A model generated the notes under the pieces. The model was not told where the DNA came from and ran no database searches. It was given only the letters and a program-made list of their open reading frames with translations. A program made the translations under genes and the position numbers. Shown one piece after another: positions 1-64,000 of a stretch of 64,000 nt of DNA. Where the stretch lies: contig CAJXOG010000001.1 of the NCBI GenBank assembly GCA_913057775.1, positions 1 through 64,000 of the forward strand, written 5' to 3'. Origin of the DNA: an uncultured Fodinibius sp. Lineage in GTDB: Bacteria; Bacteroidota; Rhodothermia; Balneolales; Balneolaceae. The first letter of the stretch is position 1; every line of letters begins with the position of its first letter.

Positions 1-48
1 GAAACGACACAACTAATAAACAATCATCTAACAAATAGGTAACTAACC

Positions 49-486
49 ATGGGACAACAACAACTTTTACTCGTAATACTTGTAACGATTATCGTAGGTA
101 TCGCTACGGTCGTAGCTATTAATACTTTCTCTGCTGCATCTGACAGCGCTAACGTAGATGCTGCTCGTCAGGATATGTTAACAATGGCATCTAATGCTCA
201 AGGATGGTTTATGAAGCCAGCTATGATGGGTGGTGGCGGAAATGCATTTGATGATACAAATGGTGACGCAATTACTGTGGAAGATATCTGCCCAGGCACA
301 GTTTCTGGAACTGTTTGCACCACTGAAAATGGTTCTTATGACATCCAAAGTCCAACTGAAACTCAATTTACTCTTCGGGGTACTCCAGCCACTGCGGGTG
401 GATTGTTAACTGCAGATGTTATTGCCGATGACATTGACGGTGGCATAGAATATGACCCGGATTCTGGGACAACAATCGGATCTTAA
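49..486 (+). CDS. Type IV pilin-like major subunit with minimal leader
   Basis: 145 residues. The protein opens MGQQQLLL and runs straight into a hydrophobic helix (about residues 6-24), followed by a polar, Gly/Asp-rich globular part with a Cys pair near residues 81 and 90 and a C-terminal Ser. This is the layout of a type IV pilin or pseudopilin whose leader is cut to Met-Gly, with Gly where prepilin peptidase would cleave. The Glu normally at mature position 5 is absent. It lies at the head of a pilus assembly locus and is followed by its own strong terminator, so it is probably transcribed alone and abundantly. Pilin identity is inferred from the N-terminus and context; the globular domain is not recognised. 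Confidence 0.75.
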   Translation: MGQQQLLLVILVTIIVGIATVVAINTFSAASDSANVDAARQDMLTMASNAQGWFMKPAMMGGGGNAFDDTNGDAITVEDICPGTVSGTVCTTENGSYDIQSPTETQFTLRGTPATAGGLLTADVIADDIDGGIEYDPDSGTTIGS

Positions 487-513
487 TTTCTTAAAATATT
501 AAATTTCATATTG

Positions 514-547
514 AAAAGGCTCCAGTTTAAAATTGGAGCCTTTTTTT
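514..547 (+). terminator. Rho-independent terminator after the pilin gene
   Basis: An 11-bp stem (AAAAGGCTCCA paired with TGGAGCCTTTT) around a 9-base loop is followed by a run of T. It sits 28 bases after the pilin stop and separates that gene from the downstream assembly genes. Confidence 0.9.
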
Positions 548-567
548 ATTGTTAAATAGTCAGGGTT

Positions 568-2064
568 ATGCAATTACAGAATAAAGTTATTCTTGTTGCT
601 TGTTGTGTACTGGTTGTGAATCTACCAGTACTCTACTTCACAGATTTGATGTTTCTTTACAATGAGAAACGAATTATTGTTTCCGTTCTTTTAATTATGG
701 CTGGAGTATTGACTTTTTTTACATCGGGTAAAAACGTACAAAAAATAGCATCTTTATTACCTGTTTACTTTATCTGGGGAGTGATAATTTCATTTCTATT
801 TATAATCATTTCTCTTTTTCAAACCGAGCATCCTTTTTACGGTATTGTTGAGATTAGTTTATATGTACTGTTATTGTGGGTTGTATTTATTACAGCCGAT
901 GTTGTTAATACTAATTATTATGGAAGGTATGTAGTAATTGCCTCTGCTTGTGTAATGATCTTTTTTTATTCGTTAAAGTTTGGTCTCGGCTATTCCTTTT
1001 ATTTATCAGGTTTTAAAGACTTTCCACTTTGGCCTGCTGATGGTTTAAAAACCGGGATTATTGGTTTTGCAAACATTCGTTTCTTTAATCAAGTACAGAT
1101 TTTCACTCTTCCTTTGTTATTAGGTGGATCACTTTTAGTATTACGAAGACAAAAGCTGGCTGGCTATTTTTTACTGTTTCTTTCTGTATTTTGGTGGATG
1201 TCACTCATTGAATCAGCAGGTCGAGGAATTATTTTAAGTGCCTTGACAGCAGCTTTGGCTACACTTTACTTTTTAAAAAAATATACCCACCGTTGGACAT
1301 GGTATTTCCTTGGAACGCTATTGATAGGATATCTAGCAAACATACTTTTATTTGATATTATCCCCCCTGATACCGGTTCAGCAACAAAATCAATACTCAG
1401 AGGAGGAAGTCCAAGAATGACAATGTGGCCCCAAACCTTTTTAGCATCATTGGGAAAACCAATATTTGGTCATGGCCCAATGTCATTTTCTAATGTAAAC
1501 ACTGGGTTTACACCAAGCCATCCACATAATTCAGTATTACAATTGCTCTATGAGTATGGGTATCCAGTAACTATCACATTCGTAGCTGGTATTTATTATG
1601 GATTAAAAAAATGGATTAATCAGACTAAAGAACAATTCGAGGTTATAAAAAAAGATTTCGAACAAAAGGTAGTTATTCGAATCTCTCTTACAGTCGCATC
1701 AGTAGGAGGACTTATATACAGTTTTTTCAGTGGTGTGATCGTAATGCCTCTGAGTCAATTATGGTTGGCCTTGATTTCCGGTACAATGCTTGGTTTGTAT
1801 TTTAAGAATGATTCAAAAGTGGAGAATGCAGAACCTATAAAGTTGTATAAAGTTGTTGGTGTTAAACTAACACTTTTATTAGCATCAATTACTTTAGCAA
1901 GTGTCTTGATAAAAGATATCCCACATTTGCGTGAAAATGAGAAGAGATTTGTGGAAAAAACAGATAGGCATGTTTTACGTCCCCGTTTTTGGCAGCAGGG
2001 AAAAATTGGATTAGATGAGTTTCCCCAGAGAAAACCCAAAACAATAAATGAATCTAATTTGTAA
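568..2064 (+). CDS. O-antigen ligase / Wzy-like polytopic membrane protein
   Basis: 498 residues with about ten or more hydrophobic segments over residues 1-450. Near residues 318-331 it carries HPHNSVLQLLYEYG, matching the conserved loop of the Wzy_C / O-antigen ligase family (WaaL, Wzy, PglL/TfpO). Such enzymes move lipid-linked glycan on the periplasmic side of the inner membrane onto lipid A, growing polymer or protein. Its place directly after a pilin and before pilus assembly genes suggests a pilin oligosaccharyltransferase, as with TfpO in some Pseudomonas. That assignment is inference; ligase versus polymerase cannot be told from sequence alone. The last ~60 residues after the final membrane segment are soluble and basic. 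Confidence 0.7.
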   Translation: MQLQNKVILVACCVLVVNLPVLYFTDLMFLYNEKRIIVSVLLIMAGVLTFFTSGKNVQKIASLLPVYFIWGVIISFLFIIISLFQTEHPFYGIVEISLYVLLLWVVFITADVVNTNYYGRYVVIASACVMIFFYSLKFGLGYSFYLSGFKDFPLWPADGLKTGIIGFANIRFFNQVQIFTLPLLLGGSLLVLRRQKLAGYFLLFLSVFWWMSLIESAGRGIILSALTAALATLYFLKKYTHRWTWYFLGTLLIGYLANILLFDIIPPDTGSATKSILRGGSPRMTMWPQTFLASLGKPIFGHGPMSFSNVNTGFTPSHPHNSVLQLLYEYGYPVTITFVAGIYYGLKKWINQTKEQFEVIKKDFEQKVVIRISLTVASVGGLIYSFFSGVIVMPLSQLWLALISGTMLGLYFKNDSKVENAEPIKLYKVVGVKLTLLLASITLASVLIKDIPHLRENEKRFVEKTDRHVLRPRFWQQGKIGLDEFPQRKPKTINESNL

Positions 2065-2126
2065 CAAAGTTTTATTATTCTGATCATTGTATATGTAAAT
2101 TCATCTACAAAAAAGTAATACGGATT

Positions 2127-3470
2127 ATGCCGCAATTTAGATTACGTGCTGTTTCGGCTCAGGGAAAGCTTATTAAATCTGAGTTTGAGGCGGACAGTAA
2201 AAAAGAAGCCGAAAACAGGGTGGAGAAGCTATCGCGTAAAAATGGTTTTAAGGTTAAGGGGGTTGATAAAAAGGAAACCTACCAATACAAGGTTCAAAAA
2301 GGGAATAAAGATGCCGTAACCGGGGAACAGGAGGCTTATTCCAAAGAAGAAGTGGAGAAAGCCCTGGTTAAGCTTGGGTATAAAGTTATCCGCATCAATA
2401 AAAAGTGGTTCGACTTTAAAGGGGGCGTGCCTCAATCAGAGGTGGTTACCTTTATTAGTCTCAGTGCCGACCTGTTGGAGCAACAGCTCAGCTATGATGA
2501 AATTCTGGAGCTTTTGTATGAGGACACCACCAACGCCCGCATGAAAGAGACTATCGGAACCATTCAAAAGGATCTCAAAGATGGAAAAGAGGGCGATGAG
2601 GTCTATAGCAAGCATGAAGATGTCTTTGGAGATTTTGCCTCCTACATGCTCAGCGTGGCTTCCACCAGTGGTAACATGGCCCAGGTATTCAGGAGTACGG
2701 CAAAATTTTTGGAGCGCGATGCCGAGTTTAAAAGCAATCTACGCCGATCACTGTTAATGCCAGCCATTACCGTGGTGGCAACAATAGGCGTGATTTTATT
2801 TTATGTGGGATATATTTTTCCTGCTACCGCCGAAGCCTTTGTAGAAATGGATATTAAATTGCCTCCCATGACGGCTGCTACTCTTGAGTTTAGTTACTGG
2901 CTGCAGGATAACTGGTTGATGCTTACTCTGGCGCATGTTATCCCTATTACGGCAGCGTGGTACTGGCTGACCCAAACAGCTAAGGGACAGTTATGGCGCG
3001 ATAAAAATATCATTAAAATACCTGTCATTGGTGATCTCATACACAAGACCAGCATCGAAATATTTGCGCGGGTATTTTATACGTTGTATAGTGGATCGGG
3101 ACAAAATATTGAAGTAATAAGAGTAGCTGCGGAAGCCTGCCGCAATAAATATATGGAGAAGCAGATTAAAGAAGTGGCGATCAAAATGATGTTGAAGGAG
3201 GGGGCCGGACTGATTGAATCGCTGAAGGCCACGGGAGTGTTTACGGATACGGCCATTAGCAGGTTTAAGCTTGGGGCCGAATCGGGGGCACTCAAACAAA
3301 ATGCCAAGCAGCTGGCAGAATACTATGAAACCCAAACCACCTATAAAATGGATACCATTGTGGATATGATAAGTTTGGGCGTAAACCTGTTTATTATGGT
3401 GGCCCTCATCGCTATTACGATTGTATCGGCCGAATCTGCACTAATTAGTCCTAACACAGGAGCCATGTAA
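2127..3470 (+). CDS. pilC: Inner-membrane platform protein, GspF/PilC family
   Basis: 447 residues. The N-terminal ~100 residues hold two successive segments of similar pattern (MPQFRLRAVSAQGK... and YQYKVQKGNKDAVTGE...), each like the small GspF N-terminal module, so the module looks duplicated. Two T2SSF-type helical domains follow, with membrane segments near residues 210-232, 262-283 and 415-437. GspF/PilC is the polytopic platform coupling the cytoplasmic ATPase to pilus growth. It lies between the O-ligase-like gene and the assembly ATPase, the usual company for this family. Length is slightly above the usual ~400 residues because of the extra N-terminal module. Confidence 0.88.
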   Translation: MPQFRLRAVSAQGKLIKSEFEADSKKEAENRVEKLSRKNGFKVKGVDKKETYQYKVQKGNKDAVTGEQEAYSKEEVEKALVKLGYKVIRINKKWFDFKGGVPQSEVVTFISLSADLLEQQLSYDEILELLYEDTTNARMKETIGTIQKDLKDGKEGDEVYSKHEDVFGDFASYMLSVASTSGNMAQVFRSTAKFLERDAEFKSNLRRSLLMPAITVVATIGVILFYVGYIFPATAEAFVEMDIKLPPMTAATLEFSYWLQDNWLMLTLAHVIPITAAWYWLTQTAKGQLWRDKNIIKIPVIGDLIHKTSIEIFARVFYTLYSGSGQNIEVIRVAAEACRNKYMEKQIKEVAIKMMLKEGAGLIESLKATGVFTDTAISRFKLGAESGALKQNAKQLAEYYETQTTYKMDTIVDMISLGVNLFIMVALIAITIVSAESALISPNTGAM

Positions 3471-3634
3471 TCAGCCGAAATTCTTTTAGTAATTGCCAAA
3501 GATATTATTACTGTATTGTTATAAGAAAATAATGCAGACTCCGATTTTTTACTTTCATTTCGATAATGAACATGTATATTGTGGAAGTATTTTTGCATGA
3601 AAGTTAGACTACTCAGCAAACCGTTGGTTTATTA

Positions 3635-5407
3635 ATGGGAAAAGTTAATACTCGCAGACATATTGGTGATATCCTGGTGAACAGGGATATTATTACCGCA
3701 GATCAGCTTAATGAGGCTTTGGCAATTTTACGGGAAGAACCGGAAACGTCGAACCGACGGCTGGGCCAAATTTTATATCAGGATCTTGGTATTGACAGGC
3801 ACGAGGTGATGAGCGAAATCGCCTCAATATATGCATTTGAAGAGGAGTTTGCCGATCAGGAGACTATTGATGAAGAGGATATCGAAGAGATTAAAGCTCA
3901 TATTGACGAACTTCCTGCCGAGGTTGTGGATGAGTTAGTGCACCAAAAAGCAGTGCCCCTTCGTCAAAACCAGAACACCTTAACGATTGCTGCTGCCGAT
4001 CCTTCCGACCCTACGCTCTCGAACATCGTCAGTAAGTTAAACTTCAAGCAGCACCATATTGTCTACTGCCGGTATGAGCTGGTAGAACAGATTTTAACGC
4101 AGGTTTACGAACAGAAGAACGAATTCCTGGACCTGCTTGAGGAAATTGAGTATGAAGAGCCGGACCTCGAGGAAGAGTCCGACGAAGTTGACGAGGAAGA
4201 AATAGATGCAGAAATCAACCAGAGTATGCTTAACTCTCTGGTTGAGGGTTTTCTTGTAGAGGGCGTTCGTAAAGGGGTAAGTGATATTCATATTATACCA
4301 TGTGGTCCGGCCTCGACCGATATTCGATTTCGTATTGATGGTAAGCTTCAGCTTTGGCATCAGCAAAATAATGTAAAGCCCGAAGCAATATCGGCGGTTG
4401 TAAAAGATAAGACGCGTAACGTAGACCGCTTTGAGCGCGATGCTTCGCAGGATGGTTTTATTCAGCGCCAGGTAGATGGGCACAACATCCGTTATCGTGT
4501 TTCCATTATGCCAATGGTTGGGGCACAGTTCGATAGAAAGTTTGAGTCTATTGTTATTCGTATTCTGGATGACCGTGAAGTTATTACGGATTTGAATGTG
4601 TTGGGGCTCCAGACGAAAGCGAAAGAGGATTTTGTAAAAGCGATTGAAAAGCCTTCGGGTATTGTCATTGTTACGGGACCTACGGGAAGTGGTAAGTCAA
4701 CGACGCTTGTTGCCGCACTTTATTATGTGATTACTCCCGAAGTTAATGTGCTTACGGTTGAGGAACCGGTAGAATATCTTATTGAAGGTGCCCGGCAGCT
4801 AAAAATTAACAACCACATGACCTTTGATCTGGCGATGCGGGGTATCTTGCGTCACGATCCTGATATTGTGCTCGTGGGTGAGATTCGTGACCTTAAGACG
4901 GCAGAAATCGCCATTAAACTGGCGAATACCGGTCACCTTACCTTTTCTACACTGCACACCAACGATGCTCCCAGTGCCATCTCAAGACTCTATAAGATGG
5001 GAGTTGAAACGTTTCTTATTGCAAATGCCGTAAACTTGATAATGGCTCAGCGTCTGGTGCGTACGCTCTGTAAGAGCTGCAAGGAAGAGTATAGACCACA
5101 TATTGAATCTGCAAAAGGAATTGGCTTTACAGAGGAAGAGTACGAAGAAACTACTTTTTATAAAGCAGTCGGATGCGATAAATGCTCAAATGGATATAAG
5201 GGTCGTGCTGCTATTATGGAAGCCCTGTATTTTGACAAAGAGATTCGAAAAATGATTTTAGAGTCAGGAGAAGAGATAGATGAGGTCGCTATTAAAGAGT
5301 ATGCGATGAGCCAGGGAATGTTAAGTTTGCGAGGTTCTGGCCGGGAGCGTATTAAGAACGGAATTACAACCATTGAAGAAATTGCAGCAATTACAATTGA
5401 AGATTAA
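3635..5407 (+). CDS. pilB: Pilus assembly / type II secretion ATPase, PilB/GspE family
   Basis: 590 residues. An N-terminal MshEN-like domain (about 1-165) leads through a very acidic linker (about 170-200) into the ATPase core. Seen directly: Walker A GPTGSGKST near residue 348, an intact Asp box TVEEPVEY, Walker B VGEIRD near 415, the His box GHLTFSTLHT near 435, and a zinc-type tetracysteine arrangement CKSC...CDKC (about 480-517). These mark the extension ATPase of a type IV pilus or type II system, acting as a cytoplasmic hexamer under the platform protein. MshEN domains in related ATPases bind c-di-GMP; whether this one does is not shown. ATG start at 3635. Confidence 0.93.
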   Translation: MGKVNTRRHIGDILVNRDIITADQLNEALAILREEPETSNRRLGQILYQDLGIDRHEVMSEIASIYAFEEEFADQETIDEEDIEEIKAHIDELPAEVVDELVHQKAVPLRQNQNTLTIAAADPSDPTLSNIVSKLNFKQHHIVYCRYELVEQILTQVYEQKNEFLDLLEEIEYEEPDLEEESDEVDEEEIDAEINQSMLNSLVEGFLVEGVRKGVSDIHIIPCGPASTDIRFRIDGKLQLWHQQNNVKPEAISAVVKDKTRNVDRFERDASQDGFIQRQVDGHNIRYRVSIMPMVGAQFDRKFESIVIRILDDREVITDLNVLGLQTKAKEDFVKAIEKPSGIVIVTGPTGSGKSTTLVAALYYVITPEVNVLTVEEPVEYLIEGARQLKINNHMTFDLAMRGILRHDPDIVLVGEIRDLKTAEIAIKLANTGHLTFSTLHTNDAPSAISRLYKMGVETFLIANAVNLIMAQRLVRTLCKSCKEEYRPHIESAKGIGFTEEEYEETTFYKAVGCDKCSNGYKGRAAIMEALYFDKEIRKMILESGEEIDEVAIKEYAMSQGMLSLRGSGRERIKNGITTIEEIAAITIED

Positions 5408-5499
5408 AAAACTCTTAGACGTTTAGGGTAGAGCTAAATAATCATTAATATTATTAATGTCTTTAAGGGGTTAGCATAAGTTAAATTTGGAGATAAGTT

Positions 5500-6003
5500 A
5501 TGGCAACTGATAACCAAGCAGAAAAAGAGGCAACGCCAGAGCACATTCGGCAGTTCTTAAAAGAACCGCCCTTGCTATTAAGGAACTTTCATTACGAAGA
5601 TATAATGGAATTCTTAAATCTGGGGTCTGAAGAACGGTTTGTGCAGGATGATGTGATTATTAACGAAGAGGAGTATGTCAATTCTGCTTATCTTATTACA
5701 CAGGGCAAAGTTTCTATTTGGAAAGATAATATTCAGCTCGCAACCCTTGATAAGGGTAATTTTTTGGGTGAAACTTTTCTCTTTAGTAAAAATAACAGGA
5801 TGGCAAAGGTTGTTTCGGAAGGGGAATCACAGCTGCTTAAATTTGATCGTTACGAAGCCTTGAACTTTTTCCGAAAAAAACCTGAAAAACTGTTTAATAT
5901 TTTTACCCGTAATATTATTGAGATTCAGCAGCAAAAGATCAGTAATATGAATGTGCAGCTGTTGCAGCTCAAAAAGCGTCTTTTAGACGATAGTAACTGG
6001 TAA
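5500..6003 (+). CDS. Cyclic-nucleotide-binding domain protein
   Basis: 167 residues forming essentially one cNMP-binding domain (about 25-135) plus a C-terminal helix (about 140-167) likely to pair or coil. The phosphate-binding cassette is recognisable as GETFLFSKNNRMAKV, keeping the Gly-Glu and the Arg that contact the cyclic phosphate in CRP-type domains. There is no DNA-binding helix-turn-helix, so it is not a CRP regulator. It sits between the extension ATPase and the PilT-like ATPase, which suggests it relays a small-molecule signal to the motor. The ligand and partner are unknown; binding could also have been lost with the fold retained as an adaptor. Confidence 0.82.
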   Translation: MATDNQAEKEATPEHIRQFLKEPPLLLRNFHYEDIMEFLNLGSEERFVQDDVIINEEEYVNSAYLITQGKVSIWKDNIQLATLDKGNFLGETFLFSKNNRMAKVVSEGESQLLKFDRYEALNFFRKKPEKLFNIFTRNIIEIQQQKISNMNVQLLQLKKRLLDDSNW

Positions 6004-6244
6004 TTGCTCCATTTGTTATACTTAGAACTCCAAAATTACGGTAACGAAAAATTTTTTTGGAAATATTAAAATTATTTAATGTTTTGAGGTATATATAAGA
6101 AAGCCGATCATTTATTTGGATTAATAAACAGATGTATGTTCATTAATATTGAAAATATTTCGTAACAAAGAACCTCATTGCAGTTCTTAATTAACAGCAG
6201 ACTACGAATATTAAATGATTAAATAGGAAAAAATAGATTAATTG

Positions 6245-7495
6245 ATGGAAGTAGGGGTACAAAAAGATAGTGTTAAAGAACTTATAAAACCGCTTGCTGC
6301 TCAGCTCAGTGACAGTTTAAAGGGATTGGAACGGCATCGAGAAATTGGTAAAATTATTGACAGCCAGGACGAAGAGACTCGTTCGGAACTGCGCGACGCT
6401 ATTGAGCGCCTGCTCAAAAAGATGTATAAGAATGAAGCTTCTGATATTGATCTGGGAGGACCCGGCTGTGGTAATAAGGTCTGGTATCGCATCCACGGTG
6501 ATAAATCACCGGCCAAAAATGCGCCTGAGTTTTCTCTTATCGAAACCGACTTTTTGCTGCATAATTTAATAATGCCCAGCCAGCGAAAGCATCTGCTTGA
6601 GAATCGTAATTTAGACTTCTCTTATTCCTTGTCGGGAACTGATTCCATATCAGGTGCTCGCCGTTATCGTGCCGATATGTATTTTGACTTGGAGCATTTG
6701 GCATTGAACATGCGTAAAATCGATAACGAAATTCGACCGTTTAAAGGGCTTAATCTGCATCCCGAAGTAGCAAAAGCGCTTAGTCTTAAATATTATAAGT
6801 ATGGAATGACGCTTGTAACGGGAATTACGGGTTCAGGTAAGTCATCAACTCTTGATACGGTAATTGACGCAAACAACCGGACGGTTGATTCTCATATTGT
6901 TATCATAGCTTCTCCGGTTGAGCTTGTTCATGAGCCCAAAAAGTCAGTAGTCCGCCACCGCGAGGTAGGTCGGGATGTTAAGTCATTTAAGGAAGGCGCT
7001 ATACAGGCACTGCGTCAAGACCCTGATATTATTGTTATTGGGGAGCTTCGGGACCCCGAAACGATAATGACTGCTCTTGAAATTACAGATTCCGGGCATA
7101 AAACGTTTGGAACGCTCCATACTAGTTCTGCGATGGAAAGTATTGAGCGTATTCTTGGTGAGGTACCACCCGATGAGCAAAATCGTGTGCGCACACGTTT
7201 GGCAGATGTTCTAACTTGTGTGATAAGTCAAAAGCTGATTCCGAGTCTTGACGGCAAACGGGTATTGGCTAAAGAGGTTTTAATGGTAACGAGCTCTGTA
7301 AAAGCTGCTATCAGAAATAATAATGTCAATGAGATTTACCAGATGCTGATGGAAGGTAGTGAGCAAGGGATGATGACCATGGAGCAGGATCTTAAACGCC
7401 TCTATGATCGGGGGAAAATTTCACAAGAGGAAGCCATTAATAATGCCAATAACAAAAAACGGCTAAAACAGCTTATTTCAGAAACCCAATATTAA
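6245..7495 (+). CDS. PilT-like pilus retraction ATPase with altered Asp box
   Basis: 416 residues from the ATG at 6245; a TTG lies one codon upstream. Walker A GITGSGKSST is near residue 194, Walker B VIGELRD near 266 and His box SGHKTFGTLHT near 284, with the Arg-rich and C-terminal helices of the PilT/PilU family. The N-terminal region (~190 residues) is longer than in classic PilT. Where the family has IEDPIE, this protein has VIIASPVELVH, so two conserved acidic residues of the Asp box are gone. It may be a weak or accessory motor subunit, like PilU in species with two ATPases. A 240-bp gap separates it from the preceding gene, so it may have its own promoter; pilMN follows closely. Confidence 0.86.
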   Translation: MEVGVQKDSVKELIKPLAAQLSDSLKGLERHREIGKIIDSQDEETRSELRDAIERLLKKMYKNEASDIDLGGPGCGNKVWYRIHGDKSPAKNAPEFSLIETDFLLHNLIMPSQRKHLLENRNLDFSYSLSGTDSISGARRYRADMYFDLEHLALNMRKIDNEIRPFKGLNLHPEVAKALSLKYYKYGMTLVTGITGSGKSSTLDTVIDANNRTVDSHIVIIASPVELVHEPKKSVVRHREVGRDVKSFKEGAIQALRQDPDIIVIGELRDPETIMTALEITDSGHKTFGTLHTSSAMESIERILGEVPPDEQNRVRTRLADVLTCVISQKLIPSLDGKRVLAKEVLMVTSSVKAAIRNNNVNEIYQMLMEGSEQGMMTMEQDLKRLYDRGKISQEEAINNANNKKRLKQLISETQY

Positions 7496-7518
7496 TCTAC
7501 GACGGATAACTTTACGGG

Positions 7519-9216
7519 ATGTTTGGAAAAAAAGAATATGTAGGACTTACAGTTCAGGATGACCTTATCCGTGTGGCACGGCTGCGTGTTGAAGGTGGTT
7601 CGGCTAAAATTATTAAGTTGGATCGCTTTTCACTTGTTGAAAAGATAGAGCAGCATGCACAGGCCCAGAACTTGGATACTGATGCTGAGCAAGAAGTTGC
7701 TTTTGAAGAAGACGACGATGCTGATTCAATATTTGGCTTGGAAGAGGGCGAAGAAGAGGATATTGAAGATGATTTTGATCTGTCGGAACTAGAGGAGGAA
7801 GAAGAGGATGAAGAAGATATGGAGCTCGATATGGTTGAGGAGGCCGACACGCCTCAATCCAATGAGCTTCTTATTTATAATATCCTATCTGATATTGACA
7901 GTGAGAAAGTTTATTTGGGATTAAATATTCCTGCCGGTCATACTATTTTTCAGCTTATCAGGGATACTGATTTTTCTGAGGTTAAAGAGAAAGATCTCAT
8001 TCAGGACCTCGAGGATAAACTCGAATCAATTTACGGCACTCCTAAATCCCCTGATAAATATTCTTATGAAGTTCGGGAAGACGGTTCCCTGTTACTCGGT
8101 TCTGTGGAGGATGAATCGATTACCTTAAAAGCCGTAAACAGGGCACGTGAGCTTTATACGGGGAAACTTGACATACAAAGTATTATTCCTGATGAGATTG
8201 CGCTTGTTGGACTGGTAAGGGCTAACTATGAGCTTGATGCTGATGAAATGACGGGTATTATCCAGTTTGGGAAAGAAACCTGTCGCGTAGTTTTCATGAA
8301 AGGAGAAGAGATTTGGCTGGTTTCTCCCATAATAAATGAGGGAACGGAAAAGAAATCCTTCATGAATACGGTATTTAGTAAAATTCTTTTCCAGTTGGAT
8401 ACAGGAGAAGTGCCCAGTTTGGATCGTATTCTCTTGGCTAATAATACGAGGGGAAGTGATGCGGTAGATTTCTTTAAACAGAATTTTCCGGATATTCACG
8501 TAGAAAACCTGGCAATAAAGGAAGAGTTTATTGATAATCTGAGCGTAGATTCTTCCAGTATCCCATCATTCACAACTGCCATTGGTTCTGCATTGGCCGC
8601 TTCGGGTGCAAAAGATGAGGTTTTCCCAAAATTATCATTTGTTCCTAAATATGTTGAGGACCGCCAGAAGATATTTCAGCTGCAATGGCACGGAATGCTC
8701 ATTCTATTTTTGATATTTTTGACGCCCATTACTTTTAATTACTTCTATACACAGAATGCCCAACAGATAGATTCTTATGAGCGTGATTTAACTCAAATGA
8801 ATTCACAGCTCGAACAACTGGAGCCTATTGTAGATGAAGTGGATGTTCTGCAGCAGGATTTGTCGACTCTCCAAGAGAAACTGACGATGCTGGATACGCT
8901 CACACAAGGCAGCAAAGAGTGGTCTGCTAAACTTGATCTGTTGAATAAAGGCATTCAATCAGTAGGTAATTCATGGTTAGCTTCTTTTTCCCAGTCTGGG
9001 GATGGTACCTTTATTCAGGGATACACATTGTACAGAAACAGAATTCCCAGAATCGTAAATATTTTTGATGAGGCTACGCTGCTGAATGTCAATAATGAAG
9101 AAATGCGTGAAAAGCAGGTATATACATTTTCAATTCTGATACAATCTTTTGCCGAATCCGATTCTATTTATTCACCTTCATCACCAGAAGAAGTTAAAAA
9201 TCTGATAGGCAAATAA
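7519..9216 (+). CDS. PilM-PilN fusion, pilus alignment subcomplex
   Basis: 565 residues. Residues 1-385 have the actin-like PilM pattern (opening MFGKKEYVGLTVQDDLIRVA), interrupted at about 67-115 by a stretch very rich in Glu and Asp. A single membrane segment follows at about 391-411 (MLILFLIFLTPITFNYFY), then a coiled coil (about 415-460) and a PilN/GspL-like alpha-beta domain to the end. In most type IV pili PilM is cytoplasmic and binds the short N-terminus of the separate bitopic PilN; here the two appear joined. Only 17 bases separate it from the next gene, which supplies the PilO/PilP functions. It could equally be described as a GspL-like protein. Confidence 0.82.
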   Translation: MFGKKEYVGLTVQDDLIRVARLRVEGGSAKIIKLDRFSLVEKIEQHAQAQNLDTDAEQEVAFEEDDDADSIFGLEEGEEEDIEDDFDLSELEEEEEDEEDMELDMVEEADTPQSNELLIYNILSDIDSEKVYLGLNIPAGHTIFQLIRDTDFSEVKEKDLIQDLEDKLESIYGTPKSPDKYSYEVREDGSLLLGSVEDESITLKAVNRARELYTGKLDIQSIIPDEIALVGLVRANYELDADEMTGIIQFGKETCRVVFMKGEEIWLVSPIINEGTEKKSFMNTVFSKILFQLDTGEVPSLDRILLANNTRGSDAVDFFKQNFPDIHVENLAIKEEFIDNLSVDSSSIPSFTTAIGSALAASGAKDEVFPKLSFVPKYVEDRQKIFQLQWHGMLILFLIFLTPITFNYFYTQNAQQIDSYERDLTQMNSQLEQLEPIVDEVDVLQQDLSTLQEKLTMLDTLTQGSKEWSAKLDLLNKGIQSVGNSWLASFSQSGDGTFIQGYTLYRNRIPRIVNIFDEATLLNVNNEEMREKQVYTFSILIQSFAESDSIYSPSSPEEVKNLIGK

Positions 9217-9233
9217 TTTAGTAAACACGATAT

Positions 9234-10115
9234 ATGTCCTACGGTCTACGAAATACAATCATTCTTCTTGTTGTCTTGACCACTTTTATAGGTGGGGGAT
9301 GGAGCTATATTTACTTTTATCAGCAGCCAAAGTTAGAAGATTTGGAGCAAAATGTTGAGCAAACGCGGCAAGAGTTAAATCAGAAACAGCAGAAAGCTGA
9401 TCAATTGCCGATGCTTGAAAACCAATTTAAAGAGGCCACGAAATTTTTCAATAATTACAATAAAGGGTTATATCCCAACAGTAACGAAGATAATGTATAT
9501 GATTTTCTGGACCGGGTAAGTACAGGATCTGCATATACGGAGTTTACCTTTAGTTTTTCAGATTCGACCACATATAATCAGTATGGGGTAATTTCGATGA
9601 AGGTTACCGGGCAGGGATACTACCGGAATTTTATAAATTTTATTCGTCAGATCGAATTAAGTAAACCGTTAAATAAAGTTAGTCAGGTTACTGTAAATCC
9701 CATTAATGAACTCGATTCTTACGGAAAAGTTAATTACCAATTTTCTCTGGAAAGCTTTTATGACCGTGTTAAATTATTGGGCGAAGCTGACTTAACAATT
9801 AATAATAATTTACTTGGATCGGTATATAATCCATTCTATCCATTTATTAGGTCAGTCAAAGAAAATGAGGACAATCTTGTGAACATAGAAAATAGTGAGC
9901 TTTTGGCGATAAGCTCCAATAAGATCTTTTTACTCGATCAACAGGGGATAATGCAACGACTTACCGAAGGAGATGAAGTATATCTTGGAGAACTTTCATC
10001 AATAGATATTGATGAGGGAACCGCTTCTTTTACTCTTAATAAAGGTGGAATCGTTGAGCGAATAACCTTGCAGGTAAATAATGATGAAGAAGATGAAAAT
10101 GAAAGCAGTAATTGA
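9234..10115 (+). CDS. PilO-PilP fusion, pilus alignment subcomplex
   Basis: 293 residues. A short cytoplasmic start, one membrane helix (about 8-28), a coiled coil (about 35-75) and a ferredoxin-like domain to about residue 180 give the PilO layout. The C-terminal part (about 212-285) has the pattern of the PilP/GspC homology region: a strand-rich segment with IFLLDQQGIMQRLTEGDEVY then SIDIDEGTASFTLNKGGIVE. PilP normally is a separate lipoprotein tethering PilN/O to the secretin; here that domain seems appended to PilO. It follows pilMN by 17 bases and ends one base before the secretin start. The PilO call is firm; the PilP-like tail rests on pattern only. Confidence 0.75.
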   Translation: MSYGLRNTIILLVVLTTFIGGGWSYIYFYQQPKLEDLEQNVEQTRQELNQKQQKADQLPMLENQFKEATKFFNNYNKGLYPNSNEDNVYDFLDRVSTGSAYTEFTFSFSDSTTYNQYGVISMKVTGQGYYRNFINFIRQIELSKPLNKVSQVTVNPINELDSYGKVNYQFSLESFYDRVKLLGEADLTINNNLLGSVYNPFYPFIRSVKENEDNLVNIENSELLAISSNKIFLLDQQGIMQRLTEGDEVYLGELSSIDIDEGTASFTLNKGGIVERITLQVNNDEEDENESSN

Positions 10116-10116
10116 T

Positions 10117-12075
10117 ATGAAATCTTTTAGATACCATAAATTTATTCTTTTTACACTGGCATTGCTATTTATTGCTATTGGTAGTGTGAATAGTCAAAAC
10201 CGGGACAATCTGCCTGCAGAGTTCAGAGAGTATACCAATCCCGAGGAAGTGGTTCGATTTGACAGAACCACCTCTTTTGCTCGTGCTGTTGATGTGATAA
10301 ATGAATTTTCGCAGCAATTCCGGAACAAGGCGGTTATCAATCGTACGGATGTAGAGGGCGAAATAGGCATCTCAGTTCCACCTATGCATTGGATGGATGC
10401 CTTAAAGCTAATTTTGCGTGTTAAAGAGCTACATTTAGTTGATAAACAGGAGTTTTTTGAGATTGTGACCCGTGAATCTATTGAAGCGGAAGCGCTAGGC
10501 CAGGCAGCATCTCAACCTGCAGCAGGCGGTGGAGAAGGTGAGGGTCCGGTAGCTACTACCCAAACTCACGAAGTGAGAATTAATGCTATCTTTTTTGAAG
10601 GGAATCGTCGTGCCCTGCAAGAAATTGGTGTAGACTGGTCAACTATTTCAGAAAATGTTCCCGAATCTGTATTAGGGGGTGGCCAAGGCGGACAAGGTGG
10701 AGGAGGTGGCGGCCAAGGGGGTGGCCAGCAGGGCCAAACTCCTCAAGTACCTAACTCTGAATTTGATGGACCTTTTGTGCAGGTGAATTCAAAAGGAGCC
10801 CAGAGTGTATCGCAAAATGTATTTAACGCATTGATCAATGTGGGTGAAATTGGCAATACCGGAATAGAGGTACAAACACTTTTTAGTGCATTTGAAGCGG
10901 ATAATCTTGGTGAAATTCTAGCATCACCTACCGTAAAAGTGATGGATGGTCAGGAGGGTAATATCCAGGTAGGACAGGACTTTTCTATTAAGCAGCGTGA
11001 TATCGCAGGTAATGTTGTTGAACAGTTTTTCTCGGTTGGTACTATTCTTACGGTTACTCCGCAGGTACTTACCCAGCGTGATACTACCTTCATCCACTTG
11101 GATATTGAGGCCGAGCGATCATCAGCTCAGCCCGATCCGGTAAGTACTATTATTAACAAGCAAGAAGCCCAAACGCAGGCCTTGCTGCTGGATGGAGAGG
11201 CAACAGTTATTGCGGGATTATACAGGACTGAAAAGGCCAATGTTCGACGAGGAATTCCTATATTGAAAGATCTTCCGCCGTGGTTTTTCGGATTGCGATA
11301 TCTGTTTGGATATGAATCTCATGATTATCAGATGAGGGAGCTTGTAATATTAATACAAGCATCCTTAGAGCCTACTATACCCGATCGATATGGTAAAAAA
11401 GATTTCAGAACTAAGTATGAAGTTCTGCAGGATGAACGAGATCGAATGCAGGAAGAAGCTTCAAAAGGCCAAGAAATCATGAATCGTGAAAAGGATGAAG
11501 ACCTCCAGGAAATGTTTGATGGTGAGCCGGAGGAAGAAGAGCCAGAGCCCCAGGTAAAACAGGAAGAAGAGAAGGCTGAACCAGAACCTAAACCTGAGGA
11601 TAAAGATTCGACTGATGATCAAAAATCTGAGAATGCCAAACCGGATTCATTAGATCAGGAAAATGACCAGCAGGACACACCGGAAACAATGAAGGATCCG
11701 GAAGTAAAAACAGAGAAGGTCGAACTTAATCTAGGTGCAGGAGAAGATGAGGCTCAAGCTGATACCGCAAACCAAGGTAGCGAGTCTGAGCCTGAAACTC
11801 CCGAATCCGATGATGATGGCGATGTTGAAAAAAACAGTGATACGCTTTCTGCCTATTACATTATTGGCGGATCATTCCGTGTAATGGAAAATGCAAGAGA
11901 GCATAAACAGGAGCTTGACGAGAAAGGATTTAATGCATCAATTATTAGGATGCCGGAAACAGACATCCATTTGGTTACCTATCAGGGATTTGATGATCTG
12001 AACAGTGCTAAAAAAGGTCTTGCTGACATTAGACAAAATCAGAATTCGGAAGCCTGGGTATATAAAGCGAAATAA
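10117..12075 (+). CDS. pilQ: Secretin (PilQ/GspD family) with C-terminal SPOR domain
   Basis: 652 residues from the ATG at 10117, chosen because it gives a clean signal peptide (MKSFRYHKFILFTLALLFIA..., to about residue 27) and begins one base after the preceding stop; in-frame ATGs from 10081 exist. An STN/N0-like domain lies at about 45-115. The secretin core spans about 150-425, with VGTILTVTPQV, ATVIAGLYRTEK and RRGIPILKDLP typical of the family, and a Gly/Gln-only insert at about 181-206. A long Glu/Pro/Asp-rich linker (about 440-575) leads to a SPOR-like repeat (about 578-652). Secretins form the outer-membrane gate for the pilus; SPOR domains bind peptidoglycan. No AMIN domain is seen. 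Confidence 0.9.
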   Translation: MKSFRYHKFILFTLALLFIAIGSVNSQNRDNLPAEFREYTNPEEVVRFDRTTSFARAVDVINEFSQQFRNKAVINRTDVEGEIGISVPPMHWMDALKLILRVKELHLVDKQEFFEIVTRESIEAEALGQAASQPAAGGGEGEGPVATTQTHEVRINAIFFEGNRRALQEIGVDWSTISENVPESVLGGGQGGQGGGGGGQGGGQQGQTPQVPNSEFDGPFVQVNSKGAQSVSQNVFNALINVGEIGNTGIEVQTLFSAFEADNLGEILASPTVKVMDGQEGNIQVGQDFSIKQRDIAGNVVEQFFSVGTILTVTPQVLTQRDTTFIHLDIEAERSSAQPDPVSTIINKQEAQTQALLLDGEATVIAGLYRTEKANVRRGIPILKDLPPWFFGLRYLFGYESHDYQMRELVILIQASLEPTIPDRYGKKDFRTKYEVLQDERDRMQEEASKGQEIMNREKDEDLQEMFDGEPEEEEPEPQVKQEEEKAEPEPKPEDKDSTDDQKSENAKPDSLDQENDQQDTPETMKDPEVKTEKVELNLGAGEDEAQADTANQGSESEPETPESDDDGDVEKNSDTLSAYYIIGGSFRVMENAREHKQELDEKGFNASIIRMPETDIHLVTYQGFDDLNSAKKGLADIRQNQNSEAWVYKAK

Positions 12076-12110
12076 ATTTAGTTCGAATCACTAACTATAC
12101 TATACACTTT

Positions 12111-12144
12111 AAAAGGCACTCAAGTAATTGAGTGCCTTTTTTTT
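12111..12144. terminator. Bidirectional terminator between secretin and PLP enzyme genes
   Basis: A 13-bp perfect stem (AAAAGGCACTCAA / TTGAGTGCCTTTT) with a 4-base loop and a T run on the plus side; its A run gives a T run on the minus side. It lies between two genes that converge on it, so it can end both transcripts. Confidence 0.9.
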
Positions 12145-12149
12145 ATGTT

Positions 12150-13247
12150 TTATTGCATCATATCAACGGTGGTTCCGTTTCTATCCATCAACTGATACTG
12201 CCTCATAAGATTGGCAGTAAGACAAGAATGTACAGGCAAGATGGTTATGGTATCACCGATATCGTAATTCTTGAATACATTATTTGAACAATGGATAATA
12301 CCATGTTCCTGGGAGAGTTTTATTAGATGCGAATTATTGTCTAAGGGTTCCCAGTAGTTATCAACTTTCTGGGCCACTGTCCCGTAATGAGTAATCTTAT
12401 TTTCAGTTATTGATTCTTTTGAAAAGTGAACCGCTCCACCGTGAATAATTAGTTCTTTTCTTTTGGGATATTTATCCACAACAGGACAACCCATCGCAAC
12501 AGCTATATTAGCAGGGGTACAACTACCAATTTGATTTTGCATTAGATCATAAAACACAAAGTTGCCCGGACTTATAGTATCAATAGGACCAAAGTTATCC
12601 GTAATCGAACAACAAGGCGTATCTCCGGAACATATCTCAAAGGCCCCAAAATCAGGTTCAATATGCTTTGTTAAATTTTCAAATTGGGTAATAACTGAAT
12701 TCTGGACCTCCGCTATTTCTTGTTTTGAACGGCAACTATATGAATGACCTGCATGTGAGTAGAATCCAATCCAGTTGATATATTCGGTCTTCTCTATAGC
12801 AGTAATTAGTTCTTTTATTGCTGTGATATCATTAGAGGCCAACCCTGATCTGTCTGATCCGGTATCAATTTCAATATAGGTATTAATCGAAGTCGTTAGA
12901 TGCTTTTCTAAGAAATTGGCAGTTTCAGGTTTGTTGATCAGTAATGTTAAAGAAATATTTTGAGCGAGTTCGTTTAGTTCTTGAACCCGGCCGATATTAC
13001 AGGGGAAAGCGATAGTGATATCTTTCCAACCGTCTTCAGCAAAATACCGGGCCATATCAACTGAAGAGACCGTGATAGCTGAAACGCCTGCATCTTTTAT
13101 CCAATCTCCCACGCGTTTCGACTGGTGGGTTTTCATATGGGGTTTTAATCTTAAATTATGTTGTTGAGCTTTTTTCGCCATCCTCCCAATGTTAGCCTTG
13201 CAAATATCTTCATCCAACAGAAGGGTAGGAGTTGTTATCTTTTGCAT
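12150..13247 (-). CDS. D-threonine aldolase / D-serine dehydratase-like PLP enzyme
   Basis: 365 residues with the fold-type III (alanine racemase-like) pattern. Near the N-terminus LKPHMKTHQSKRV matches the PLP-lysine region of D-threonine aldolase and DSD-type D-serine dehydratase. SHAGHSYSC lies mid-protein and near the C-terminus VHSCLTANL carries the His-x-Cys pair that binds the metal in this family. Members split D-3-hydroxy amino acids (to glycine plus aldehyde) or deaminate D-serine; which substrate is used cannot be decided here. Cytoplasmic, no signal. The M19 dipeptidase gene lies upstream on the same strand but a hairpin separates them, so co-transcription would need read-through. 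Confidence 0.82.
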   Translation of the reverse strand: MQKITTPTLLLDEDICKANIGRMAKKAQQHNLRLKPHMKTHQSKRVGDWIKDAGVSAITVSSVDMARYFAEDGWKDITIAFPCNIGRVQELNELAQNISLTLLINKPETANFLEKHLTTSINTYIEIDTGSDRSGLASNDITAIKELITAIEKTEYINWIGFYSHAGHSYSCRSKQEIAEVQNSVITQFENLTKHIEPDFGAFEICSGDTPCCSITDNFGPIDTISPGNFVFYDLMQNQIGSCTPANIAVAMGCPVVDKYPKRKELIIHGGAVHFSKESITENKITHYGTVAQKVDNYWEPLDNNSHLIKLSQEHGIIHCSNNVFKNYDIGDTITILPVHSCLTANLMRQYQLMDRNGTTVDMMQ

Positions 13248-13272
13248 GAGTAGAATTTTTTTGGGATTTTAA

Positions 13273-13305
13273 AAAGCCCTGACCAATATTCTCAGCCAGG
13301 GCTTA
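13273..13305 (-). terminator. Hairpin terminator after the dipeptidase gene
   Basis: AAGCCCTG pairs with CAGGGCTT around a loop of about 14 bases. Read on the minus strand the stem is followed by CTTTTTAAAA, suited to terminating the dipeptidase transcript just before the PLP enzyme gene. Confidence 0.65.
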
Positions 13306-13323
13306 AAATGTAATACCTAAAGA

Positions 13324-14541
13324 TTAATTATCAGATTGCTGCATGTTATTAGCAACCTCGGTTACTTTATTCCACACTCTGAAAACATTTCCGGAGGCAA
13401 TTTTCTCAATTTCATCTTCCGTGTATCCACGCTCTAAGAGTTCAGCAAATAGGTTGGGGTAGGTGGAAACATCTTTAAGACCTGTTGGCAGGGTTGGCCC
13501 CACGCCATCGTAATCTGAGCCCAATCCAACATGATCAATGCCTGCCAGATCAACAACATGGTCGATGTGATCGGCTACCTTTTCAACGGTACTAAATTTG
13601 AAGTTTTCCTGAAAATATTCAGATCGGAACTGTTCAGCCTCTTCACTGTCCGGATCTAACTCTTTCTCTTTAATTCTTTGTGCAATTTCCTGCCGTACTT
13701 GGTCTTGACTATTTTGAGAGGCACTATCCAAGAATGTAGAACCGAAATTAATCATGATAACACCGCCATTTTCACCAAGTCTCTTGATAAGATCATCACT
13801 CATATTCCGTTCAAATTCAGGTGTAAAATGTCTGCAGGATGAATGTGTGGCCACAACCGGTGCTTCTGTTACATCCATGACATCATAAAATGCGCTGTCG
13901 GTAATGTGAGATACATCCACCATCATCCCCAATCGGTTCATCTCTTTTACGACTTCTTCACCATAATCACTTAAACCATTGTGCGTATCTGCAGTTGTAT
14001 CATAAGAAGAATCACTGAGACGGTTATCTTTTGCATGAGCAAGAGTGATATAACGGACTCCCCGATCGTAGAAGTGTTGTACGTTGGATAAATCTTCCCC
14101 TACGGGAGCTCCATTTTCGATTCCCAAAGGCAGTGATATCAATCCCTTTTCAAAATTAGCTTGTATCTCATCAGGAGAAGTGGCAATTGCAAATTTATCG
14201 GGATTATCATTGGCAACTCCCTCCATCATATCGATAAGGCTGTCAGCCGCAGCTTTGGCTCCACCCGTTTCCTGATACTCTACGGGGATATAAATGGACA
14301 TGAACGGTGCATCCAGGCCACCTTCTTTGGCTCGCGGATAATCAAAATCCAGACCGGGCGCTGCCTTCGAGATATCAACCCATTCGTCTTTTAGCTGATA
14401 AGGGACATCAATATGCCCGTCTACAATGATTACTTTTTGAGCAAGCTCATTTGCCTGTTGTTGATACTGATTGGTTTCGGCACAGCTGGCGAATACCAGT
14501 ACCAATAAAAGTACAACACTAATATTTTTTATACTCTTCAT
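13324..14541 (-). CDS. Membrane dipeptidase (peptidase M19), lipoprotein
   Basis: 405 residues. The start (MKSIKNISVVLLLVLVFASC) is a lipoprotein signal with lipobox FASC, so the enzyme is probably anchored in the cell envelope. Zinc-binding features of the renal dipeptidase family are visible: DGHIDVP, a Glu in GIENGAP, then MVDVSHITDS and ATHSSCRHFT, and GLGSDYDGVG near the end. M19 enzymes are metallopeptidases that cut dipeptides, often tolerating a D-residue at the C-terminal position. The neighbouring gene encodes an enzyme acting on D-amino acids, which fits salvage of D-containing dipeptides, though that link is inferred. The C-terminal tail is Asn/Gln-rich. Confidence 0.9.
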   Translation of the reverse strand: MKSIKNISVVLLLVLVFASCAETNQYQQQANELAQKVIIVDGHIDVPYQLKDEWVDISKAAPGLDFDYPRAKEGGLDAPFMSIYIPVEYQETGGAKAAADSLIDMMEGVANDNPDKFAIATSPDEIQANFEKGLISLPLGIENGAPVGEDLSNVQHFYDRGVRYITLAHAKDNRLSDSSYDTTADTHNGLSDYGEEVVKEMNRLGMMVDVSHITDSAFYDVMDVTEAPVVATHSSCRHFTPEFERNMSDDLIKRLGENGGVIMINFGSTFLDSASQNSQDQVRQEIAQRIKEKELDPDSEEAEQFRSEYFQENFKFSTVEKVADHIDHVVDLAGIDHVGLGSDYDGVGPTLPTGLKDVSTYPNLFAELLERGYTEDEIEKIASGNVFRVWNKVTEVANNMQQSDN

Positions 14542-14630
14542 CCTTTAATTTATTTAATTAGAAGTTTGGTTGAATGTTGATCAAAAAATGTTCCTTTCCA
14601 AATATTAAAAAAACATTTTACAATATTTGC

Positions 14631-15122
14631 TTACGAAAAGTTCTTAAATAATTGGAGAACTTTTTCTTGTGAAGCTTTGCTGAACAGGAGGGGACGTCCG
14701 CTGAATTCAAACAGGTATAACTCCTTGTCAGTATCAGTAAAGCTTACCTTAAAGGTTTTTAGCGTTGGCTTAAGTTTGCATATTAAAAAATTTACTCCTG
14801 ATGTGGTCGGAAACACTTCTTTGATGGTTTCTTTCGCAAACTGCTCCTCATGAATTTTCTTTCCATTTTTCAAATACGACACCAGGATATTTTTGTCCGT
14901 CACATTCAATGTTATTTCAATGGGACCGTTCATAATTTGCAGGTAGCAGAGAATTGTTACTGCAAAAAAAATAAATGCTCCTAACCTGGCAATACTTAAC
15001 CAAAATGGGTCTTCTAAATTCCAGAATACAGTAAATGTAATTACTGATAACACACCTGAAATAATGGCTCCTGTTTTCCAGAAGTCGTAATTCTCTTCCG
15101 AAATAGTAATCGATTTGTCCAT
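14631..15122 (-). CDS. Hypothetical protein with two membrane helices
   Basis: 163 residues. Two hydrophobic helices close together (about 17-37 and 43-63) are followed by a soluble beta-rich domain of about 95 residues with alternating hydrophobic and charged residues (VTDKNILVSYLKNGKKI, FKVSFTDTDKELYLFEFSG). That layout, a membrane hairpin then a PH-like cytoplasmic domain, is common among uncharacterised bacterial proteins, and I do not recognise a specific family. It is transcribed away from parA. No regulatory motif stands out upstream. Confidence 0.6.
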   Translation of the reverse strand: MDKSITISEENYDFWKTGAIISGVLSVITFTVFWNLEDPFWLSIARLGAFIFFAVTILCYLQIMNGPIEITLNVTDKNILVSYLKNGKKIHEEQFAKETIKEVFPTTSGVNFLICKLKPTLKTFKVSFTDTDKELYLFEFSGRPLLFSKASQEKVLQLFKNFS

Positions 15123-15252
15123 TAGGCATTTTTGTGGTTAACAGTTAAATTGAAGATAAGATATCGATTTACACTTGCAACTCAACATCTGGTCTGATAG
15201 ATTTCTAATACAGTAAATAGTCAGGAAACGGGTAAAACAAATACTTTATATT

Positions 15253-15381
15253 ATGGCTAAAAAAAAGAAAGATTCTGAAGGTAAAACAATTGCTATTGCC
15301 GTTATTTTGTTTGCTGCCGGGTTGGTTGCACTTATTTATGCCATCCAATTTATCATTGGTTATTTCTTCCCCAATCTATAG
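15253..15381 (+). CDS. 42-residue single-pass membrane microprotein
   Basis: ATG at 15253 to TAG at 15379-15381. A lysine-rich head (MAKKKKDSEGK) is followed by one long hydrophobic helix (about residues 12-38) and a short FFPNL tail. The positive-inside rule would place the head in the cytoplasm. No strong Shine-Dalgarno sequence is seen, as is usual in this phylum. It lies alone between a divergent membrane protein and parA. The charge and hydrophobic pattern are better than chance for an open frame this short, but function is unknown and expression unproven. Confidence 0.5.
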   Translation: MAKKKKDSEGKTIAIAVILFAAGLVALIYAIQFIIGYFFPNL

Positions 15382-15467
15382 CTCCTCCCTCCAACAGTAT
15401 TCACTGATTATTTCTGATCTTAATTCCTTTTTTAGACAGCTTTGAACTATCAGAGAACTTTTTTGTT

Positions 15468-15494
15468 GGAAATATTAAAAAATTTTAATATTCC
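15468..15494. promoter_or_regulatory. AT-rich palindrome upstream of parA, candidate operator
   Basis: GGAA-A-TATTAAAA-A-ATTTTAATA-TTCC is a near-perfect inverted repeat about 100 bp before the parA start. Its left arm (TTGGAAATATTAAAA) also occurs at 6057-6071 upstream of the PilT-like gene. Autoregulation by the ribbon-helix-helix-like protein encoded after parA would be a natural explanation, but this is inference. Confidence 0.4.
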
Positions 15495-15594
15495 TGTAAC
15501 AAATTACGGTTGGAGTACTCTTTTAAATAAAGAGGGCATTGCCCTAATTAATAATTATTAATTGACTTCGGGAATCTACAAACGGTATGTACGT

Positions 15595-16359
15595 ATGAAA
15601 ACAATAGCTTTTACCAATCAAAAAGGAGGAGTAGGAAAAACCACCTCAACAATTAATGTTGGTGCTGGACTTGCCCAAGAGGGATTCCAGGTTTTGCTTG
15701 TTGATTTGGATCCTCAGGCAAATCTTACTTATTCGCTCCGGCTTAGTTCTAATCGTTTAGAAACTAGCATTTACGATGTGCTTAAGGGTGATATTGAGGC
15801 TGATGAGGCAATTATCAATCACAATGGTTTTGATATAATGCCTTCTTCCATTGATTTGTCAGGAGCCGAAATGGAGTTTGCCAATGAACCTGCTCGAGAA
15901 ATGTTGCTTAAAAATAAGTTGAGTACCTTATCCAAGGACTACGATTATATCCTGATTGATTGTCCACCCAACTTGGGGTTGCTGACGCTCAATGCTTTTA
16001 CAGCTGTTAAGGAGATCTTTATTGTGCTCCAGTCAGAGTATTTGGCCTTACACGGGCTTTCAAAGCTGATGGATGTTATTCAGGTTGTCAAAGAGCGATT
16101 GAACCCTGAAATAGAAATAAGTGGTATCATCTGTACATTGTTTGACGGACGGAAAAATCTCAACAATGAGGTCGTCGATCATATTAAGGATTACTTTGGT
16201 GACAAAGTCTTTAATACGATAATCAGGGATAATGTGGCGCTGGCAGAAGCACCGAGTCACCATAAAACCATTTTTGAATACGCACCAGATAGCCACGGAG
16301 CAAAAGATTACAAATCGTTGGCTAAGGAAATCAGAAATGGCCAGTTGCAGCACGCGTAG
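15595..16359 (+). CDS. parA: ParA/Soj-family ATPase
   Basis: 254 residues from the ATG at 15595; an upstream TTG at 15562 would add 11 residues that do not belong to the family. The deviant Walker A KGGVGKTT is at residues 10-17, Walker A' motif DLDPQANLT near 40 and Walker B LIDCPPNLGLLT near 120. ParA ATPases bind DNA non-specifically and form gradients that segregate DNA or position protein complexes. No ParB follows; instead comes a short basic protein with a ribbon-helix-helix-like end. With pilus genes 3.5 kb away it might position an envelope machine, but DNA segregation or an integrated element's partition function is as likely. Confidence 0.9.
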   Translation: MKTIAFTNQKGGVGKTTSTINVGAGLAQEGFQVLLVDLDPQANLTYSLRLSSNRLETSIYDVLKGDIEADEAIINHNGFDIMPSSIDLSGAEMEFANEPAREMLLKNKLSTLSKDYDYILIDCPPNLGLLTLNAFTAVKEIFIVLQSEYLALHGLSKLMDVIQVVKERLNPEIEISGIICTLFDGRKNLNNEVVDHIKDYFGDKVFNTIIRDNVALAEAPSHHKTIFEYAPDSHGAKDYKSLAKEIRNGQLQHA

Positions 16360-16383
16360 AATATTAATAGGGATCAGCTTATT

Positions 16384-16716
16384 ATGTCAAAGAAGAAGAG
16401 TTTAGGGAGTAGTCCTATTGCCTTTAAATCAAAAAAAAGTGCAATGGGATTTATTCCTGATCGAGGGGTATCAGATAAAAGAAAGGATGCTGATACTGCT
16501 GTTATAGCTAAAAAACAACCTAGGGACAACAGGAATAGAAAGAGGAACAAGAATAAAACATCCAAAAAAGATAAAAAGCCTAAAAAGAAAATTGTCAGCT
16601 ACTACTTAGAAGTCGATTTAATAGACAAGATAAAATCGCTGGCTGATAAAAAGGATATGTATTATTCTGCCTTGGTGACTTCGGCTCTTAAAAACTGGAT
16701 CGCTAAGAATAACTGA
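16384..16716 (+). CDS. Small basic ParA partner with ribbon-helix-helix-like C-terminus
   Basis: 110 residues. Residues 1-68 are Lys/Arg/Ser-rich and likely disordered. Residues 70-110 (VSYYLEVDLIDKIKSLADKK then YYSALVTSALKNWIAK) have the strand-helix-helix pattern of CopG/Arc-type ribbon-helix-helix proteins. It starts 24 bases after parA, so the two are surely co-transcribed. Small RHH proteins with flexible basic tails (such as ParG) act as DNA-binding partners and ATPase stimulators of ParA. The family is not identified by name; DNA binding is inferred from fold pattern and context. Confidence 0.65.
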   Translation: MSKKKSLGSSPIAFKSKKSAMGFIPDRGVSDKRKDADTAVIAKKQPRDNRNRKRNKNKTSKKDKKPKKKIVSYYLEVDLIDKIKSLADKKDMYYSALVTSALKNWIAKNN

Positions 16717-16827
16717 TTTTCTTGGTTGTCTGTCTGGGAATCAGCTTGGAAATACCATTTTCGATTCTTTTTTAATGCTCAGTTGCTTATCCTAAGGGGT
16801 CGATAAGTATAAAAGAGCTTTAGTTCT

Positions 16828-17589
16828 GTGGAAAAAACAGTATCGGGACCACTACTTACTACCAATCGGTATAAGCTGCAGTTTGCCAAAACGGAAGCTG
16901 AGCTGCGTGCCGCTCAATCACTGCGATACCATGTATTTAACGTAGAGCTTGGCGAAGGACTTGACGAATCTCATAGGCAGTGTCTGGATATTGATAAATA
17001 CGATTTTCAGTGCGATCATCTTATTGTTGTTGATCGTGAAACAGATCGTGTAATAGGTACTTATCGATTGCAGACCTATAAGAAAGCAATTCAGAGACAT
17101 GGGTTATATACAGCGGATGAATTCAATCTGTCTGTAATCCCAGAGAAGATTCTAAATCAGGCGGTAGAAGTAGGTCGCGCTTGTATACAGAAAAAGCATC
17201 GTAATGGGCGCGTGCTGTATTTATTATGGCGGGGAATAGCAAAGTACATGGAAATAACCGAACAACGCTATTTGCTGGGATGCTGCTCTATCAAAAGTAC
17301 AGATCCTGCCGAAGGATGGACGGTATGGGATTACCTGCGGGAAAATAATCACATTCACAGTTCTTTAAGTATTGATACCAAAGACGACTATCACTGTCCG
17401 GATGTTGAGAGGAATACTGAAGCTTGGAAAAACGTAACGCTGCCACAACTATTTAGTCTATATATCAATCTGGGAGCTAAAACCTTATCAAAACCGGCTT
17501 TGGACACAGCTTTCAAAACGATTGACTTTTTAATATTGGTAGATCTCGAGAATCTTGATGAGCGCTCAAGAACACTATTTTTTCGGTAG
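16828..17589 (+). CDS. OlsB/GlsB-like N-acyltransferase
   Basis: 253 residues from a GTG. It has the GNAT-related pattern of ornithine-ACP N-acyltransferases (OlsB) and hemolysin-like acyltransferases: AQSLRYHVFNVELGE near residue 30, DHLIVVDRETDRVIGTYRL near 65-85, and VEVGRACIQKKHRNGRVLYL mid-protein. These enzymes transfer a 3-hydroxyacyl chain from acyl carrier protein to the amino group of ornithine or, in Bacteroides (GlsB), glycine, the first step of aminolipid synthesis. The next gene, two bases downstream, encodes the second-step O-acyltransferase, which strengthens the call. The amino acid used cannot be read from the sequence; glycine lipids are known in Bacteroidota. Confidence 0.82.
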   Translation: MEKTVSGPLLTTNRYKLQFAKTEAELRAAQSLRYHVFNVELGEGLDESHRQCLDIDKYDFQCDHLIVVDRETDRVIGTYRLQTYKKAIQRHGLYTADEFNLSVIPEKILNQAVEVGRACIQKKHRNGRVLYLLWRGIAKYMEITEQRYLLGCCSIKSTDPAEGWTVWDYLRENNHIHSSLSIDTKDDYHCPDVERNTEAWKNVTLPQLFSLYINLGAKTLSKPALDTAFKTIDFLILVDLENLDERSRTLFFR

Positions 17590-17591
17590 TT

Positions 17592-18374
17592 ATGAAAAAA
17601 ATTATTGAAAATGTAAGGGCATTAATACGCCTTATACTTTTCTTTCTTCTTTCTTTAGTTACAGTAATTTTAGTTGCATTTGGCAATATACTCTTTGGTT
17701 TCATAAAACCTTCGATGGTTGCCAAATCGAAAAATCGTATAATAACTCTTTGGGCTTGGTTAACAGCTAATATTCTTGGGCTGAATATTACTTCTGAAGG
17801 ATCGCCGCCCAATCCACCTTTTTTTCTGATATCCAATCATTTAAGTTATATCGACGTGGTACCACTATGGTACTTTTTAGATGGCACATTTATTGCTAAA
17901 AGTGAAGTTGCCTCATGGCCGTTTTTTGGATGGGGGACCCGAACCCTGGGAGTTCTTTTCATAAATCGTAAGTTGCAGGGTGATGTTCGCCGGATGAACA
18001 ATCGTATTGCAGAGACCATATCCAATTCTCAGGGGATTATTTTATTTCCCGAAGGAACAAGCTCTAAAGGGGAAAGGATTTTACCTTTTAATTCCTCTTT
18101 ATTAAACTATCCGGCGGAAAAAGAAATACCGGCCAGTTCTGTGGCAATTTCATATCGTACGTCGGATGCCGACCGTCCAGCGTGGTCACACATTTGCTGG
18201 TGGGGAGATATGGCCTTTTTGCCTCATTTTTGGGAGCTGCTTAAAATAAAACAGGTGGATGTTACAGTCAGGTTTGGAGATAAGGTTACTGCCAATGACA
18301 GAAAAGAGCTCTCAAAAAAGTTACATAAACAAGTATCACAATTGTTTATTCCCATTGTTGATTCTCAGAATTAA
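17592..18374 (+). CDS. OlsA/GlsA-like lyso-lipid O-acyltransferase (PlsC family)
   Basis: 260 residues with an N-terminal membrane helix (about 10-35). PlsC-family motifs are clear: SNHLSYIDVVP (the HX4D catalytic block, near residue 80) and LFPEGTSSKG near 152. In ornithine- and glycine-lipid pathways this enzyme esterifies a second fatty acid to the hydroxyl of the N-linked 3-hydroxyacyl chain; elsewhere in the family it acylates lysophosphatidic acid. The 2-bp gap from the OlsB/GlsB-like gene points to the aminolipid role. Inner membrane, active face toward the cytoplasm. Confidence 0.85.
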   Translation: MKKIIENVRALIRLILFFLLSLVTVILVAFGNILFGFIKPSMVAKSKNRIITLWAWLTANILGLNITSEGSPPNPPFFLISNHLSYIDVVPLWYFLDGTFIAKSEVASWPFFGWGTRTLGVLFINRKLQGDVRRMNNRIAETISNSQGIILFPEGTSSKGERILPFNSSLLNYPAEKEIPASSVAISYRTSDADRPAWSHICWWGDMAFLPHFWELLKIKQVDVTVRFGDKVTANDRKELSKKLHKQVSQLFIPIVDSQN

Positions 18375-18391
18375 TTGCATAGATTGATTAG

Positions 18392-20989
18392 ATGTTAAAG
18401 AGCATAAAAGGCTGGAAAAAATACATTCTTATTTATGTCGTTGCTCTGGTACTATCCCATCTTATTACAAGCTTTTTCCAAAGTCCGCTGCCCGATCACG
18501 AAGAACCTAATAAAACTATACAGCTGAACGTCGTCAATGCTGATCAGTCCCTATCTGATAAAGAGATCACCATCGGTTATCAGGACATATATAGCGGATC
18601 AGAAGATAATCCCCCCGTTTTATTACTCTTGCCCGGTGGACCAGATGGTCCCGAAGTGTTTCAAGAAATAATCTCAGATTTGTCCTCTGAAATAAGGGTT
18701 TTAACACCCCATTTGCCGGGTTATGGAAGTGGGAATGATAATCTGCCGAGCTATTCGTTTGAGACCTCATCAGTATATACCGCACAATTTTTAGATACGC
18801 TTGACATTTCCAGTGCTCATGTTTTTGGGTTTGGACTGGGTGGCCCAAGCGCCATTTATTTGGCTCATGATCATCCTAATAAAATAAAATCAGTGGGGCT
18901 TATTGCCTCAGTAGGGGTGCAAGAGTTAGAGCTGCTAGGAAGCTATCGCTTAAATCATGCGGTGCATGGGTTGCAGTTGGGAGCAGTATGGCTGTTACAC
19001 AATGCCGTTCCGCATTTCGGACTTTTTGAAGCCATTAATATTGATGTCTCCTATGCGAAAAGGCACTATGAGTCTGATCAAAGGCCGCTCAGATCCAATT
19101 TGAAACAGCTTCGCAAGCCCATGATCATACTGCATGGTAAGAAAGATCCCTTGGTGCCACTGGCCGCTGCACAAGAGCATTACAGGATTGTTCCACAAAG
19201 CAAATTGCAGTTATTTAATGCGAATCACGATCTCTTGGAGACCCACAGCGATTCGGTTAGTCAGACTATTAAATCATTTGTTACTGAAGCTGAGAAAGGT
19301 ATTGCAACTACGGCTGATAACGCCTCAGAAGAACGTATAAAAGAGGCTGAAAAATCGTTTTCTAATGTCGAGTTTGCAAAATTCGAAGGTATTTCTCTTC
19401 TGATTATTATGCTGATCATCATTTTGGGTACGTTGATTAGCGAGGACTTGACGTGCATCGGTGCAGGATTACTGGTAGCCCGTGGACTTATTGGGTTTTG
19501 GCCTGCAACATTGGCTTGTTTTCTCGGGATCTTTATTGGTGATGTAGGACTTTACGTGGCGGGAAGGGTATTGGGACGGCCCGCGATCAAAAGGGCACCT
19601 TTAAAGTGGATTATTTCAGAAAAAGACCTTGAAAAAAGTGCGCAGTGGTTTAAGGTCAAGGGTCCTGCAATTATTATAGCAACTCGATTTTTGCCGGGCA
19701 GCAGGATGCCAACATATTTTAGTGCAGGGGTAATACGGGCGGGCTTTTGGATGTTTATCTTTTATTTTATCCTCGCAGGACTTGTTTGGACACCTATGCT
19801 TGTGGGGATCTCTAAGCTGCTTGGGAATGAGTTATTACGCTATTTTACGGTCTATCAGGATTATGCCATTTGGGTGTTTCTAGGGGCCGTGGCTTTCATC
19901 ATTATGTTTATTAAGCTAATTATTCCCGCCTTTAGCTATAAAGGTCGGCGACTGTTATTGTCCCGATATCGAAAATTAACGCGTTGGCAATACTGGTGGC
20001 CTATTATCATTTATACACCCGTAACGCTGTATATTATTTATTTGGGGATTAAATATCGCTGCCTGACGTTGTTTACAGCTGTTAATCCTGCTATACCCGA
20101 TGGTGGATTTATTGGAGAATCCAAAAGTGCCATTCTAGATTTATTTGAGGATTCCTCAGCGGTAGCTTCGTATAAGAAAATTCCTTTTAGTGAAGAAACT
20201 GGAAATATGCTTGATGCTGCCGATCAATTTTTAAGAGAAAATAACTTAAGCTTTCCGGTTGTTCTAAAACCGGATGTAGGAGAAAGAGGCAAAGGGGTTA
20301 GAATTTTAAAAGATCGATATGCTTTGCAGGATTATCTTTCTGATTGTTCAGAGGATATCATCATACAGGAGTTTATAGAAGGCAAGGAAGTAGGAATTTT
20401 CTATTATCAAAAACCCCAAGAGGAGCAGGGACATATTCTTTCCATTACCAAAAAGGTTTTACCACAAATTGTTGGTGACGGAGAAAAAACGGTACAAGAA
20501 CTTATTTTATCTAATAATGTTACCGTGAATATGGGCAAAGAATATCTCAAGCAAAATGAAGAACATTTGTTTGAGATACCGGATGATGGAGAACAAATTA
20601 CATTAGTTGATGTAGGAACACATGCCCGGGGTGCTGTCTTTTTTGACGGGAGTGAGTTTATTACTGAAACTTTGACAAAGAAAATGAATAAAATTTGTAA
20701 ATCAGCAGAGGGTTTTCAATTTGGGAGATTTGATATCAAAGTACCAGATTACGAACAATTAAAAGATGGTAAAGGATTAAAAATAGTTGAGGTGAATGGC
20801 GTAACTTCTGAATCAACAAATATTTATGATGATAAATATTCTTTTATTGACGCACAGAATATCTTGATGAATCAGTGGAAGGTTGCTTTTGAAATAGGAA
20901 ATCAGCTAAGAAAAAATGGGAGTGAGGTTTCTTCATTATTTCCTTTTCTCAAGAGGGCTTTTAATCAAATAGTGAAAACAAATTCTTAG
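18392..20989 (+). CDS. Alpha/beta-hydrolase - DedA - ATP-grasp fusion protein
   Basis: 865 residues in three parts. (1) A membrane anchor (about 11-30), then an alpha/beta-hydrolase domain (about 60-300) with Asp252 and His279 in place, but the nucleophile elbow reads G-F-G-L-G (146-150), with Gly148 where Ser belongs. (2) A DedA/VTT domain (about 335-512) with E351-D352, GD (383-384), GR (391-392) and RFLPGSR (432-438), plus another membrane helix at about 532-552. (3) An ATP-grasp domain (about 575-840) with VVLKPDVGERGKG, IIIQEFIEGKEVG and the Mg-binding pattern D781, E800-x-N802. DedA proteins are linked to lipid flipping; ATP-grasp enzymes of this type join a carboxylate to an amine. Following two aminolipid acyltransferases by 17 bp, it may extend and export that lipid. 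Domains are seen; function is inferred. Confidence 0.85.
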   Translation: MLKSIKGWKKYILIYVVALVLSHLITSFFQSPLPDHEEPNKTIQLNVVNADQSLSDKEITIGYQDIYSGSEDNPPVLLLLPGGPDGPEVFQEIISDLSSEIRVLTPHLPGYGSGNDNLPSYSFETSSVYTAQFLDTLDISSAHVFGFGLGGPSAIYLAHDHPNKIKSVGLIASVGVQELELLGSYRLNHAVHGLQLGAVWLLHNAVPHFGLFEAINIDVSYAKRHYESDQRPLRSNLKQLRKPMIILHGKKDPLVPLAAAQEHYRIVPQSKLQLFNANHDLLETHSDSVSQTIKSFVTEAEKGIATTADNASEERIKEAEKSFSNVEFAKFEGISLLIIMLIIILGTLISEDLTCIGAGLLVARGLIGFWPATLACFLGIFIGDVGLYVAGRVLGRPAIKRAPLKWIISEKDLEKSAQWFKVKGPAIIIATRFLPGSRMPTYFSAGVIRAGFWMFIFYFILAGLVWTPMLVGISKLLGNELLRYFTVYQDYAIWVFLGAVAFIIMFIKLIIPAFSYKGRRLLLSRYRKLTRWQYWWPIIIYTPVTLYIIYLGIKYRCLTLFTAVNPAIPDGGFIGESKSAILDLFEDSSAVASYKKIPFSEETGNMLDAADQFLRENNLSFPVVLKPDVGERGKGVRILKDRYALQDYLSDCSEDIIIQEFIEGKEVGIFYYQKPQEEQGHILSITKKVLPQIVGDGEKTVQELILSNNVTVNMGKEYLKQNEEHLFEIPDDGEQITLVDVGTHARGAVFFDGSEFITETLTKKMNKICKSAEGFQFGRFDIKVPDYEQLKDGKGLKIVEVNGVTSESTNIYDDKYSFIDAQNILMNQWKVAFEIGNQLRKNGSEVSSLFPFLKRAFNQIVKTNS

Positions 20990-21540
20990 AAATATTTTTC
21001 TAACATCTCACTGGCTTTTTCATGATTAAGTTCGGCTGCCTTTTGTAAGTCTTGCTCTGCTTTGTCCATATGCTCGGATATCATATAGCTGCATCCACGG
21101 TTAAAGAGCAACTCCACATTTTGCGGATTATCCTCAAGTGCTTTGGTAAAATGAATAATGGCTTGTTCATGCTCTCCCAACATCTGTGCATAGACCATTC
21201 CGACACCTTGTTGGGCAATAGTGTTATCAGCATTTACATCGAGGGCTTTTTTGAATTGCGCAAGCGCTTTCTGAGGCTTTCCACTATTGTGATATAAAGT
21301 ACCTAACAATTGATAAAGTTGATCGTCGCCAGGCTGTTGATCTATAGCAAACAGAAGAAATTTCTCAGCTTCTTCGTCATCTTCATTCATAACTTTGATG
21401 AGCGCCTTATTTCTAAGGGCTTGTGGATGACCTGGCTCTCTGTTTAATACTTCATTAAACAGGCGCAGAGCATGTTCATGGTTTTGTTTTTCTAAATTTT
21501 CTTTAGCCCGGTTATAAATTTTTTCTGTCTTTTGACCCAT
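20986..21540 (-). CDS. Tetratricopeptide-repeat protein
   Basis: 184 residues made almost entirely of about four or five TPR units, each of 34 residues with the usual small-residue spacing (for example HALRLFNEVLNREPGHPQAL, KALAQFKKALDVNADN, QAIIHFTKALEDNPQNVELL). There is no signal peptide or membrane segment, so it is probably cytoplasmic. TPR stacks mediate protein contacts, and a partner cannot be named. Its stop codon overlaps that of the upstream fusion gene by four bases tail-to-tail, leaving no room for a terminator. Confidence 0.85.
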   Translation of the reverse strand: MGQKTEKIYNRAKENLEKQNHEHALRLFNEVLNREPGHPQALRNKALIKVMNEDDEEAEKFLLFAIDQQPGDDQLYQLLGTLYHNSGKPQKALAQFKKALDVNADNTIAQQGVGMVYAQMLGEHEQAIIHFTKALEDNPQNVELLFNRGCSYMISEHMDKAEQDLQKAAELNHEKASEMLEKYF

Positions 21541-21588
21541 AAATCCTTAGAAAATTCTCGTTGATAGATATTAAAAATATTAATTTTA

Positions 21589-22584
21589 TCAGTGTAATAA
21601 AGAAGAATTTGATTTATTCATTGCACTTTTTCTAAAAGTATCCATTGCAATCATATTGTTCACTGCGTCGGTAAGTGGGGTCGGTACCGGACAGTCTTTT
21701 ATAACAGCATCGGAGAATGCTTTTGCCTGCAGGGTATATTGATTTACAGGTGGAAAGGTAATCTCTTCCTTCGCTCCGCCTTTAAAGAGCCAAATTTTTG
21801 TTTTTTGATCCGATGGAGCATTAAAGGGAATCTCAATAATAATTCTACCATCTGTACCTATAATGGTCACTTGCTGATGGGATACTGTTTGCGTAGCACA
21901 AGTAAATGTTGCGGTTCCGGAGTTAAATTCGAATGTTCCGGATGCTAAATAATCAGTTTTAAATTTCGGATCTATTTTCCAGCATCCCGAAATATCAGTC
22001 GGTTCCTCATCAAAAAGAAATCGTGACAAGGAAATGCAATAACAACCGATATCCATAAGTCCGCCGCCACCCATATCAGGCTTATTGCGGATATTGTTGG
22101 GATCATCGTTATAATAAGAGAAAAATGAGCTTACAGTCTTGAGGGTACCTATCTCTCCATCAGAAACTAGTGACTTGGCTTTTTTCCACTGGGGATGAAA
22201 GCGATACATGAATGCTTCCATCACTTTGAGATTCGGATATCCATTTACCTTTTGTATCAGCTCTTGAGCCTCTTGACTATTCAAAGCGATCGGTTTTTCA
22301 CATAGTACATGTTTTCCGGCCTCCAATGACTCCACAGTTTTTGTGACATGGAGGTGGTTGGGGAGGGGATTATAAATAGCATCGATGGAATGATCTGCTA
22401 ATAGTTCTTTATATGAGCCATACGAATTTGGTATATCGAGTTTTTTTGACGCAAAGTTCGCTTTTTCTTTCGATCGGGAAGCGATTCCTTTCACAATACA
22501 CTTTTCAGCTTGTTGTATTGCAGGAATAACTTTTTCTATACCTATTTTTGCAGTACTCAGGATACCCCAGGTTACGGTATTCAT
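21589..22584 (-). CDS. Gfo/Idh/MocA-family NAD(P)-dependent oxidoreductase
   Basis: 331 residues from the ATG at 22584; a TTG two codons upstream is less likely. The N-terminal Rossmann domain opens VTWGILSTAKIG, the form seen in dihydrodiol-dehydrogenase-like members; then HVLCEKPIALN carries the family Glu-Lys-Pro, with Lys near residue 92. MGGGGLMDIGCYCISLSRF in the middle includes the conserved Asp and substrate-domain helix. Members oxidise or reduce sugars and related polyols in the cytoplasm. The substrate is not predictable and neighbours give no pathway. Confidence 0.88.
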   Translation of the reverse strand: MNTVTWGILSTAKIGIEKVIPAIQQAEKCIVKGIASRSKEKANFASKKLDIPNSYGSYKELLADHSIDAIYNPLPNHLHVTKTVESLEAGKHVLCEKPIALNSQEAQELIQKVNGYPNLKVMEAFMYRFHPQWKKAKSLVSDGEIGTLKTVSSFFSYYNDDPNNIRNKPDMGGGGLMDIGCYCISLSRFLFDEEPTDISGCWKIDPKFKTDYLASGTFEFNSGTATFTCATQTVSHQQVTIIGTDGRIIIEIPFNAPSDQKTKIWLFKGGAKEEITFPPVNQYTLQAKAFSDAVIKDCPVPTPLTDAVNNMIAMDTFRKSAMNKSNSSLLH

Positions 22585-22627
22585 AAACAATTGGTGTGTT
22601 AAAAATCAGCCTTAGTATCCCAAAATA

Positions 22628-23083
22628 TTAGGTGGCCAACAAATATAAGACGGCAAAACGCGCATTTTCTTTGATATTGCAGCCGGGATCAGGCGCAAAA
22701 AAGTTGAGCGATATTGGATTCCCTTTTTGTTGGTTAGAAAACATCGATGAATTGGCAATGACACCCGCTTTTCTAGCATGTGAATGTAAACTTATGAATG
22801 CTATGGTGTCGTCTACTTCTTTAACAGTTTCATTCATGGTAGCTTGATAGTGCCCTTTGGGGAGGTTCCACCATCCATAGTCGTCCCCTTGATTCTTTTG
22901 TGGATTGATCAATTCCTTTTCTGCTGCTTCAAACTCACTGCCACCAAAATCCAGTGAACCTGCATTTGCAAATTTGTGAATCGAATCTACGGTTAAATCA
23001 AGATGGGTTTCGTGTTGCTGGGTTTCTTTGTGGATTATAGATTGAATATGCTTTTGAAACTCATCGGATTTTAGGAAAAACAT
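22628..23083 (-). CDS. dUTPase/dCTP-deaminase-fold protein
   Basis: 151 residues from the ATG at 23083 (MFFLKSDEFQ); a longer reading to 23125 has no sensible start. The central part (LPKGHYQATMNETVKEVDDT then FISLHSHARKAGVIANSSMF) resembles the trimeric dUTPase/dCTP deaminase barrel, where similar segments bear a residue-rich loop ending R-S-S. The catalytic residues of either enzyme are not unambiguous, so nucleotide hydrolase, deaminase or a non-catalytic relative all remain possible. It is a single gene between an oxidoreductase and an LMF1-like gene on the same strand. Confidence 0.5.
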   Translation of the reverse strand: MFFLKSDEFQKHIQSIIHKETQQHETHLDLTVDSIHKFANAGSLDFGGSEFEAAEKELINPQKNQGDDYGWWNLPKGHYQATMNETVKEVDDTIAFISLHSHARKAGVIANSSMFSNQQKGNPISLNFFAPDPGCNIKENARFAVLYLLAT

Positions 23084-23154
23084 AATGTAATAATTTGTTG
23101 TGTTGGTTAAGTGTTTTAACAACAAGTAAAGAATTCATGATACCTTTAAGATAA

Positions 23155-24600
23155 TTAATGGCTAAAATGCTGTAAATCATCAATTGATTGTGGAGGGAGA
23201 TACATACGTTCAAAGCTCCGCTTCCACCAGTTGCCGGTTTCTTTGTACTCTTTTTGATCAGTAAATCTACATTTAAAAAGTCGTGCCCGTATATATTTGG
23301 GATCTTTGTGGTTAAAAGGGTTATTTGATAAAAGTTTTAAGGTTTCTTGGTCGCCTTTTAACAATTGATGAATAAATTTCATAAGCCAGGTGTTGGCCCG
23401 AATGGAACTCATGGCTGCAAACCACATCTGCCAATCAAGTCGAAGATGATAGGGAGCCCACTGCATCGGTATCCGTTTTGGGTTACCCGGTTTTCCCTTA
23501 AATTCGTATGTTTCCCAAATTGTTTCTGCATCAATTAGATCGTCAGTCGTTCCTTCAATTACGATCTCATATCGTGTTCTGGTTACCGATCCAAAAGCAC
23601 CGTATGTATTAACCAAGTGCAGTGGATTAAAGCTTGCATTCATCCGCTGATGAGGAGAGATCATGTTTTTAATAGGACCAATACTTAAATAGGCTACAAT
23701 GATCCCAACAATAATCGTAAGAACACCCAGTATCGAACTGGCGAAGAGTTCTGTGGGCGGAGAAATTGGGATCAGGTAAGCCAGATAATGGTTACTTATG
23801 CCACTGAATGCCAATATGAGCGTCAACCAGTTCAACCAGGCATAATTTCCGCTTATGATAAGGTAAAGCTGAGATAAAATGATCAACAAAGCTCCGATAG
23901 TAGCAAATGGTTGCGGTAAAAACAGTAGCCAGACGGCTCCCAGCTGTACAATATGATTAAACAGTGTTTCAATCTTGTGTAGTTTTTGGGGTAGTAGGTG
24001 AAAGAGTCTGCTTAGTGGATTAGGCATCGGCTGTGTTTCATGGTGGTAGTTGAGGCAGGTTAAGTTACGCCAGCACTTATCACCGCGCATCTTAATAAGT
24101 CCTGCTCCAAACTCGACTCTGAATACAAGCCAGCGAAGAATAAATACCATTATTAAGGAGCTCTCGTATTTTATGGGACCCAGGAAAACAGCGTAAAATC
24201 CAGCTTCCAGAAGCAATGATTCCCATCCAAAGCCGTAAAAGAGCTGACCTACATTTACAATTGAGAGGTATAGTATCCAAAGCAAAAGCCAGACCAGCAT
24301 TGAAAGCCATAAAGGACCTGCGTCTGAAATTCCTAAAGCAGCGAGTAAAGCAAGGACAAATCCCGTCCATGCAATAATACCGAAAAAGTGATCAGAATAG
24401 TGCCAATGAAAAATGCTCGGATATTTTTTGAAAGTGATACGGTTTAAAAAACGGGGGACAGGCATCAGACCTTTTTCTCCCAATAGCGGTCTGAATTGAT
24501 TAATTGCAACCAGAAATGCAATTACATAGATGAATCCTATTCCACGTTGAATGATGAAAGTGCTAAGCCAATATTCGGATTGATATAATCCTTCAATCAT
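23155..24600 (-). CDS. Lipase maturation factor (LMF1)-like membrane protein
   Basis: 481 residues with about ten hydrophobic segments through residue ~310, then a soluble C-terminal domain. The opening (STFIIQRGIGFIYVIAFLVA), LYLSIVNVGQLFYGFGWESL, FRVEFGAGLIKMRGDKCWRN and the tail PMQWAPYHLRLDWQMWFAAM are hallmark segments of the LMF family. In animals LMF1 is an ER protein needed for lipase folding. Bacterial homologues are widespread but uncharacterised, so the name describes homology, not function. Inner membrane. Confidence 0.85.
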   Translation of the reverse strand: MIEGLYQSEYWLSTFIIQRGIGFIYVIAFLVAINQFRPLLGEKGLMPVPRFLNRITFKKYPSIFHWHYSDHFFGIIAWTGFVLALLAALGISDAGPLWLSMLVWLLLWILYLSIVNVGQLFYGFGWESLLLEAGFYAVFLGPIKYESSLIMVFILRWLVFRVEFGAGLIKMRGDKCWRNLTCLNYHHETQPMPNPLSRLFHLLPQKLHKIETLFNHIVQLGAVWLLFLPQPFATIGALLIILSQLYLIISGNYAWLNWLTLILAFSGISNHYLAYLIPISPPTELFASSILGVLTIIVGIIVAYLSIGPIKNMISPHQRMNASFNPLHLVNTYGAFGSVTRTRYEIVIEGTTDDLIDAETIWETYEFKGKPGNPKRIPMQWAPYHLRLDWQMWFAAMSSIRANTWLMKFIHQLLKGDQETLKLLSNNPFNHKDPKYIRARLFKCRFTDQKEYKETGNWWKRSFERMYLPPQSIDDLQHFSH

Positions 24601-24684
24601 AGCTAAAGCTTTTGTGCGAATAGAGCTTTAATACATGCTGACAAAAGAATATATCATAAAATATTGGAGTCACCTCTTTTTATG

Positions 24685-25152
24685 TCAAGTGGATAACTCT
24701 TTTTGCACCACAAAGGTTGACTCAATCTCACCATTTAATAAAACTTTCTGCTTTTGAACCGTAGAAAAGCCCATTTTAAAATAGAATGGTCGATATAGGG
24801 CATTGGTTTCGGTATGGATGGTAGAGATGTCTTTGGCCACAGCATACTCTTCGAGTGCAGTATATAGTTGTTTGCCGATGCCTTGCCCTCTATAGTCGGG
24901 ATGACAATAAAAGCAACTGATATGGCCGCTATAACCAAGTTGGCCAACTCCAATAATACGATTATTTTTTTCAACAACGACAGTAAAATTTGTCAAACAG
25001 GTTTCTTCCCAATTTTTGAAATGAATATTACTGGGAGCAAAGGAGTGTTTTTCTGTTTCTGAAAAACCTTCAGCATTTAAAATGCTTACCGAGTCGCCAA
25101 GCAGATGGGCAATCTGTTTGATATCACCTTTTTTGTAGAGTCGTATTTCCAT
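24685..25152 (-). CDS. GNAT-family N-acetyltransferase
   Basis: 155 residues, one GNAT domain. The acetyl-CoA-binding motif A is visible as FYCHPDYRGQGIGKQLYTAL (about residues 82-101), preceded by the strand NNRIIGVGQLGYSG and followed by LYRPFYFKMGFSTVQ. It opens MEIRLYKKGDIKQIAHLL, typical of the family. These cytoplasmic enzymes acetylate amines of proteins, antibiotics or metabolites. The substrate is unknown and the gene seems to stand alone. Confidence 0.88.
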   Translation of the reverse strand: MEIRLYKKGDIKQIAHLLGDSVSILNAEGFSETEKHSFAPSNIHFKNWEETCLTNFTVVVEKNNRIIGVGQLGYSGHISCFYCHPDYRGQGIGKQLYTALEEYAVAKDISTIHTETNALYRPFYFKMGFSTVQKQKVLLNGEIESTFVVQKELST

Positions 25153-25349
25153 AGATAGGATATTAAGGGAGATTTAAACTGATAATGGATTAACTATCAG
25201 GGATTTAGCAAATGAGTAAATTTTCCTTCGTACAAATTAGCTTTAAGTATAGTAAAAATAACTACTTAAATACTAATAAAATTCCCATATCAATAATTTG
25301 TTTGCCGCTGTCTTGGTAAATGCTTTATACCGAGCGACTTATAAAATAT

Positions 25350-25384
25350 AAAAAGCTGCTCCCCGGGATTGGAGAGCAGCTTTA
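25350..25384 (-). terminator. Terminator after the DUF1508 microprotein gene
   Basis: A 10-bp stem, AAAGCTGCTC with GAGCAGCTTT, encloses a loop of about 12 bases. On the minus strand it is followed by TTTTTATATTTT. It lies 17 bases beyond the stop of the small minus-strand gene at 25401-25577. Confidence 0.8.
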
Positions 25385-25400
25385 TAGAAGCAAAAAGTGA

Positions 25401-25577
25401 TTAATAGGAGTTACTTCGTGTATAGCTTGTGCAGTTACCGTTTTCCTTTCCGTCTTTTTTACATTCTTCTTTATCTTCAAATCCGCCATCGGAATAGGCT
25501 TCGATATCACCATTTTTGGAGGTTCGTCTCCATCTCCATTCCCCTTTGGCATCTTGGTACATTTCACATCTTGGCAT
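25401..25577 (-). CDS. DUF1508 (YegP-like) microprotein
   Basis: 58 residues, ATG at 25577 and TAA at 25403-25401. MYQDAKGEWRWR, then KNGDIEAYSDGGF, follows the DUF1508/YegP pattern (a short strand, G-E-W/Y-R-W, N-G-x-I-I-A-x-S, then G-F/Y). Three Cys and a Lys/Glu-rich helix (EDKEECKKDGKENG) follow. A good terminator lies just past the stop, supporting a real transcription unit. Other, longer open frames over the same bases lack any family resemblance. DUF1508 proteins are small, often stress-related, with no established biochemical role. Confidence 0.72.
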   Translation of the reverse strand: MPRCEMYQDAKGEWRWRRTSKNGDIEAYSDGGFEDKEECKKDGKENGNCTSYTRSNSY

Positions 25578-25711
25578 AAAGCTTAGATACCTTTATTTGC
25601 TTAAAATTATAACGTCTTATATAAATAATGATTCTATTTAATATTTACAAAATTTGAACCTGTATTAATAGAATATATTTAGAAGTTTGCTAAGAATTTC
25701 TGCTGAAAAGT

Positions 25712-25972
25712 TTAGCTACTATTCAACTTTATGTGATAATCGTATTCCGAGGAAAAAATTACTTCAAACCCATTTACATGGCTTACTATAGCAAGCATCA
25801 GAAACAGAAGTCCGGAAATAATGAGTGTGATATTTATCCCTTGCATCAAATAAAAATACAATCTTGAATGCTGATCACGAATAATTTTCTTATGAAATTT
25901 AATTCGGTTGTTAATATAAGCTCGAAAACTCAAAAAGATGATTATCAGGGCACCAGAACCGATCCAAAACAT
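25712..25972 (-). CDS. Small two-helix membrane protein
   Basis: 86 residues with hydrophobic helices at about 4-20 and 48-68, separated by a basic loop (AYINNRIKFHKKIIRDQHSR) that should be cytoplasmic. I recognise no family. It lies in a run of small minus-strand hypotheticals with AT-rich gaps and no obvious terminator. Composition matches its neighbours. Confidence 0.5.
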   Translation of the reverse strand: MFWIGSGALIIIFLSFRAYINNRIKFHKKIIRDQHSRLYFYLMQGINITLIISGLLFLMLAIVSHVNGFEVIFSSEYDYHIKLNSS

Positions 25973-26029
25973 AAAACTTTTTTAGCTTTATAGGTTTAAA
26001 TGGATCAGGGTGTTCCGAAAAAAACAGTA

Positions 26030-26227
26030 TTAGGGGAGAAGTTTAAAATCGTAATCCACCTTGTCTTTAATCTCCATATTTGGTAGATCTATGGGTACAT
26101 CGTGTTCGTCTGCCTCCTTTTTTAATTTTGTATAAAAAGTTCTCGACAAAAGTAACCGTTGGTATTCTACGCCGTTTTCGTTGATGTAATCTGTAATCGC
26201 ATCGCGAAGCCGATCCATTTTTTCCAT
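26030..26227 (-). CDS. Small hypothetical protein
   Basis: 65 residues from the ATG at 26227 (MEKMDRLRDAITDYINENG); an upstream TTG would add ten residues. Charged and predicted mostly helical, with no signal, membrane segment or known motif. It may be an adaptor or a regulator of a neighbour. The 145-bp gap on the far side, up to 26402, holds nothing recognisable. Confidence 0.45.
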   Translation of the reverse strand: MEKMDRLRDAITDYINENGVEYQRLLLSRTFYTKLKKEADEHDVPIDLPNMEIKDKVDYDFKLLP

Positions 26228-26402
26228 AGCTATCAATAGTTTAATACGGAATTTCAATTCAGCTCAAAACATAACATAAATTTATCAAACCAATAAGGAG
26301 ATATTCCAGTTTGCCAAATAAAAGATAGGGTAGTGCAACTTTTATTTCACATCAGGTATAGATATTTATCTTGGCAAGAAATTTAATGGATCTATCAATC
26401 AG

Positions 26403-26729
26403 CTATCTTTGATCTATCTTTTGTTGAGTTAAATAAGAAATGAGCCAAATTATACCCCAGCCAGCGCCAGCATACCACCAGTGAAAATATAATAGTACGC
26501 CTGTATTGATAGCATATAAGAAATGGGTAAACCAATCGGGAGCTGAGGTTTTGGCTTTATTCATCATATTCATGAAACCATCCCCAAAATAGACCAGCAA
26601 TTTAACAAAAAGCAGCAATCCCGTGTATCCCCAAACAAGACCATTCAGGAATATGTTAGAAGATAATACTGCAGCGATAATAGCAACTGTTGCCAGGATG
26701 TCAACAATAACATCTTTAAGCCATGACAT
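26403..26729 (-). CDS. Small polytopic membrane protein
   Basis: 108 residues from the ATG at 26729 (MSWLKDVIVD), with three or four hydrophobic helices (about 5-25, 28-50, 68-85, 88-103) and Trp-rich final segments (YFHWWYAGAGWGIIWLISYL). No family recognised. Starting here leaves a 44-bp gap to the upstream gene; a start at 26801 would overlap it and adds a polar extension of poor membrane-protein character. Confidence 0.55.
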   Translation of the reverse strand: MSWLKDVIVDILATVAIIAAVLSSNIFLNGLVWGYTGLLLFVKLLVYFGDGFMNMMNKAKTSAPDWFTHFLYAINTGVLLYFHWWYAGAGWGIIWLISYLTQQKIDQR

Positions 26730-26773
26730 AGGATATAAAATTCTTAATTGGATGTGATTTTTATAGCATCCAA

Positions 26774-27364
26774 TTAAAGAATTGTAAGGCTTTTTATCCA
26801 AACTAATTCGCTGGAATCTTTTCCGATATCATCTCGTCGCAAGGAGCTTTTTAGGGTCCATCCTTTTTTTGGTGAGGTGGCATTCACCAAGTATCCCTCT
26901 ATACGAATAACATGTCCTTCTCTGAGCGAATTTATTTTATCGCGTATTTTCTTGGTAGATCCAACAAGGTGCATATTTGAGGCGTGTTGCCACATGGCAT
27001 TTTTCTTGATAGGGGGTTTTGCCATTTCAAAATAAAACGAACGATCGGACTGACGAACCATTAATGAGCTTAAGTTACGCTCATCGGACATCGGTCCCCA
27101 ACCAACAACAATGTCAGTAGGCACAAGCTCAGAATATTTGTCAAAATAGTAATTCTTAATTGAGAGTACCCGAGCTTCGAGATCAATATTGGCCTTGGGG
27201 GTTATTTTAAAACCTTCGTAAGTAAATTTGTCAGCGTTGTAGGTCACTTCCTGAACAGGGGTTTCAGGGGCTACTACACCGGGTCCATGTTCTACCGGAC
27301 GTGTTGTCCAGTAGTAGTAGACACCGCCAATTAATAAAACGATAAAAAGAAAGTGTTTAATCAT
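26774..27364 (-). CDS. Conserved-type hypothetical protein, membrane-anchored
   Basis: 196 residues. An N-terminal hydrophobic helix (MIKHFLFIVLLIGGVYYYW) anchors or exports the protein. The rest is an alpha-beta domain containing VGWGPMSDERNLSSL, NMHLVGSTKKIRDKINSLRE, GHVIRIEGYLV and WTLKSSLRRDD. That pattern, with a small OB-like strand set near the end, is familiar from uncharacterised bacterial proteins, but I cannot name it or its function. It is probably periplasmic. Confidence 0.6.
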   Translation of the reverse strand: MIKHFLFIVLLIGGVYYYWTTRPVEHGPGVVAPETPVQEVTYNADKFTYEGFKITPKANIDLEARVLSIKNYYFDKYSELVPTDIVVGWGPMSDERNLSSLMVRQSDRSFYFEMAKPPIKKNAMWQHASNMHLVGSTKKIRDKINSLREGHVIRIEGYLVNATSPKKGWTLKSSLRRDDIGKDSSELVWIKSLTIL

Positions 27365-27458
27365 AATAGGCTCCTGTTTACTATCATGTCTGTATTAACA
27401 AGATAGCATAAGCACTATTTGTTACAAGTTAGAAAGGATTTATATTGATTAGTCCTTT

Positions 27459-29540
27459 TTAAAAGTTTACTGAAATACCCGCCTGCCAGCTTCTGCCGGG
27501 GGCGGGTTCAAAATATCGACCCCCGAAAGCATTTACTGTGACAGAGCCATTATATCGAGTGTCAAACAGATTATTGACATTTATAAATGGCTGCACCTCA
27601 ACACCTTGGGAGTTAAAAAGTTTTCTAAAGCTAAAAGAAGCATCAAAAATATTATAGGCTTCGTTTTTTGCCGTGTTAAGATTATCAGCCATATAACTGC
27701 TTACATGTTTGTAGTTGAGCGAAAGCAAAAAGTTCCCGGGGGTCCAGCTTGCTTTTCCATTCAATCGAAAGGGCGCAATACCCGGTACTTCGTTACCTTT
27801 TAATGAGAGGCTGTCAACAGTTTGTGCCCGATTGAATTCAGCTTTCGTAACGGTTGTATTGGCCGATATTTTTAGATTTTGGTGAATTTGCCATCCGAGC
27901 TGTGCTTCCACACCGGTGTGGCGGGTTTCACCCTGATTTTTATAGAAGGTAGGTCCATCTGTTTCAAGTTGGTAAGGGAATAACAAGTCTTCAATCCAGA
28001 GTCGATAGAAGGTTAAATCGTAGGTGAATGTATTAGTTAGAATATTACCCCTAATCCCTGTTTCTAAACCAAGGGTATGTTCAGGTTTCAAATTAGAATT
28101 GAAACCGTTACCGCTCCCGGGTCTGTTTACCAATTCGGTAGTAGTGGGTGCTTCAAAAGACGTACTAAGATTCGCAAATATATTTTGATTGCCAGGGCGA
28201 TAGTTAATTCCCAAGCTTGGACTCATAGACTGAAAAGTACGGTTGCCCGTTTGTGAAGCTGTATTAGCATCAGTACTGAAATTTATCCTGTCATACCGAA
28301 GTCCACCAAGAATATTGAATTTGCCCAACGAATAGGTTGCTGTTGAAAAAATTGCTTGATTCCAAACCTGTTCAACTTGTTCAACGGTTGTAGCCCCACG
28401 TGTGGCATCACCGATATTTACAAACTCCTCCCGATCATCATTTTGGAACTTTGATTCTACCCCAAATTTTAGTTTTAAAGAGTCCCATTCTTTATCAAAA
28501 GTAGCACGAAGCCCACCAGCCAATCTGCCTACAGTAATAATTCCAAATGGCAATGGGTTTGTGAGATCTCTGTAAATAGTGTATCCCGTTATATTGAGTA
28601 TTCCGGCATCGGTTTGCAGCATATAGGAGAGTCCAGCTTGTCCCTGCATAATTTGTTTCCCAGCCTCAGCATCCACAAAAGAAGAAACCGCCTTGGTTGG
28701 ATTATTTTGCGCATCGGATGAAGTTAAAGCGCTGGGATGCTGTGCTTTAGGCATATAAATAGCTGCTCCCTGATATTTTAGATGACTGTTTGATGTAAGG
28801 TTTACAGATCCTGTTATGCCTGATCGCAGCACTTGTGCGGCACTGTAGTCTCTGTATCCATCAGTGTTCAAGTAGCTGGTATATCCCGTCATCTTATGAT
28901 TTGGATTACGGATAGAAAATTCGCTTTCAACTTTTTGTGTCCCAAAAGATCCAGCCATTGTTTTTAGCCGAAAGTTACTCTCCTGTTCATACCGTGGTTT
29001 TGTAGATAGATATAAAACCCCACCGCTGCTGTTTCCCCAATAGGCTGCTGCAGGACCTCGTAGAAGCTCAGCTCGACGGATAAAAGCCGGATCTAGAATG
29101 TTGAGCATGGTCTGCCCATCTGCTACAGTCAAAGGGATATCATTAAGCACAACCTGAACGCCGCGAACGCCAAAAGCAGCACGCCAGCCTACACCCCGAA
29201 TAGTGAGTCGTTCTCCCAGCGCATAGTTTTGCCGATCATTAACCCAAATACCCGGCATTTGCTGACTAATATCTTCAAGGGACAGGGTTGCACTGCTGTT
29301 AATATCCATTAAATTTCGGGAAACGGTGCTCAACGCGGCTGGAGCATCCGATGAAGTGATAACAGAGTGCATTGCTGTAACTTCTATGGGCTCAAGATTA
29401 ACCTTTAAACTGTCATCAATCTCTTGGGCTTGAGTGGAAATTGGGAAGAATGCGAATAAAACCGTACATAAAATCGCACAGCGGATGGAAGTATTAAAAA
29501 GATGCAGTGGTCTACGGGCTAATCGAATTTGGTTAATCAT
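27459..29540 (-). CDS. TonB-dependent outer-membrane receptor
   Basis: 693 residues. A signal peptide (about 1-38) precedes a TonB-box-like start (EPIEVTAMHS), a plug domain (about 60-170, with RLTIRGVGWRAAFGVRGVQV and IRRAELLRGPAAAYWGNSSG) and a 22-strand-type barrel ending in aromatic Phe (GRSWQAGISVNF). These receptors bring in ferric siderophores, vitamins or glycans using TonB energy. The plug resembles the FecA/COG4772 ferric-citrate-type group, and there is no carboxypeptidase-like extension, so iron-type uptake is a reasonable guess. No SusD partner is adjacent. A 172-bp gap separates it from the divergent DUF2752 gene. Confidence 0.93.
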   Translation of the reverse strand: MINQIRLARRPLHLFNTSIRCAILCTVLFAFFPISTQAQEIDDSLKVNLEPIEVTAMHSVITSSDAPAALSTVSRNLMDINSSATLSLEDISQQMPGIWVNDRQNYALGERLTIRGVGWRAAFGVRGVQVVLNDIPLTVADGQTMLNILDPAFIRRAELLRGPAAAYWGNSSGGVLYLSTKPRYEQESNFRLKTMAGSFGTQKVESEFSIRNPNHKMTGYTSYLNTDGYRDYSAAQVLRSGITGSVNLTSNSHLKYQGAAIYMPKAQHPSALTSSDAQNNPTKAVSSFVDAEAGKQIMQGQAGLSYMLQTDAGILNITGYTIYRDLTNPLPFGIITVGRLAGGLRATFDKEWDSLKLKFGVESKFQNDDREEFVNIGDATRGATTVEQVEQVWNQAIFSTATYSLGKFNILGGLRYDRINFSTDANTASQTGNRTFQSMSPSLGINYRPGNQNIFANLSTSFEAPTTTELVNRPGSGNGFNSNLKPEHTLGLETGIRGNILTNTFTYDLTFYRLWIEDLLFPYQLETDGPTFYKNQGETRHTGVEAQLGWQIHQNLKISANTTVTKAEFNRAQTVDSLSLKGNEVPGIAPFRLNGKASWTPGNFLLSLNYKHVSSYMADNLNTAKNEAYNIFDASFSFRKLFNSQGVEVQPFINVNNLFDTRYNGSVTVNAFGGRYFEPAPGRSWQAGISVNF

Positions 29541-29712
29541 GCTTTATATTGAAGATTTAAATCACTTGAGAAATTAGTCGTGATAACAAACAGGAATAGA
29601 TAGTAATTCCTAATTGTCGGGTTTAAATCAAATAAAAATTTCTTACACTTTTAACTTTTATTTACTTGTTTTTCGTAACCTCAGGTGATGAATTGTCGTA
29701 CTTATTATAGTA

Positions 29713-30021
29713 ATGAAAGAAATCGTTTCATATTTATACCGAAACTACTTTGAAATTGCTGCCTTTAGTGTAGGGCTATTGTTGTTGGCTTTAATGGATC
29801 CGAATACCACCAGTGGCCCCGGATTGTGCTTGTTGGAAAACATGGGCTTCTCATATTGCCCGGGAGATGGGTTGGGGCATTCAATATCTTTTATTTTTCG
29901 AGGTGAGTTTGATAATGCATTGGAAGCAAATATGTTAGGACCATTTGCTTTTATCATTTTATCAGGAAGAATTTTTTACCTGTTTTCTCAAAATTATTTA
30001 AATCAAAACAAAATATTATAG
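29713..30021 (+). CDS. DUF2752 membrane protein
   Basis: 102 residues with two or three hydrophobic helices. The sequence between them, GPGLCLLENMGFSYCPGDGL then GHSISFIFRGEF, is the DUF2752 signature: two conserved cysteines in a CP/C-pair context and a G-H-S/A helix. Function is unknown. The TM2-domain gene starts four bases downstream, a pairing common in Bacteroidota and Balneolota, so they probably work together in the inner membrane. Confidence 0.8.
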   Translation: MKEIVSYLYRNYFEIAAFSVGLLLLALMDPNTTSGPGLCLLENMGFSYCPGDGLGHSISFIFRGEFDNALEANMLGPFAFIILSGRIFYLFSQNYLNQNKIL

Positions 30022-30025
30022 TGTT

Positions 30026-30370
30026 ATGGCTAATGTGATAGACTATTTACCTGAACTTGAGGGAGATGAGGCGGCTTATATCTCAAAAGTGATGGAATCT
30101 ATGGACGATAAATCAGCTGATCGGTTTACCAAAGTTTATAGAGCACGAAGACAGGATCCACAAACCGTATTATTAACTGCGCTTATTGGCTTTTTCGGGG
30201 TAGCGGGTGTACATCGATTTCTCGTTGGCCAATTGGGAATGGGGCTGTTATATCTGTTTACTGCAGGTCTCTGTTTTATCGGGACGATAGTGGATATTAT
30301 TAACTATAAAAATCTGGCTTTTGAATATAATAGAGAAGTTGCCCGGGAAGCTGTTTCACTGATAGAATAG
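30026..30370 (+). CDS. TM2-domain membrane protein
   Basis: 114 residues. A soluble head of about 45 residues is followed by the TM2 domain: a first helix, then GVAGVHRFLVGQLGMGLLYL with the conserved G-x-H-R/x-F-Y/L-x-G turn, and a second helix (FTAGLCFIGTIVDII). TM2 proteins occur across bacteria and animals, and the bacterial ones are mostly uncharacterised. Co-transcribed with DUF2752. Confidence 0.88.
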   Translation: MANVIDYLPELEGDEAAYISKVMESMDDKSADRFTKVYRARRQDPQTVLLTALIGFFGVAGVHRFLVGQLGMGLLYLFTAGLCFIGTIVDIINYKNLAFEYNREVAREAVSLIE

Positions 30371-30373
30371 TAT

Positions 30374-31216
30374 TTACAAGCCGAATATTCGGTTGACATT
30401 AAATCCAAAGCGGAAATCACCGGCCCAGAATTGTTCACGATTCTGGGCGATCGTATATTGTTCCAGATGCCATCGAGTTGAAGCAAAAAACAATTGGAAT
30501 ACATGCCCTCCGGTCTGAATATTTAATCCCAATGAAAAGGCATTATTGGTATTTGGATTCTGTGTTCCAATTACCGGATAATATTCTGCCATAAATGCAA
30601 AGCGTTGGGATAAATTAATTTGAGATCCCACACCAACAGAAAAGAGATGGTTATTATCTCCAGTATCGACTGAACTGAAATATCCATACATCGGAGACAA
30701 CTGAAACCTAACTTGTTCGTTGATTTTTTTGGATATAATAGCAGATGTCAACGTACTTAGATCATCCTTAAATGGTTGTCTATTTTGCTGTGTAACGATG
30801 CCCAGATCAGCTTTTATAGAAATACTAATTGGTTTTGATCCGTCTGTGTGTTGCTGCACTAAGGCGTATTTTGTACGAAAATCAACTACATTAAATAGCG
30901 AAGAACGTCCAATTCCTGCCGTCCATTTATCAGTAATCCCATAATCGAGCCCTAACCGCACGTTTTGCACATTGTCTAACCCAAAGAAATTCTGGATAGT
31001 ATTAGTCGTTGCTATTCCAAAACTATGCATTATGGTAACATTCAAATTACCAGCCGATAAATGTTCTGTGGTAGCTTGAGAAATCAGCGTAGGTGTCCAG
31101 AATGTTTCTACAGGCTCCACAATATTTGCTCTTTCTCTTTCCATTTGAGCCATGCACTGCATCGAGAAGAGAAGTATAATAACAGGAACCAAATAAAATT
31201 TTAGTTGAGCTCTCAT
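30374..31216 (-). CDS. DUF5777-family outer-membrane beta-barrel protein
   Basis: 280 residues. Signal peptide (about 1-24, ending MQCMAQ), then alternating strands typical of a barrel, with FWTPTLISQATTEHLSAGNL and MHSFGIATTNTIQNFFGLDN as in the DUF5777 family, and an aromatic-rich end (GFNVNRIFGL). It follows the YceI gene by 13 bases, so the cytochrome-like, YceI and barrel genes form one minus-strand operon. Role unknown; such sets accompany envelope redox or lipid-binding functions. Confidence 0.8.
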   Translation of the reverse strand: MRAQLKFYLVPVIILLFSMQCMAQMERERANIVEPVETFWTPTLISQATTEHLSAGNLNVTIMHSFGIATTNTIQNFFGLDNVQNVRLGLDYGITDKWTAGIGRSSLFNVVDFRTKYALVQQHTDGSKPISISIKADLGIVTQQNRQPFKDDLSTLTSAIISKKINEQVRFQLSPMYGYFSSVDTGDNNHLFSVGVGSQINLSQRFAFMAEYYPVIGTQNPNTNNAFSLGLNIQTGGHVFQLFFASTRWHLEQYTIAQNREQFWAGDFRFGFNVNRIFGL

Positions 31217-31229
31217 AGGTTTTTAATAA

Positions 31230-31790
31230 TTAGTTAGGGGGTAATGTGGCAGAAATGGATACATCAATCTTTTCACTCACGCGATAAAATAAAATTCCGG
31301 GAGGTTCAATATTGTAATCCTTCATATTAAGTGTCCACGAAGCCTCAACGTGGATTCCTTCTTGTGCTTTTTTAAGTGTTCCGGTAATTGTTGTCTGTTT
31401 TGAGACGCCGTGAACTGTAAATTCACCTTCTACAGTAACTTCTTGTGGATGATCGTCAATGGGTTTAAAATCCGAAACTATCTTTCCATAGAACTCTGCA
31501 AAGGGATATTTTTGGGCTTCAAGCGTTCTCAGCATATCATTATCCCTTTTGTCTATTCCCGTTTTCAAGGTTTTTACGTCTACATAGAAATCTACGATGG
31601 AGTCTGTCAGCGTTATTTTACCCACAAGGTGATCTGATACTCCTGTAAAGGAGTGAAGCGGTACCGATGAGTCAAATTCCACATGCCCCGATTCTGTTAT
31701 ATAACTCTGCGCTAAACCTGACAAGGGTGCTGCAACAATTAAGAGAGCAAAAAAGAATCCGGACGATATGAACGTAGTTTTATTCATCAA
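31230..31790 (-). CDS. YceI-family periplasmic protein
   Basis: 186 residues with a signal peptide (about 1-27, SGLAQ end). SGHVEFDSSVPLHSFTGVSD, MLRTLEAQKYPFAEF and VEGEFTVHGVSKQTTITGTL are characteristic of YceI, a lipocalin-like barrel that in some members binds polyisoprenoids or ubiquinone-type lipids. Periplasmic. It is the middle gene of a three-gene run between the cytochrome-like lipoprotein and the DUF5777 barrel, which hints at shuttling a lipid or quinone between them. That role is inferred. Confidence 0.88.
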   Translation of the reverse strand: MMNKTTFISSGFFFALLIVAAPLSGLAQSYITESGHVEFDSSVPLHSFTGVSDHLVGKITLTDSIVDFYVDVKTLKTGIDKRDNDMLRTLEAQKYPFAEFYGKIVSDFKPIDDHPQEVTVEGEFTVHGVSKQTTITGTLKKAQEGIHVEASWTLNMKDYNIEPPGILFYRVSEKIDVSISATLPPN

Positions 31791-31819
31791 TTGCTTAATG
31801 TTAATTGCAATATTAATGA

Positions 31820-32311
31820 TTAATTATCTGGGGCACCGTCTTCTATCCAGGCTCTGATAGAATCTATATTTGCCTGTGATAATGGATCGCGCTGGTAGGG
31901 CATACGTTGGCCTTCCTGCGGGTCCGGCTCAATTTTATCAACCAGCGGACTTTCATCGGGATTGCCAGCATTTATAACATTCTCTCCATATTTATTGCCT
32001 ACACTATTCATGGCATCATCATATGAGCTTAAGTTGACACCGCTTTCTTGTGTTCCTGAGTCGTGACACCCGCTTACGGCACACGAAGCCTGAAAAATAG
32101 GTGATATATCCTGCGAAAAGCTTACATGTCGATCTGGATCAGGGTCGGGATCCGGATCGGGGTCAGGGCCGGTGCTGTTCCCATCACTACCGCAGGAAAC
32201 GAGTGCAAGAATGAGAAAGCAGATACATACTGCAGAAAGTAAGCGGGATGTAATTGACAGACGGTTAATAAGCCATGTGTCAGGTAGAAAAGTAAAGCTT
32301 GAATGTTTCAT
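31820..32311 (-). CDS. Cytochrome c-like lipoprotein with CX4CH motif
   Basis: 163 residues. A long basic start leads into a lipoprotein signal with lipobox LVSC at about residue 40; a run of Asp-Pro repeats (about 51-60) then spaces the domain from the membrane. The remainder has FSQDISPIFQASCAVSGCHD, whose cysteines are four residues apart before Cys-His (CX4CH rather than CXXCH), then KIEPDPQEGQRMPY with a possible Met ligand and SIRAWIEDGAPDN, the usual ending of PSCyt1-type domains. Heme c attachment is likely but the spacing is atypical. First gene of the YceI/DUF5777 run. Confidence 0.78.
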   Translation of the reverse strand: MKHSSFTFLPDTWLINRLSITSRLLSAVCICFLILALVSCGSDGNSTGPDPDPDPDPDPDRHVSFSQDISPIFQASCAVSGCHDSGTQESGVNLSSYDDAMNSVGNKYGENVINAGNPDESPLVDKIEPDPQEGQRMPYQRDPLSQANIDSIRAWIEDGAPDN

Positions 32312-32360
32312 TGGTATCCTCAGATTTTAGTATGTCATTCTATTTTGGATATACGTAGCG

Positions 32361-33641
32361 CTAAAAGATGTTGTAGTTGACCGAAATAAATGATCCCATT
32401 GAATAAAGTTTAACATTACCCCAGCCGACTTCCTGCATGGGAATCTTAATAAATGGTTCAACGCGTAAACTGATATCCTTTCTGATATCCATTTCATATC
32501 CCAATGAGAAAACAGCATTGCTCATCCAGTGGCGGGTTCCGGTTTGTTCTTGCCAGCGCTGCTGTTGACCGGCAGCGTAGCTGTTATATTTAAAACGATA
32601 ATCTTCATTAAGCATGATGTACGAGGAAACCCCGCCGGAAGCAAAAAGCCTTGAACTATTAAAGTGCAAAAAGTTGTATTTTAAGGTTATCGGAATATCG
32701 ATAAGAAAACACCGACCGATTGTTTCTTCCGGAGCATTTCCATACGACCAGTATCCCTCAGGCGGTCTATAATCATTCCCACTAGCCGTATATTGCACCT
32801 TGGAATGAATAGCACCGACAGACAGTGCAAGGTTTTTGGATAGATTGTATTCAACAGATAGCCCTATTTTATAACCGGGATCATAGAAATCGGAAATTCC
32901 ACCAGCGGTGCTGATGTCCGGTCCTCCCAGCAATCCTACTGTAAAACGGGGTGTTTGGCGTTCGGGAAGCTGATTCTGTACATTAAATGTATTAGAATTT
33001 TCCAGGGCATTGCCAGCAAACGTGGATCGGTCAACGGGGTTTATAGGAGTTAAATTATTGCCGGTGAAATCGGGAGTTTCAATATTTGAGTGAATATCTC
33101 TGACAGCAAGTTGGGTTGGTTCCGACATTCTGGCCAGCGATACAGATTGCTGGTATGAGTCTGGTAAAGAGAATTGTTGCTGTAAATCTTTGTTCGGCTT
33201 CACATCACTTTGGGAATTGCCGCTATTGTTTTGAGTAGCATCAGCCACATTTTCCAAACTTTGCCCAGTGGGTATCCTTTCTTCCGATCGAGTATCTGAT
33301 GGATTATCAGGTAAAGAAAAGTCAAAAAGTCCATCAGGTAATATCACAACAGGTCCGTTTTGAGGATTCGTTACCTGTTCACTTCTTGATAATCGTTCAT
33401 TTAACTGATCAATTCTTTGTTGTTGTTGATACGTGTAGTATGCCAAAACAGAAAACAGCAAAATAACTGCTGCAGCTGCTGAATAGCGCTTCCAATAACT
33501 TTGCTTATTTTTGTCAGCATCGGCTGCGTCAAGCCTGCGTTCGAGCTTAAGCCAATCCTCTTCCTTATATTCTATATCGTATTCCCGAACCTTCTTTCTG
33601 AAGAACTCTTCAAGCGGATCGTTATGTTGTTCGTTAGCCAT
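32361..33641 (-). CDS. Anti-sigma-like protein fused to an outer-membrane beta-barrel
   Basis: 426 residues. Residues 1-50 are charged and helical (DPLEEFFRKKVREYDIEYKE), like the cytoplasmic part of ECF anti-sigma factors. One membrane helix (about 52-70), a short coiled coil (about 71-90) and a long low-complexity region (about 90-225) lead to a PorT/OmpW-like barrel domain (about 230-426) of alternating strands ending in Phe (VNYNIF). The ECF sigma gene lies four bases upstream, supporting a sigma-control role. A single chain with cytoplasmic, inner-membrane and barrel parts is unusual; the barrel could instead fold as a periplasmic beta domain. Confidence 0.7.
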   Translation of the reverse strand: MANEQHNDPLEEFFRKKVREYDIEYKEEDWLKLERRLDAADADKNKQSYWKRYSAAAAVILLFSVLAYYTYQQQQRIDQLNERLSRSEQVTNPQNGPVVILPDGLFDFSLPDNPSDTRSEERIPTGQSLENVADATQNNSGNSQSDVKPNKDLQQQFSLPDSYQQSVSLARMSEPTQLAVRDIHSNIETPDFTGNNLTPINPVDRSTFAGNALENSNTFNVQNQLPERQTPRFTVGLLGGPDISTAGGISDFYDPGYKIGLSVEYNLSKNLALSVGAIHSKVQYTASGNDYRPPEGYWSYGNAPEETIGRCFLIDIPITLKYNFLHFNSSRLFASGGVSSYIMLNEDYRFKYNSYAAGQQQRWQEQTGTRHWMSNAVFSLGYEMDIRKDISLRVEPFIKIPMQEVGWGNVKLYSMGSFISVNYNIF

Positions 33642-33645
33642 ATTC

Positions 33646-34221
33646 TTAGATAAAATTTTTCTCTACAATCGATTGCAGATTCTTCTTGGCTTTAGCCAAA
33701 TTCGATTTAGAAGTACCAACTGCAATATCAAGCATATCTGCAATTTCCTTGTGCTTAAACCCTTCAATCACATAGAGGTTAAAAACCGTTCTATAAGCAG
33801 GGGTAAGCTGTTGAACCATCTCAATAATCTCATCATAAGACATCCCACTTAAGACTTCCTGCTTTCGGGCTGGCTTATGATTAATTGATTCCAAATCTGT
33901 CTTCTGGAGTTTGTTCTGATTCTTGTGATATTGGTTGATAGCTGTATTCACAATTATTTGCCTTAGCCAAGGCTTAAAGGGACGGTCAGGATCATACTTT
34001 TCGATATTTGTAAAAACTTTCATGAAAGCATCATTTAATACTTCTGCAGCTTGTTCTCTGGAATCGGCATACCTCAGGGTGATGCTCATGCCATAGGCAT
34101 AAAACATTTTGTAAAGCTCCTTTTGGCTTTTCCGCTGTCTCTTTCTACAGCCTTGTATGATCTTTTTGATCAAAACAGAACCTATCCCGTTAATAGATTT
34201 TTTGTTTCTTCTATTTAACAA
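33646..34221 (-). CDS. ECF-family RNA polymerase sigma factor
   Basis: About 191 residues from a TTG at 34221; another TTG at 34173 would give 175, and no ATG precedes region 2, so the start is uncertain. Sigma region 2 (YADSREQAAEVLNDAFMKVF, FKPWLRQIIVNTAINQYHKN) and region 4 (QLTPAYRTVFNLYVIEGFKH, GTSKSNLAKAKKNLQ) are plain. ECF factors redirect RNA polymerase to envelope or stress genes and are held inactive by a membrane anti-sigma factor, here probably the product of the gene four bases downstream. Confidence 0.93.
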   Translation of the reverse strand: MLNRRNKKSINGIGSVLIKKIIQGCRKRQRKSQKELYKMFYAYGMSITLRYADSREQAAEVLNDAFMKVFTNIEKYDPDRPFKPWLRQIIVNTAINQYHKNQNKLQKTDLESINHKPARKQEVLSGMSYDEIIEMVQQLTPAYRTVFNLYVIEGFKHKEIADMLDIAVGTSKSNLAKAKKNLQSIVEKNFI

Positions 34222-34292
34222 TACAAGACTTTAATGGAAAGGGTTGCCTCAAAGCAAAATAATTAAAGGAAGAAAAAGGGGGGCAAAATAGA

Positions 34293-34355
34293 AGCTCCCA
34301 GCTGATCAAAGCCGGGAGCTCTTTCTTTAGGGCATTTGGAGCTAGTAACTCCAAA
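34293..34355. repeat. Two adjacent inverted repeats in the gap before the sigma gene
   Basis: AGCTCCCAGC pairs with GCCGGGAGCT (34293-34320, one mismatch), followed by TTTGGAG/CTCCAAA (34335-34355). They lie in the 280-bp divergent gap between the sigma factor and BI-1 genes. Neither has a long T run on the plus strand; the minus side is pyrimidine-rich. They may be leader or terminator hairpins; no gene was recognised in the gap. Confidence 0.4.
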
Positions 34356-34501
34356 CTGTTGCTCTTCCATTAATCATTACGAATTAAAAATTACATTGTT
34401 GCACGATAAGTGAATACAAAATTTTTGCCCTCAAATATTGTTATTCCTATTGGTGAGATTGTATATTAGGCACTCAAAAAAAATTTAATGCAATTATTTA
34501 T

Positions 34502-35224
34502 ATGAGAACCGGAAATCCTACGCTAAGCGAAAAGACATTCCAAAATTTAGATCGGACCAGGGCGTCATCAGAAGGTACCATGACGGTAAGCGGTACTATT
34601 AACAAAACCGGAATGCTCTTTTTAATTCTTTTGGTGGGAGCATCTATAAGCTGGTATCAACCATCGCAGTTGCTTATTTGGGGTGGAGCAATCGGCGGAT
34701 TTATTGTTGCATTAGCTACTATTTTCAAAAAAGAATGGTCTCCTTTTACAGCTCCTCTCTACGCCGGACTAGAGGGGCTATTTCTGGGTGGCATTTCAGT
34801 TATGTACGAGGCTGCCTACTCTGGGATAGTCTATAATGCCATTTTATTGACGCTCGGCGTATTTGCGGCCATGCTTTTTGCTTATCGTTCTGGGATGATA
34901 CAAGTAACTCAAAAGTTTAGAACAGGCGTTGTTGCTGCTACAGGTGGAATTTTTCTGGTTTATATGGCCAGCTTTATATTAGGTTTTTTCGGGATAAATA
35001 TAAGTCTTATCCACGGTTCAGGGCTTATGGGCATAGGATTTAGTCTTATTATTGTAGGCGTAGCTGCCCTTAACCTGGCACTGGATTTCGATATGATTGA
35101 AAAAGGAGCTCAGGCAGACGCTCCCAAATATTTTGAATGGTACACCTCTTTTGGTTTGATGGTTACCCTGATCTGGTTATACATCGAAATTTTACGACTA
35201 CTTGCCAAGTTGCAACGCAGATAA
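34502..35224 (+). CDS. Bax inhibitor-1 / YccA-family membrane protein
   Basis: 240 residues with seven hydrophobic helices after a polar N-terminal stretch of about 35. GASISWYQPSQLLIWGGAIG, APLYAGLEGLFLGGISVMYE and ALNLALDFDMIEKGAQADAP, the last with the conserved acidic pair of the final helix, identify the BI-1/YccA group. Family members are pH-sensitive calcium leak channels or modulators of membrane proteases such as FtsH; which applies here is unknown. The mltG-like gene begins 21 bases later. Confidence 0.88.
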   Translation: MRTGNPTLSEKTFQNLDRTRASSEGTMTVSGTINKTGMLFLILLVGASISWYQPSQLLIWGGAIGGFIVALATIFKKEWSPFTAPLYAGLEGLFLGGISVMYEAAYSGIVYNAILLTLGVFAAMLFAYRSGMIQVTQKFRTGVVAATGGIFLVYMASFILGFFGINISLIHGSGLMGIGFSLIIVGVAALNLALDFDMIEKGAQADAPKYFEWYTSFGLMVTLIWLYIEILRLLAKLQRR

Positions 35225-35245
35225 TTTGAGAATCACTCATCTATT

Positions 35246-36316
35246 TTGAATAAGAAGCGCTTCATACTGTTTTCCGGCGATGAATTTATTTTTGGGATGC
35301 TGGTGCTGCTTGCAACAATATTTTTTATAGCAGAATCGCGTTGGTCCCGCCTATACAATTCGCAGGCTATTTCGACGGATAAACCCGTACAAATTTATCT
35401 TGAGGAATCAACGCAGCTGGATGATTTGGCTCAACTATTAGTGGATTCGTCTCTGATTGAAAGTGAAGAGGAATTAAAATGGGCCGCCAATATTTTTGGA
35501 TGGAAGATATTTCAGAAGGGACATTATTTGGTTGATGAACCATTGAGTTACGAGGCATTTCTATCAAAGCTGGCCAGGGGAATGCAAGATCCTGTTTCAG
35601 TAACCATTTTGCCGGGCAGATCTAAAGCGGATATTGTTGCCAGGGTAGCAAATAAGCTTAAATTTGATTCGCTTGCTTTTCATCAAGCCATTGAAGATTC
35701 GGTTTTACTCGCACAGTATAATCTGGATCAAAAGGATGTTATTGGGAGACTATTTCCCAATACCTATTCTGTATACTGGACGACTTCACCGCAATCATTT
35801 TTTGAGCGGATTTTAAAAGAGTTCAACAAGGCAGTTGTTGAGTCATACCAAAAACAGTTGGAGGAGTTGGATCGATCGGTAGATGAAATTGTTACCCTTG
35901 CTTCAATTATTGAATGGGAGGCCCGAAACAGTGAGGAGAAAAGATCAATTAGTGGACTTTATTGGAACCGGTTAAATAGGGGGATGCGTTTACAGGCAGA
36001 TCCTACCGTAAATTTTGCCGTAGGGGAACGCCGACGCCTTTTGTATGAAGATTATCAGGTTGATCATCCCTATAACACCTATCTATACCGCGGATTACCT
36101 CCGGGACCCATTACTAATCCTGATTTAGCATCCATTAGAGCGGCCGTTTATCCTGAAGACCATGAGTTTTTATACATGGTAGCAACCCCAAACGGTGAGC
36201 ACGCTTTCTCAAAAACTTTTGAAGAGCACAAACGAAAAAGTGCCAAATGGCGAGAATGGCTACAAGAGCAATACCGCATCAAGCGGATGAATGAACGAAA
36301 ACAAAATGGAAACTAA
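35246..36316 (+). CDS. mltG: MltG-family endolytic murein transglycosylase
   Basis: 356 residues from a TTG start. A membrane helix (about 13-30) is followed by a LysM-like domain and the YceG catalytic domain. Seen: LASIIEWEARNSEEKRSISG with the catalytic Glu, YWNRLNRGMRLQADPTVNF, LYRGLPPGPITNPDLASIRA and MVATPNGEHAFSKTFEEH. MltG cuts nascent glycan strands at the inner membrane and so sets peptidoglycan strand length. Its last four bases overlap the tail of the convergent LpoA-like gene. Confidence 0.93.
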   Translation: MNKKRFILFSGDEFIFGMLVLLATIFFIAESRWSRLYNSQAISTDKPVQIYLEESTQLDDLAQLLVDSSLIESEEELKWAANIFGWKIFQKGHYLVDEPLSYEAFLSKLARGMQDPVSVTILPGRSKADIVARVANKLKFDSLAFHQAIEDSVLLAQYNLDQKDVIGRLFPNTYSVYWTTSPQSFFERILKEFNKAVVESYQKQLEELDRSVDEIVTLASIIEWEARNSEEKRSISGLYWNRLNRGMRLQADPTVNFAVGERRRLLYEDYQVDHPYNTYLYRGLPPGPITNPDLASIRAAVYPEDHEFLYMVATPNGEHAFSKTFEEHKRKSAKWREWLQEQYRIKRMNERKQNGN

Positions 36317-38076
36317 TCCTGTTTTAAGACCGGCCGGATTCCATTTTTAGATATCTCAAATATTTTTACTTCTTGATTGATGTGACTGCCTTCAAAATTG
36401 ATGTTACTAATAATTCCCTCATACATGGGCTGTGTTTTTAAAGCATTCTTCAAATAAGCCGGATTTTCAACGCGATCAAGAGTCTCCAACACGTACGAAG
36501 CAACATCGTATCCAATCATGGCAAAACGATTGGGTTCGGTATCAAACCGCTGTTTGAACATTTCTTTAAATTGTTCTACTTGCTCACTTTTTTGATCGAT
36601 GTAATAACTCTCGGAAAAATATATGGGCTGATTTTTAAGCTGGATTTCAGGAATCTCAAAGTTGCCCCATTCCTGTGAACCCATTACGGGGATATTGCTG
36701 CCTTTGGCTTCCATATCTACCAGTAGCAGTTCGGCAAGGGTAGAAGCAGCCTGACCTGTAAATGGTGCATAAATTCCATCCAAGTAGTGATAATTACCTA
36801 AGCTGTCAATTTTCGTACTATCCGTAGTAAAAAACTTGGTGTAATCGGTGAGATCGTATCCTTTTGATTGCAAATCTTCAACAAAAAAATGCGTTACCTT
36901 GGCACCCAACCTTTCAGCTCGGTCTCTGAATGCAAAGGCTGATGCTTCTCCCAAGGAGTTTTTCTCTGCTAGTATAGCCAAGGTATCCATCTGTAAGGTT
37001 TGGACTGCGTACTCTGCCATTTTGCGTCCATGAGAGGTAAACGTTGGATTGGCTTGGTATACGTAGGGATTGTCTAAATTAAGTGAGTCGGAATTAGCCA
37101 GAGGGGCTATCAGTGGAATCTGATACTGCTCAGCCAAATCAGCCATCTTGAGCGCCGGTTCTGAAAATAATGGGCCGAGTATAGCATCCGCATGATAATT
37201 CCATGCTAAATTTGTCATAGCGTGTCCGGCAGAATCCATATTGGCCGCGGTATTCTGATGCCTTATAAATGCCTTTTTATTAGTGTGCTGCTGGTTGAAC
37301 TCTTCGGCTGCTAACACATATCCGAAATGTAAACCCCGGGCAACCTCGAATTCAGAACCCGAATCGGAATGAGAGGGCAGGGCAGCCCCAAGATCATAAA
37401 CAATACCTTTGGGAGCGCTGGCCTGATTGCCATACCTGCGTTCTGTAGCGTAAGTCACAGAATCAGCAATAATTTTAGATAACTCTCGCATAGACGAACT
37501 TGCGGTATCAATTTTGGATTGAACAAGTTGTGTATAGAGAGTGCGGGCATCCTCAAGAGGAACAGATCCTATAGATGCTTTAATTAGATTGTATTTAATT
37601 TCCGCTGATTGTGCTTGCTGAAAGGCTCGCTTTCGTTGATCGAGCGTTATAAAGCTCAATATTTCGTTATACAGCTGGCGACCCTTTGTTACCAGTCGTG
37701 TTTTAACGGATTGATTTTTGAGGTCGTACAGCCGGTTTAACGCATCTCCATACAAGCCAAGCTGAAAATCAACCAGGGCGGTTGTGTATTCTGCTTCAAG
37801 ATAGATTTCCTTCTCAGCTTCTTGGTCAATCTGATTTAAATATGTTTTTGCCGTCAGATATTGTCCAAGGCTGTAATAAGATTTTCCTGCAAATAACCTT
37901 CCCTGAGGGGTACCAATATTATTAAATATTTGTAAAGCCTGTTCAAAATCTCCTTGCTGGTAATATTCAATACCCTCATCCATAGATTGAGCATGAGAAA
38001 GATTAGGGAATTGTATCAAAAATAAAGCCATTAACAGACAAAATGCAGGGAAGTGTTTTCGAATTGAAAAAGTCAT
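36313..38076 (-). CDS. LpoA-like / periplasmic-binding-fold protein with TPR head
   Basis: 587 residues. Signal peptide (about 1-30, SHAQS), then TPR-like helices (about 33-215, EGIEYYQQGDFEQALQIFNN) and a type I periplasmic-binding (Leu/Ile/Val-binding or LpoA C-terminal) domain (about 220-587: DAILGPLFSEPALKMADLAE, IPLIAPLANSDSLN, GYDVASYVLETL). This is the LpoA layout, the outer-membrane activator of PBP1a, but there is no lipobox. A ligand-binding receptor of the ABC type is the alternative. It converges on mltG with a 4-bp stop overlap, and both would act in peptidoglycan synthesis if the LpoA reading is right. Confidence 0.72.
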   Translation of the reverse strand: MTFSIRKHFPAFCLLMALFLIQFPNLSHAQSMDEGIEYYQQGDFEQALQIFNNIGTPQGRLFAGKSYYSLGQYLTAKTYLNQIDQEAEKEIYLEAEYTTALVDFQLGLYGDALNRLYDLKNQSVKTRLVTKGRQLYNEILSFITLDQRKRAFQQAQSAEIKYNLIKASIGSVPLEDARTLYTQLVQSKIDTASSSMRELSKIIADSVTYATERRYGNQASAPKGIVYDLGAALPSHSDSGSEFEVARGLHFGYVLAAEEFNQQHTNKKAFIRHQNTAANMDSAGHAMTNLAWNYHADAILGPLFSEPALKMADLAEQYQIPLIAPLANSDSLNLDNPYVYQANPTFTSHGRKMAEYAVQTLQMDTLAILAEKNSLGEASAFAFRDRAERLGAKVTHFFVEDLQSKGYDLTDYTKFFTTDSTKIDSLGNYHYLDGIYAPFTGQAASTLAELLLVDMEAKGSNIPVMGSQEWGNFEIPEIQLKNQPIYFSESYYIDQKSEQVEQFKEMFKQRFDTEPNRFAMIGYDVASYVLETLDRVENPAYLKNALKTQPMYEGIISNINFEGSHINQEVKIFEISKNGIRPVLKQD

Positions 38077-38148
38077 AGTTGAATAATAATTAGGAGCAGT
38101 AACAGTGTTGCTTATACTAACTAAATTGCAGTGGTTTTGTTCTCTGTT

Positions 38149-39699
38149 CTATTCCCACTCAATTGTTGAAGGGGGCTTTGAGCTAACATCATACACTACA
38201 CGGTTGATACCACGAACCTCATTGATAATTCTGTTTGATACATGAGCTAAAAATGGATGGGGCAGGTGAGCCCAATCGGCCGTCATGCCATCAACGCTTG
38301 TAACCGCCCGTAAGCCTATGGTAAACTCATAGGTGCGTTCATCACCCATAACGCCCACACTTTGCACCGGGAGCAGCACAGCAAGTGCTTGCCACACGTC
38401 ATCATAAAGATCCTGCTTGCGCAATTCGCTAATAAAAATGTCATCAGCCTCTCGCAATATTTCAAGCTTGTGGCGGTCGACATCAGAAATGACACGGATA
38501 GCCAATCCCGGACCGGGGAAGGGGTGACGCTTGATAAAATGCTCGGGAATCCCGAGCTCTCGCCCCACATTACGAACTTCATCTTTAAAAAGTTCACGAA
38601 CAGGTTCAATGAGATCGAGATTCATTTCATCCGGCAAACCGCCCACGTTGTGGTGTGATTTAATAGTAGCCGAAGGTCCCTTGAAAGAGATACTTTCGAT
38701 TACATCAGGATAGAGTGTACCCTGAGCCAGATACTTATAGGAATTATCGTGAGCTATGGCGTCATCAAATACTTCAATAAAGGTTTCCCCGATAATTTTT
38801 CGCTTCATTTCGGGGTCTATGATTCCTTTAAGGCGCTCCAGAAACTTATCGCTGGCATCAATTCCTTTGACAGGCAGATGCAGTTGTTCTTCATACACAT
38901 CGAGCACATCCCGGAATTCATTTTTGCGTAATACCCCGTTATCCACAAAGATGCATTTTAGCTGATCACCAATAGCCTCGTGTACCAAAGTGGCAACAAC
39001 GGTAGAGTCAACTCCGCCGCTTAGACCGCAAATAACGCGGTCATCTCCTACTTTTTCCCGGATTTCTTGAATGGTAGACTCTATAAATGACTGTGCTGTC
39101 CAACTTCCTTTTAATTTGCAGATGGAGTACACAAAATTCTTTAAAATCTGCTTCCCGTGTACTGTATGAATGACTTCCGGATGAAATTGAACGCCATATA
39201 TGGGCTTCTTGGCATGACGTACGGCTGCTACATTTGCATTATCAGTATGAGCAATAATTTCATAATTCGAAGACAGTTCTTTGATATGGTCCCCATGGCT
39301 CATCCATACAACCGACTCTTCGGGAATTTCTGCGAGCAGATTTGAATCGTCGTCAACAATAAGTTCAGACCTGCCAAATTCGCGTCGATCTGCTTTTTCT
39401 ACGCTTCCCGGAATTTCGTTGTGGGCCAAAATTTGTAGCCCGTAACAAATACCTATGACGGGCACATCCCAATCAAAGATAGCTTCATTTAATTCGGGAG
39501 CGTTTTCATCATTAACGCTGCTCGGTCCCCCAGAAAGAACTACTCCATTGGGTGGATTATCAGAAAAGGTTGCCAGATTTTTATTAAAGGGATGGATCTC
39601 ACAGTATACATTTAACTCGCGTACACGTCGAGCGATGAGCTGTGTGTATTGAGAACCAAAATCGAGAATAAGTATCCAGTTTTGGGGGCGGTGTTGCAT
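38149..39699 (-). CDS. guaA: GMP synthase (glutamine-hydrolysing)
   Basis: 516 residues, the normal length. The class I glutamine amidotransferase domain (about 1-195) has the catalytic Cys in GICYGLQILAH and His in YGVQFHPEVIHT. The ATP-pyrophosphatase domain carries the P-loop CGLSGGVDSTVVATL, and the C-terminal dimerisation domain ends with IEWE, as is standard for GuaA. It converts XMP, glutamine and ATP to GMP in the cytoplasm. It stands alone with a promoter gap on its upstream side shared with the terminator of the gcvH operon. Confidence 0.97.
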   Translation of the reverse strand: MQHRPQNWILILDFGSQYTQLIARRVRELNVYCEIHPFNKNLATFSDNPPNGVVLSGGPSSVNDENAPELNEAIFDWDVPVIGICYGLQILAHNEIPGSVEKADRREFGRSELIVDDDSNLLAEIPEESVVWMSHGDHIKELSSNYEIIAHTDNANVAAVRHAKKPIYGVQFHPEVIHTVHGKQILKNFVYSICKLKGSWTAQSFIESTIQEIREKVGDDRVICGLSGGVDSTVVATLVHEAIGDQLKCIFVDNGVLRKNEFRDVLDVYEEQLHLPVKGIDASDKFLERLKGIIDPEMKRKIIGETFIEVFDDAIAHDNSYKYLAQGTLYPDVIESISFKGPSATIKSHHNVGGLPDEMNLDLIEPVRELFKDEVRNVGRELGIPEHFIKRHPFPGPGLAIRVISDVDRHKLEILREADDIFISELRKQDLYDDVWQALAVLLPVQSVGVMGDERTYEFTIGLRAVTSVDGMTADWAHLPHPFLAHVSNRIINEVRGINRVVYDVSSKPPSTIEWE

Positions 39700-39710
39700 A
39701 AAACAAAATA

Positions 39711-39738
39711 AAATAGAAAAGGCACCCGATAGGGTGCC
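39711..39738 (-). terminator. Terminator of the efp-accB-accC-gcvH operon
   Basis: GGCACCC and GGGTGCC form a tight 7-bp stem with a 4-base loop; on the minus strand it is followed by TTTTCTATTTTATTTT. It lies just past the gcvH stop, between gcvH and guaA. Confidence 0.85.
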
Positions 39739-39746
39739 AGTGGAAA

Positions 39747-40127
39747 TTAAGCTACGATTTCTTCGTATTCGTCAGGGGACATTAAATCGTCAAGCTGAGA
39801 GTTGTCCTCAATGGATATCTTAACCATCCAGCCATCCCCATAGGGATCGTCATTAACCAGCTCCGGTTCCATCTCAAGCTGCTCATTAATCTCAAGAATT
39901 TCACCAGCTATAGGGGCAAAAAGCTCAGAAACTGTTTTAACAGCTTCAACGGTACCGAAAACCTCATCTTGGTCAAATTCAAAACCTTCCGGTTCAATTT
40001 CGACAAATACAATATCACCAAGTTCGCTTTGGGCAAAATCAGTTATACCTACGGTTGCCGTACCATCATCGTTGTCTCGGATCCATTCGTGTTCTTTGGT
40101 ATATTTTAAATCGGCGGGATAGCTCAT
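39747..40127 (-). CDS. gcvH: Glycine cleavage system H protein
   Basis: 126 residues. The lipoyl domain is complete, opening LKYTKEHEWIR and carrying the lipoylated Lys in FGTVEAVKTVSEL (about residue 63), with the ending MVKISIEDNSQLDDLMSPDE. H protein shuttles the methylamine group between P, T and L proteins in glycine breakdown, and its lipoyl group may also seed other complexes. It is the last gene of the efp-accB-accC run rather than next to gcvT/gcvP. 15 bases separate it from accC. Confidence 0.96.
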   Translation of the reverse strand: MSYPADLKYTKEHEWIRDNDDGTATVGITDFAQSELGDIVFVEIEPEGFEFDQDEVFGTVEAVKTVSELFAPIAGEILEINEQLEMEPELVNDDPYGDGWMVKISIEDNSQLDDLMSPDEYEEIVA

Positions 40128-40142
40128 ATCAGGTTATTTTGA

Positions 40143-41489
40143 TCAGTTGTCAGGATTAAATTTAAACTCTTCTAAATACTTAGTGTTAAATGTTCCCTTC
40201 TTAAAGTTTTCATCTTCCATCAATTGGATATGGTAGGGAATAGTTGTTTTAACACCCTCAATGATAAACTCTTCCAGCGATCGCTTCATACGTTTTATAG
40301 CATCTTCACGAGTAGGTGCACTAACAATAAGCTTACCTATCATAGAGTCGTAATGTGGGGGGATACGGTAACCGGCATAAGCATGGGTATCAACCCGTAC
40401 ACTATGGCCGCCCGGGGTGTGAAACACTTCAATTTGCCCAGCAGAAGGACGAAAGTTATGCTCTGGATCTTCAGCATTAATGCGACACTCAATAGCATGT
40501 CCGCGCATTTTAAGCTCTTTTTGCTCCATCTTTTTGCCGGCCGCAGCTTTAATCTGTTCGGCCACAAGATCGTAATTGGTAATTTCTTCTGTTACCGGAT
40601 GCTCAACCTGGATACGGGTATTCATCTCCATGAAGTAGAAATTATGGTCTTTATCGACCAGAAACTCTACTGTACCCGCTCCTTCATAATCCACAGCTTT
40701 AGCTGCATCAACAGCAGCATCACCCATTTTTTTGCGTAATTCAGGGGTCATAAGGGGAGAGGGAGCTTCCTCCAAAATCTTTTGGTGCCGACGCTGTAGC
40801 GAACAGTCCCGTTCTCCAAGATGGATTACATTCCCGTGTTGATCAGCCAAAACTTGTATTTCAACATGGTGCGGATCTTGCACAAACTTTTCAATATATA
40901 CGTCGGGATCGTCAAAAGCTGTTTCAGCCTCATTCTTACACATGCTGTATGCCTGTTTAAGACTGCTTTCTTCTTCGACAACACGCATACCGCGTCCACC
41001 GCCGCCGGATGACGCTTTGATAATGCAGGGATAGCCAATTTGGCCGCAGATTTTGCGAGCTTCTTCAAGACTTTCTACAACGCCATTACTGCCGGGAACG
41101 GTAGGAACGCCGCTGTCTTCCATTGCTTCCTTAGCCATCGATTTGTTCCCCATGGCGTCAATACTTTCGGGAGCTGGACCGATAAATTTCAGATCATGCT
41201 CGGCACAGATTCGTGAAAATTCGGCTTTTTCGGATAGAAATCCATAGCCGGGATGAATGGCATCTGCATTCGTGATTTCTGCGGCTGCTAAGATGTTTGG
41301 AATTTTAAGATAGCTATCCTTGCTGGGAGGAGGACCTATACAGACCGCTTCATCAGCAAATTTTACGGGCAGGCTATCACGATCGGCCGTTGAAAATACG
41401 GCTACCGTGGGAATGCCCATCTCTTTACATGTACGGATGATACGAAGTGCAATTTCGCCTCTGTTGGCGATAAGAATTTTATTAAACAT
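40143..41489 (-). CDS. accC: Biotin carboxylase subunit of acetyl-CoA carboxylase
   Basis: 448 residues, the usual size. [19 protein letters not shown] at the start, the ATP-grasp glycine loop [49 protein letters not shown] and [13 protein letters not shown] are the standard motifs. It carboxylates biotin on BCCP using bicarbonate and ATP, the first half-reaction of fatty-acid synthesis. accB is 15 bases upstream. Confidence 0.97.
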
Positions 41490-41504
41490 GAATTTTTACT
41501 GATT

Positions 41505-42002
41505 TTACCCGATGATAAATAAGGGTTGATCGTATTCTACTGGTTCACCGTCTTCGACAAGAATCTTTTTAACCTCTCCGGAGTAATCAGATTCTATTTC
41601 ATTCATAATTTTCATGGCCTCGACAATACATAATGTCTGTCCTTTTTCAGCAGTATCCCCCACCTTTACGAAAGGATCATCGTCGGGAGAGGGAGCTCGG
41701 TAAAAGGTTCCCACGATAGGGGATTTAACTACATCACCTGATGGCTGACTATCACCACCGGATTCTTGGGAAGATTCTCCGCCGGAAGGTTGCTGAGGCT
41801 GTTGCTGTGGGGCCTGTTGCGGTGGTTGTTGTGGTTGGGCAGGAACCTGATATTGCATCGGCATATGCTGCGGTGCAGCTGATTCTTTGACATCAGGTTT
41901 CTTTTTAACCTTAATTTTGAAATCCCCTTCTTCTATAGACACTTCATTTACTTCACTTTTGGCAATGAGGTCCAGAAGATTTTCAATTTCTTTTAAATCC
42001 AT
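41505..42002 (-). CDS. accB: Biotin carboxyl carrier protein
   Basis: 165 residues. An N-terminal helix-strand segment ([20 protein letters not shown]) and a Pro/Gln-rich flexible linker (about 42-90) precede the biotinyl domain (about 92-165) with the target lysine in [17 protein letters not shown]. It carries carboxybiotin between AccC and the carboxyltransferase. Nine bases separate it from efp, and it is co-transcribed with accC. Confidence 0.96.
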
Positions 42003-42011
42003 GATATAAAA

Positions 42012-42587
42012 TTAGTTTGATGTTACGCGTTCAATATATTCTGATGTTCGTGTATCAACTTTTATTTCTTCGCCTTCGTTAATAAAAAGCGGTACTTGTA
42101 CTGTGGCGCCTGACTCCAGTGTTGCCGGCTTACTGCCACCCGTTGCCGTATCACCCTTAAGTCCCGGACGAGTTTTGGCAATTTTTACCGTGATGTGATC
42201 CGGTGGCTGAGCATAAAGAACTTCCTCGTTGTCAACATCTATGACCAAGGTACATTCTTGTCCTTCGGCTATAAATTGAGATTTCTTCACATTTTCTTCT
42301 GAAACAGGAAGTTGCCGATATGTTTCCTGATGCATGAAATAGAATAGATTCCCGTCTTTATATAGGAACTGATAGGGTTGATATTCTACCCGAATTTCTT
42401 CGATATCTTCACCGGAACGAAATTTTTTCTCAATATTTTTTTCGTTTACAACGCCTTTCAATTTTGTGCGCAGAAAGGCGCCACCTTTACCGGGTTTTAC
42501 GTGCTGATAATCAATAACCTCATAAAGCTCATTATTGAGCTCTATAACCATCCCGGTTCTAAAATTCGATGTAGAAACTTTTGCCAT
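42012..42587 (-). CDS. efp: Elongation factor P
   Basis: 191 residues, three-barrel EF-P length. HVKPGKGGAFLRTKLKGVVN carries the loop lysine that contacts the P-site tRNA, and GDTATGGSKPATLESGATVQ with the ending KVDTRTSEYIERVTS matches the C-terminal signature. EF-P relieves ribosome stalling at proline runs; the loop lysine is the usual modification site, although no modifying enzyme is in the window. First gene of the acc operon, an arrangement common in many bacteria. Confidence 0.97.
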   Translation of the reverse strand: MAKVSTSNFRTGMVIELNNELYEVIDYQHVKPGKGGAFLRTKLKGVVNEKNIEKKFRSGEDIEEIRVEYQPYQFLYKDGNLFYFMHQETYRQLPVSEENVKKSQFIAEGQECTLVIDVDNEEVLYAQPPDHITVKIAKTRPGLKGDTATGGSKPATLESGATVQVPLFINEGEEIKVDTRTSEYIERVTSN

Positions 42588-42653
42588 AAATGTTAATTAA
42601 TGATCTTCAAATTCAGTGCCCAAAAATACCATGAGACGTGAAAGATAACAAGC

Positions 42654-44030
42654 TTAAAATAGCTCCTGAATATACGTTATTAATCCAATGGCCTCTAACA
42701 GATTGTATAAAATAGCGAGTGGTGCAATATATTTTATGAAGATAGGCCAGATCGTCTTGAATAGGGATGTATGCAACCCTGTGTATCCCTGTTCTAACTC
42801 TTCCAAAGCATTTTCAACCTTCCAGACATATCCCAGGAAGTAGCAGATTAAGAATCCGCCAAGCGGTAACCCAACTGTACTAAAGATGAAATCGATAGTA
42901 TTGATGAGGGAAATATCAAATGAAATAATAAGCGATATCACTAAAATACCTCCACCGATCATAGTAGCTGCTTTTTTGCGTTGTATATTAAATTCATCGA
43001 TTACATACGATGTAGGAACCTCGAGAAGTGAAATGGTTGATGTAAGAGCAGCCATTGATAATAGTAAAAAGAACCCTGTGCCAAATATAATACCCGCCGT
43101 AGTGCTTAAGCTATGAAAAAGAGCGGGAAGAACCTGGAAAATAAGATCTGTACTTGCTAATAATTCACCGGCATCATTAAAAATATTTACTCCAAAAGAT
43201 TCTGCCATATACATGGCTGGCATAATAAGTAGCCCGGCTAAAAAGGCAATGCCCACATCAGCAAGGGTAACATAAGCTGCTGCTTCGGGAATATTTTCTT
43301 TTTTGCTCAGGTAAGATCCATAGGTAATTAAAGCCCCCATCCCCAAAGAAAGTGAGAAGAAAGCTTGTCCCATAGCACTAAAGACAAGAGGGGCGGAGAT
43401 CATCGAAAAGTCAGGTTTAAGATATTCAGCAAATCCTACACCTGCTCCCGGTTGAAAGGCAACGTAGCCAATCATTATCATTAGTATCCCAATCAAAACG
43501 GGCATTAAAAACTTGGTTGCCCGTTCAATGCCATCACTTACGCCTCCCAATATTATAGATACAGTAGCACCCATAAACAGCACCGAAAAAATAGCATTTT
43601 TGACGCCGTGTTCGACGTCAGCAAACAGGGCCGCCCATTCAGTAAATCCCGTAAAAAAGAGAATTTCCTCAAAAACATAGCTGAAAGTCCAGCCCGCAAC
43701 TACCGTATAAAAGGAGAGAATCATCACGCCGCAAAGGACGCCCCAGAAACCAATGAGCGGATAAAGTTTATTGGAACTTAATGCTTTAAATGCACCTACG
43801 GGATTACGATTTGTTTTTCGGCCGATGCTTAATTCTGCCACCATCACCGGAAAGCCAATCGCAAAACAGCAAAGCAGATAAATCAACAGGAAAGCCCCAC
43901 CACCGTTAGATGCTACCTCAGTGGGAAACCGCCAGATATTACCCAGGCCAACGGCCGATCCGGCTGCTGCTAGAATAAATCCCAATTTTGAATTCCAATT
44001 TCCCCGAGTTGTAGATGTTGTTTCAGCCAA
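42654..44030 (-). CDS. Sodium-dependent transporter, NSS/SNF family
   Basis: 458 residues with about 11-12 hydrophobic helices. The first helix, LAAAGSAVGLGNIWRFPTEV, holds the unwound ion- and substrate-binding segment of the LeuT fold, and NGGGAFLLIYLLCCFAIGFP follows as in bacterial NSS members. These symporters bring in amino acids or related solutes with Na+. The substrate is unknown. It stands alone; a saline habitat would fit Na+-driven uptake but does not prove it. Confidence 0.93.
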   Translation of the reverse strand: MAETTSTTRGNWNSKLGFILAAAGSAVGLGNIWRFPTEVASNGGGAFLLIYLLCCFAIGFPVMVAELSIGRKTNRNPVGAFKALSSNKLYPLIGFWGVLCGVMILSFYTVVAGWTFSYVFEEILFFTGFTEWAALFADVEHGVKNAIFSVLFMGATVSIILGGVSDGIERATKFLMPVLIGILMIMIGYVAFQPGAGVGFAEYLKPDFSMISAPLVFSAMGQAFFSLSLGMGALITYGSYLSKKENIPEAAAYVTLADVGIAFLAGLLIMPAMYMAESFGVNIFNDAGELLASTDLIFQVLPALFHSLSTTAGIIFGTGFFLLLSMAALTSTISLLEVPTSYVIDEFNIQRKKAATMIGGGILVISLIISFDISLINTIDFIFSTVGLPLGGFLICYFLGYVWKVENALEELEQGYTGLHTSLFKTIWPIFIKYIAPLAILYNLLEAIGLITYIQELF

Positions 44031-44148
44031 AAGTCAGATCCCCGTTTCTTTATTTTTGGTTTATAAACATTGAAATAATTGTCGCCGTAAAATGTAATGC
44101 AAGAAGCTTACTTACAAATCAAATTTTTGAAAAGATGTTAATCTTGTA

Positions 44149-44232
44149 TGTCATACTGAACTTGTTTCAGTATCTGTAACTTTCGTAATTAAAATAATAC
44201 ATTTTAAGACTCTGAAAGGAATTCAGGGTGAC
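44149..44232. repeat. REP-like imperfect inverted repeat pair
   Basis: Left unit 44149-44175 (TGTCATACTGAACTTGTTTC...) and right unit 44207-44232 (CTGAAAGGAATTCAGGGTGAC at its end) are related as inverted copies: about 19 of 26 positions match. They lie in the 292-bp gap between the NSS transporter and metG. Elements of the TGTCATTCTGAACTTGTTTCAG type recur between genes in Bacteroidota and relatives; copy number in this genome cannot be judged from one window. Confidence 0.6.
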
Positions 44233-44322
44233 GCGTGCCCTTGAATTATTCAGAAAGCTGATCCTGTGGTTATATTCTAAAATACATTTCTGTGTTTTAA
44301 GTGTTTTAGTGGTAAAAAAGTG

Positions 44323-46353
44323 CTACTTAATAACGCTTCCGGGTTCAGCATTTGTTTCTACAAATTTTAGTGAGCCGTCTTCTTCCTCGGCCATCAGAAT
44401 CATGCCGTTGCTTTCAACACCCATAAGTTTCTTTGGAGCCAGATTTGCTACGACACAAACATTTTGTCCCACAATTTCGTCAGGCACAAAATCATTGGAG
44501 ATGCCTGATACAATGATTCGTTCCTCAAAGCCCAGATCTACTTTTATTTTGAGCAGCTTATCTGCTTTCTCGATAGCTGAAGCCTCAATGATTTTGCCTG
44601 CTCGCAAGTCCATCTTCATAAAATCGTCAAACTCCATGTTTTCTTTAAGAGGTTTGTATTTCGTGGAGTCATCACTGGATTCGGCTGCCCGTTCTTTCAA
44701 TTTATTCAGTTGTTTTTCGATTTCTTCATCTTCAATCTTTTCAAATAGAATAGCTCCCTTTTTAATCTTAGAACCACCGGTTAAAATAGTATCTGAAATT
44801 GTATCCCAGTTGATATCATCTGCGATATTGAGCTCGCTGCGCAATTCTGCCATTTTATCAGGCAGGATGGGATCAAAAAGGATGCTCAGGGCCGCGGTGA
44901 TCTGCAGGCATACGTGCAAGGTGTTCCCACAGGTTTCAAGGTCATCTTTGCGGGTTTGCCAAGGCTCCATATCGGTAAAGTACTTATTGCCGATACGTGC
45001 TAAATTCATGGTTTCTCCAATCGCTTCGCGCAACTTAAACTGTTCATACACTTCGCTAATTTTTTGCTTCTGTTGCTGAATTTTTGCCAGCGTCTTGCGA
45101 TCCTTTTCCGTCGGATTGTTTAACTCGGGGACACTACCTTCAAAATAGTTTTCGGTAAATGAGGTTGTTCGGTATACGAAATTACCGAGTACATCGGCCA
45201 GCTCACTATTCACTTTGTTTTGAAAATCTTCCCAGGAAAAGTCAGAGTCTTTTGCTTCCGGAAGGGTAGTACCTAATACATAACGGAGCAGATCGGCGTC
45301 AAAATCTTTCAGATATTCATCCAACCAAACGGCCCATCCCCGAGAAGTTGAGAGTTTCTTACCCTCCAAATTCAGGAACTCATTAGCCGGTACATTTTTA
45401 GGTAGTACATAATTACCGTGAGCCATTAGTGTAGCGGGGAACATGATGCAGTGGAAAACAATATTGTCTTTACCTATAAAATGGATCAGGTCTGTATCTT
45501 CATCTTGCCAGTATTTTTTCCACTTGTCGGGACTACCTTGCTCAGCCGCCCATTCTTTTGTTGCTGAGATATATCCGATGGGAGCATCAAACCAGACATA
45601 GAGCACCTTACCATCAGCATCCTCAAGTGGAACAGGCACGCCCCACGTCAAGTCGCGGGTTACGGCCCGATCAGCAAGACCATCGTTAAGCCAGCTTTTA
45701 ACCTGACCCATTACGTTTGGCTTCCAGTTTTCGCGGGTATCGAGCCACTTTTCGAGTCGCTCCTGGAAATCACCCAGCGGCAGATACCAATGCGTCGTTT
45801 CTTTGGTCTCCGGAGTATCACCCGTAATAGCACTCTTGGGATTTTTGAGCTCCGTAGGAGAAAGAGATGTGCCACAGCTCTCACACTGATCTCCATAAGC
45901 CTCTTCGTATCCGCAATTGGGACACGTACCTTTTACATAACGATCGGGCAGAAACATTTCGGCTTTGGGATCATATAGTTGCTCCTCGGTCTTCTGAACA
46001 AAAACGTCATCCTCATAAAGTTTGGTAAAAAACTCCTGTGATGTTTGGTGATGCACCTCTGAACTGGTCCGTCCGTAATAATCGAAATGAATTCCGAACT
46101 CTTCGAATATCTGTTTATTCTGTTCGTGGAACTTGTCTACAATATCCTGGGGACTAATACCTTCCTTTTCAGCTGCAATAGTAATGGGAACCCCGTGTTC
46201 ATCAGATCCGCAAATATGAATGATATCCTCATCTTTTAGTCGCTTATAGCGAACGTAAAGATCAGCAGGCAAATAAGCACCTGCAAGATGTCCCAAATGT
46301 ATAGGACCGTTGGCATAGGGCAGGGCAGAAGTAACAAGTGTACGTTTAGACAT
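44323..46353 (-). CDS. metG: Methionyl-tRNA synthetase with C-terminal tRNA-binding domain
   Basis: 676 residues, the long MetG type. The HIGH-type motif appears in YANGPIHLGHLAGAY, the KMSKS-type loop as LEGKKLSTSRGWAVW (Thr in place of the second Lys position), and the zinc knuckle as CPNCGYEEAYGDQCESCG. The C-terminal EMAP/Trbp111 domain (about 575-676) has FDDFMKMDLRAGKIIEA and NLAPKKLMGVESNGMILMAE. It charges tRNA-Met in the cytoplasm. The upstream 307-bp gap (46354-46660) holds no gene I can support. Confidence 0.97.
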   Translation of the reverse strand: MSKRTLVTSALPYANGPIHLGHLAGAYLPADLYVRYKRLKDEDIIHICGSDEHGVPITIAAEKEGISPQDIVDKFHEQNKQIFEEFGIHFDYYGRTSSEVHHQTSQEFFTKLYEDDVFVQKTEEQLYDPKAEMFLPDRYVKGTCPNCGYEEAYGDQCESCGTSLSPTELKNPKSAITGDTPETKETTHWYLPLGDFQERLEKWLDTRENWKPNVMGQVKSWLNDGLADRAVTRDLTWGVPVPLEDADGKVLYVWFDAPIGYISATKEWAAEQGSPDKWKKYWQDEDTDLIHFIGKDNIVFHCIMFPATLMAHGNYVLPKNVPANEFLNLEGKKLSTSRGWAVWLDEYLKDFDADLLRYVLGTTLPEAKDSDFSWEDFQNKVNSELADVLGNFVYRTTSFTENYFEGSVPELNNPTEKDRKTLAKIQQQKQKISEVYEQFKLREAIGETMNLARIGNKYFTDMEPWQTRKDDLETCGNTLHVCLQITAALSILFDPILPDKMAELRSELNIADDINWDTISDTILTGGSKIKKGAILFEKIEDEEIEKQLNKLKERAAESSDDSTKYKPLKENMEFDDFMKMDLRAGKIIEASAIEKADKLLKIKVDLGFEERIIVSGISNDFVPDEIVGQNVCVVANLAPKKLMGVESNGMILMAEEEDGSLKFVETNAEPGSVIK

Positions 46354-46660
46354 GGACAGTAATTTGGCGTTTGATTTTCTGAGCTCGAAAATAAGAGTAT
46401 CGGCCCTAAAATTAAAAACGGTTTATATTGAATTTTAATCAATTCAATATTTTAAAACTCTGAGACAACAGGTGAGGGATAGGCAAATGAGGAATTTTGA
46501 TGAATCACTTTGGTAGGATATCTATTAAACAAAAGAAGTATTTATAACGCTTATCTTATCCGCGCTGGTTATGGATTGATTGTTTTTACCATAGTTGTTT
46601 TGAAGAAATCTTTATTGTAAAAGAATTACCAAGGCTGGTTATAATAATCCTGTACTTTGT

Positions 46661-46909
46661 CTACGAGCATTGAATGTCATCTTCGGTTTTTGATAGTTCT
46701 TTCTCTGCCACAATTTCATCAATCTGAGCAAAGATCTTAGAAAGTGCTTCTTCTTTAAACTGGCCGGATGCAAAAAGTTCTTTTTCTCCATTACTAAAGG
46801 TGAGGTGTGTTTTGGCAGACAGCTTGTAAACGCACTCTCGTATCTTATAGAACCCTTTGTAGTTTCCGGTTTTATAATATTGATTTAAACTTTTATTGGA
46901 CTTGCTCAT
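46661..46909 (-). CDS. Small hypothetical protein
   Basis: 82 residues from the ATG at 46909 (MSKSNKSLNQYYKTGNYKG); longer readings start in AT-rich spacer. Charged, predicted alpha-beta, no signal or membrane segment. KLSAKTHLTFSNGEKELFAS then a helical end with Glu/Lys. No family recognised. It stands alone, with about 270 bp of AT-rich sequence upstream in which I see nothing definite. Confidence 0.5.
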   Translation of the reverse strand: MSKSNKSLNQYYKTGNYKGFYKIRECVYKLSAKTHLTFSNGEKELFASGQFKEEALSKIFAQIDEIVAEKELSKTEDDIQCS

Positions 46910-47182
46910 GCCGATTTCACCTAAATAAATAAAAGACTGTAATGATATTTTTGTTGATATTACCACGGATATGTATTTAAAACAATAGCATGAAATACTT
47001 ATTTAAGTTATTTAACAATTAACATAAAACACCTACAGCAAGACTAATTAACCGTTCCAATATCCTTGTCGAATTATGGTTATTGACTTAGTCCTTCAAG
47101 GGTATATAAATCGAGAAAAGCCATCCCTATTCCCGAAATTCGGATTTCTGCTGAGTTATGTATTGAATAGAAGGAAGGTGTT

Positions 47183-47710
47183 CTACCAATATTTAACTAA
47201 AAAACCATATAAGGCCACACCAACAGTAACAGACACATTTAATGAATGCTTGTGTCCGTACTGAGGTATTTCCACAAAATCATCGATATATGTAAGAATA
47301 TCTTCATCGATGCCGGTGACTTCGTTTCCAAAAACAAGGCAGATATCCTGCTCTTCAGGGATTCTGTAATCAGGTAGTAAAATACTGTCCGTCATTTGCT
47401 CAAGTCCCACAATGCGGTATCCTTTTCCCTTAAGCGTTTCTATCTGTTTTTGGGGATGTTCTACCTGCTGCCATTCAACATGTTTCTGGGCTCCGATTGC
47501 TGTTTTGGCAATTTCGGGCCGCGGTGGAGTAGGGGTGTATCCCGACATAAGTATCTCATCAATGCCAAAGGCATCAGCGCTGCGAAAAGCCGCTCCTACA
47601 TTGTGCATGCTGCGGACGTTATGAAGAAGAATCTTAAGCTTGCTTAAGTGATCCGGAATAGTACGTTCAAGGTTTTGCTCGAGTATTTCCTTGGTACTTA
47701 ACTTTTGCAA
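47183..47710 (-). CDS. SpoU/TrmH-family RNA 2'-O-ribose methyltransferase
   Basis: 175 residues from a TTG; no ATG lies before the first motif. The three SPOUT motifs are clear: LHNVRSMHNVGAAFRSADAF, ICLVFGNEVTGIDEDIL and IPQYGHKHSLNVSVTVGVAL. Members methylate a ribose in tRNA or rRNA from SAM, using the knotted C-terminal fold. The target is not predictable; the protein has only the catalytic domain, as in TrmL or small TrmH enzymes. Divergent from greA. Confidence 0.92.
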   Translation of the reverse strand: MQKLSTKEILEQNLERTIPDHLSKLKILLHNVRSMHNVGAAFRSADAFGIDEILMSGYTPTPPRPEIAKTAIGAQKHVEWQQVEHPQKQIETLKGKGYRIVGLEQMTDSILLPDYRIPEEQDICLVFGNEVTGIDEDILTYIDDFVEIPQYGHKHSLNVSVTVGVALYGFLVKYW

Positions 47711-47757
47711 AATATGGTGTATTTGATGTTATAAACTGCGTAAAAAGGTACAAAATT

Positions 47758-47765
47758 TAGATTTG
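47758..47765 (+). promoter_or_regulatory. Possible -7 element of the greA promoter
   Basis: TAGATTTG matches the TAnnTTTG -7 consensus of Bacteroidota-type housekeeping promoters, about 125 bp before the GTG start of greA. No clear -33 element is seen at the expected distance, so support is weak. Confidence 0.25.
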
Positions 47766-47888
47766 GAAACAGAGCGTAAATCATGGTATTTTAAGGCGCT
47801 TCATAAAGAACGCTGTCAGCTATTATTGGCTGGCATTTATTATTTGAACACTTGCACAAACAAGGATTTAAACCAAAGAAAAAGTACC

Positions 47889-48359
47889 GTGGATAAGAAT
47901 TATCTATCACGTGAAGGATATGAAAAACTCGAAGAAGAGTTACAAGATTTAAAAACGCGCGGTCGCAAAGAGATCGCAGAAGAAATTGCCGAAGCTCGGG
48001 CGAAGGGAGATTTAAGTGAAAATGCAGAATATGATGCTGCCAAAGAAGCCCAGGGAATGCTTGAGAAGCGTATTGCTGAGTTGGAAAATGCTCTCGCAAA
48101 TGCCCGCATTTTGGATGAAGAAGATATTAAAACAGATAAAGCCTATTTGCTCTCAACGGTTACAATTCACAATCACAATGTTGATAAGGAAGTCAAATAC
48201 ACACTGGTCTCAAAGGATGAGGCAAACTTTAAAAAGAATAAAATTTCAATTGAATCCCCGATCGGGAAAGCTATTCTTGGCAGAGAGATTGGAGAAACCT
48301 TTGAAGTAGACGTTCCTGCCGGCAAACTAAAATTAGAAGTTAAAGATATTGAACGATAA
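47889..48359 (+). CDS. greA: Transcription elongation factor GreA
   Basis: 156 residues from the GTG at 47889 (VDKNYLSREGYEKLEEEL), which matches the family's normal length and start; the open frame extends 42 codons upstream without family similarity. The N-terminal coiled coil has the acidic tip (AKGDLSENAEYDAAKEAQ, DxxxxAE pattern) that enters the RNA polymerase secondary channel and stimulates cleavage of backtracked RNA. The C-terminal FKBP-like domain ends in the usual way (SPIGKAILGREIGE). ugd follows after four bases, so it may be read through. Confidence 0.95.
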   Translation: MDKNYLSREGYEKLEEELQDLKTRGRKEIAEEIAEARAKGDLSENAEYDAAKEAQGMLEKRIAELENALANARILDEEDIKTDKAYLLSTVTIHNHNVDKEVKYTLVSKDEANFKKNKISIESPIGKAILGREIGETFEVDVPAGKLKLEVKDIER

Positions 48360-48363
48360 ATAA

Positions 48364-49698
48364 ATGAATATAGCAGTAATAGGAACCGGATATGTGGGAC
48401 TGGTGAGCGGAACCTGTTTCGCCGATTCCGGCAACAACGTGACCTGCGTCGATATTGATGAAGACAAAGTAGAAAAGTTAAGAGACGGAGAGATCCCGAT
48501 TTATGAGCCCGGCCTGGAGACGATCTTCGCCCGCAGCCAGCGGGAGGGACGCCTGCATTTTACCACGGATATTTCCCAGGCGGTCCCCGACGCCGATATT
48601 GTGTTTTTATGCCTGCCCACGCCGCCGGGCGGTGACGGACAAGCGGACTTGTCTGCCGTCATGCAGGTCGCCGGCCAGCTTGGTTCGCTGATCGATGAGT
48701 ACACGGTCATCGTCAACAAGTCGACCGTGCCCGTGGGCACCGGCGACCGCGTCGAAGAGGCCATTGCCGAGAATGTCGACCCCGAGCTATTTGATGTGGT
48801 CTCCAACCCAGAGTTTCTGCGGGAGGGCGCGGCCGTCGAAGACTTTAAGTACCCTGAGCGCGTGGTGATCGGCACCGGCAGCGACCGGGCCGCCGAATTG
48901 ATGACCATGCTCTATGAGCCGTTCGTCCGCTCCGGGAACCCCATCATTGTGATGGACCGCCGCAGCGCGGAGCTGACCAAGTACGCCGCCAATGCGATGC
49001 TGGCCACCAAGATTACCTTCATGAACGAAATTGCGAATATCTGCGAGAAGGTCGGTGCCAACGTCGATAACATCCGCCGCGGCATCGGCACCGACTCGCG
49101 CATCGGCAAGCGCTTCCTGTTTGCCGGCATCGGCTACGGGGGGAGCTGCTTCCCCAAAGATGTGCAGGCTATCCACCATACAGCCGGCCAGCACGGCTAT
49201 GACTTTAAGATTGTGGATGCGGTGATGCAGGTGAACAACGCCCAGAAGGTCTCCATTGTGAAGAAGATGGAGGAGTACTTCGCCGGCGACGACTTCTCAG
49301 GCAAAACCTTTGGCCTGTGGGGGCTGTCGTTCAAGCCGGAGACCGATGACATCCGCGAGGCGCCCGCCCTGTATATTGCCGAGGAACTTGCCAACCGGGG
49401 CGCCAAACTGCTGGCCTACGATCCGGAGGCCATTGGGACCTTCAGGCAGGCGACCACCCAGAACGTTCTGGAGGCCACCACCTTCGTCCACGACCAGAAA
49501 GAGGCCCTGGACGGCATCGATGCGCTAGTCATCTGCACCGAGTGGAACGAGTTCCGCCGGCCGACCGTCGATAATTTTGCCGACGAGATGAAAGACCCCG
49601 TTATTTTTGACGGCCGTAACCTCTACGACCTCGACCGAGCGGAACAGGCCGGGATCACTTATATTAGCGTGGGGAGGCCCTCAATAAATGTCAACTAA
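48364..49698 (+). CDS. ugd: UDP-glucose 6-dehydrogenase, anomalous G+C content
   Basis: 444 residues. The NAD-binding start [48 protein letters not shown], and the catalytic Cys in [14 protein letters not shown] show a complete UDP-glucose dehydrogenase, which oxidises UDP-glucose to UDP-glucuronate in two NAD steps. The next gene encodes UDP-xylose synthase, the following step. From about 48400 to 49660 the DNA is far richer in G+C than its surroundings (one counted 60-base line at 49081 is 41 G+C; a line at 50401 in the next gene is 20). Only the first dozen codons and the last few look native, so the gene body was probably imported. Confidence 0.96.
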
Positions 49699-50635
49699 AC
49701 GAGTTCTCATCACGGGCGGTGCAGGATTTCTTGGATCGCACTTATGTGATCGCTATTTGAACGAAGGCTATAAGGTTATCTGCATGGATAACCTTCTTAC
49801 CGGCAGTGCCGAAAATATTTCTCATCTTATGGGAAATGAAGACTTTGAGTTCATTAAGCACGATGTTACGAACTTTATCCATGTACAAGGAGAGCTGGAT
49901 TTAATTCTTCATTTTGCATCGCCTGCCTCTCCCGTTGATTATCTGGAGATGCCTATTCAAACCTTGAAGGTAGGCTCACTGGGAACGCACAAAGCACTGG
50001 GTCTGGCCAAAGAAAAAGACGCCCGTTTTTTATTGGCGTCCACCAGCGAAGTATATGGCGATCCGCTCACACATCCCCAGAAAGAAGATTATTGGGGCAA
50101 TGTAAATCCAATAGGGCACCGCGGGGTATATGACGAGGCCAAACGTTTTGCCGAGGCGATGGCAATGGCGTATCACCGCTACCACGGCATTGAGACGCGC
50201 ATTGTACGGATTTTTAATACTTATGGATCACGGATGCGCCTGCATGACGGACGTGCGCTGCCGACCTTTATGCGTCAGGCACTGCGAGGCAATCCTATAA
50301 CCGTTTATGGGGATGGTTCCCAAACACGTTCGTTTATGTATGTGGATGATTTAGTGGAAGGAGTGTGGCGGCTATCACAATCAGATTATGTAGAGCCGGT
50401 AAATATCGGTAATCCGGAAGAGATCACGATCCTTGAATTTGCAAAAGAAATTATTGAGATAACGGGATCTGACAGTGAAATTATTTTCGAGGAGCTGCCT
50501 AAAGATGATCCCCAAATACGTCAGCCGGATATCAGTAAAGCGAAAGAAGTACTCGACTGGGAACCAACTTATGGTCGCAGGGAAGGACTTTCTGTAGCTT
50601 TGGAGTACTTCAAGAAAAAAGTGCTGGATTCCTAA
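49688..50635 (+). CDS. uxs: UDP-glucuronate decarboxylase (UDP-xylose synthase)
   Basis: 315 residues, extended [22 protein letters not shown] binds NAD; the active-site Tyr and Lys are in [20 protein letters not shown], and [19 protein letters not shown] is typical of UXS. It removes CO2 from UDP-glucuronate to make UDP-xylose for cell-surface glycans. It overlaps ugd by 11 bases, so the pair is translated together, yet its base composition is native, unlike ugd. Confidence 0.95.
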
Positions 50636-50645
50636 TTTTCATAAT

Positions 50646-51095
50646 ATGAAACGCCTTGTTGACGTGTATCCGTACCGAAAGGAACAGGACGAGGTTGAAT
50701 TTCTTATTTTTAAACGATCTGCGGATGTGCAATATGCGCATCAATGGCGAATGATTGGCGGAAAAGTTAACCCCGAGGAAACTTATTATGAAGCAGCATT
50801 AAGGGAACTAAAAGAAGAAACCGGTCTTTCACCCGATCTTTTTTGGACGATTCCTTCGGTCAATCAATTTTATAATCACGATATAGATAGCATTTTACAG
50901 ATTCCAGCTTTTGGTGCTAAAGTGAATAAAGAATTAGCCATTTCGTTGAACCACGAACATGTTAGCTGGAAATGGATTTCCCAAGATAATTTGGATACCT
51001 ATATTCAATGGCCGGAACAGAAACGACTAATGAAATTATTAGCCAATATTGTAATATCTAAACAAATTTTGAACGAGTGGATACTAGAATTTTGA
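50646..51095 (+). CDS. NUDIX hydrolase
   Basis: 149 residues. The Nudix box is complete in GGKVNPEETYYEAALRELKE followed by ETGL (GX5EX7REXXEEXGX pattern), with an N-terminal strand reading DEVEFLIFKRSADVQYAHQW. NUDIX enzymes cleave nucleoside diphosphates linked to other groups, often as housecleaning. It follows uxs by ten bases and may act on a sugar nucleotide, but that is guesswork. It overlaps the next gene by up to 19 bases. Confidence 0.9.
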   Translation: MKRLVDVYPYRKEQDEVEFLIFKRSADVQYAHQWRMIGGKVNPEETYYEAALRELKEETGLSPDLFWTIPSVNQFYNHDIDSILQIPAFGAKVNKELAISLNHEHVSWKWISQDNLDTYIQWPEQKRLMKLLANIVISKQILNEWILEF

Positions 51096-52324
51096 AATCA
51101 GTTTATTGCTGCATAACATTATTTTTGGTTCTTATTATTGGTGGACTTTCTATTCCCAATGAATTGTATGCTCAAGACAGCGATTCTTCCTATGAGCTTT
51201 TGCCAGCTCCCGATGTATGGTATAATAGTGTGGACGGTGTTCGAATAGGAATACGACTTAGAGGCCAAGTACCAGGGACTTTTGGGGATGGCCCCCACCG
51301 GTTGAATGCCGGTCTTTGGCTTGGCACGAACTTTCCTGCGGAACCCATTTCATATTACTTAAAATACACCGAACCAATTCCTGCAATTTCAGATTTTGGG
51401 AACGAGGGAAGTATTTCTGCAAGAACATCCTATCGTACCGGCTTCCAAACACATGGACTGACCTTTAATAAACGTTGGCAGACAGGCTTTAATGAGATGA
51501 ATTACAAGGAGTTAGCAATAGGGGTAAGAGCGGAACATCGTTTTAATGAAGATTACCTGTTATATCAACAACTGTGGCAAACTGAGTGGTTATATTTGGC
51601 AAATGCCGCTTTTGATTTTACGGATGTCAACGGACTTGGACGATATGCTTTTTCACTTTCAGTAGATGCAAATATTGCGGGAGAAGCTGATCAATTTTTG
51701 CGCAGTGAGGTTATTTTCCGTCAAAAAATTGAACTTTCTGAACAGTTTTCATTGTCCGGCCGATTGTACTCTGGCTTTGCAACTGATAATACAGCTCCCG
51801 AATACTTGTTTACTCATAGTTTTCGATCAGCCCGAAATTGGATGGAAAGTGGACTTACCAGGGCTCGAGGTACGATTCCACCTTCATGGATACAGATCGG
51901 GAATATTCAGGTTAGTGGCGGTCCGAACTTGAGAGGATATTTAAATAATGATATCCAATCATTAAATAGTGGGGATGTACCACTTTATACGTCACTTTCG
52001 GCCCTCAATCTTGAATTGGATTATCCCAATCCGTTAGATAATGGATTGAAAGAAATTCCCGTGATTGGTGGTCTTATAGATCTTCGGTCATATTTATTTT
52101 GGGATTCGGGAACATCACTTGGGCTAACGAGTATTGAGGAGAATAATGTGTTGTCTGATGTCGGACTTGGTTTTTTGTTATCAATTGATATTCCTGACTA
52201 TCTTGGAAAATCCCGTGGGTTAATTTTACGTTACGATATGCCTTTATGGCTTTCCCATCCCGGGACAGAAAACGCAATTAAATTTCGGCAGGTATTTGGC
52301 ATAGGAGCTACAATTTCATTGTAA
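51077..52324 (+). CDS. BamA-like outer-membrane beta-barrel protein
   Basis: About 415 residues from a GTG inside the previous gene; a TTG at 51092 would give 410 and also precede the signal peptide (to about residue 32, LYAQ). The rest is an alternating-strand barrel without POTRA domains. IQVSGGPNLRGYLNNDIQSL resembles the loop-6 LRGY/F motif of BamA/Omp85 barrels, and the end reads RQVFGIGATISL. It is likely an outer-membrane protein, as a short Omp85-related barrel with unknown partner. The lipoprotein with the pseudo-caspase domain follows four bases later. Confidence 0.72.
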   Translation: MDTRILKSVYCCITLFLVLIIGGLSIPNELYAQDSDSSYELLPAPDVWYNSVDGVRIGIRLRGQVPGTFGDGPHRLNAGLWLGTNFPAEPISYYLKYTEPIPAISDFGNEGSISARTSYRTGFQTHGLTFNKRWQTGFNEMNYKELAIGVRAEHRFNEDYLLYQQLWQTEWLYLANAAFDFTDVNGLGRYAFSLSVDANIAGEADQFLRSEVIFRQKIELSEQFSLSGRLYSGFATDNTAPEYLFTHSFRSARNWMESGLTRARGTIPPSWIQIGNIQVSGGPNLRGYLNNDIQSLNSGDVPLYTSLSALNLELDYPNPLDNGLKEIPVIGGLIDLRSYLFWDSGTSLGLTSIEENNVLSDVGLGFLLSIDIPDYLGKSRGLILRYDMPLWLSHPGTENAIKFRQVFGIGATISL

Positions 52325-52327
52325 TAA

Positions 52328-54085
52328 TTGTTGAAAATAATACACTACATAATATTAGCAGCTATTTTGCTTTCCTTTTTGGGATCTTGTACCAGTGCTC
52401 GGTGGACCGTCAAGGAAAAAGAGTCCATTGATGTTTCTGACTATGAGGTGGTGGAGGAAAATTACTTTTTACAGCAAAGTGATAAGGTAACACCCGTAAA
52501 TCCAGTACTGTCGTTAGCACTCTTTTCCAAAACAGAATATGAATATACCCAGCGCGTCTTAATGCAGCGCAATATCCAGGATTATAAGTTGCGGCCGGGA
52601 ACAATGGCACTGGGTATTGGAGGTGCAGCAATGGCATTTTATCTGGCAAATATTGCTGATTTTGCCAGCCATTCCTCATCAACAAAAAGATGGACTTTTA
52701 ATGGGGTAGGTGCTTTGATGCTTGCATCGGGGTTTTTAAATATGAAACCTGTAGGTGAACCGCGCCCGACGGGAGAGGAGCGTTACAAGAGATCTACCGG
52801 CACTACAGTTGAAATTGATACAGTAAAAGCTGACGCCAAAATTGACACTTCGGCATCAGTTTATATGCTATATAACGACCTGATTATTTTTGAGGAAAGC
52901 AATCAAGATATTACCAATGGAGTGCTTAATATTCCAATTGGAAACGTACTGAATAATTTACGACTGTCGGGCCAAAATGTCGGGAATACTACGGTTGAAG
53001 TACTATTTTCCGACTCACTGTATCGTTATAAGTATGCCATAGATTCCGTTTTACAACCCTATGCTGTCATTAATGAGCAGCTTACAGCGCTGCGCAATAG
53101 TCCTCAAGAGAATGCCGACAATGTACTCGCAGATCTTGTTGAGGGAAGCCAGCTCAAAATTAGCAGTATTAATGATGATTGGTATCAGGTGATGTACGGG
53201 ATTTCGGAAACGTATATTAAAAAATCGGATGCCAGTATTATATGGCGGTCTGAAGATTATGAGGTCGAAGATCAGGTTGTGACGGTTCCCCGAGTTCCTT
53301 TCGGCGAGATTGATGTTGAAAGTAATATTCCAATGCTGCGTGATCATAACCCCAATGGCAAGGCCCTGCTACTGATAAACCAGAACTATGCTGATACCCT
53401 TGGAGAACGTAATTATGCACTGCGTGACGGACGCTTGATGCGTACCTATCTACAAAATGCATTGGGTTACTCTGAAGATAATATTTATCAATTGGCTGAT
53501 ATAAGTAGCAGTGACAGCCTCAATACGTTGCTTTCTTCTCTACGGTCAACAGCAAATGACAGTACCGAGCTGTTTGTGTACATTAGCGGATATGGTGTTG
53601 TAGATAAAGAAAAGCGAAAGTTGCAACTTTTGACCGTATCCCCTGATAATCAATTAGATTCCATGATAGCAGTATCAGATATCTTTAGTAAAATCGGCGA
53701 TATATCATCCCGAAAAACAGTGGTGTTAAGTGATATTGATTTTGCAAGAGAAAAGATTGAAAAATCCTTCTCCGAAAAAGAAATGCGGGACATAATCGAA
53801 AGCAATGTTTCGCCTTTACTGTCGAAAAATTCAAAAAGTTCGGTACTGATGGGATCACAGCTAAATAATCCATCCCGATTATATATGTCCGGTGAAGGAG
53901 AGGACAAAAAGCATCATATTTTTCCATATTTTTTTGCTAAAGCCCTACAAGAACGCAGAACGGTACTTTCGGATATCTATCAATATCTTGAACGTAATGT
54001 TTCCTACACTTCCCGCCGGCTTTTTGATCGTCCTCAGGATCCTTTGCTTCTCGGCAATACGCAACTGAATTTAGCCGGGCAGTAA
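52328..54085 (+). CDS. Lipoprotein with SH3-like and inactive caspase-like domains
   Basis: 585 residues from a TTG. Lipobox near residue 21 (LSFLGSC). An N-terminal region with two weak hydrophobic helices (about 95-135) leads to an SH3-like domain (about 255-305, ADLVEGSQLKISSINDDWYQ) and a C14/caspase-like domain (about 335-575: GKALLLINQNYADTLGERNY, ALRDGRLMRTYLQNALGY). In the active family His lies in SGHG and Cys in DAC; here these read SGYG (Tyr422) and SDID (Ile470-Asp471), so catalysis appears lost. It is most likely envelope-anchored and linked to the barrel encoded upstream. Role unknown. Confidence 0.72.
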   Translation: MLKIIHYIILAAILLSFLGSCTSARWTVKEKESIDVSDYEVVEENYFLQQSDKVTPVNPVLSLALFSKTEYEYTQRVLMQRNIQDYKLRPGTMALGIGGAAMAFYLANIADFASHSSSTKRWTFNGVGALMLASGFLNMKPVGEPRPTGEERYKRSTGTTVEIDTVKADAKIDTSASVYMLYNDLIIFEESNQDITNGVLNIPIGNVLNNLRLSGQNVGNTTVEVLFSDSLYRYKYAIDSVLQPYAVINEQLTALRNSPQENADNVLADLVEGSQLKISSINDDWYQVMYGISETYIKKSDASIIWRSEDYEVEDQVVTVPRVPFGEIDVESNIPMLRDHNPNGKALLLINQNYADTLGERNYALRDGRLMRTYLQNALGYSEDNIYQLADISSSDSLNTLLSSLRSTANDSTELFVYISGYGVVDKEKRKLQLLTVSPDNQLDSMIAVSDIFSKIGDISSRKTVVLSDIDFAREKIEKSFSEKEMRDIIESNVSPLLSKNSKSSVLMGSQLNNPSRLYMSGEGEDKKHHIFPYFFAKALQERRTVLSDIYQYLERNVSYTSRRLFDRPQDPLLLGNTQLNLAGQ

Positions 54086-54942
54086 TGGCGTACATATTCC
54101 TAGTTTTAAGTTCGGTATGCTCACTCACTATTGCGCACCTGCTAAAAGTTACTGAAACAAAAAATCTGCGTACCCTTAATACGCTTACGGTTAATTATAT
54201 AGTAGCCGCAGCTTTTTCCTTCTTAGTAGGATACGAGGGTAGTCTGGGATCTTCTTTTGTCAGCCATTCAGCTATTCTTTTAGTGTTTTGTACTGTCGTT
54301 GGTGCCTTTTTCATTGGCAATTTTGTAGCATACAGTAAATCGGTTCACACAAATGGAGTGGGTATTACCATTGCTGCCATGCGATTATCCTTACTGATTC
54401 CAGTAGTAATTTCAATCTATTGGTATGCAGAGTACCTTAGCGGAATTAAGATTGCTGGAATTCTCGGTGTATTTGGAGCCATGCTGTTGCTTATTCCCAA
54501 AAAGAATGATATCAAAATTGGTTCGGTAAGTGCATCCTGGTTGTTGATTTTTATCTTCGTGTTATCCGGTTTTGCGGATGCCTCTCTCAAAATATACGAA
54601 GAAGAATTTAGCACTAACCTCAATGAGCTTACCTTCATGGGATTGGTCTTCTTGGGGGCTTTTATCATTGGATTGATTATAGCGCTCTTTCGAAAGGGAC
54701 CACTTATCACCAAAAAAGAAGCATTATTGGGGGCCGCGATCGGAATTCCTAACTTGTATTCTTCAATCTTTTTAATTTATGCTTTAGGCGGCATTAGTGG
54801 TTCCATAGCCTATCCCATTGTCAATATTTTAAATGTGTTGGGAGGTACGTTTCTCGGATTAATCATTTGGAACGACCGAGTTTCAACAAAACAGTGGGCC
54901 GGCATAGCAACGGCCGTTATTGCCATTATACTTTTGATATAA
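54085..54942 (+). CDS. EamA-family (DMT) transporter
   Basis: 285 residues with ten hydrophobic helices in two EamA repeats (about 1-135 and 145-285). The start overlaps the previous stop by one base (TAATG). Segments such as AYSKSVHTNGVGITIAAMRL, GILGVFGAMLLLIPKKNDI, and IAYPIVNILNVLGGTFLGLI fit the drug/metabolite transporter superfamily. The substrate cannot be predicted. Inner membrane. Confidence 0.87.
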   Translation: MAYIFLVLSSVCSLTIAHLLKVTETKNLRTLNTLTVNYIVAAAFSFLVGYEGSLGSSFVSHSAILLVFCTVVGAFFIGNFVAYSKSVHTNGVGITIAAMRLSLLIPVVISIYWYAEYLSGIKIAGILGVFGAMLLLIPKKNDIKIGSVSASWLLIFIFVLSGFADASLKIYEEEFSTNLNELTFMGLVFLGAFIIGLIIALFRKGPLITKKEALLGAAIGIPNLYSSIFLIYALGGISGSIAYPIVNILNVLGGTFLGLIIWNDRVSTKQWAGIATAVIAIILLI

Positions 54943-54952
54943 TACTCAAACC

Positions 54953-55939
54953 ATGGATGTAGACATTATTCAACAGATACGCGAACGAGCTTCTAAACAA
55001 ACTAAAACCATCGTTTTTCCCGAATCGGGTGATCCAAGAGTGTTGCAGGCGGCTTCGTATTTGGTTGAAGAAAATATTTGTGATATCAAGTTATTGGGCA
55101 ACAGAGAAGAACTTATTTCCTCGGAAAAGAAAGCGGTACGAGAATCTGTGAAAAGATTATCAGACTACTTTATTGAAGAAGGGTTAGAAAGAGATCTCCT
55201 GATAAATCACTTGTACAACCGAAGAAAACAGAAGGGAATTTCAAGAGAGGAGGCGGAAGCCAAGTTGAAAGATCCTCTCTATTTAGGAGCTCTCTTGGTG
55301 GCAACAGGTGCTGCCAACGGTTGTGTGGCAGGATCTATCGCTACAACAGGCGATGTGATTAGAGCTGCTATCCACAGTATTGGACTACGAGAGGGAAATG
55401 ATACGGTATCCAGTACTTTTCTGATGGCACTTAAAAATCAACCACCGTTGACATATGCCGATTGCGGTGTGGTCCCATATCCCAATGCAGAACAACTTGC
55501 CGACATTGCTATTGAATCGGCTCGAACACATTTGCTGCTAACCCAAGAAAAACCTAAAGTAGCCATGCTTTCTTTTTCCACCAAGGGCAGTGCGCAGCAC
55601 GATCGGACAGAGTTGGTCGTTGAGGCTACTAATATTGCCAAACAAAAAAATCCAAATCTTGAAATAGATGGAGAACTGCAGTTTGATGCGGCCTTTGTAC
55701 CAGAAGTAGCGCAGCGCAAGGCTCCTGAATCTCCAATCAAAGGGCAGGCCAATGTACTAATTTTTCCCAACCTGGATGCCGGAAATATTGCCTATAAAAT
55801 CACAGAGCGTCTGGCTGGCGCTTCGGCTACCGGACCAATCCTGCAGGGGCTTGCTAAGCCCATGTTGGATCTTTCGCGTGGATGCAGCTGGCAAGATATT
55901 GTAAATGCGGCCTGTGTAGCTATACTGATGGGAGAGTAA
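54953..55939 (+). CDS. pta: Phosphate acetyltransferase
   Basis: 328 residues, the short single-domain form. IVFPESGDPRVLQAASYLVE, NGCVAGSIATTGDVIRAAI, PYPNAEQLADIAIESAR and GPILQGLAKPMLDLSRGCSW are typical of phosphate acetyl/butyryltransferases; the chain length and the last motif favour acetyl. It interconverts acetyl-CoA and acetyl-phosphate. No acetate kinase gene is adjacent. Eleven bases follow the transporter gene. Confidence 0.9.
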   Translation: MDVDIIQQIRERASKQTKTIVFPESGDPRVLQAASYLVEENICDIKLLGNREELISSEKKAVRESVKRLSDYFIEEGLERDLLINHLYNRRKQKGISREEAEAKLKDPLYLGALLVATGAANGCVAGSIATTGDVIRAAIHSIGLREGNDTVSSTFLMALKNQPPLTYADCGVVPYPNAEQLADIAIESARTHLLLTQEKPKVAMLSFSTKGSAQHDRTELVVEATNIAKQKNPNLEIDGELQFDAAFVPEVAQRKAPESPIKGQANVLIFPNLDAGNIAYKITERLAGASATGPILQGLAKPMLDLSRGCSWQDIVNAACVAILMGE

Positions 55940-56085
55940 AGTATATTTATCGTTTTAAAATGAAGTAACCGATAAATTGGACTTATTAGATATATAGCAA
56001 CTTTCAATTGGCAATAAAGCAAATACTATAGGATTTTTATTTGCTAAGCATTGAGCCTTGGCAGTAAATAAAAGTCGCTGAATTA

Positions 56086-56118
56086 AGTTTAAGTTACATC
56101 CAATTATCCTTATATTTG
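56086..56118 (+). promoter_or_regulatory. Candidate promoter for the suf operon
   Basis: TATATTTG at 56111-56118 matches the TAnnTTTG -7 box of Bacteroidota-type promoters, with GTTTAAG about 20 bases upstream as a weak -33. It lies in the 320-bp gap (55940-56259) before sufB, which holds no gene I can support, and would give a leader of about 135 bases. Confidence 0.35.
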
Positions 56119-56259
56119 AGGCTCTGATCGGGAAGCTATATAATTGGTTCGATTGAGACTACTTAGAATTAGTCCAGATTTACTTTCCGAACGTAACATT
56201 GTTTTCTACTGTTTATTAATCGAACTGCTGAAATCGTAAAATTACCGCAATAATTTCTT

Positions 56260-57708
56260 ATGAGTGAAACTGAAGCGCTTGAATCCATGGTTGGTGGTGA
56301 GTATAAGTATGGATTTACCACCGATGTAGAATATGAAGATTTTCCTAATGGCATAAATGAGGATATTATCAGGGAAATTTCTCGTCGCAAAGATGAGCCC
56401 GAATGGGTCCTGGAATTCCGTCTGGAAGCTTTTGAAAAGTGGAAGCAGATGGAAGAACCTGACTGGCCCAATGTTGAATATGAAAAACCGGATTTTGATA
56501 ACATCCAGTACTATTCTTCTACCAAGAAGAAAGACGGCAAAAAGCCGGAAAGTCTGGATGACGTCGATCCCCAGATTCTGGAAACTTATGAAAAACTGGG
56601 TATTCCCCTTCAAGAGCAGAAACAGCTTCAGGGTATTGCTGTCGATGCAGTTTTTGACAGCGAGTCCATTTTTACCACATTTAAAGAGAAGCTTGCTGAA
56701 GCAGGCGTTATTTTCTGTTCTATTTCAGAAGCTATTCAGGATCATCCTGAAATTGTGAAGGAGTATATGGGGTCGGTTGTCCCCAAAGGCGATAACTTTT
56801 ATGCCGCATTGAACTCGGCGGTATTTTCTGACGGATCGTTTGTATATGTTCCGGAAGATACCGTTTGCCCGATGGAACTTTCTACATATTTCCGAATAAA
56901 CAATATGCAATCGGGACAATTTGAGCGGACGCTCATTATCTGTGAGGACAATAGCCACGTGAGTTACCTCGAAGGCTGTACGGCACCACAATATCAACAG
57001 AATCAGTTGCACGCCGCTGTTGTTGAGCTGGTAGCCCTCGAAGATGCTGAAATTAAGTACTCTACCATTCAGAACTGGTATTCCGGTGATGAAAAAGGGC
57101 AGGGCGGTATTTTCAACTTTGTTACCAAGCGTGGGCACTGCCGTGGAGATAATTCAAAAATCTCCTGGACACAGGTTGAAACCGGTTCAGCCATTACCTG
57201 GAAGTATCCAAGCGTAATACTGGCAGGAGACAATTCTGTTGGTGAGTTTTATTCCGTAGCGGTAACAAATCAGCGTCAGCAGGCCGATACCGGTACAAAA
57301 ATGATCCATGTTGGTAAAAACACGAAGAGTACTATCATTTCGAAAGGCATTTCTGCAGGTGAATCCAATAACAGCTATCGTGGATTGGTTAAAATTAGTC
57401 CCCGTGCTGATGGAGCGCAGAATTATTCAGTTTGTGATTCCATGCTGATTGGTCAAACCTGTGGAGCTCATACCTTCCCGTATATTGAATCGGCAAATCC
57501 TACTGCAAAAGTAGAGCACGAGGCTTCTACAAGCCGTGTTGGTGAGGAGCAAATATTTTATCTACAACAGCGCGGAATGGACGAGGATGATGCTATTTCA
57601 CTCATTGTTAATGGTTTTGCCAAAGAAGTATTGCAAGAGCTGCCAATGGAGTTTGCCGTTGAAGCTGACAAATTACTTGGCATTAAGCTCGAAGGCAGCG
57701 TAGGTTAA
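56260..57708 (+). CDS. sufB: Fe-S cluster assembly protein SufB
   Basis: 482 residues, full length. The segments [60 protein letters not shown] and [20 protein letters not shown] are those of SufB, which with SufC and SufD forms the scaffold that builds 4Fe-4S clusters. First gene of a contiguous suf operon; a 320-bp promoter-bearing gap lies upstream. Confidence 0.97.
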
Positions 57709-57756
57709 CAGATCAGAAAAATTTTTTAATCAAAAATATTAGAGGAATAAGTTAAA

Positions 57757-58521
57757 GTGTTAGAAATTAAAGATTTACATGTTTGCGTAGAAGAGGATCC
57801 ATCAGAAAAGATCCTTAAAGGAGTAAACTTGACAATTAATGAAGGTGAGATCCATGCAATTATGGGTCCCAACGGAAGTGGAAAGAGTACGCTTTCGAAA
57901 GTTGTTGCAGGGCACGAAGCCTATGAGGTTACTCAGGGCAATATCTTGTACAATGGCGAAAGTATTCTCGAGCTTGAAGCGGATGAACGTGCTCACTTGG
58001 GAATTTTTCTTGCTTTCCAATATCCCGTTGAAGTTCCCGGAGTAACGAATAAGAACCTGCTTCGTCAGGCGTACAATACGATCGCCGAGGAACAGGGACG
58101 CGAAGAACTCGATCCACTGCAATTTGAGGATCATGCTCGGGAGCAGCTAAAGCTGATTGATATGAAAGAAGAATTTCTCGAGCGTAGTGTTAACGCCGGA
58201 TTCAGTGGTGGTGAAAAGAAGCGAAATGAGATTTTCCAGATGGCGGTATTGCAACCTAAGTTGGCCTTCTTGGATGAGACTGATTCCGGATTGGATATCG
58301 ATGCGCTGAAGATTGTCGCAAATGGCATCAATGAGTTATCCGGAGAAGATAATGCTGTCGTATTAGTAACACACTACCAACGTATCCTGGATTATGTGCA
58401 GCCCGATCATGTTCACGTAATGATTGACGGCAAGATTGCCAAATCAGGTGATAAAGATCTTGCTATTAAGCTCGAAGAAGAAGGATACGACTGGTTGAGT
58501 GAAGGCGCATCAGTACTGTAA
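57757..58521 (+). CDS. sufC: SufC ATPase of the Fe-S scaffold complex
   Basis: 254 residues from a GTG preceded by AGAGGAA. ABC ATPase motifs: Walker [13 protein letters not shown], signature [18 protein letters not shown] and Walker [19 protein letters not shown], with the SufC-type Asp in the Walker B region. It powers conformational change in the SufBCD complex. Lies 48 bases after sufB and 21 before sufD. Confidence 0.97.
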
Positions 58522-58542
58522 ACGGAGAATTGTTATAATCAA

Positions 58543-59886
58543 ATGGGTAAAGTGAAAAAACAAAAAGAACGCACGTTTTTACAAGACTTACTTAATTTTC
58601 AAGGTTCACTGAACGGTAAATCTAAATTTTTGGACGAGGTTCGCCTAAAAGGGGCAGAGGAGGTTCGCAATATTCCTTTCCCGACTAAAAAGCTCGAGGA
58701 CTGGAAGTTCATCAGTCTGCGAGATCTTTATAAGGATTCCTATGAGCTGGCTTCTGATCTGGATGTTGAGGTTCCGGATCTCAGTGAACATTATCTTCCG
58801 GAAAGTAAAGGAGCTCGATTGACATTTGTCAACGGTTCTTTTTCTGCGGAACATTCTTCCACTGAGGATATTCCTGAAGAAGTACTAATCGGCAATATCG
58901 CAAAGCTGGCCGAAGAGGATAACGATCTTCTCAAAGAACACCTTAATAAATATGTTGAGAATAATTTTGAAGAAGATGTATTTTCGTCTTTCAACAAAGC
59001 TTTCTTAAAAGATGGTGTGTTTGTCTATGTTCCGGAAGGTCTTACCGTTGACGTACCGCTGCATATGCTTTTTGTGCAAACGGTTGCCGATGAGAAATAC
59101 TTTACAACGTCACGCAGCGTAATTGTTGCTGACAAAGAATCTGAAGTAACAATTGTTGAAGATCACATCGGATTAGGAGATAACAAGTATTTTAATCTCC
59201 CGGTTGTAGAGATTAACGCCGAGGAAGAGTCGTATGTCAAACATACCAAGATTCAGCGTGACAGTCGCGAATCAATTCATATTGCACGTACGGCTGCCTT
59301 TGTACATCACCACGCAAATTACGAGTCTTATACGATTACCCGCGGTGCTAAGCTCTCACGCAACGAACCACGGATTTCTCAGCGTGCTGAAGAGGTCGAG
59401 TTTACCGTAGACGGGCTCGTACTCATAGACGGAGACCAGGTTTCTGATACGCACTCTGTGATGGATCACCGGTTTTCGCACTGCGAAAGTCACCAGTTGC
59501 ACAAATGCGTAATCACCGGCAAAGCACACTCGGTATTCAATGGAAAGATATTTGTCCGAAAAGATGCACAGAAAATCGATTCCTTCCAGGAAAACCGAAA
59601 TCTGTTGCTCTCTCGCAAAGGATTGGTGAATACCAAGCCACAGCTTGAGATTTTTGCGGATGATGTAGTTTGTACGCACGGTGCTACCGTAGGCCAGTTG
59701 GAAGAGGATGAACTTTTCTACCTGATGAGTCGCGGTCTTAATGAACAGCAAGCTCGTGAAATGCTTATTTATGCTTTTGCACTTGAAACGATCGAAAATA
59801 TTTCTGTCGACTCGGTTCAGGATCTACTTGTTGATGAAGTACATCGATTCACAGAGAATCAGCTTGACTCGAAGCTAACAGTTTAA
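58543..59886 (+). CDS. sufD: Fe-S cluster assembly protein SufD
   Basis: 447 residues. The right-handed beta-helix region is related to SufB, with LPVVEINAEEESYVKHTK type strands, AKLSRNEPRISQRAEEVEFT, DHRFSHCESHQLHKCVITGK and THGATVGQLEEDELFYLMSR, which includes the conserved His used at the SufB-SufD interface. It follows sufC in the usual order. Confidence 0.96.
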   Translation: MGKVKKQKERTFLQDLLNFQGSLNGKSKFLDEVRLKGAEEVRNIPFPTKKLEDWKFISLRDLYKDSYELASDLDVEVPDLSEHYLPESKGARLTFVNGSFSAEHSSTEDIPEEVLIGNIAKLAEEDNDLLKEHLNKYVENNFEEDVFSSFNKAFLKDGVFVYVPEGLTVDVPLHMLFVQTVADEKYFTTSRSVIVADKESEVTIVEDHIGLGDNKYFNLPVVEINAEEESYVKHTKIQRDSRESIHIARTAAFVHHHANYESYTITRGAKLSRNEPRISQRAEEVEFTVDGLVLIDGDQVSDTHSVMDHRFSHCESHQLHKCVITGKAHSVFNGKIFVRKDAQKIDSFQENRNLLLSRKGLVNTKPQLEIFADDVVCTHGATVGQLEEDELFYLMSRGLNEQQAREMLIYAFALETIENISVDSVQDLLVDEVHRFTENQLDSKLTV

Positions 59887-59895
59887 AGGTTATTT

Positions 59896-61143
59896 ATGGC
59901 TGAAGCTGCAACAAAACCAAAGGCGGATGTGGATTTTAATCACATTCGAAAACAATTTCCTGTTCTAACCCAACAGGTAAATGGACAGACTTTGGTTTAT
60001 TTGGATAATGCAGCTTCGAGTCAAATGCCTGCTCGTGTTGCAGATCGCATCCATGCGTACCATCGCAATGAGCATGCAAATGTTCACCGCGGTATCCATA
60101 CACTTAGCCAAAAGGCTACTGATGCTTACGAGTTGACACGAGAAAAAGTGCAGAAATTCATCAATGCCAAGCATAAAGATGAAATTATCTACACGACCGG
60201 AACAACGGATTCGATTAACCTCGTTGCCAACAGTTTTAGCGACAGGTTTATTGATGAAGGAGATGAGATTCTGCTCTCCGAGATTGAACATCACGCTAAT
60301 ATTGTTCCCTGGCAAATGATTGCTGAACGCAAGGGTGCGAATATCCGCGTGATTCCCGTTGATGATAACGGCGATATTATTTGGAATAGATTTGTGGAGC
60401 TGCTAAATGATAACACCGCAATTCTTGCTGTAGGTCATGTTTCTAATGCTTTGGGAACCGTTCATCCCATTAAAAAGATGATTACAGAAGCCCATAAGAG
60501 AAGTATCCCTGTTTTGGTGGATGGAGCTCAAGCTGTACCACATGCTCCCGTCGATGTTCAGGATTTGAATGCCGATTTTTATGCTTTTTCGGCCCATAAG
60601 ATGTGTGGTCCCACGGGATTTGGTATTCTCTACGGCAAGAAAAAATATCTCGATGAGATGCCGCCCTATCGGGGTGGAGGAGACATGATAGACAAAGTCT
60701 CCTTTGAAGAAACAACGTACAATATTACTCCTCATAAATTTGAAGCCGGAACACCACCTATTGCAGCAGGTATTGGACTTGGCGAAACCATTTCATTTCT
60801 GAATGAGATCGGAATGGAAAATATTGCTCTATACGAGCAAAAGTTACTGGATTATGGTACCGAGCAGCTGCAAAGTATTGATGGAATTCGCATTATTGGT
60901 ACAGCCAAAGAAAAGGCTTCGGTATTGTCTTTTGTACATGATGATATTCATGCCACGGATATTGGCACTATTTTGGATCAACAGGGGATAGCGATACGTA
61001 CCGGACATCATTGTGCACAACCCACGATGCGACGTTTTAACGTTTCTGCTACGGCTCGAGCATCATTATCATTTTACAATAATGAAGAAGATATCGACCG
61101 ATTTACAGAGGGAATTAGGAAAGCAATCTCAATATTCGAATAG
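59896..61143 (+). CDS. sufS: Cysteine desulfurase SufS
   Basis: 415 residues, class II. LVYLDNAASSQMPARVADRI at the start, the PLP lysine in YAFSAHKMCGPTGFGILYG, and the active-site Cys in IAIRTGHHCAQPTMRRFN identify SufS. It takes sulfur from cysteine as persulfide for cluster assembly. No sufE or sufU is adjacent in the window, so the sulfur acceptor may be elsewhere or SufB may accept directly. Confidence 0.97.
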   Translation: MAEAATKPKADVDFNHIRKQFPVLTQQVNGQTLVYLDNAASSQMPARVADRIHAYHRNEHANVHRGIHTLSQKATDAYELTREKVQKFINAKHKDEIIYTTGTTDSINLVANSFSDRFIDEGDEILLSEIEHHANIVPWQMIAERKGANIRVIPVDDNGDIIWNRFVELLNDNTAILAVGHVSNALGTVHPIKKMITEAHKRSIPVLVDGAQAVPHAPVDVQDLNADFYAFSAHKMCGPTGFGILYGKKKYLDEMPPYRGGGDMIDKVSFEETTYNITPHKFEAGTPPIAAGIGLGETISFLNEIGMENIALYEQKLLDYGTEQLQSIDGIRIIGTAKEKASVLSFVHDDIHATDIGTILDQQGIAIRTGHHCAQPTMRRFNVSATARASLSFYNNEEDIDRFTEGIRKAISIFE

Positions 61144-61230
61144 CTTCAACTTGGAGCTGTGAATTGAATCATTTTATATTTATATTCGTTCTAAATAGTG
61201 AAATAACAAAAGCTATTAGACCAAACCATT

Positions 61231-61782
61231 ATGCCTAAGATTAAAGAAATTGAACGTACACCTAATCCCGATGCAATGCGCTTTGTATTGGGAGAAGCAT
61301 TAACCAACGGAGTTACAAAATCCTTTGAAAATCCCTCTGATGCAGAGGATGACCAACTTGCATCAGCGCTTTTCTCTATCGATAACGTTATCAATGTCTA
61401 TTATGTAGATAAATACGTGACGGTAACACAGGATGGTGATGCAGTATGGTCTGAGCTCCTTCGACAATTGGCACCGCCCATTCGTGAGGCCACACCTCAG
61501 ACGGATGCCGTGGAAGACGAAGAAGTTCATGCCACAAAAGAAGTACAAGAAACCGATGATCCGCGTCTACAGGAAATCAATCAAATGTTAGACGAACAGG
61601 TTCGTCCATATCTGCTTGCTGACGGTGGTGGACTTAAGATCTTAGGCCTCGATGGGAATCGCCTCAAAGTTCACTATCAGGGTGCCTGTGGAACTTGTCC
61701 AACAGCTACAAGCGGTACACTTTACGCCATTGAAAGTATGGTGAAACGTATTGATCCTGAAATTCAGGTCGTCTCTGTATAA
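61231..61782 (+). CDS. nfu: NfuA-type Fe-S carrier with Nfu N-terminal domain
   Basis: 183 residues. The N-terminal Nfu domain (about 1-90) opens IKEIERTPNPDAMRFVLGEA; an acidic linker follows, and the NifU-type C-terminal domain (about 112-183) has QGACGTCPTATSGTLYAI with the CXXC that holds a cluster between two subunits. It delivers clusters to target proteins. The 87-bp gap before it is the largest inside the operon and may hold an internal promoter. Confidence 0.93.
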   Translation: MPKIKEIERTPNPDAMRFVLGEALTNGVTKSFENPSDAEDDQLASALFSIDNVINVYYVDKYVTVTQDGDAVWSELLRQLAPPIREATPQTDAVEDEEVHATKEVQETDDPRLQEINQMLDEQVRPYLLADGGGLKILGLDGNRLKVHYQGACGTCPTATSGTLYAIESMVKRIDPEIQVVSV

Positions 61783-61797
61783 TTAGAGAGTAGTTTT

Positions 61798-62136
61798 ATG
61801 TCCATTTCTATTACAGATCGTGCGGCACAACGTATAAAGCAGATTCGCGAAGAGCAGAAAATTGCTGATGATGCTTTGCTGCGTGTAGGCGTTGTAAGCG
61901 GTGGATGTTCTGGATTGACCTATGATCTGGAGTTTGATTCCGATCCCGAAAAGGGAGATGAAGAGGAACAACAATTTGAAGACAAGGGCATACAACTGGT
62001 CGTTGATATGCGTAGCTTTTTATACCTTTCCGGAACGGAGCTTGATTATACGGATGGCTTAAACGGTGAAGGATTTCACTTTCATAATCCGAATGCCAAT
62101 CGCACATGCTCGTGCGGAGAATCATTTTCAATTTAA
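61798..62136 (+). CDS. sufA: A-type Fe-S carrier (SufA/IscA/HesB family)
   Basis: 112 residues. The three conserved cysteines are in VSGGCSGLTYDLEF and NRTCSCGESFSI, the second pair near the C-terminus. These small proteins carry iron or clusters to apoproteins. It starts 15 bases after nfu and ends three bases before the DUF2480 gene, so it is inside the operon. Confidence 0.95.
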   Translation: MSISITDRAAQRIKQIREEQKIADDALLRVGVVSGGCSGLTYDLEFDSDPEKGDEEEQQFEDKGIQLVVDMRSFLYLSGTELDYTDGLNGEGFHFHNPNANRTCSCGESFSI

Positions 62137-62139
62137 GCT

Positions 62140-62664
62140 ATGGCTACTGATACCAAAGGCGAAATAGTCAACAAGGTAAAGCAGTCTGATAAGCTGGTAA
62201 CTATCGATCTCCAGAAGTATTTCGATGATACTCCCAGGGTCGAACTTGATCTAAAACAATTCCTTTTCAAGGGAATTATTCTGAAAGAAGAAGATTTCAG
62301 GGAGCAGCTTGAAAACTTCGATTGGAAGCAATTTGGAGGTCAGTACGTAGCAGTTTACTGCTCGACCGATGCTATCATATCCAAGTGGGCGTATATGCTT
62401 GTAGGACAATATCTTGCCGGGCATGCCAAAGAAGTTTTCAAAGGTCAAAAAGATGACATGCTTTTCGAACTGTATCGGCGTAAATTGGATGTTATCGATT
62501 GGAGCAGTTATGAAGACAAGTTTGTAATTCTAAAGGGATGCTCGAGCAAAGAAAAACCTGTTCCAGAAAGTGTTTATCTATATGCTACGCAACAACTCGT
62601 TCCATATGTTAAGAAGCTGATGTATGGTGAGGCATGTTCTAACGTGCCGGTCTATAGGGCATAG
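62140..62664 (+). CDS. DUF2480 family protein
   Basis: 174 residues. The pattern VTIDLQKYFDDTPRVELDLK, KGIILKEEDFREQLENFDWK, YVAVYCSTDAIISKWAYMLV and ILKGCSSKEKPVPESVYLYA is the DUF2480 family, seen regularly at the end of suf operons in Bacteroidota and relatives. It is presumably cytoplasmic, with Cys residues at conserved-looking positions. Function is unestablished; its constant place beside suf genes suggests an Fe-S role. Confidence 0.88.
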   Translation: MATDTKGEIVNKVKQSDKLVTIDLQKYFDDTPRVELDLKQFLFKGIILKEEDFREQLENFDWKQFGGQYVAVYCSTDAIISKWAYMLVGQYLAGHAKEVFKGQKDDMLFELYRRKLDVIDWSSYEDKFVILKGCSSKEKPVPESVYLYATQQLVPYVKKLMYGEACSNVPVYRA

Positions 62665-62741
62665 AGATTTGTCGAATCTTTGGATGCCCTCAATCCGATT
62701 CTTACCTTCACAGAAAGTAATAATAACGAACTTAAATTACT

Positions 62742-63470
62742 GTGTACGCATTAGTCACCGGCGCTTCTCGCGGTATCGGTAAAAGTATCACTAAATCTCT
62801 TTTGAAACAGGATTTTCGTGTTATAGGTACCGCTCGTTCATCCGAATTTCCCAAAGAATTTTCTCAAAACGAAAACTTTGAGGGCCTTTATGTTGATTTG
62901 GCCGATCCGGTAGCAGTAGAATCAAAACTAAAGTCAATATTTAATAGGGAAGAGGTTCCCAATGTGCTCGTCAACAATGCCGGAGTTTTTATGGAGTCCG
63001 GCTTTGATAATAATGACGAGACCTGGCTTGAAAAATGGGATCAAACCATGCAGGTAAACCTCCGTGCCCCCGCTTTAATATCTAAATGGGCATTAAATCG
63101 CTGGATAAAAGAGGAGGAAGGATATCTTATTAATATATCTTCCAGAGCAGCTTATCGGGGTGATACACAGGAATATTCGGCTTATGCGGCATCTAAAGGT
63201 GGGCTTGTAGCATTTACCAAAAGTGTAGCCCGGGACTTTGGTGAGCACGGCATTTCCGCATATTCCATTGCACCCGGATTTATCAAAACCGATATGGCCA
63301 TGGATTCTATTGATGTCTATGGTGAAGAGTATCTAACCGAGGGCATGGCCTTTAATGAGATAACATCCCCGGATGAAGTAGGAGAACTGGTTGCATTTCT
63401 GGCAAGTGGTAAAGTTCCACATATGACGGGATCGACCTTCCATATTAATGGTGGAAGTTATATGATTTAG
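62742..63470 (+). CDS. Short-chain dehydrogenase/reductase
   Basis: 242 residues from a GTG. The NAD(P) motif TGASRGIGKSI, the NNAG strand (VNNAGVFME), the catalytic Ser in INISSRAAY and the YSAYAASKGG Tyr-Lys pair are all present. A FabG-like or general SDR oxidoreductase; the substrate is unknown. It follows DUF2480 by 77 bases and ends two bases before the isomerase gene. Confidence 0.92.
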   Translation: MYALVTGASRGIGKSITKSLLKQDFRVIGTARSSEFPKEFSQNENFEGLYVDLADPVAVESKLKSIFNREEVPNVLVNNAGVFMESGFDNNDETWLEKWDQTMQVNLRAPALISKWALNRWIKEEEGYLINISSRAAYRGDTQEYSAYAASKGGLVAFTKSVARDFGEHGISAYSIAPGFIKTDMAMDSIDVYGEEYLTEGMAFNEITSPDEVGELVAFLASGKVPHMTGSTFHINGGSYMI

Positions 63471-63472
63471 CT

Positions 63473-64000
63473 ATGAGTATAAAAGACCGTAAAAAAGATC
63501 ACGTAGATTTAACAACCTTTGGTGAGGTGGATTATCAAATTCCTGCCGGATTTGAGCAGTATTACTTTGCTCATAATGCACTACCCGAGATGAACGTTGA
63601 CGAGGTTTCAACAGAAGTTAGCTTGCTGAACAGAACCTTTTCTTTTCCTCTCTTTATTTCTTCGATGACCGGTGGATATACAGATGCCGGTGCTGTAAAT
63701 GCGATTATTGCTGAGTTTTGCGAGGAGCATAATTTACCATTCGGCGTGGGAAGTCAGCGTGTGATGCTCGAAGATCCCGAGACCACCTCTTCGTTTTCTA
63801 TTGTAAGAGAAAAAGCGCCAAACGCTTTTATTGCTTCGAATATTGGTGGCGCTCAATTGGTGGGAGGATTATCAAAAGAGAAATTGCATTTACTCATTGA
63901 TTCTATTGAAGCCGATGCTGTGATTGTTCACCTCAATCCGCTCCAAGAGCTAATGCAGCCAGAAGGAGATCGTAATTTCGTAGGCATTGAAAAAGGAATA
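63473..64000 (+). CDS. fni: Type 2 isopentenyl-diphosphate delta-isomerase (partial)
   Basis: The first 176 codons from the ATG at 63473; the gene runs off the window. YYFAHNALPEMNVDEVSTEV near the start, SFPLFISSMTGGYTDAGAVN and LPFGVGSQRVMLEDPETTSS, then APNAFIASNIGGAQLVGGLS are the FMN-dependent type 2 isomerase motifs. It interconverts IPP and DMAPP for isoprenoids. It starts two bases after the SDR gene, so it is likely the distal part of the same transcription unit. Confidence 0.93.
   Translation, partial: MSIKDRKKDHVDLTTFGEVDYQIPAGFEQYYFAHNALPEMNVDEVSTEVSLLNRTFSFPLFISSMTGGYTDAGAVNAIIAEFCEEHNLPFGVGSQRVMLEDPETTSSFSIVREKAPNAFIASNIGGAQLVGGLSKEKLHLLIDSIEADAVIVHLNPLQELMQPEGDRNFVGIEKGI

Follow-up and report, generated by a model that had tools for sequence, protein, structure and literature searches.

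The last gene of a type IV pilus operon in an uncultured Fodinibius sp. encodes a PilQ-like secretin that ends in a SPOR domain. The gene lies in the window, i.e. the whole stretch of 64,000 nucleotides that was analysed. We propose, with a probability of about two in three, that this domain is a tethered peptidoglycan-binding module that anchors or positions the pilus. The proposal is based on the presence of the domain, its fold and conservation, the lack of an AMIN domain, and the separate recruitment of SPOR to the PilM-PilN protein of related operons. It bears on how type IV pilus machines that have no AMIN domain are placed in, and held by, the cell wall.

The pil operon and its secretin

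The operon has the order pilin, pilC, pilB, a cyclic-nucleotide-binding gene, pilT, a pilM-pilN fusion, pilO and, last, pilQ:

49 to 486, plus strand: putative major pilin (hydrophobic N terminus; homologues in the same position)
2127 to 3470, plus strand: pilC, platform protein (operon order; homologues in the same position)
3635 to 5407, plus strand: pilB, extension ATPase (T2SSE and MshEN, Pfam)
5500 to 6003, plus strand: cyclic-nucleotide-binding protein (PF00027)
6242 to 7495, plus strand: pilT, retraction ATPase (TIGR01420, 320.9 bits against a cut-off of 319.1)
7519 to 9216, plus strand: pilM-pilN fusion, SPOR-bearing in other lineages (weak Amuc_1101 PilM-like match; homologues match PF05137)
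9234 to 10115, plus strand: pilO, 293 residues (PF04350; profile match to M. xanthus PilO)
10117 to 12075, plus strand: PilQ-like type IV pilus secretin with a C-terminal SPOR domain, 652 residues (Pfam Secretin and SPOR; pil operon)

The putative pilin begins MGQQQLLLVILV; any leader would thus have only about two residues, and a Glu at the usual position 5 is not evident. The cyclic-nucleotide-binding gene in the pilB-pilT interval is kept in many operons, which hints at second-messenger control. PilO carries a C-terminal extension of about 100 residues with the conserved pattern VYLG.L ... F.LNKGG, and this extension may, judging from its sequence, be a fused PilP/GspC-like domain. The PilO profile matched no PilP among the solved structures, and no separate pilP gene was seen.

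The secretin core, together with the pilMNO(P)Q gene order and the presence of PilB, PilT and PilC, places the last gene product in the type IV pilus secretin class. The core was recognised by PF00263 at residues 259-416 (105.8 bits against a cut-off of 27.5). The best NCBIfam match was the PilQ family TIGR02515, with a score of 109.6 bits that is below its cut-off of 284.35; the protein was therefore filed as a divergent, PilQ-like secretin and not as a TIGR02515 PilQ. Its parts are as follows:

10117 to 10197, plus strand: likely Sec signal peptide, residues 1-27 (hydrophobic N-terminal segment, read from the sequence; no lipobox seen)
10675 to 10746, plus strand: Gly/Gln-rich insertion, about residues 187-210, at the boundary between the N-terminal region and the secretin core (sequence reading)
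10891 to 11364, plus strand: secretin core, residues 259-416 (Pfam)
11359 to 11841, plus strand: acidic low-complexity linker, about residues 415-575 (composition; fast divergence)
11842 to 12072, plus strand: SPOR domain (Pfam, alignment, profile, AF2 model, structure searches)

The long acidic linker and the missing AMIN domain, both of which had been described in the initial annotation, were borne out. The linker comprises 161 residues, 35% of which are Asp or Glu, and no AMIN match was obtained in the window secretin, in its 51 homologues or in the whole genome.

The C-terminal tail is a SPOR domain

The initial annotation had also read the end of the secretin as a SPOR-like repeat. The PF05036 search that it suggested for residues 578-652 gave a match at residues 578-649 with 25.4 bits, above the cut-off of 21 (E 1.8e-5), and this identity was confirmed by profile comparison, by the predicted fold and by structure searches. 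In a six-frame scan of the 3.1 Mb genome, the tail scored 29.3 bits and was one of six SPOR places. A profile built from 29 homologous tails matched the SPOR structures of CwlC (E 1e-6) and FtsN (E 0.005). The AlphaFold2 model of the tail, for which five sequences were the input, reached a pLDDT of 88.9, and its predicted order beta-alpha-beta-beta-alpha-beta is that of the RNP-like SPOR fold. The SPOR topology was also visible in a single-sequence model of the full-length secretin, although the pLDDT of that model was only 36.

Structure searches with the tail model (Foldseek, VIA-align) returned mostly SPOR domains as top matches. The five best PDB matches in Foldseek were the SPOR domains of CwlC, DedD, RlpA (twice) and FtsN. 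With VIA-align, the model superimposed on CwlC (Z 8.5, rmsd 3.3, 75 aligned residues), RlpA (Z 8.4, rmsd 3.2, 73 aligned) and DedD (Z 7.8, rmsd 3.4, 77 aligned). PF05036 alone recognises 19 of the 51 homologous tails at E<=0.01, the remainder being assigned by alignment. The tail is not a chance match because it is present in all of the 51 long homologues.

Distribution of the SPOR-bearing secretin

A search of 92 Balneolaceae genomes gave a match in 74, the named loci closest to the window being those of Aliifodinibius/Fodinibius (80-83% identity in the best segment). From these genomes 51 distinct long secretins of about 600-710 residues were extracted; their alignment places the SPOR tail in every one, at 44-84% identity to the window protein. 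Outside this set stand G042, which has a tail match in the search table, and G058, which is truncated. The cultured strains Fodinibius halophilus and F. salipaludis are among the carriers of the gene. A short secretin of about 405-428 residues was found in 17 genomes. In the tree of 70 operons, the 35 PilQ-SPOR operons form one clade with a support of 1.0. No C-terminal SPOR tail was found on the secretin in the 31 operons read outside the family, where the secretin open frames have about 400-560 residues, a few being partial.

Five operons carry a SPOR-less secretin of about 450-480 residues, either alone (G011, G016, G017) or adjoining a SPOR-bearing secretin (G018, G077), so that two genomes hold both types. 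They belong to the genus of the window and to one other genome of the family (G077). SPOR was found neither in the secretin nor in PilMN of these five operons. The open reading frames adjoining the SPOR-less secretins, which were read without a Pfam scan, revealed no SPOR gene that could compensate. The existence of such sister operons shows that SPOR is not universally needed and is dispensable for some pili. In the SPOR-less operons of the same genus and of G077 (L086-L090), the pilB-pilT interval holds three additional open reading frames, which are minor-pilin-like in the two examined. G244 has, slightly downstream of a SPOR-less pilus secretin, a distinct open frame that encodes SPOR together with PKD-like repeats (L108:4577-6376).

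SPOR on the PilM-PilN fusion of relatives

A second Balneolaceae clade has a short secretin and bears a SPOR domain at the C terminus of the PilM-PilN fusion, in 10 of 10 operons, one of which (L094) was assigned from its clade and lies outside the nine-tail profile described below. These fusions have 750-790 residues versus about 565 usually, with one cut by a contig end and one split in frame; the latter consists of two overlapping open frames, possibly a frameshift (L095:10403-12674, G067). A Pfam scan of two of them confirmed SPOR and gave the PilN family PF05137 at or just under its cut-off. PilMN-SPOR was also observed in three species of one genus from another family of the same class. 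The two that were scanned scored 20.0 and 15.9 bits, both below the Pfam cut-off of 21; the motif is, however, plain by eye and the tail profiles match.

The genome of the window encodes a HU-TM-SPOR protein (L003:580-1734) beside exbB/tolQ-like and exbD-like genes. The profile of the nine PilMN tails matched this protein with 97.7 bits, whereas the PilQ-tail profile gave only 21.7 bits. The HU-SPOR family is thus the likely source of the PilMN SPOR of the second clade, and it is no close relative of the PilQ tail. We also considered whether one and the same SPOR tail had moved between PilQ and PilMN, but discarded this idea in view of the far greater closeness of the PilMN SPOR to HU-SPOR. 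In the tree, the first PilMN-SPOR group (10 operons) is monophyletic with a support of 1.0, and its position with respect to SPOR-less relatives is tentative.

These observations suggest that the periplasmic side of one machine probably acquired SPOR on three or more occasions, although loss on some branches or transfer of whole operons may account for part of the pattern. A broader reading, which we put forward tentatively and at somewhat less than even odds, is that at least three captures in Balneolaceae and the second family (once by PilQ and twice by PilM-N) provided a portable, convergent substitute for AMIN, the PilQ version of which would have shifted to a non-canonical ligand. The PilQ-SPOR, PilMN-SPOR and SPOR-less sister operons form a natural comparison for asking whether a wall-binding module sets the position of the pilus.

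Glycan-contact residues and the proposed role

The position of the conserved Gln, Q270 in RlpA, is occupied by Ile in 45 and by Val in 6 of the 51 tails. Furthermore, the position of R309, which belongs to the basic patch of RlpA, is basic in one tail and non-basic in the other 50. The structural alignment agrees on these positions (residue 6 of the model corresponds to RlpA 266). The tails conserve another pattern, [VI]GGSF ... VAY.GF ... EAWL. With the Gln and the R309 position lost, the preferred ligand of the tail may differ, and specificity for denuded septal glycan becomes a weaker expectation that cannot be assumed. The Gln is also missing in the HU-SPOR protein of the same genome, so that not every SPOR keeps it. 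SPOR domains contact glycan largely through backbone atoms (PMC6895207); since many contacts are of this kind, glycan binding by the PilQ tail may persist, and a different basic surface could act as a substitute.

According to our proposal, each PilQ subunit would carry a SPOR head at the end of a flexible, acidic linker, about 120-190 residues long. The secretin ring would then present many heads that bind the wall, at least a dozen should its size match that of known rings. These heads would keep the channel fixed in the wall and probably guide secretin assembly to the wall regions favoured by SPOR. The domain would thereby do the work of the N-terminal AMIN of other PilQ proteins. The initial annotation had stressed that the C terminus must loop back to the wall. 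The topology is a minor worry, because a periplasmic C terminus is easily carried there by a low-complexity linker, the length of which ranges from 118 to 190 residues among the homologues. A TsaP- or FimV-like partner is possible because LysM proteins exist in the genome; none is encoded within the pil operon of the window.

A stronger form of the proposal, and one that can hold together with it, is that SPOR serves specifically to direct PilQ to the septum or the poles by binding denuded glycan. Such targeting, which the initial annotation had already suggested, is plausible, and we consider it a reasonable possibility that falls short of an even chance. Denuded glycan is the ligand of structurally characterised SPOR domains (PMC6895207), the genome encodes an Amidase_3 enzyme that could make it, and AMIN has this role on PilQ elsewhere (PMC10653833). 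The loss of the conserved Gln and of one basic-patch position in essentially all tails argues against it. The same uniform loss of glycan-contact side chains, accompanied by the other conserved pattern, is what would be expected if the fold had been repurposed for docking to a protein, for example an envelope protein or a pilotin, rather than to glycan. We regard docking as rather unlikely, since backbone contacts could still bind glycan and the separate recruitment of SPOR to another subunit more easily fits a shared wall ligand.

The tail is under purifying selection (pN/pS 0.03-0.25); in most pairs its level of constraint is intermediate, above that of the linker and below that of the secretin core, while the divergence of the linker exceeds that of the core in all ten pairs and that of SPOR in most. 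That the tail is a neutral or decaying fusion without function in the pilus, as the SPOR-less sister operons might suggest, is thus very improbable given this selection relative to the linker and the retention of the tail in 51 of 51 homologues at 44-84% identity.

Comparison with known systems

The literature searched contained neither a description of a PilQ with a C-terminal SPOR nor experimental work on such a protein. The C-terminal SPOR on a pilus secretin, the apparent reappearance of SPOR on PilMN and the lost glycan-contact residues appear to be new within that literature. The predicted fold of the tail is that of the SPOR domains of the division proteins RlpA, FtsN, DamX and DedD and of CwlC. 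In most SPOR proteins the SPOR domain is a small head carried by a disordered linker (PMC6895207). The SPOR of the PilQ-like secretin differs from these proteins in being attached to a secretin and in having lost the conserved Gln as well as one or more residues of the basic patch.

The AMIN-type PilQ proteins of P. aeruginosa, M. xanthus and V. cholerae likewise combine a pilus secretin with a peptidoglycan-binding module. AMIN on PilQ binds peptidoglycan and is needed for septal or polar recruitment in P. aeruginosa and M. xanthus (PMC5285504, PMC10653833). This module is N-terminal, whereas the window secretin has a C-terminal SPOR and no AMIN. In the portion consulted of a survey of 197 T4aP secretins, the architectures are AMIN-N0-N3-secretin and SPOR is not mentioned (PMC7545093). 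The combination of secretin and SPOR is not unprecedented, however, because LspD, the T2SS secretin of Legionella, carries its own predicted peptidoglycan-binding SPOR (PMC9239104, PMC6617341). In LspD the domain is N-terminal, precedes N0 and belongs to a type II secretion system, while in the window it is C-terminal, follows a long linker and is encoded in a type IV pilus operon.
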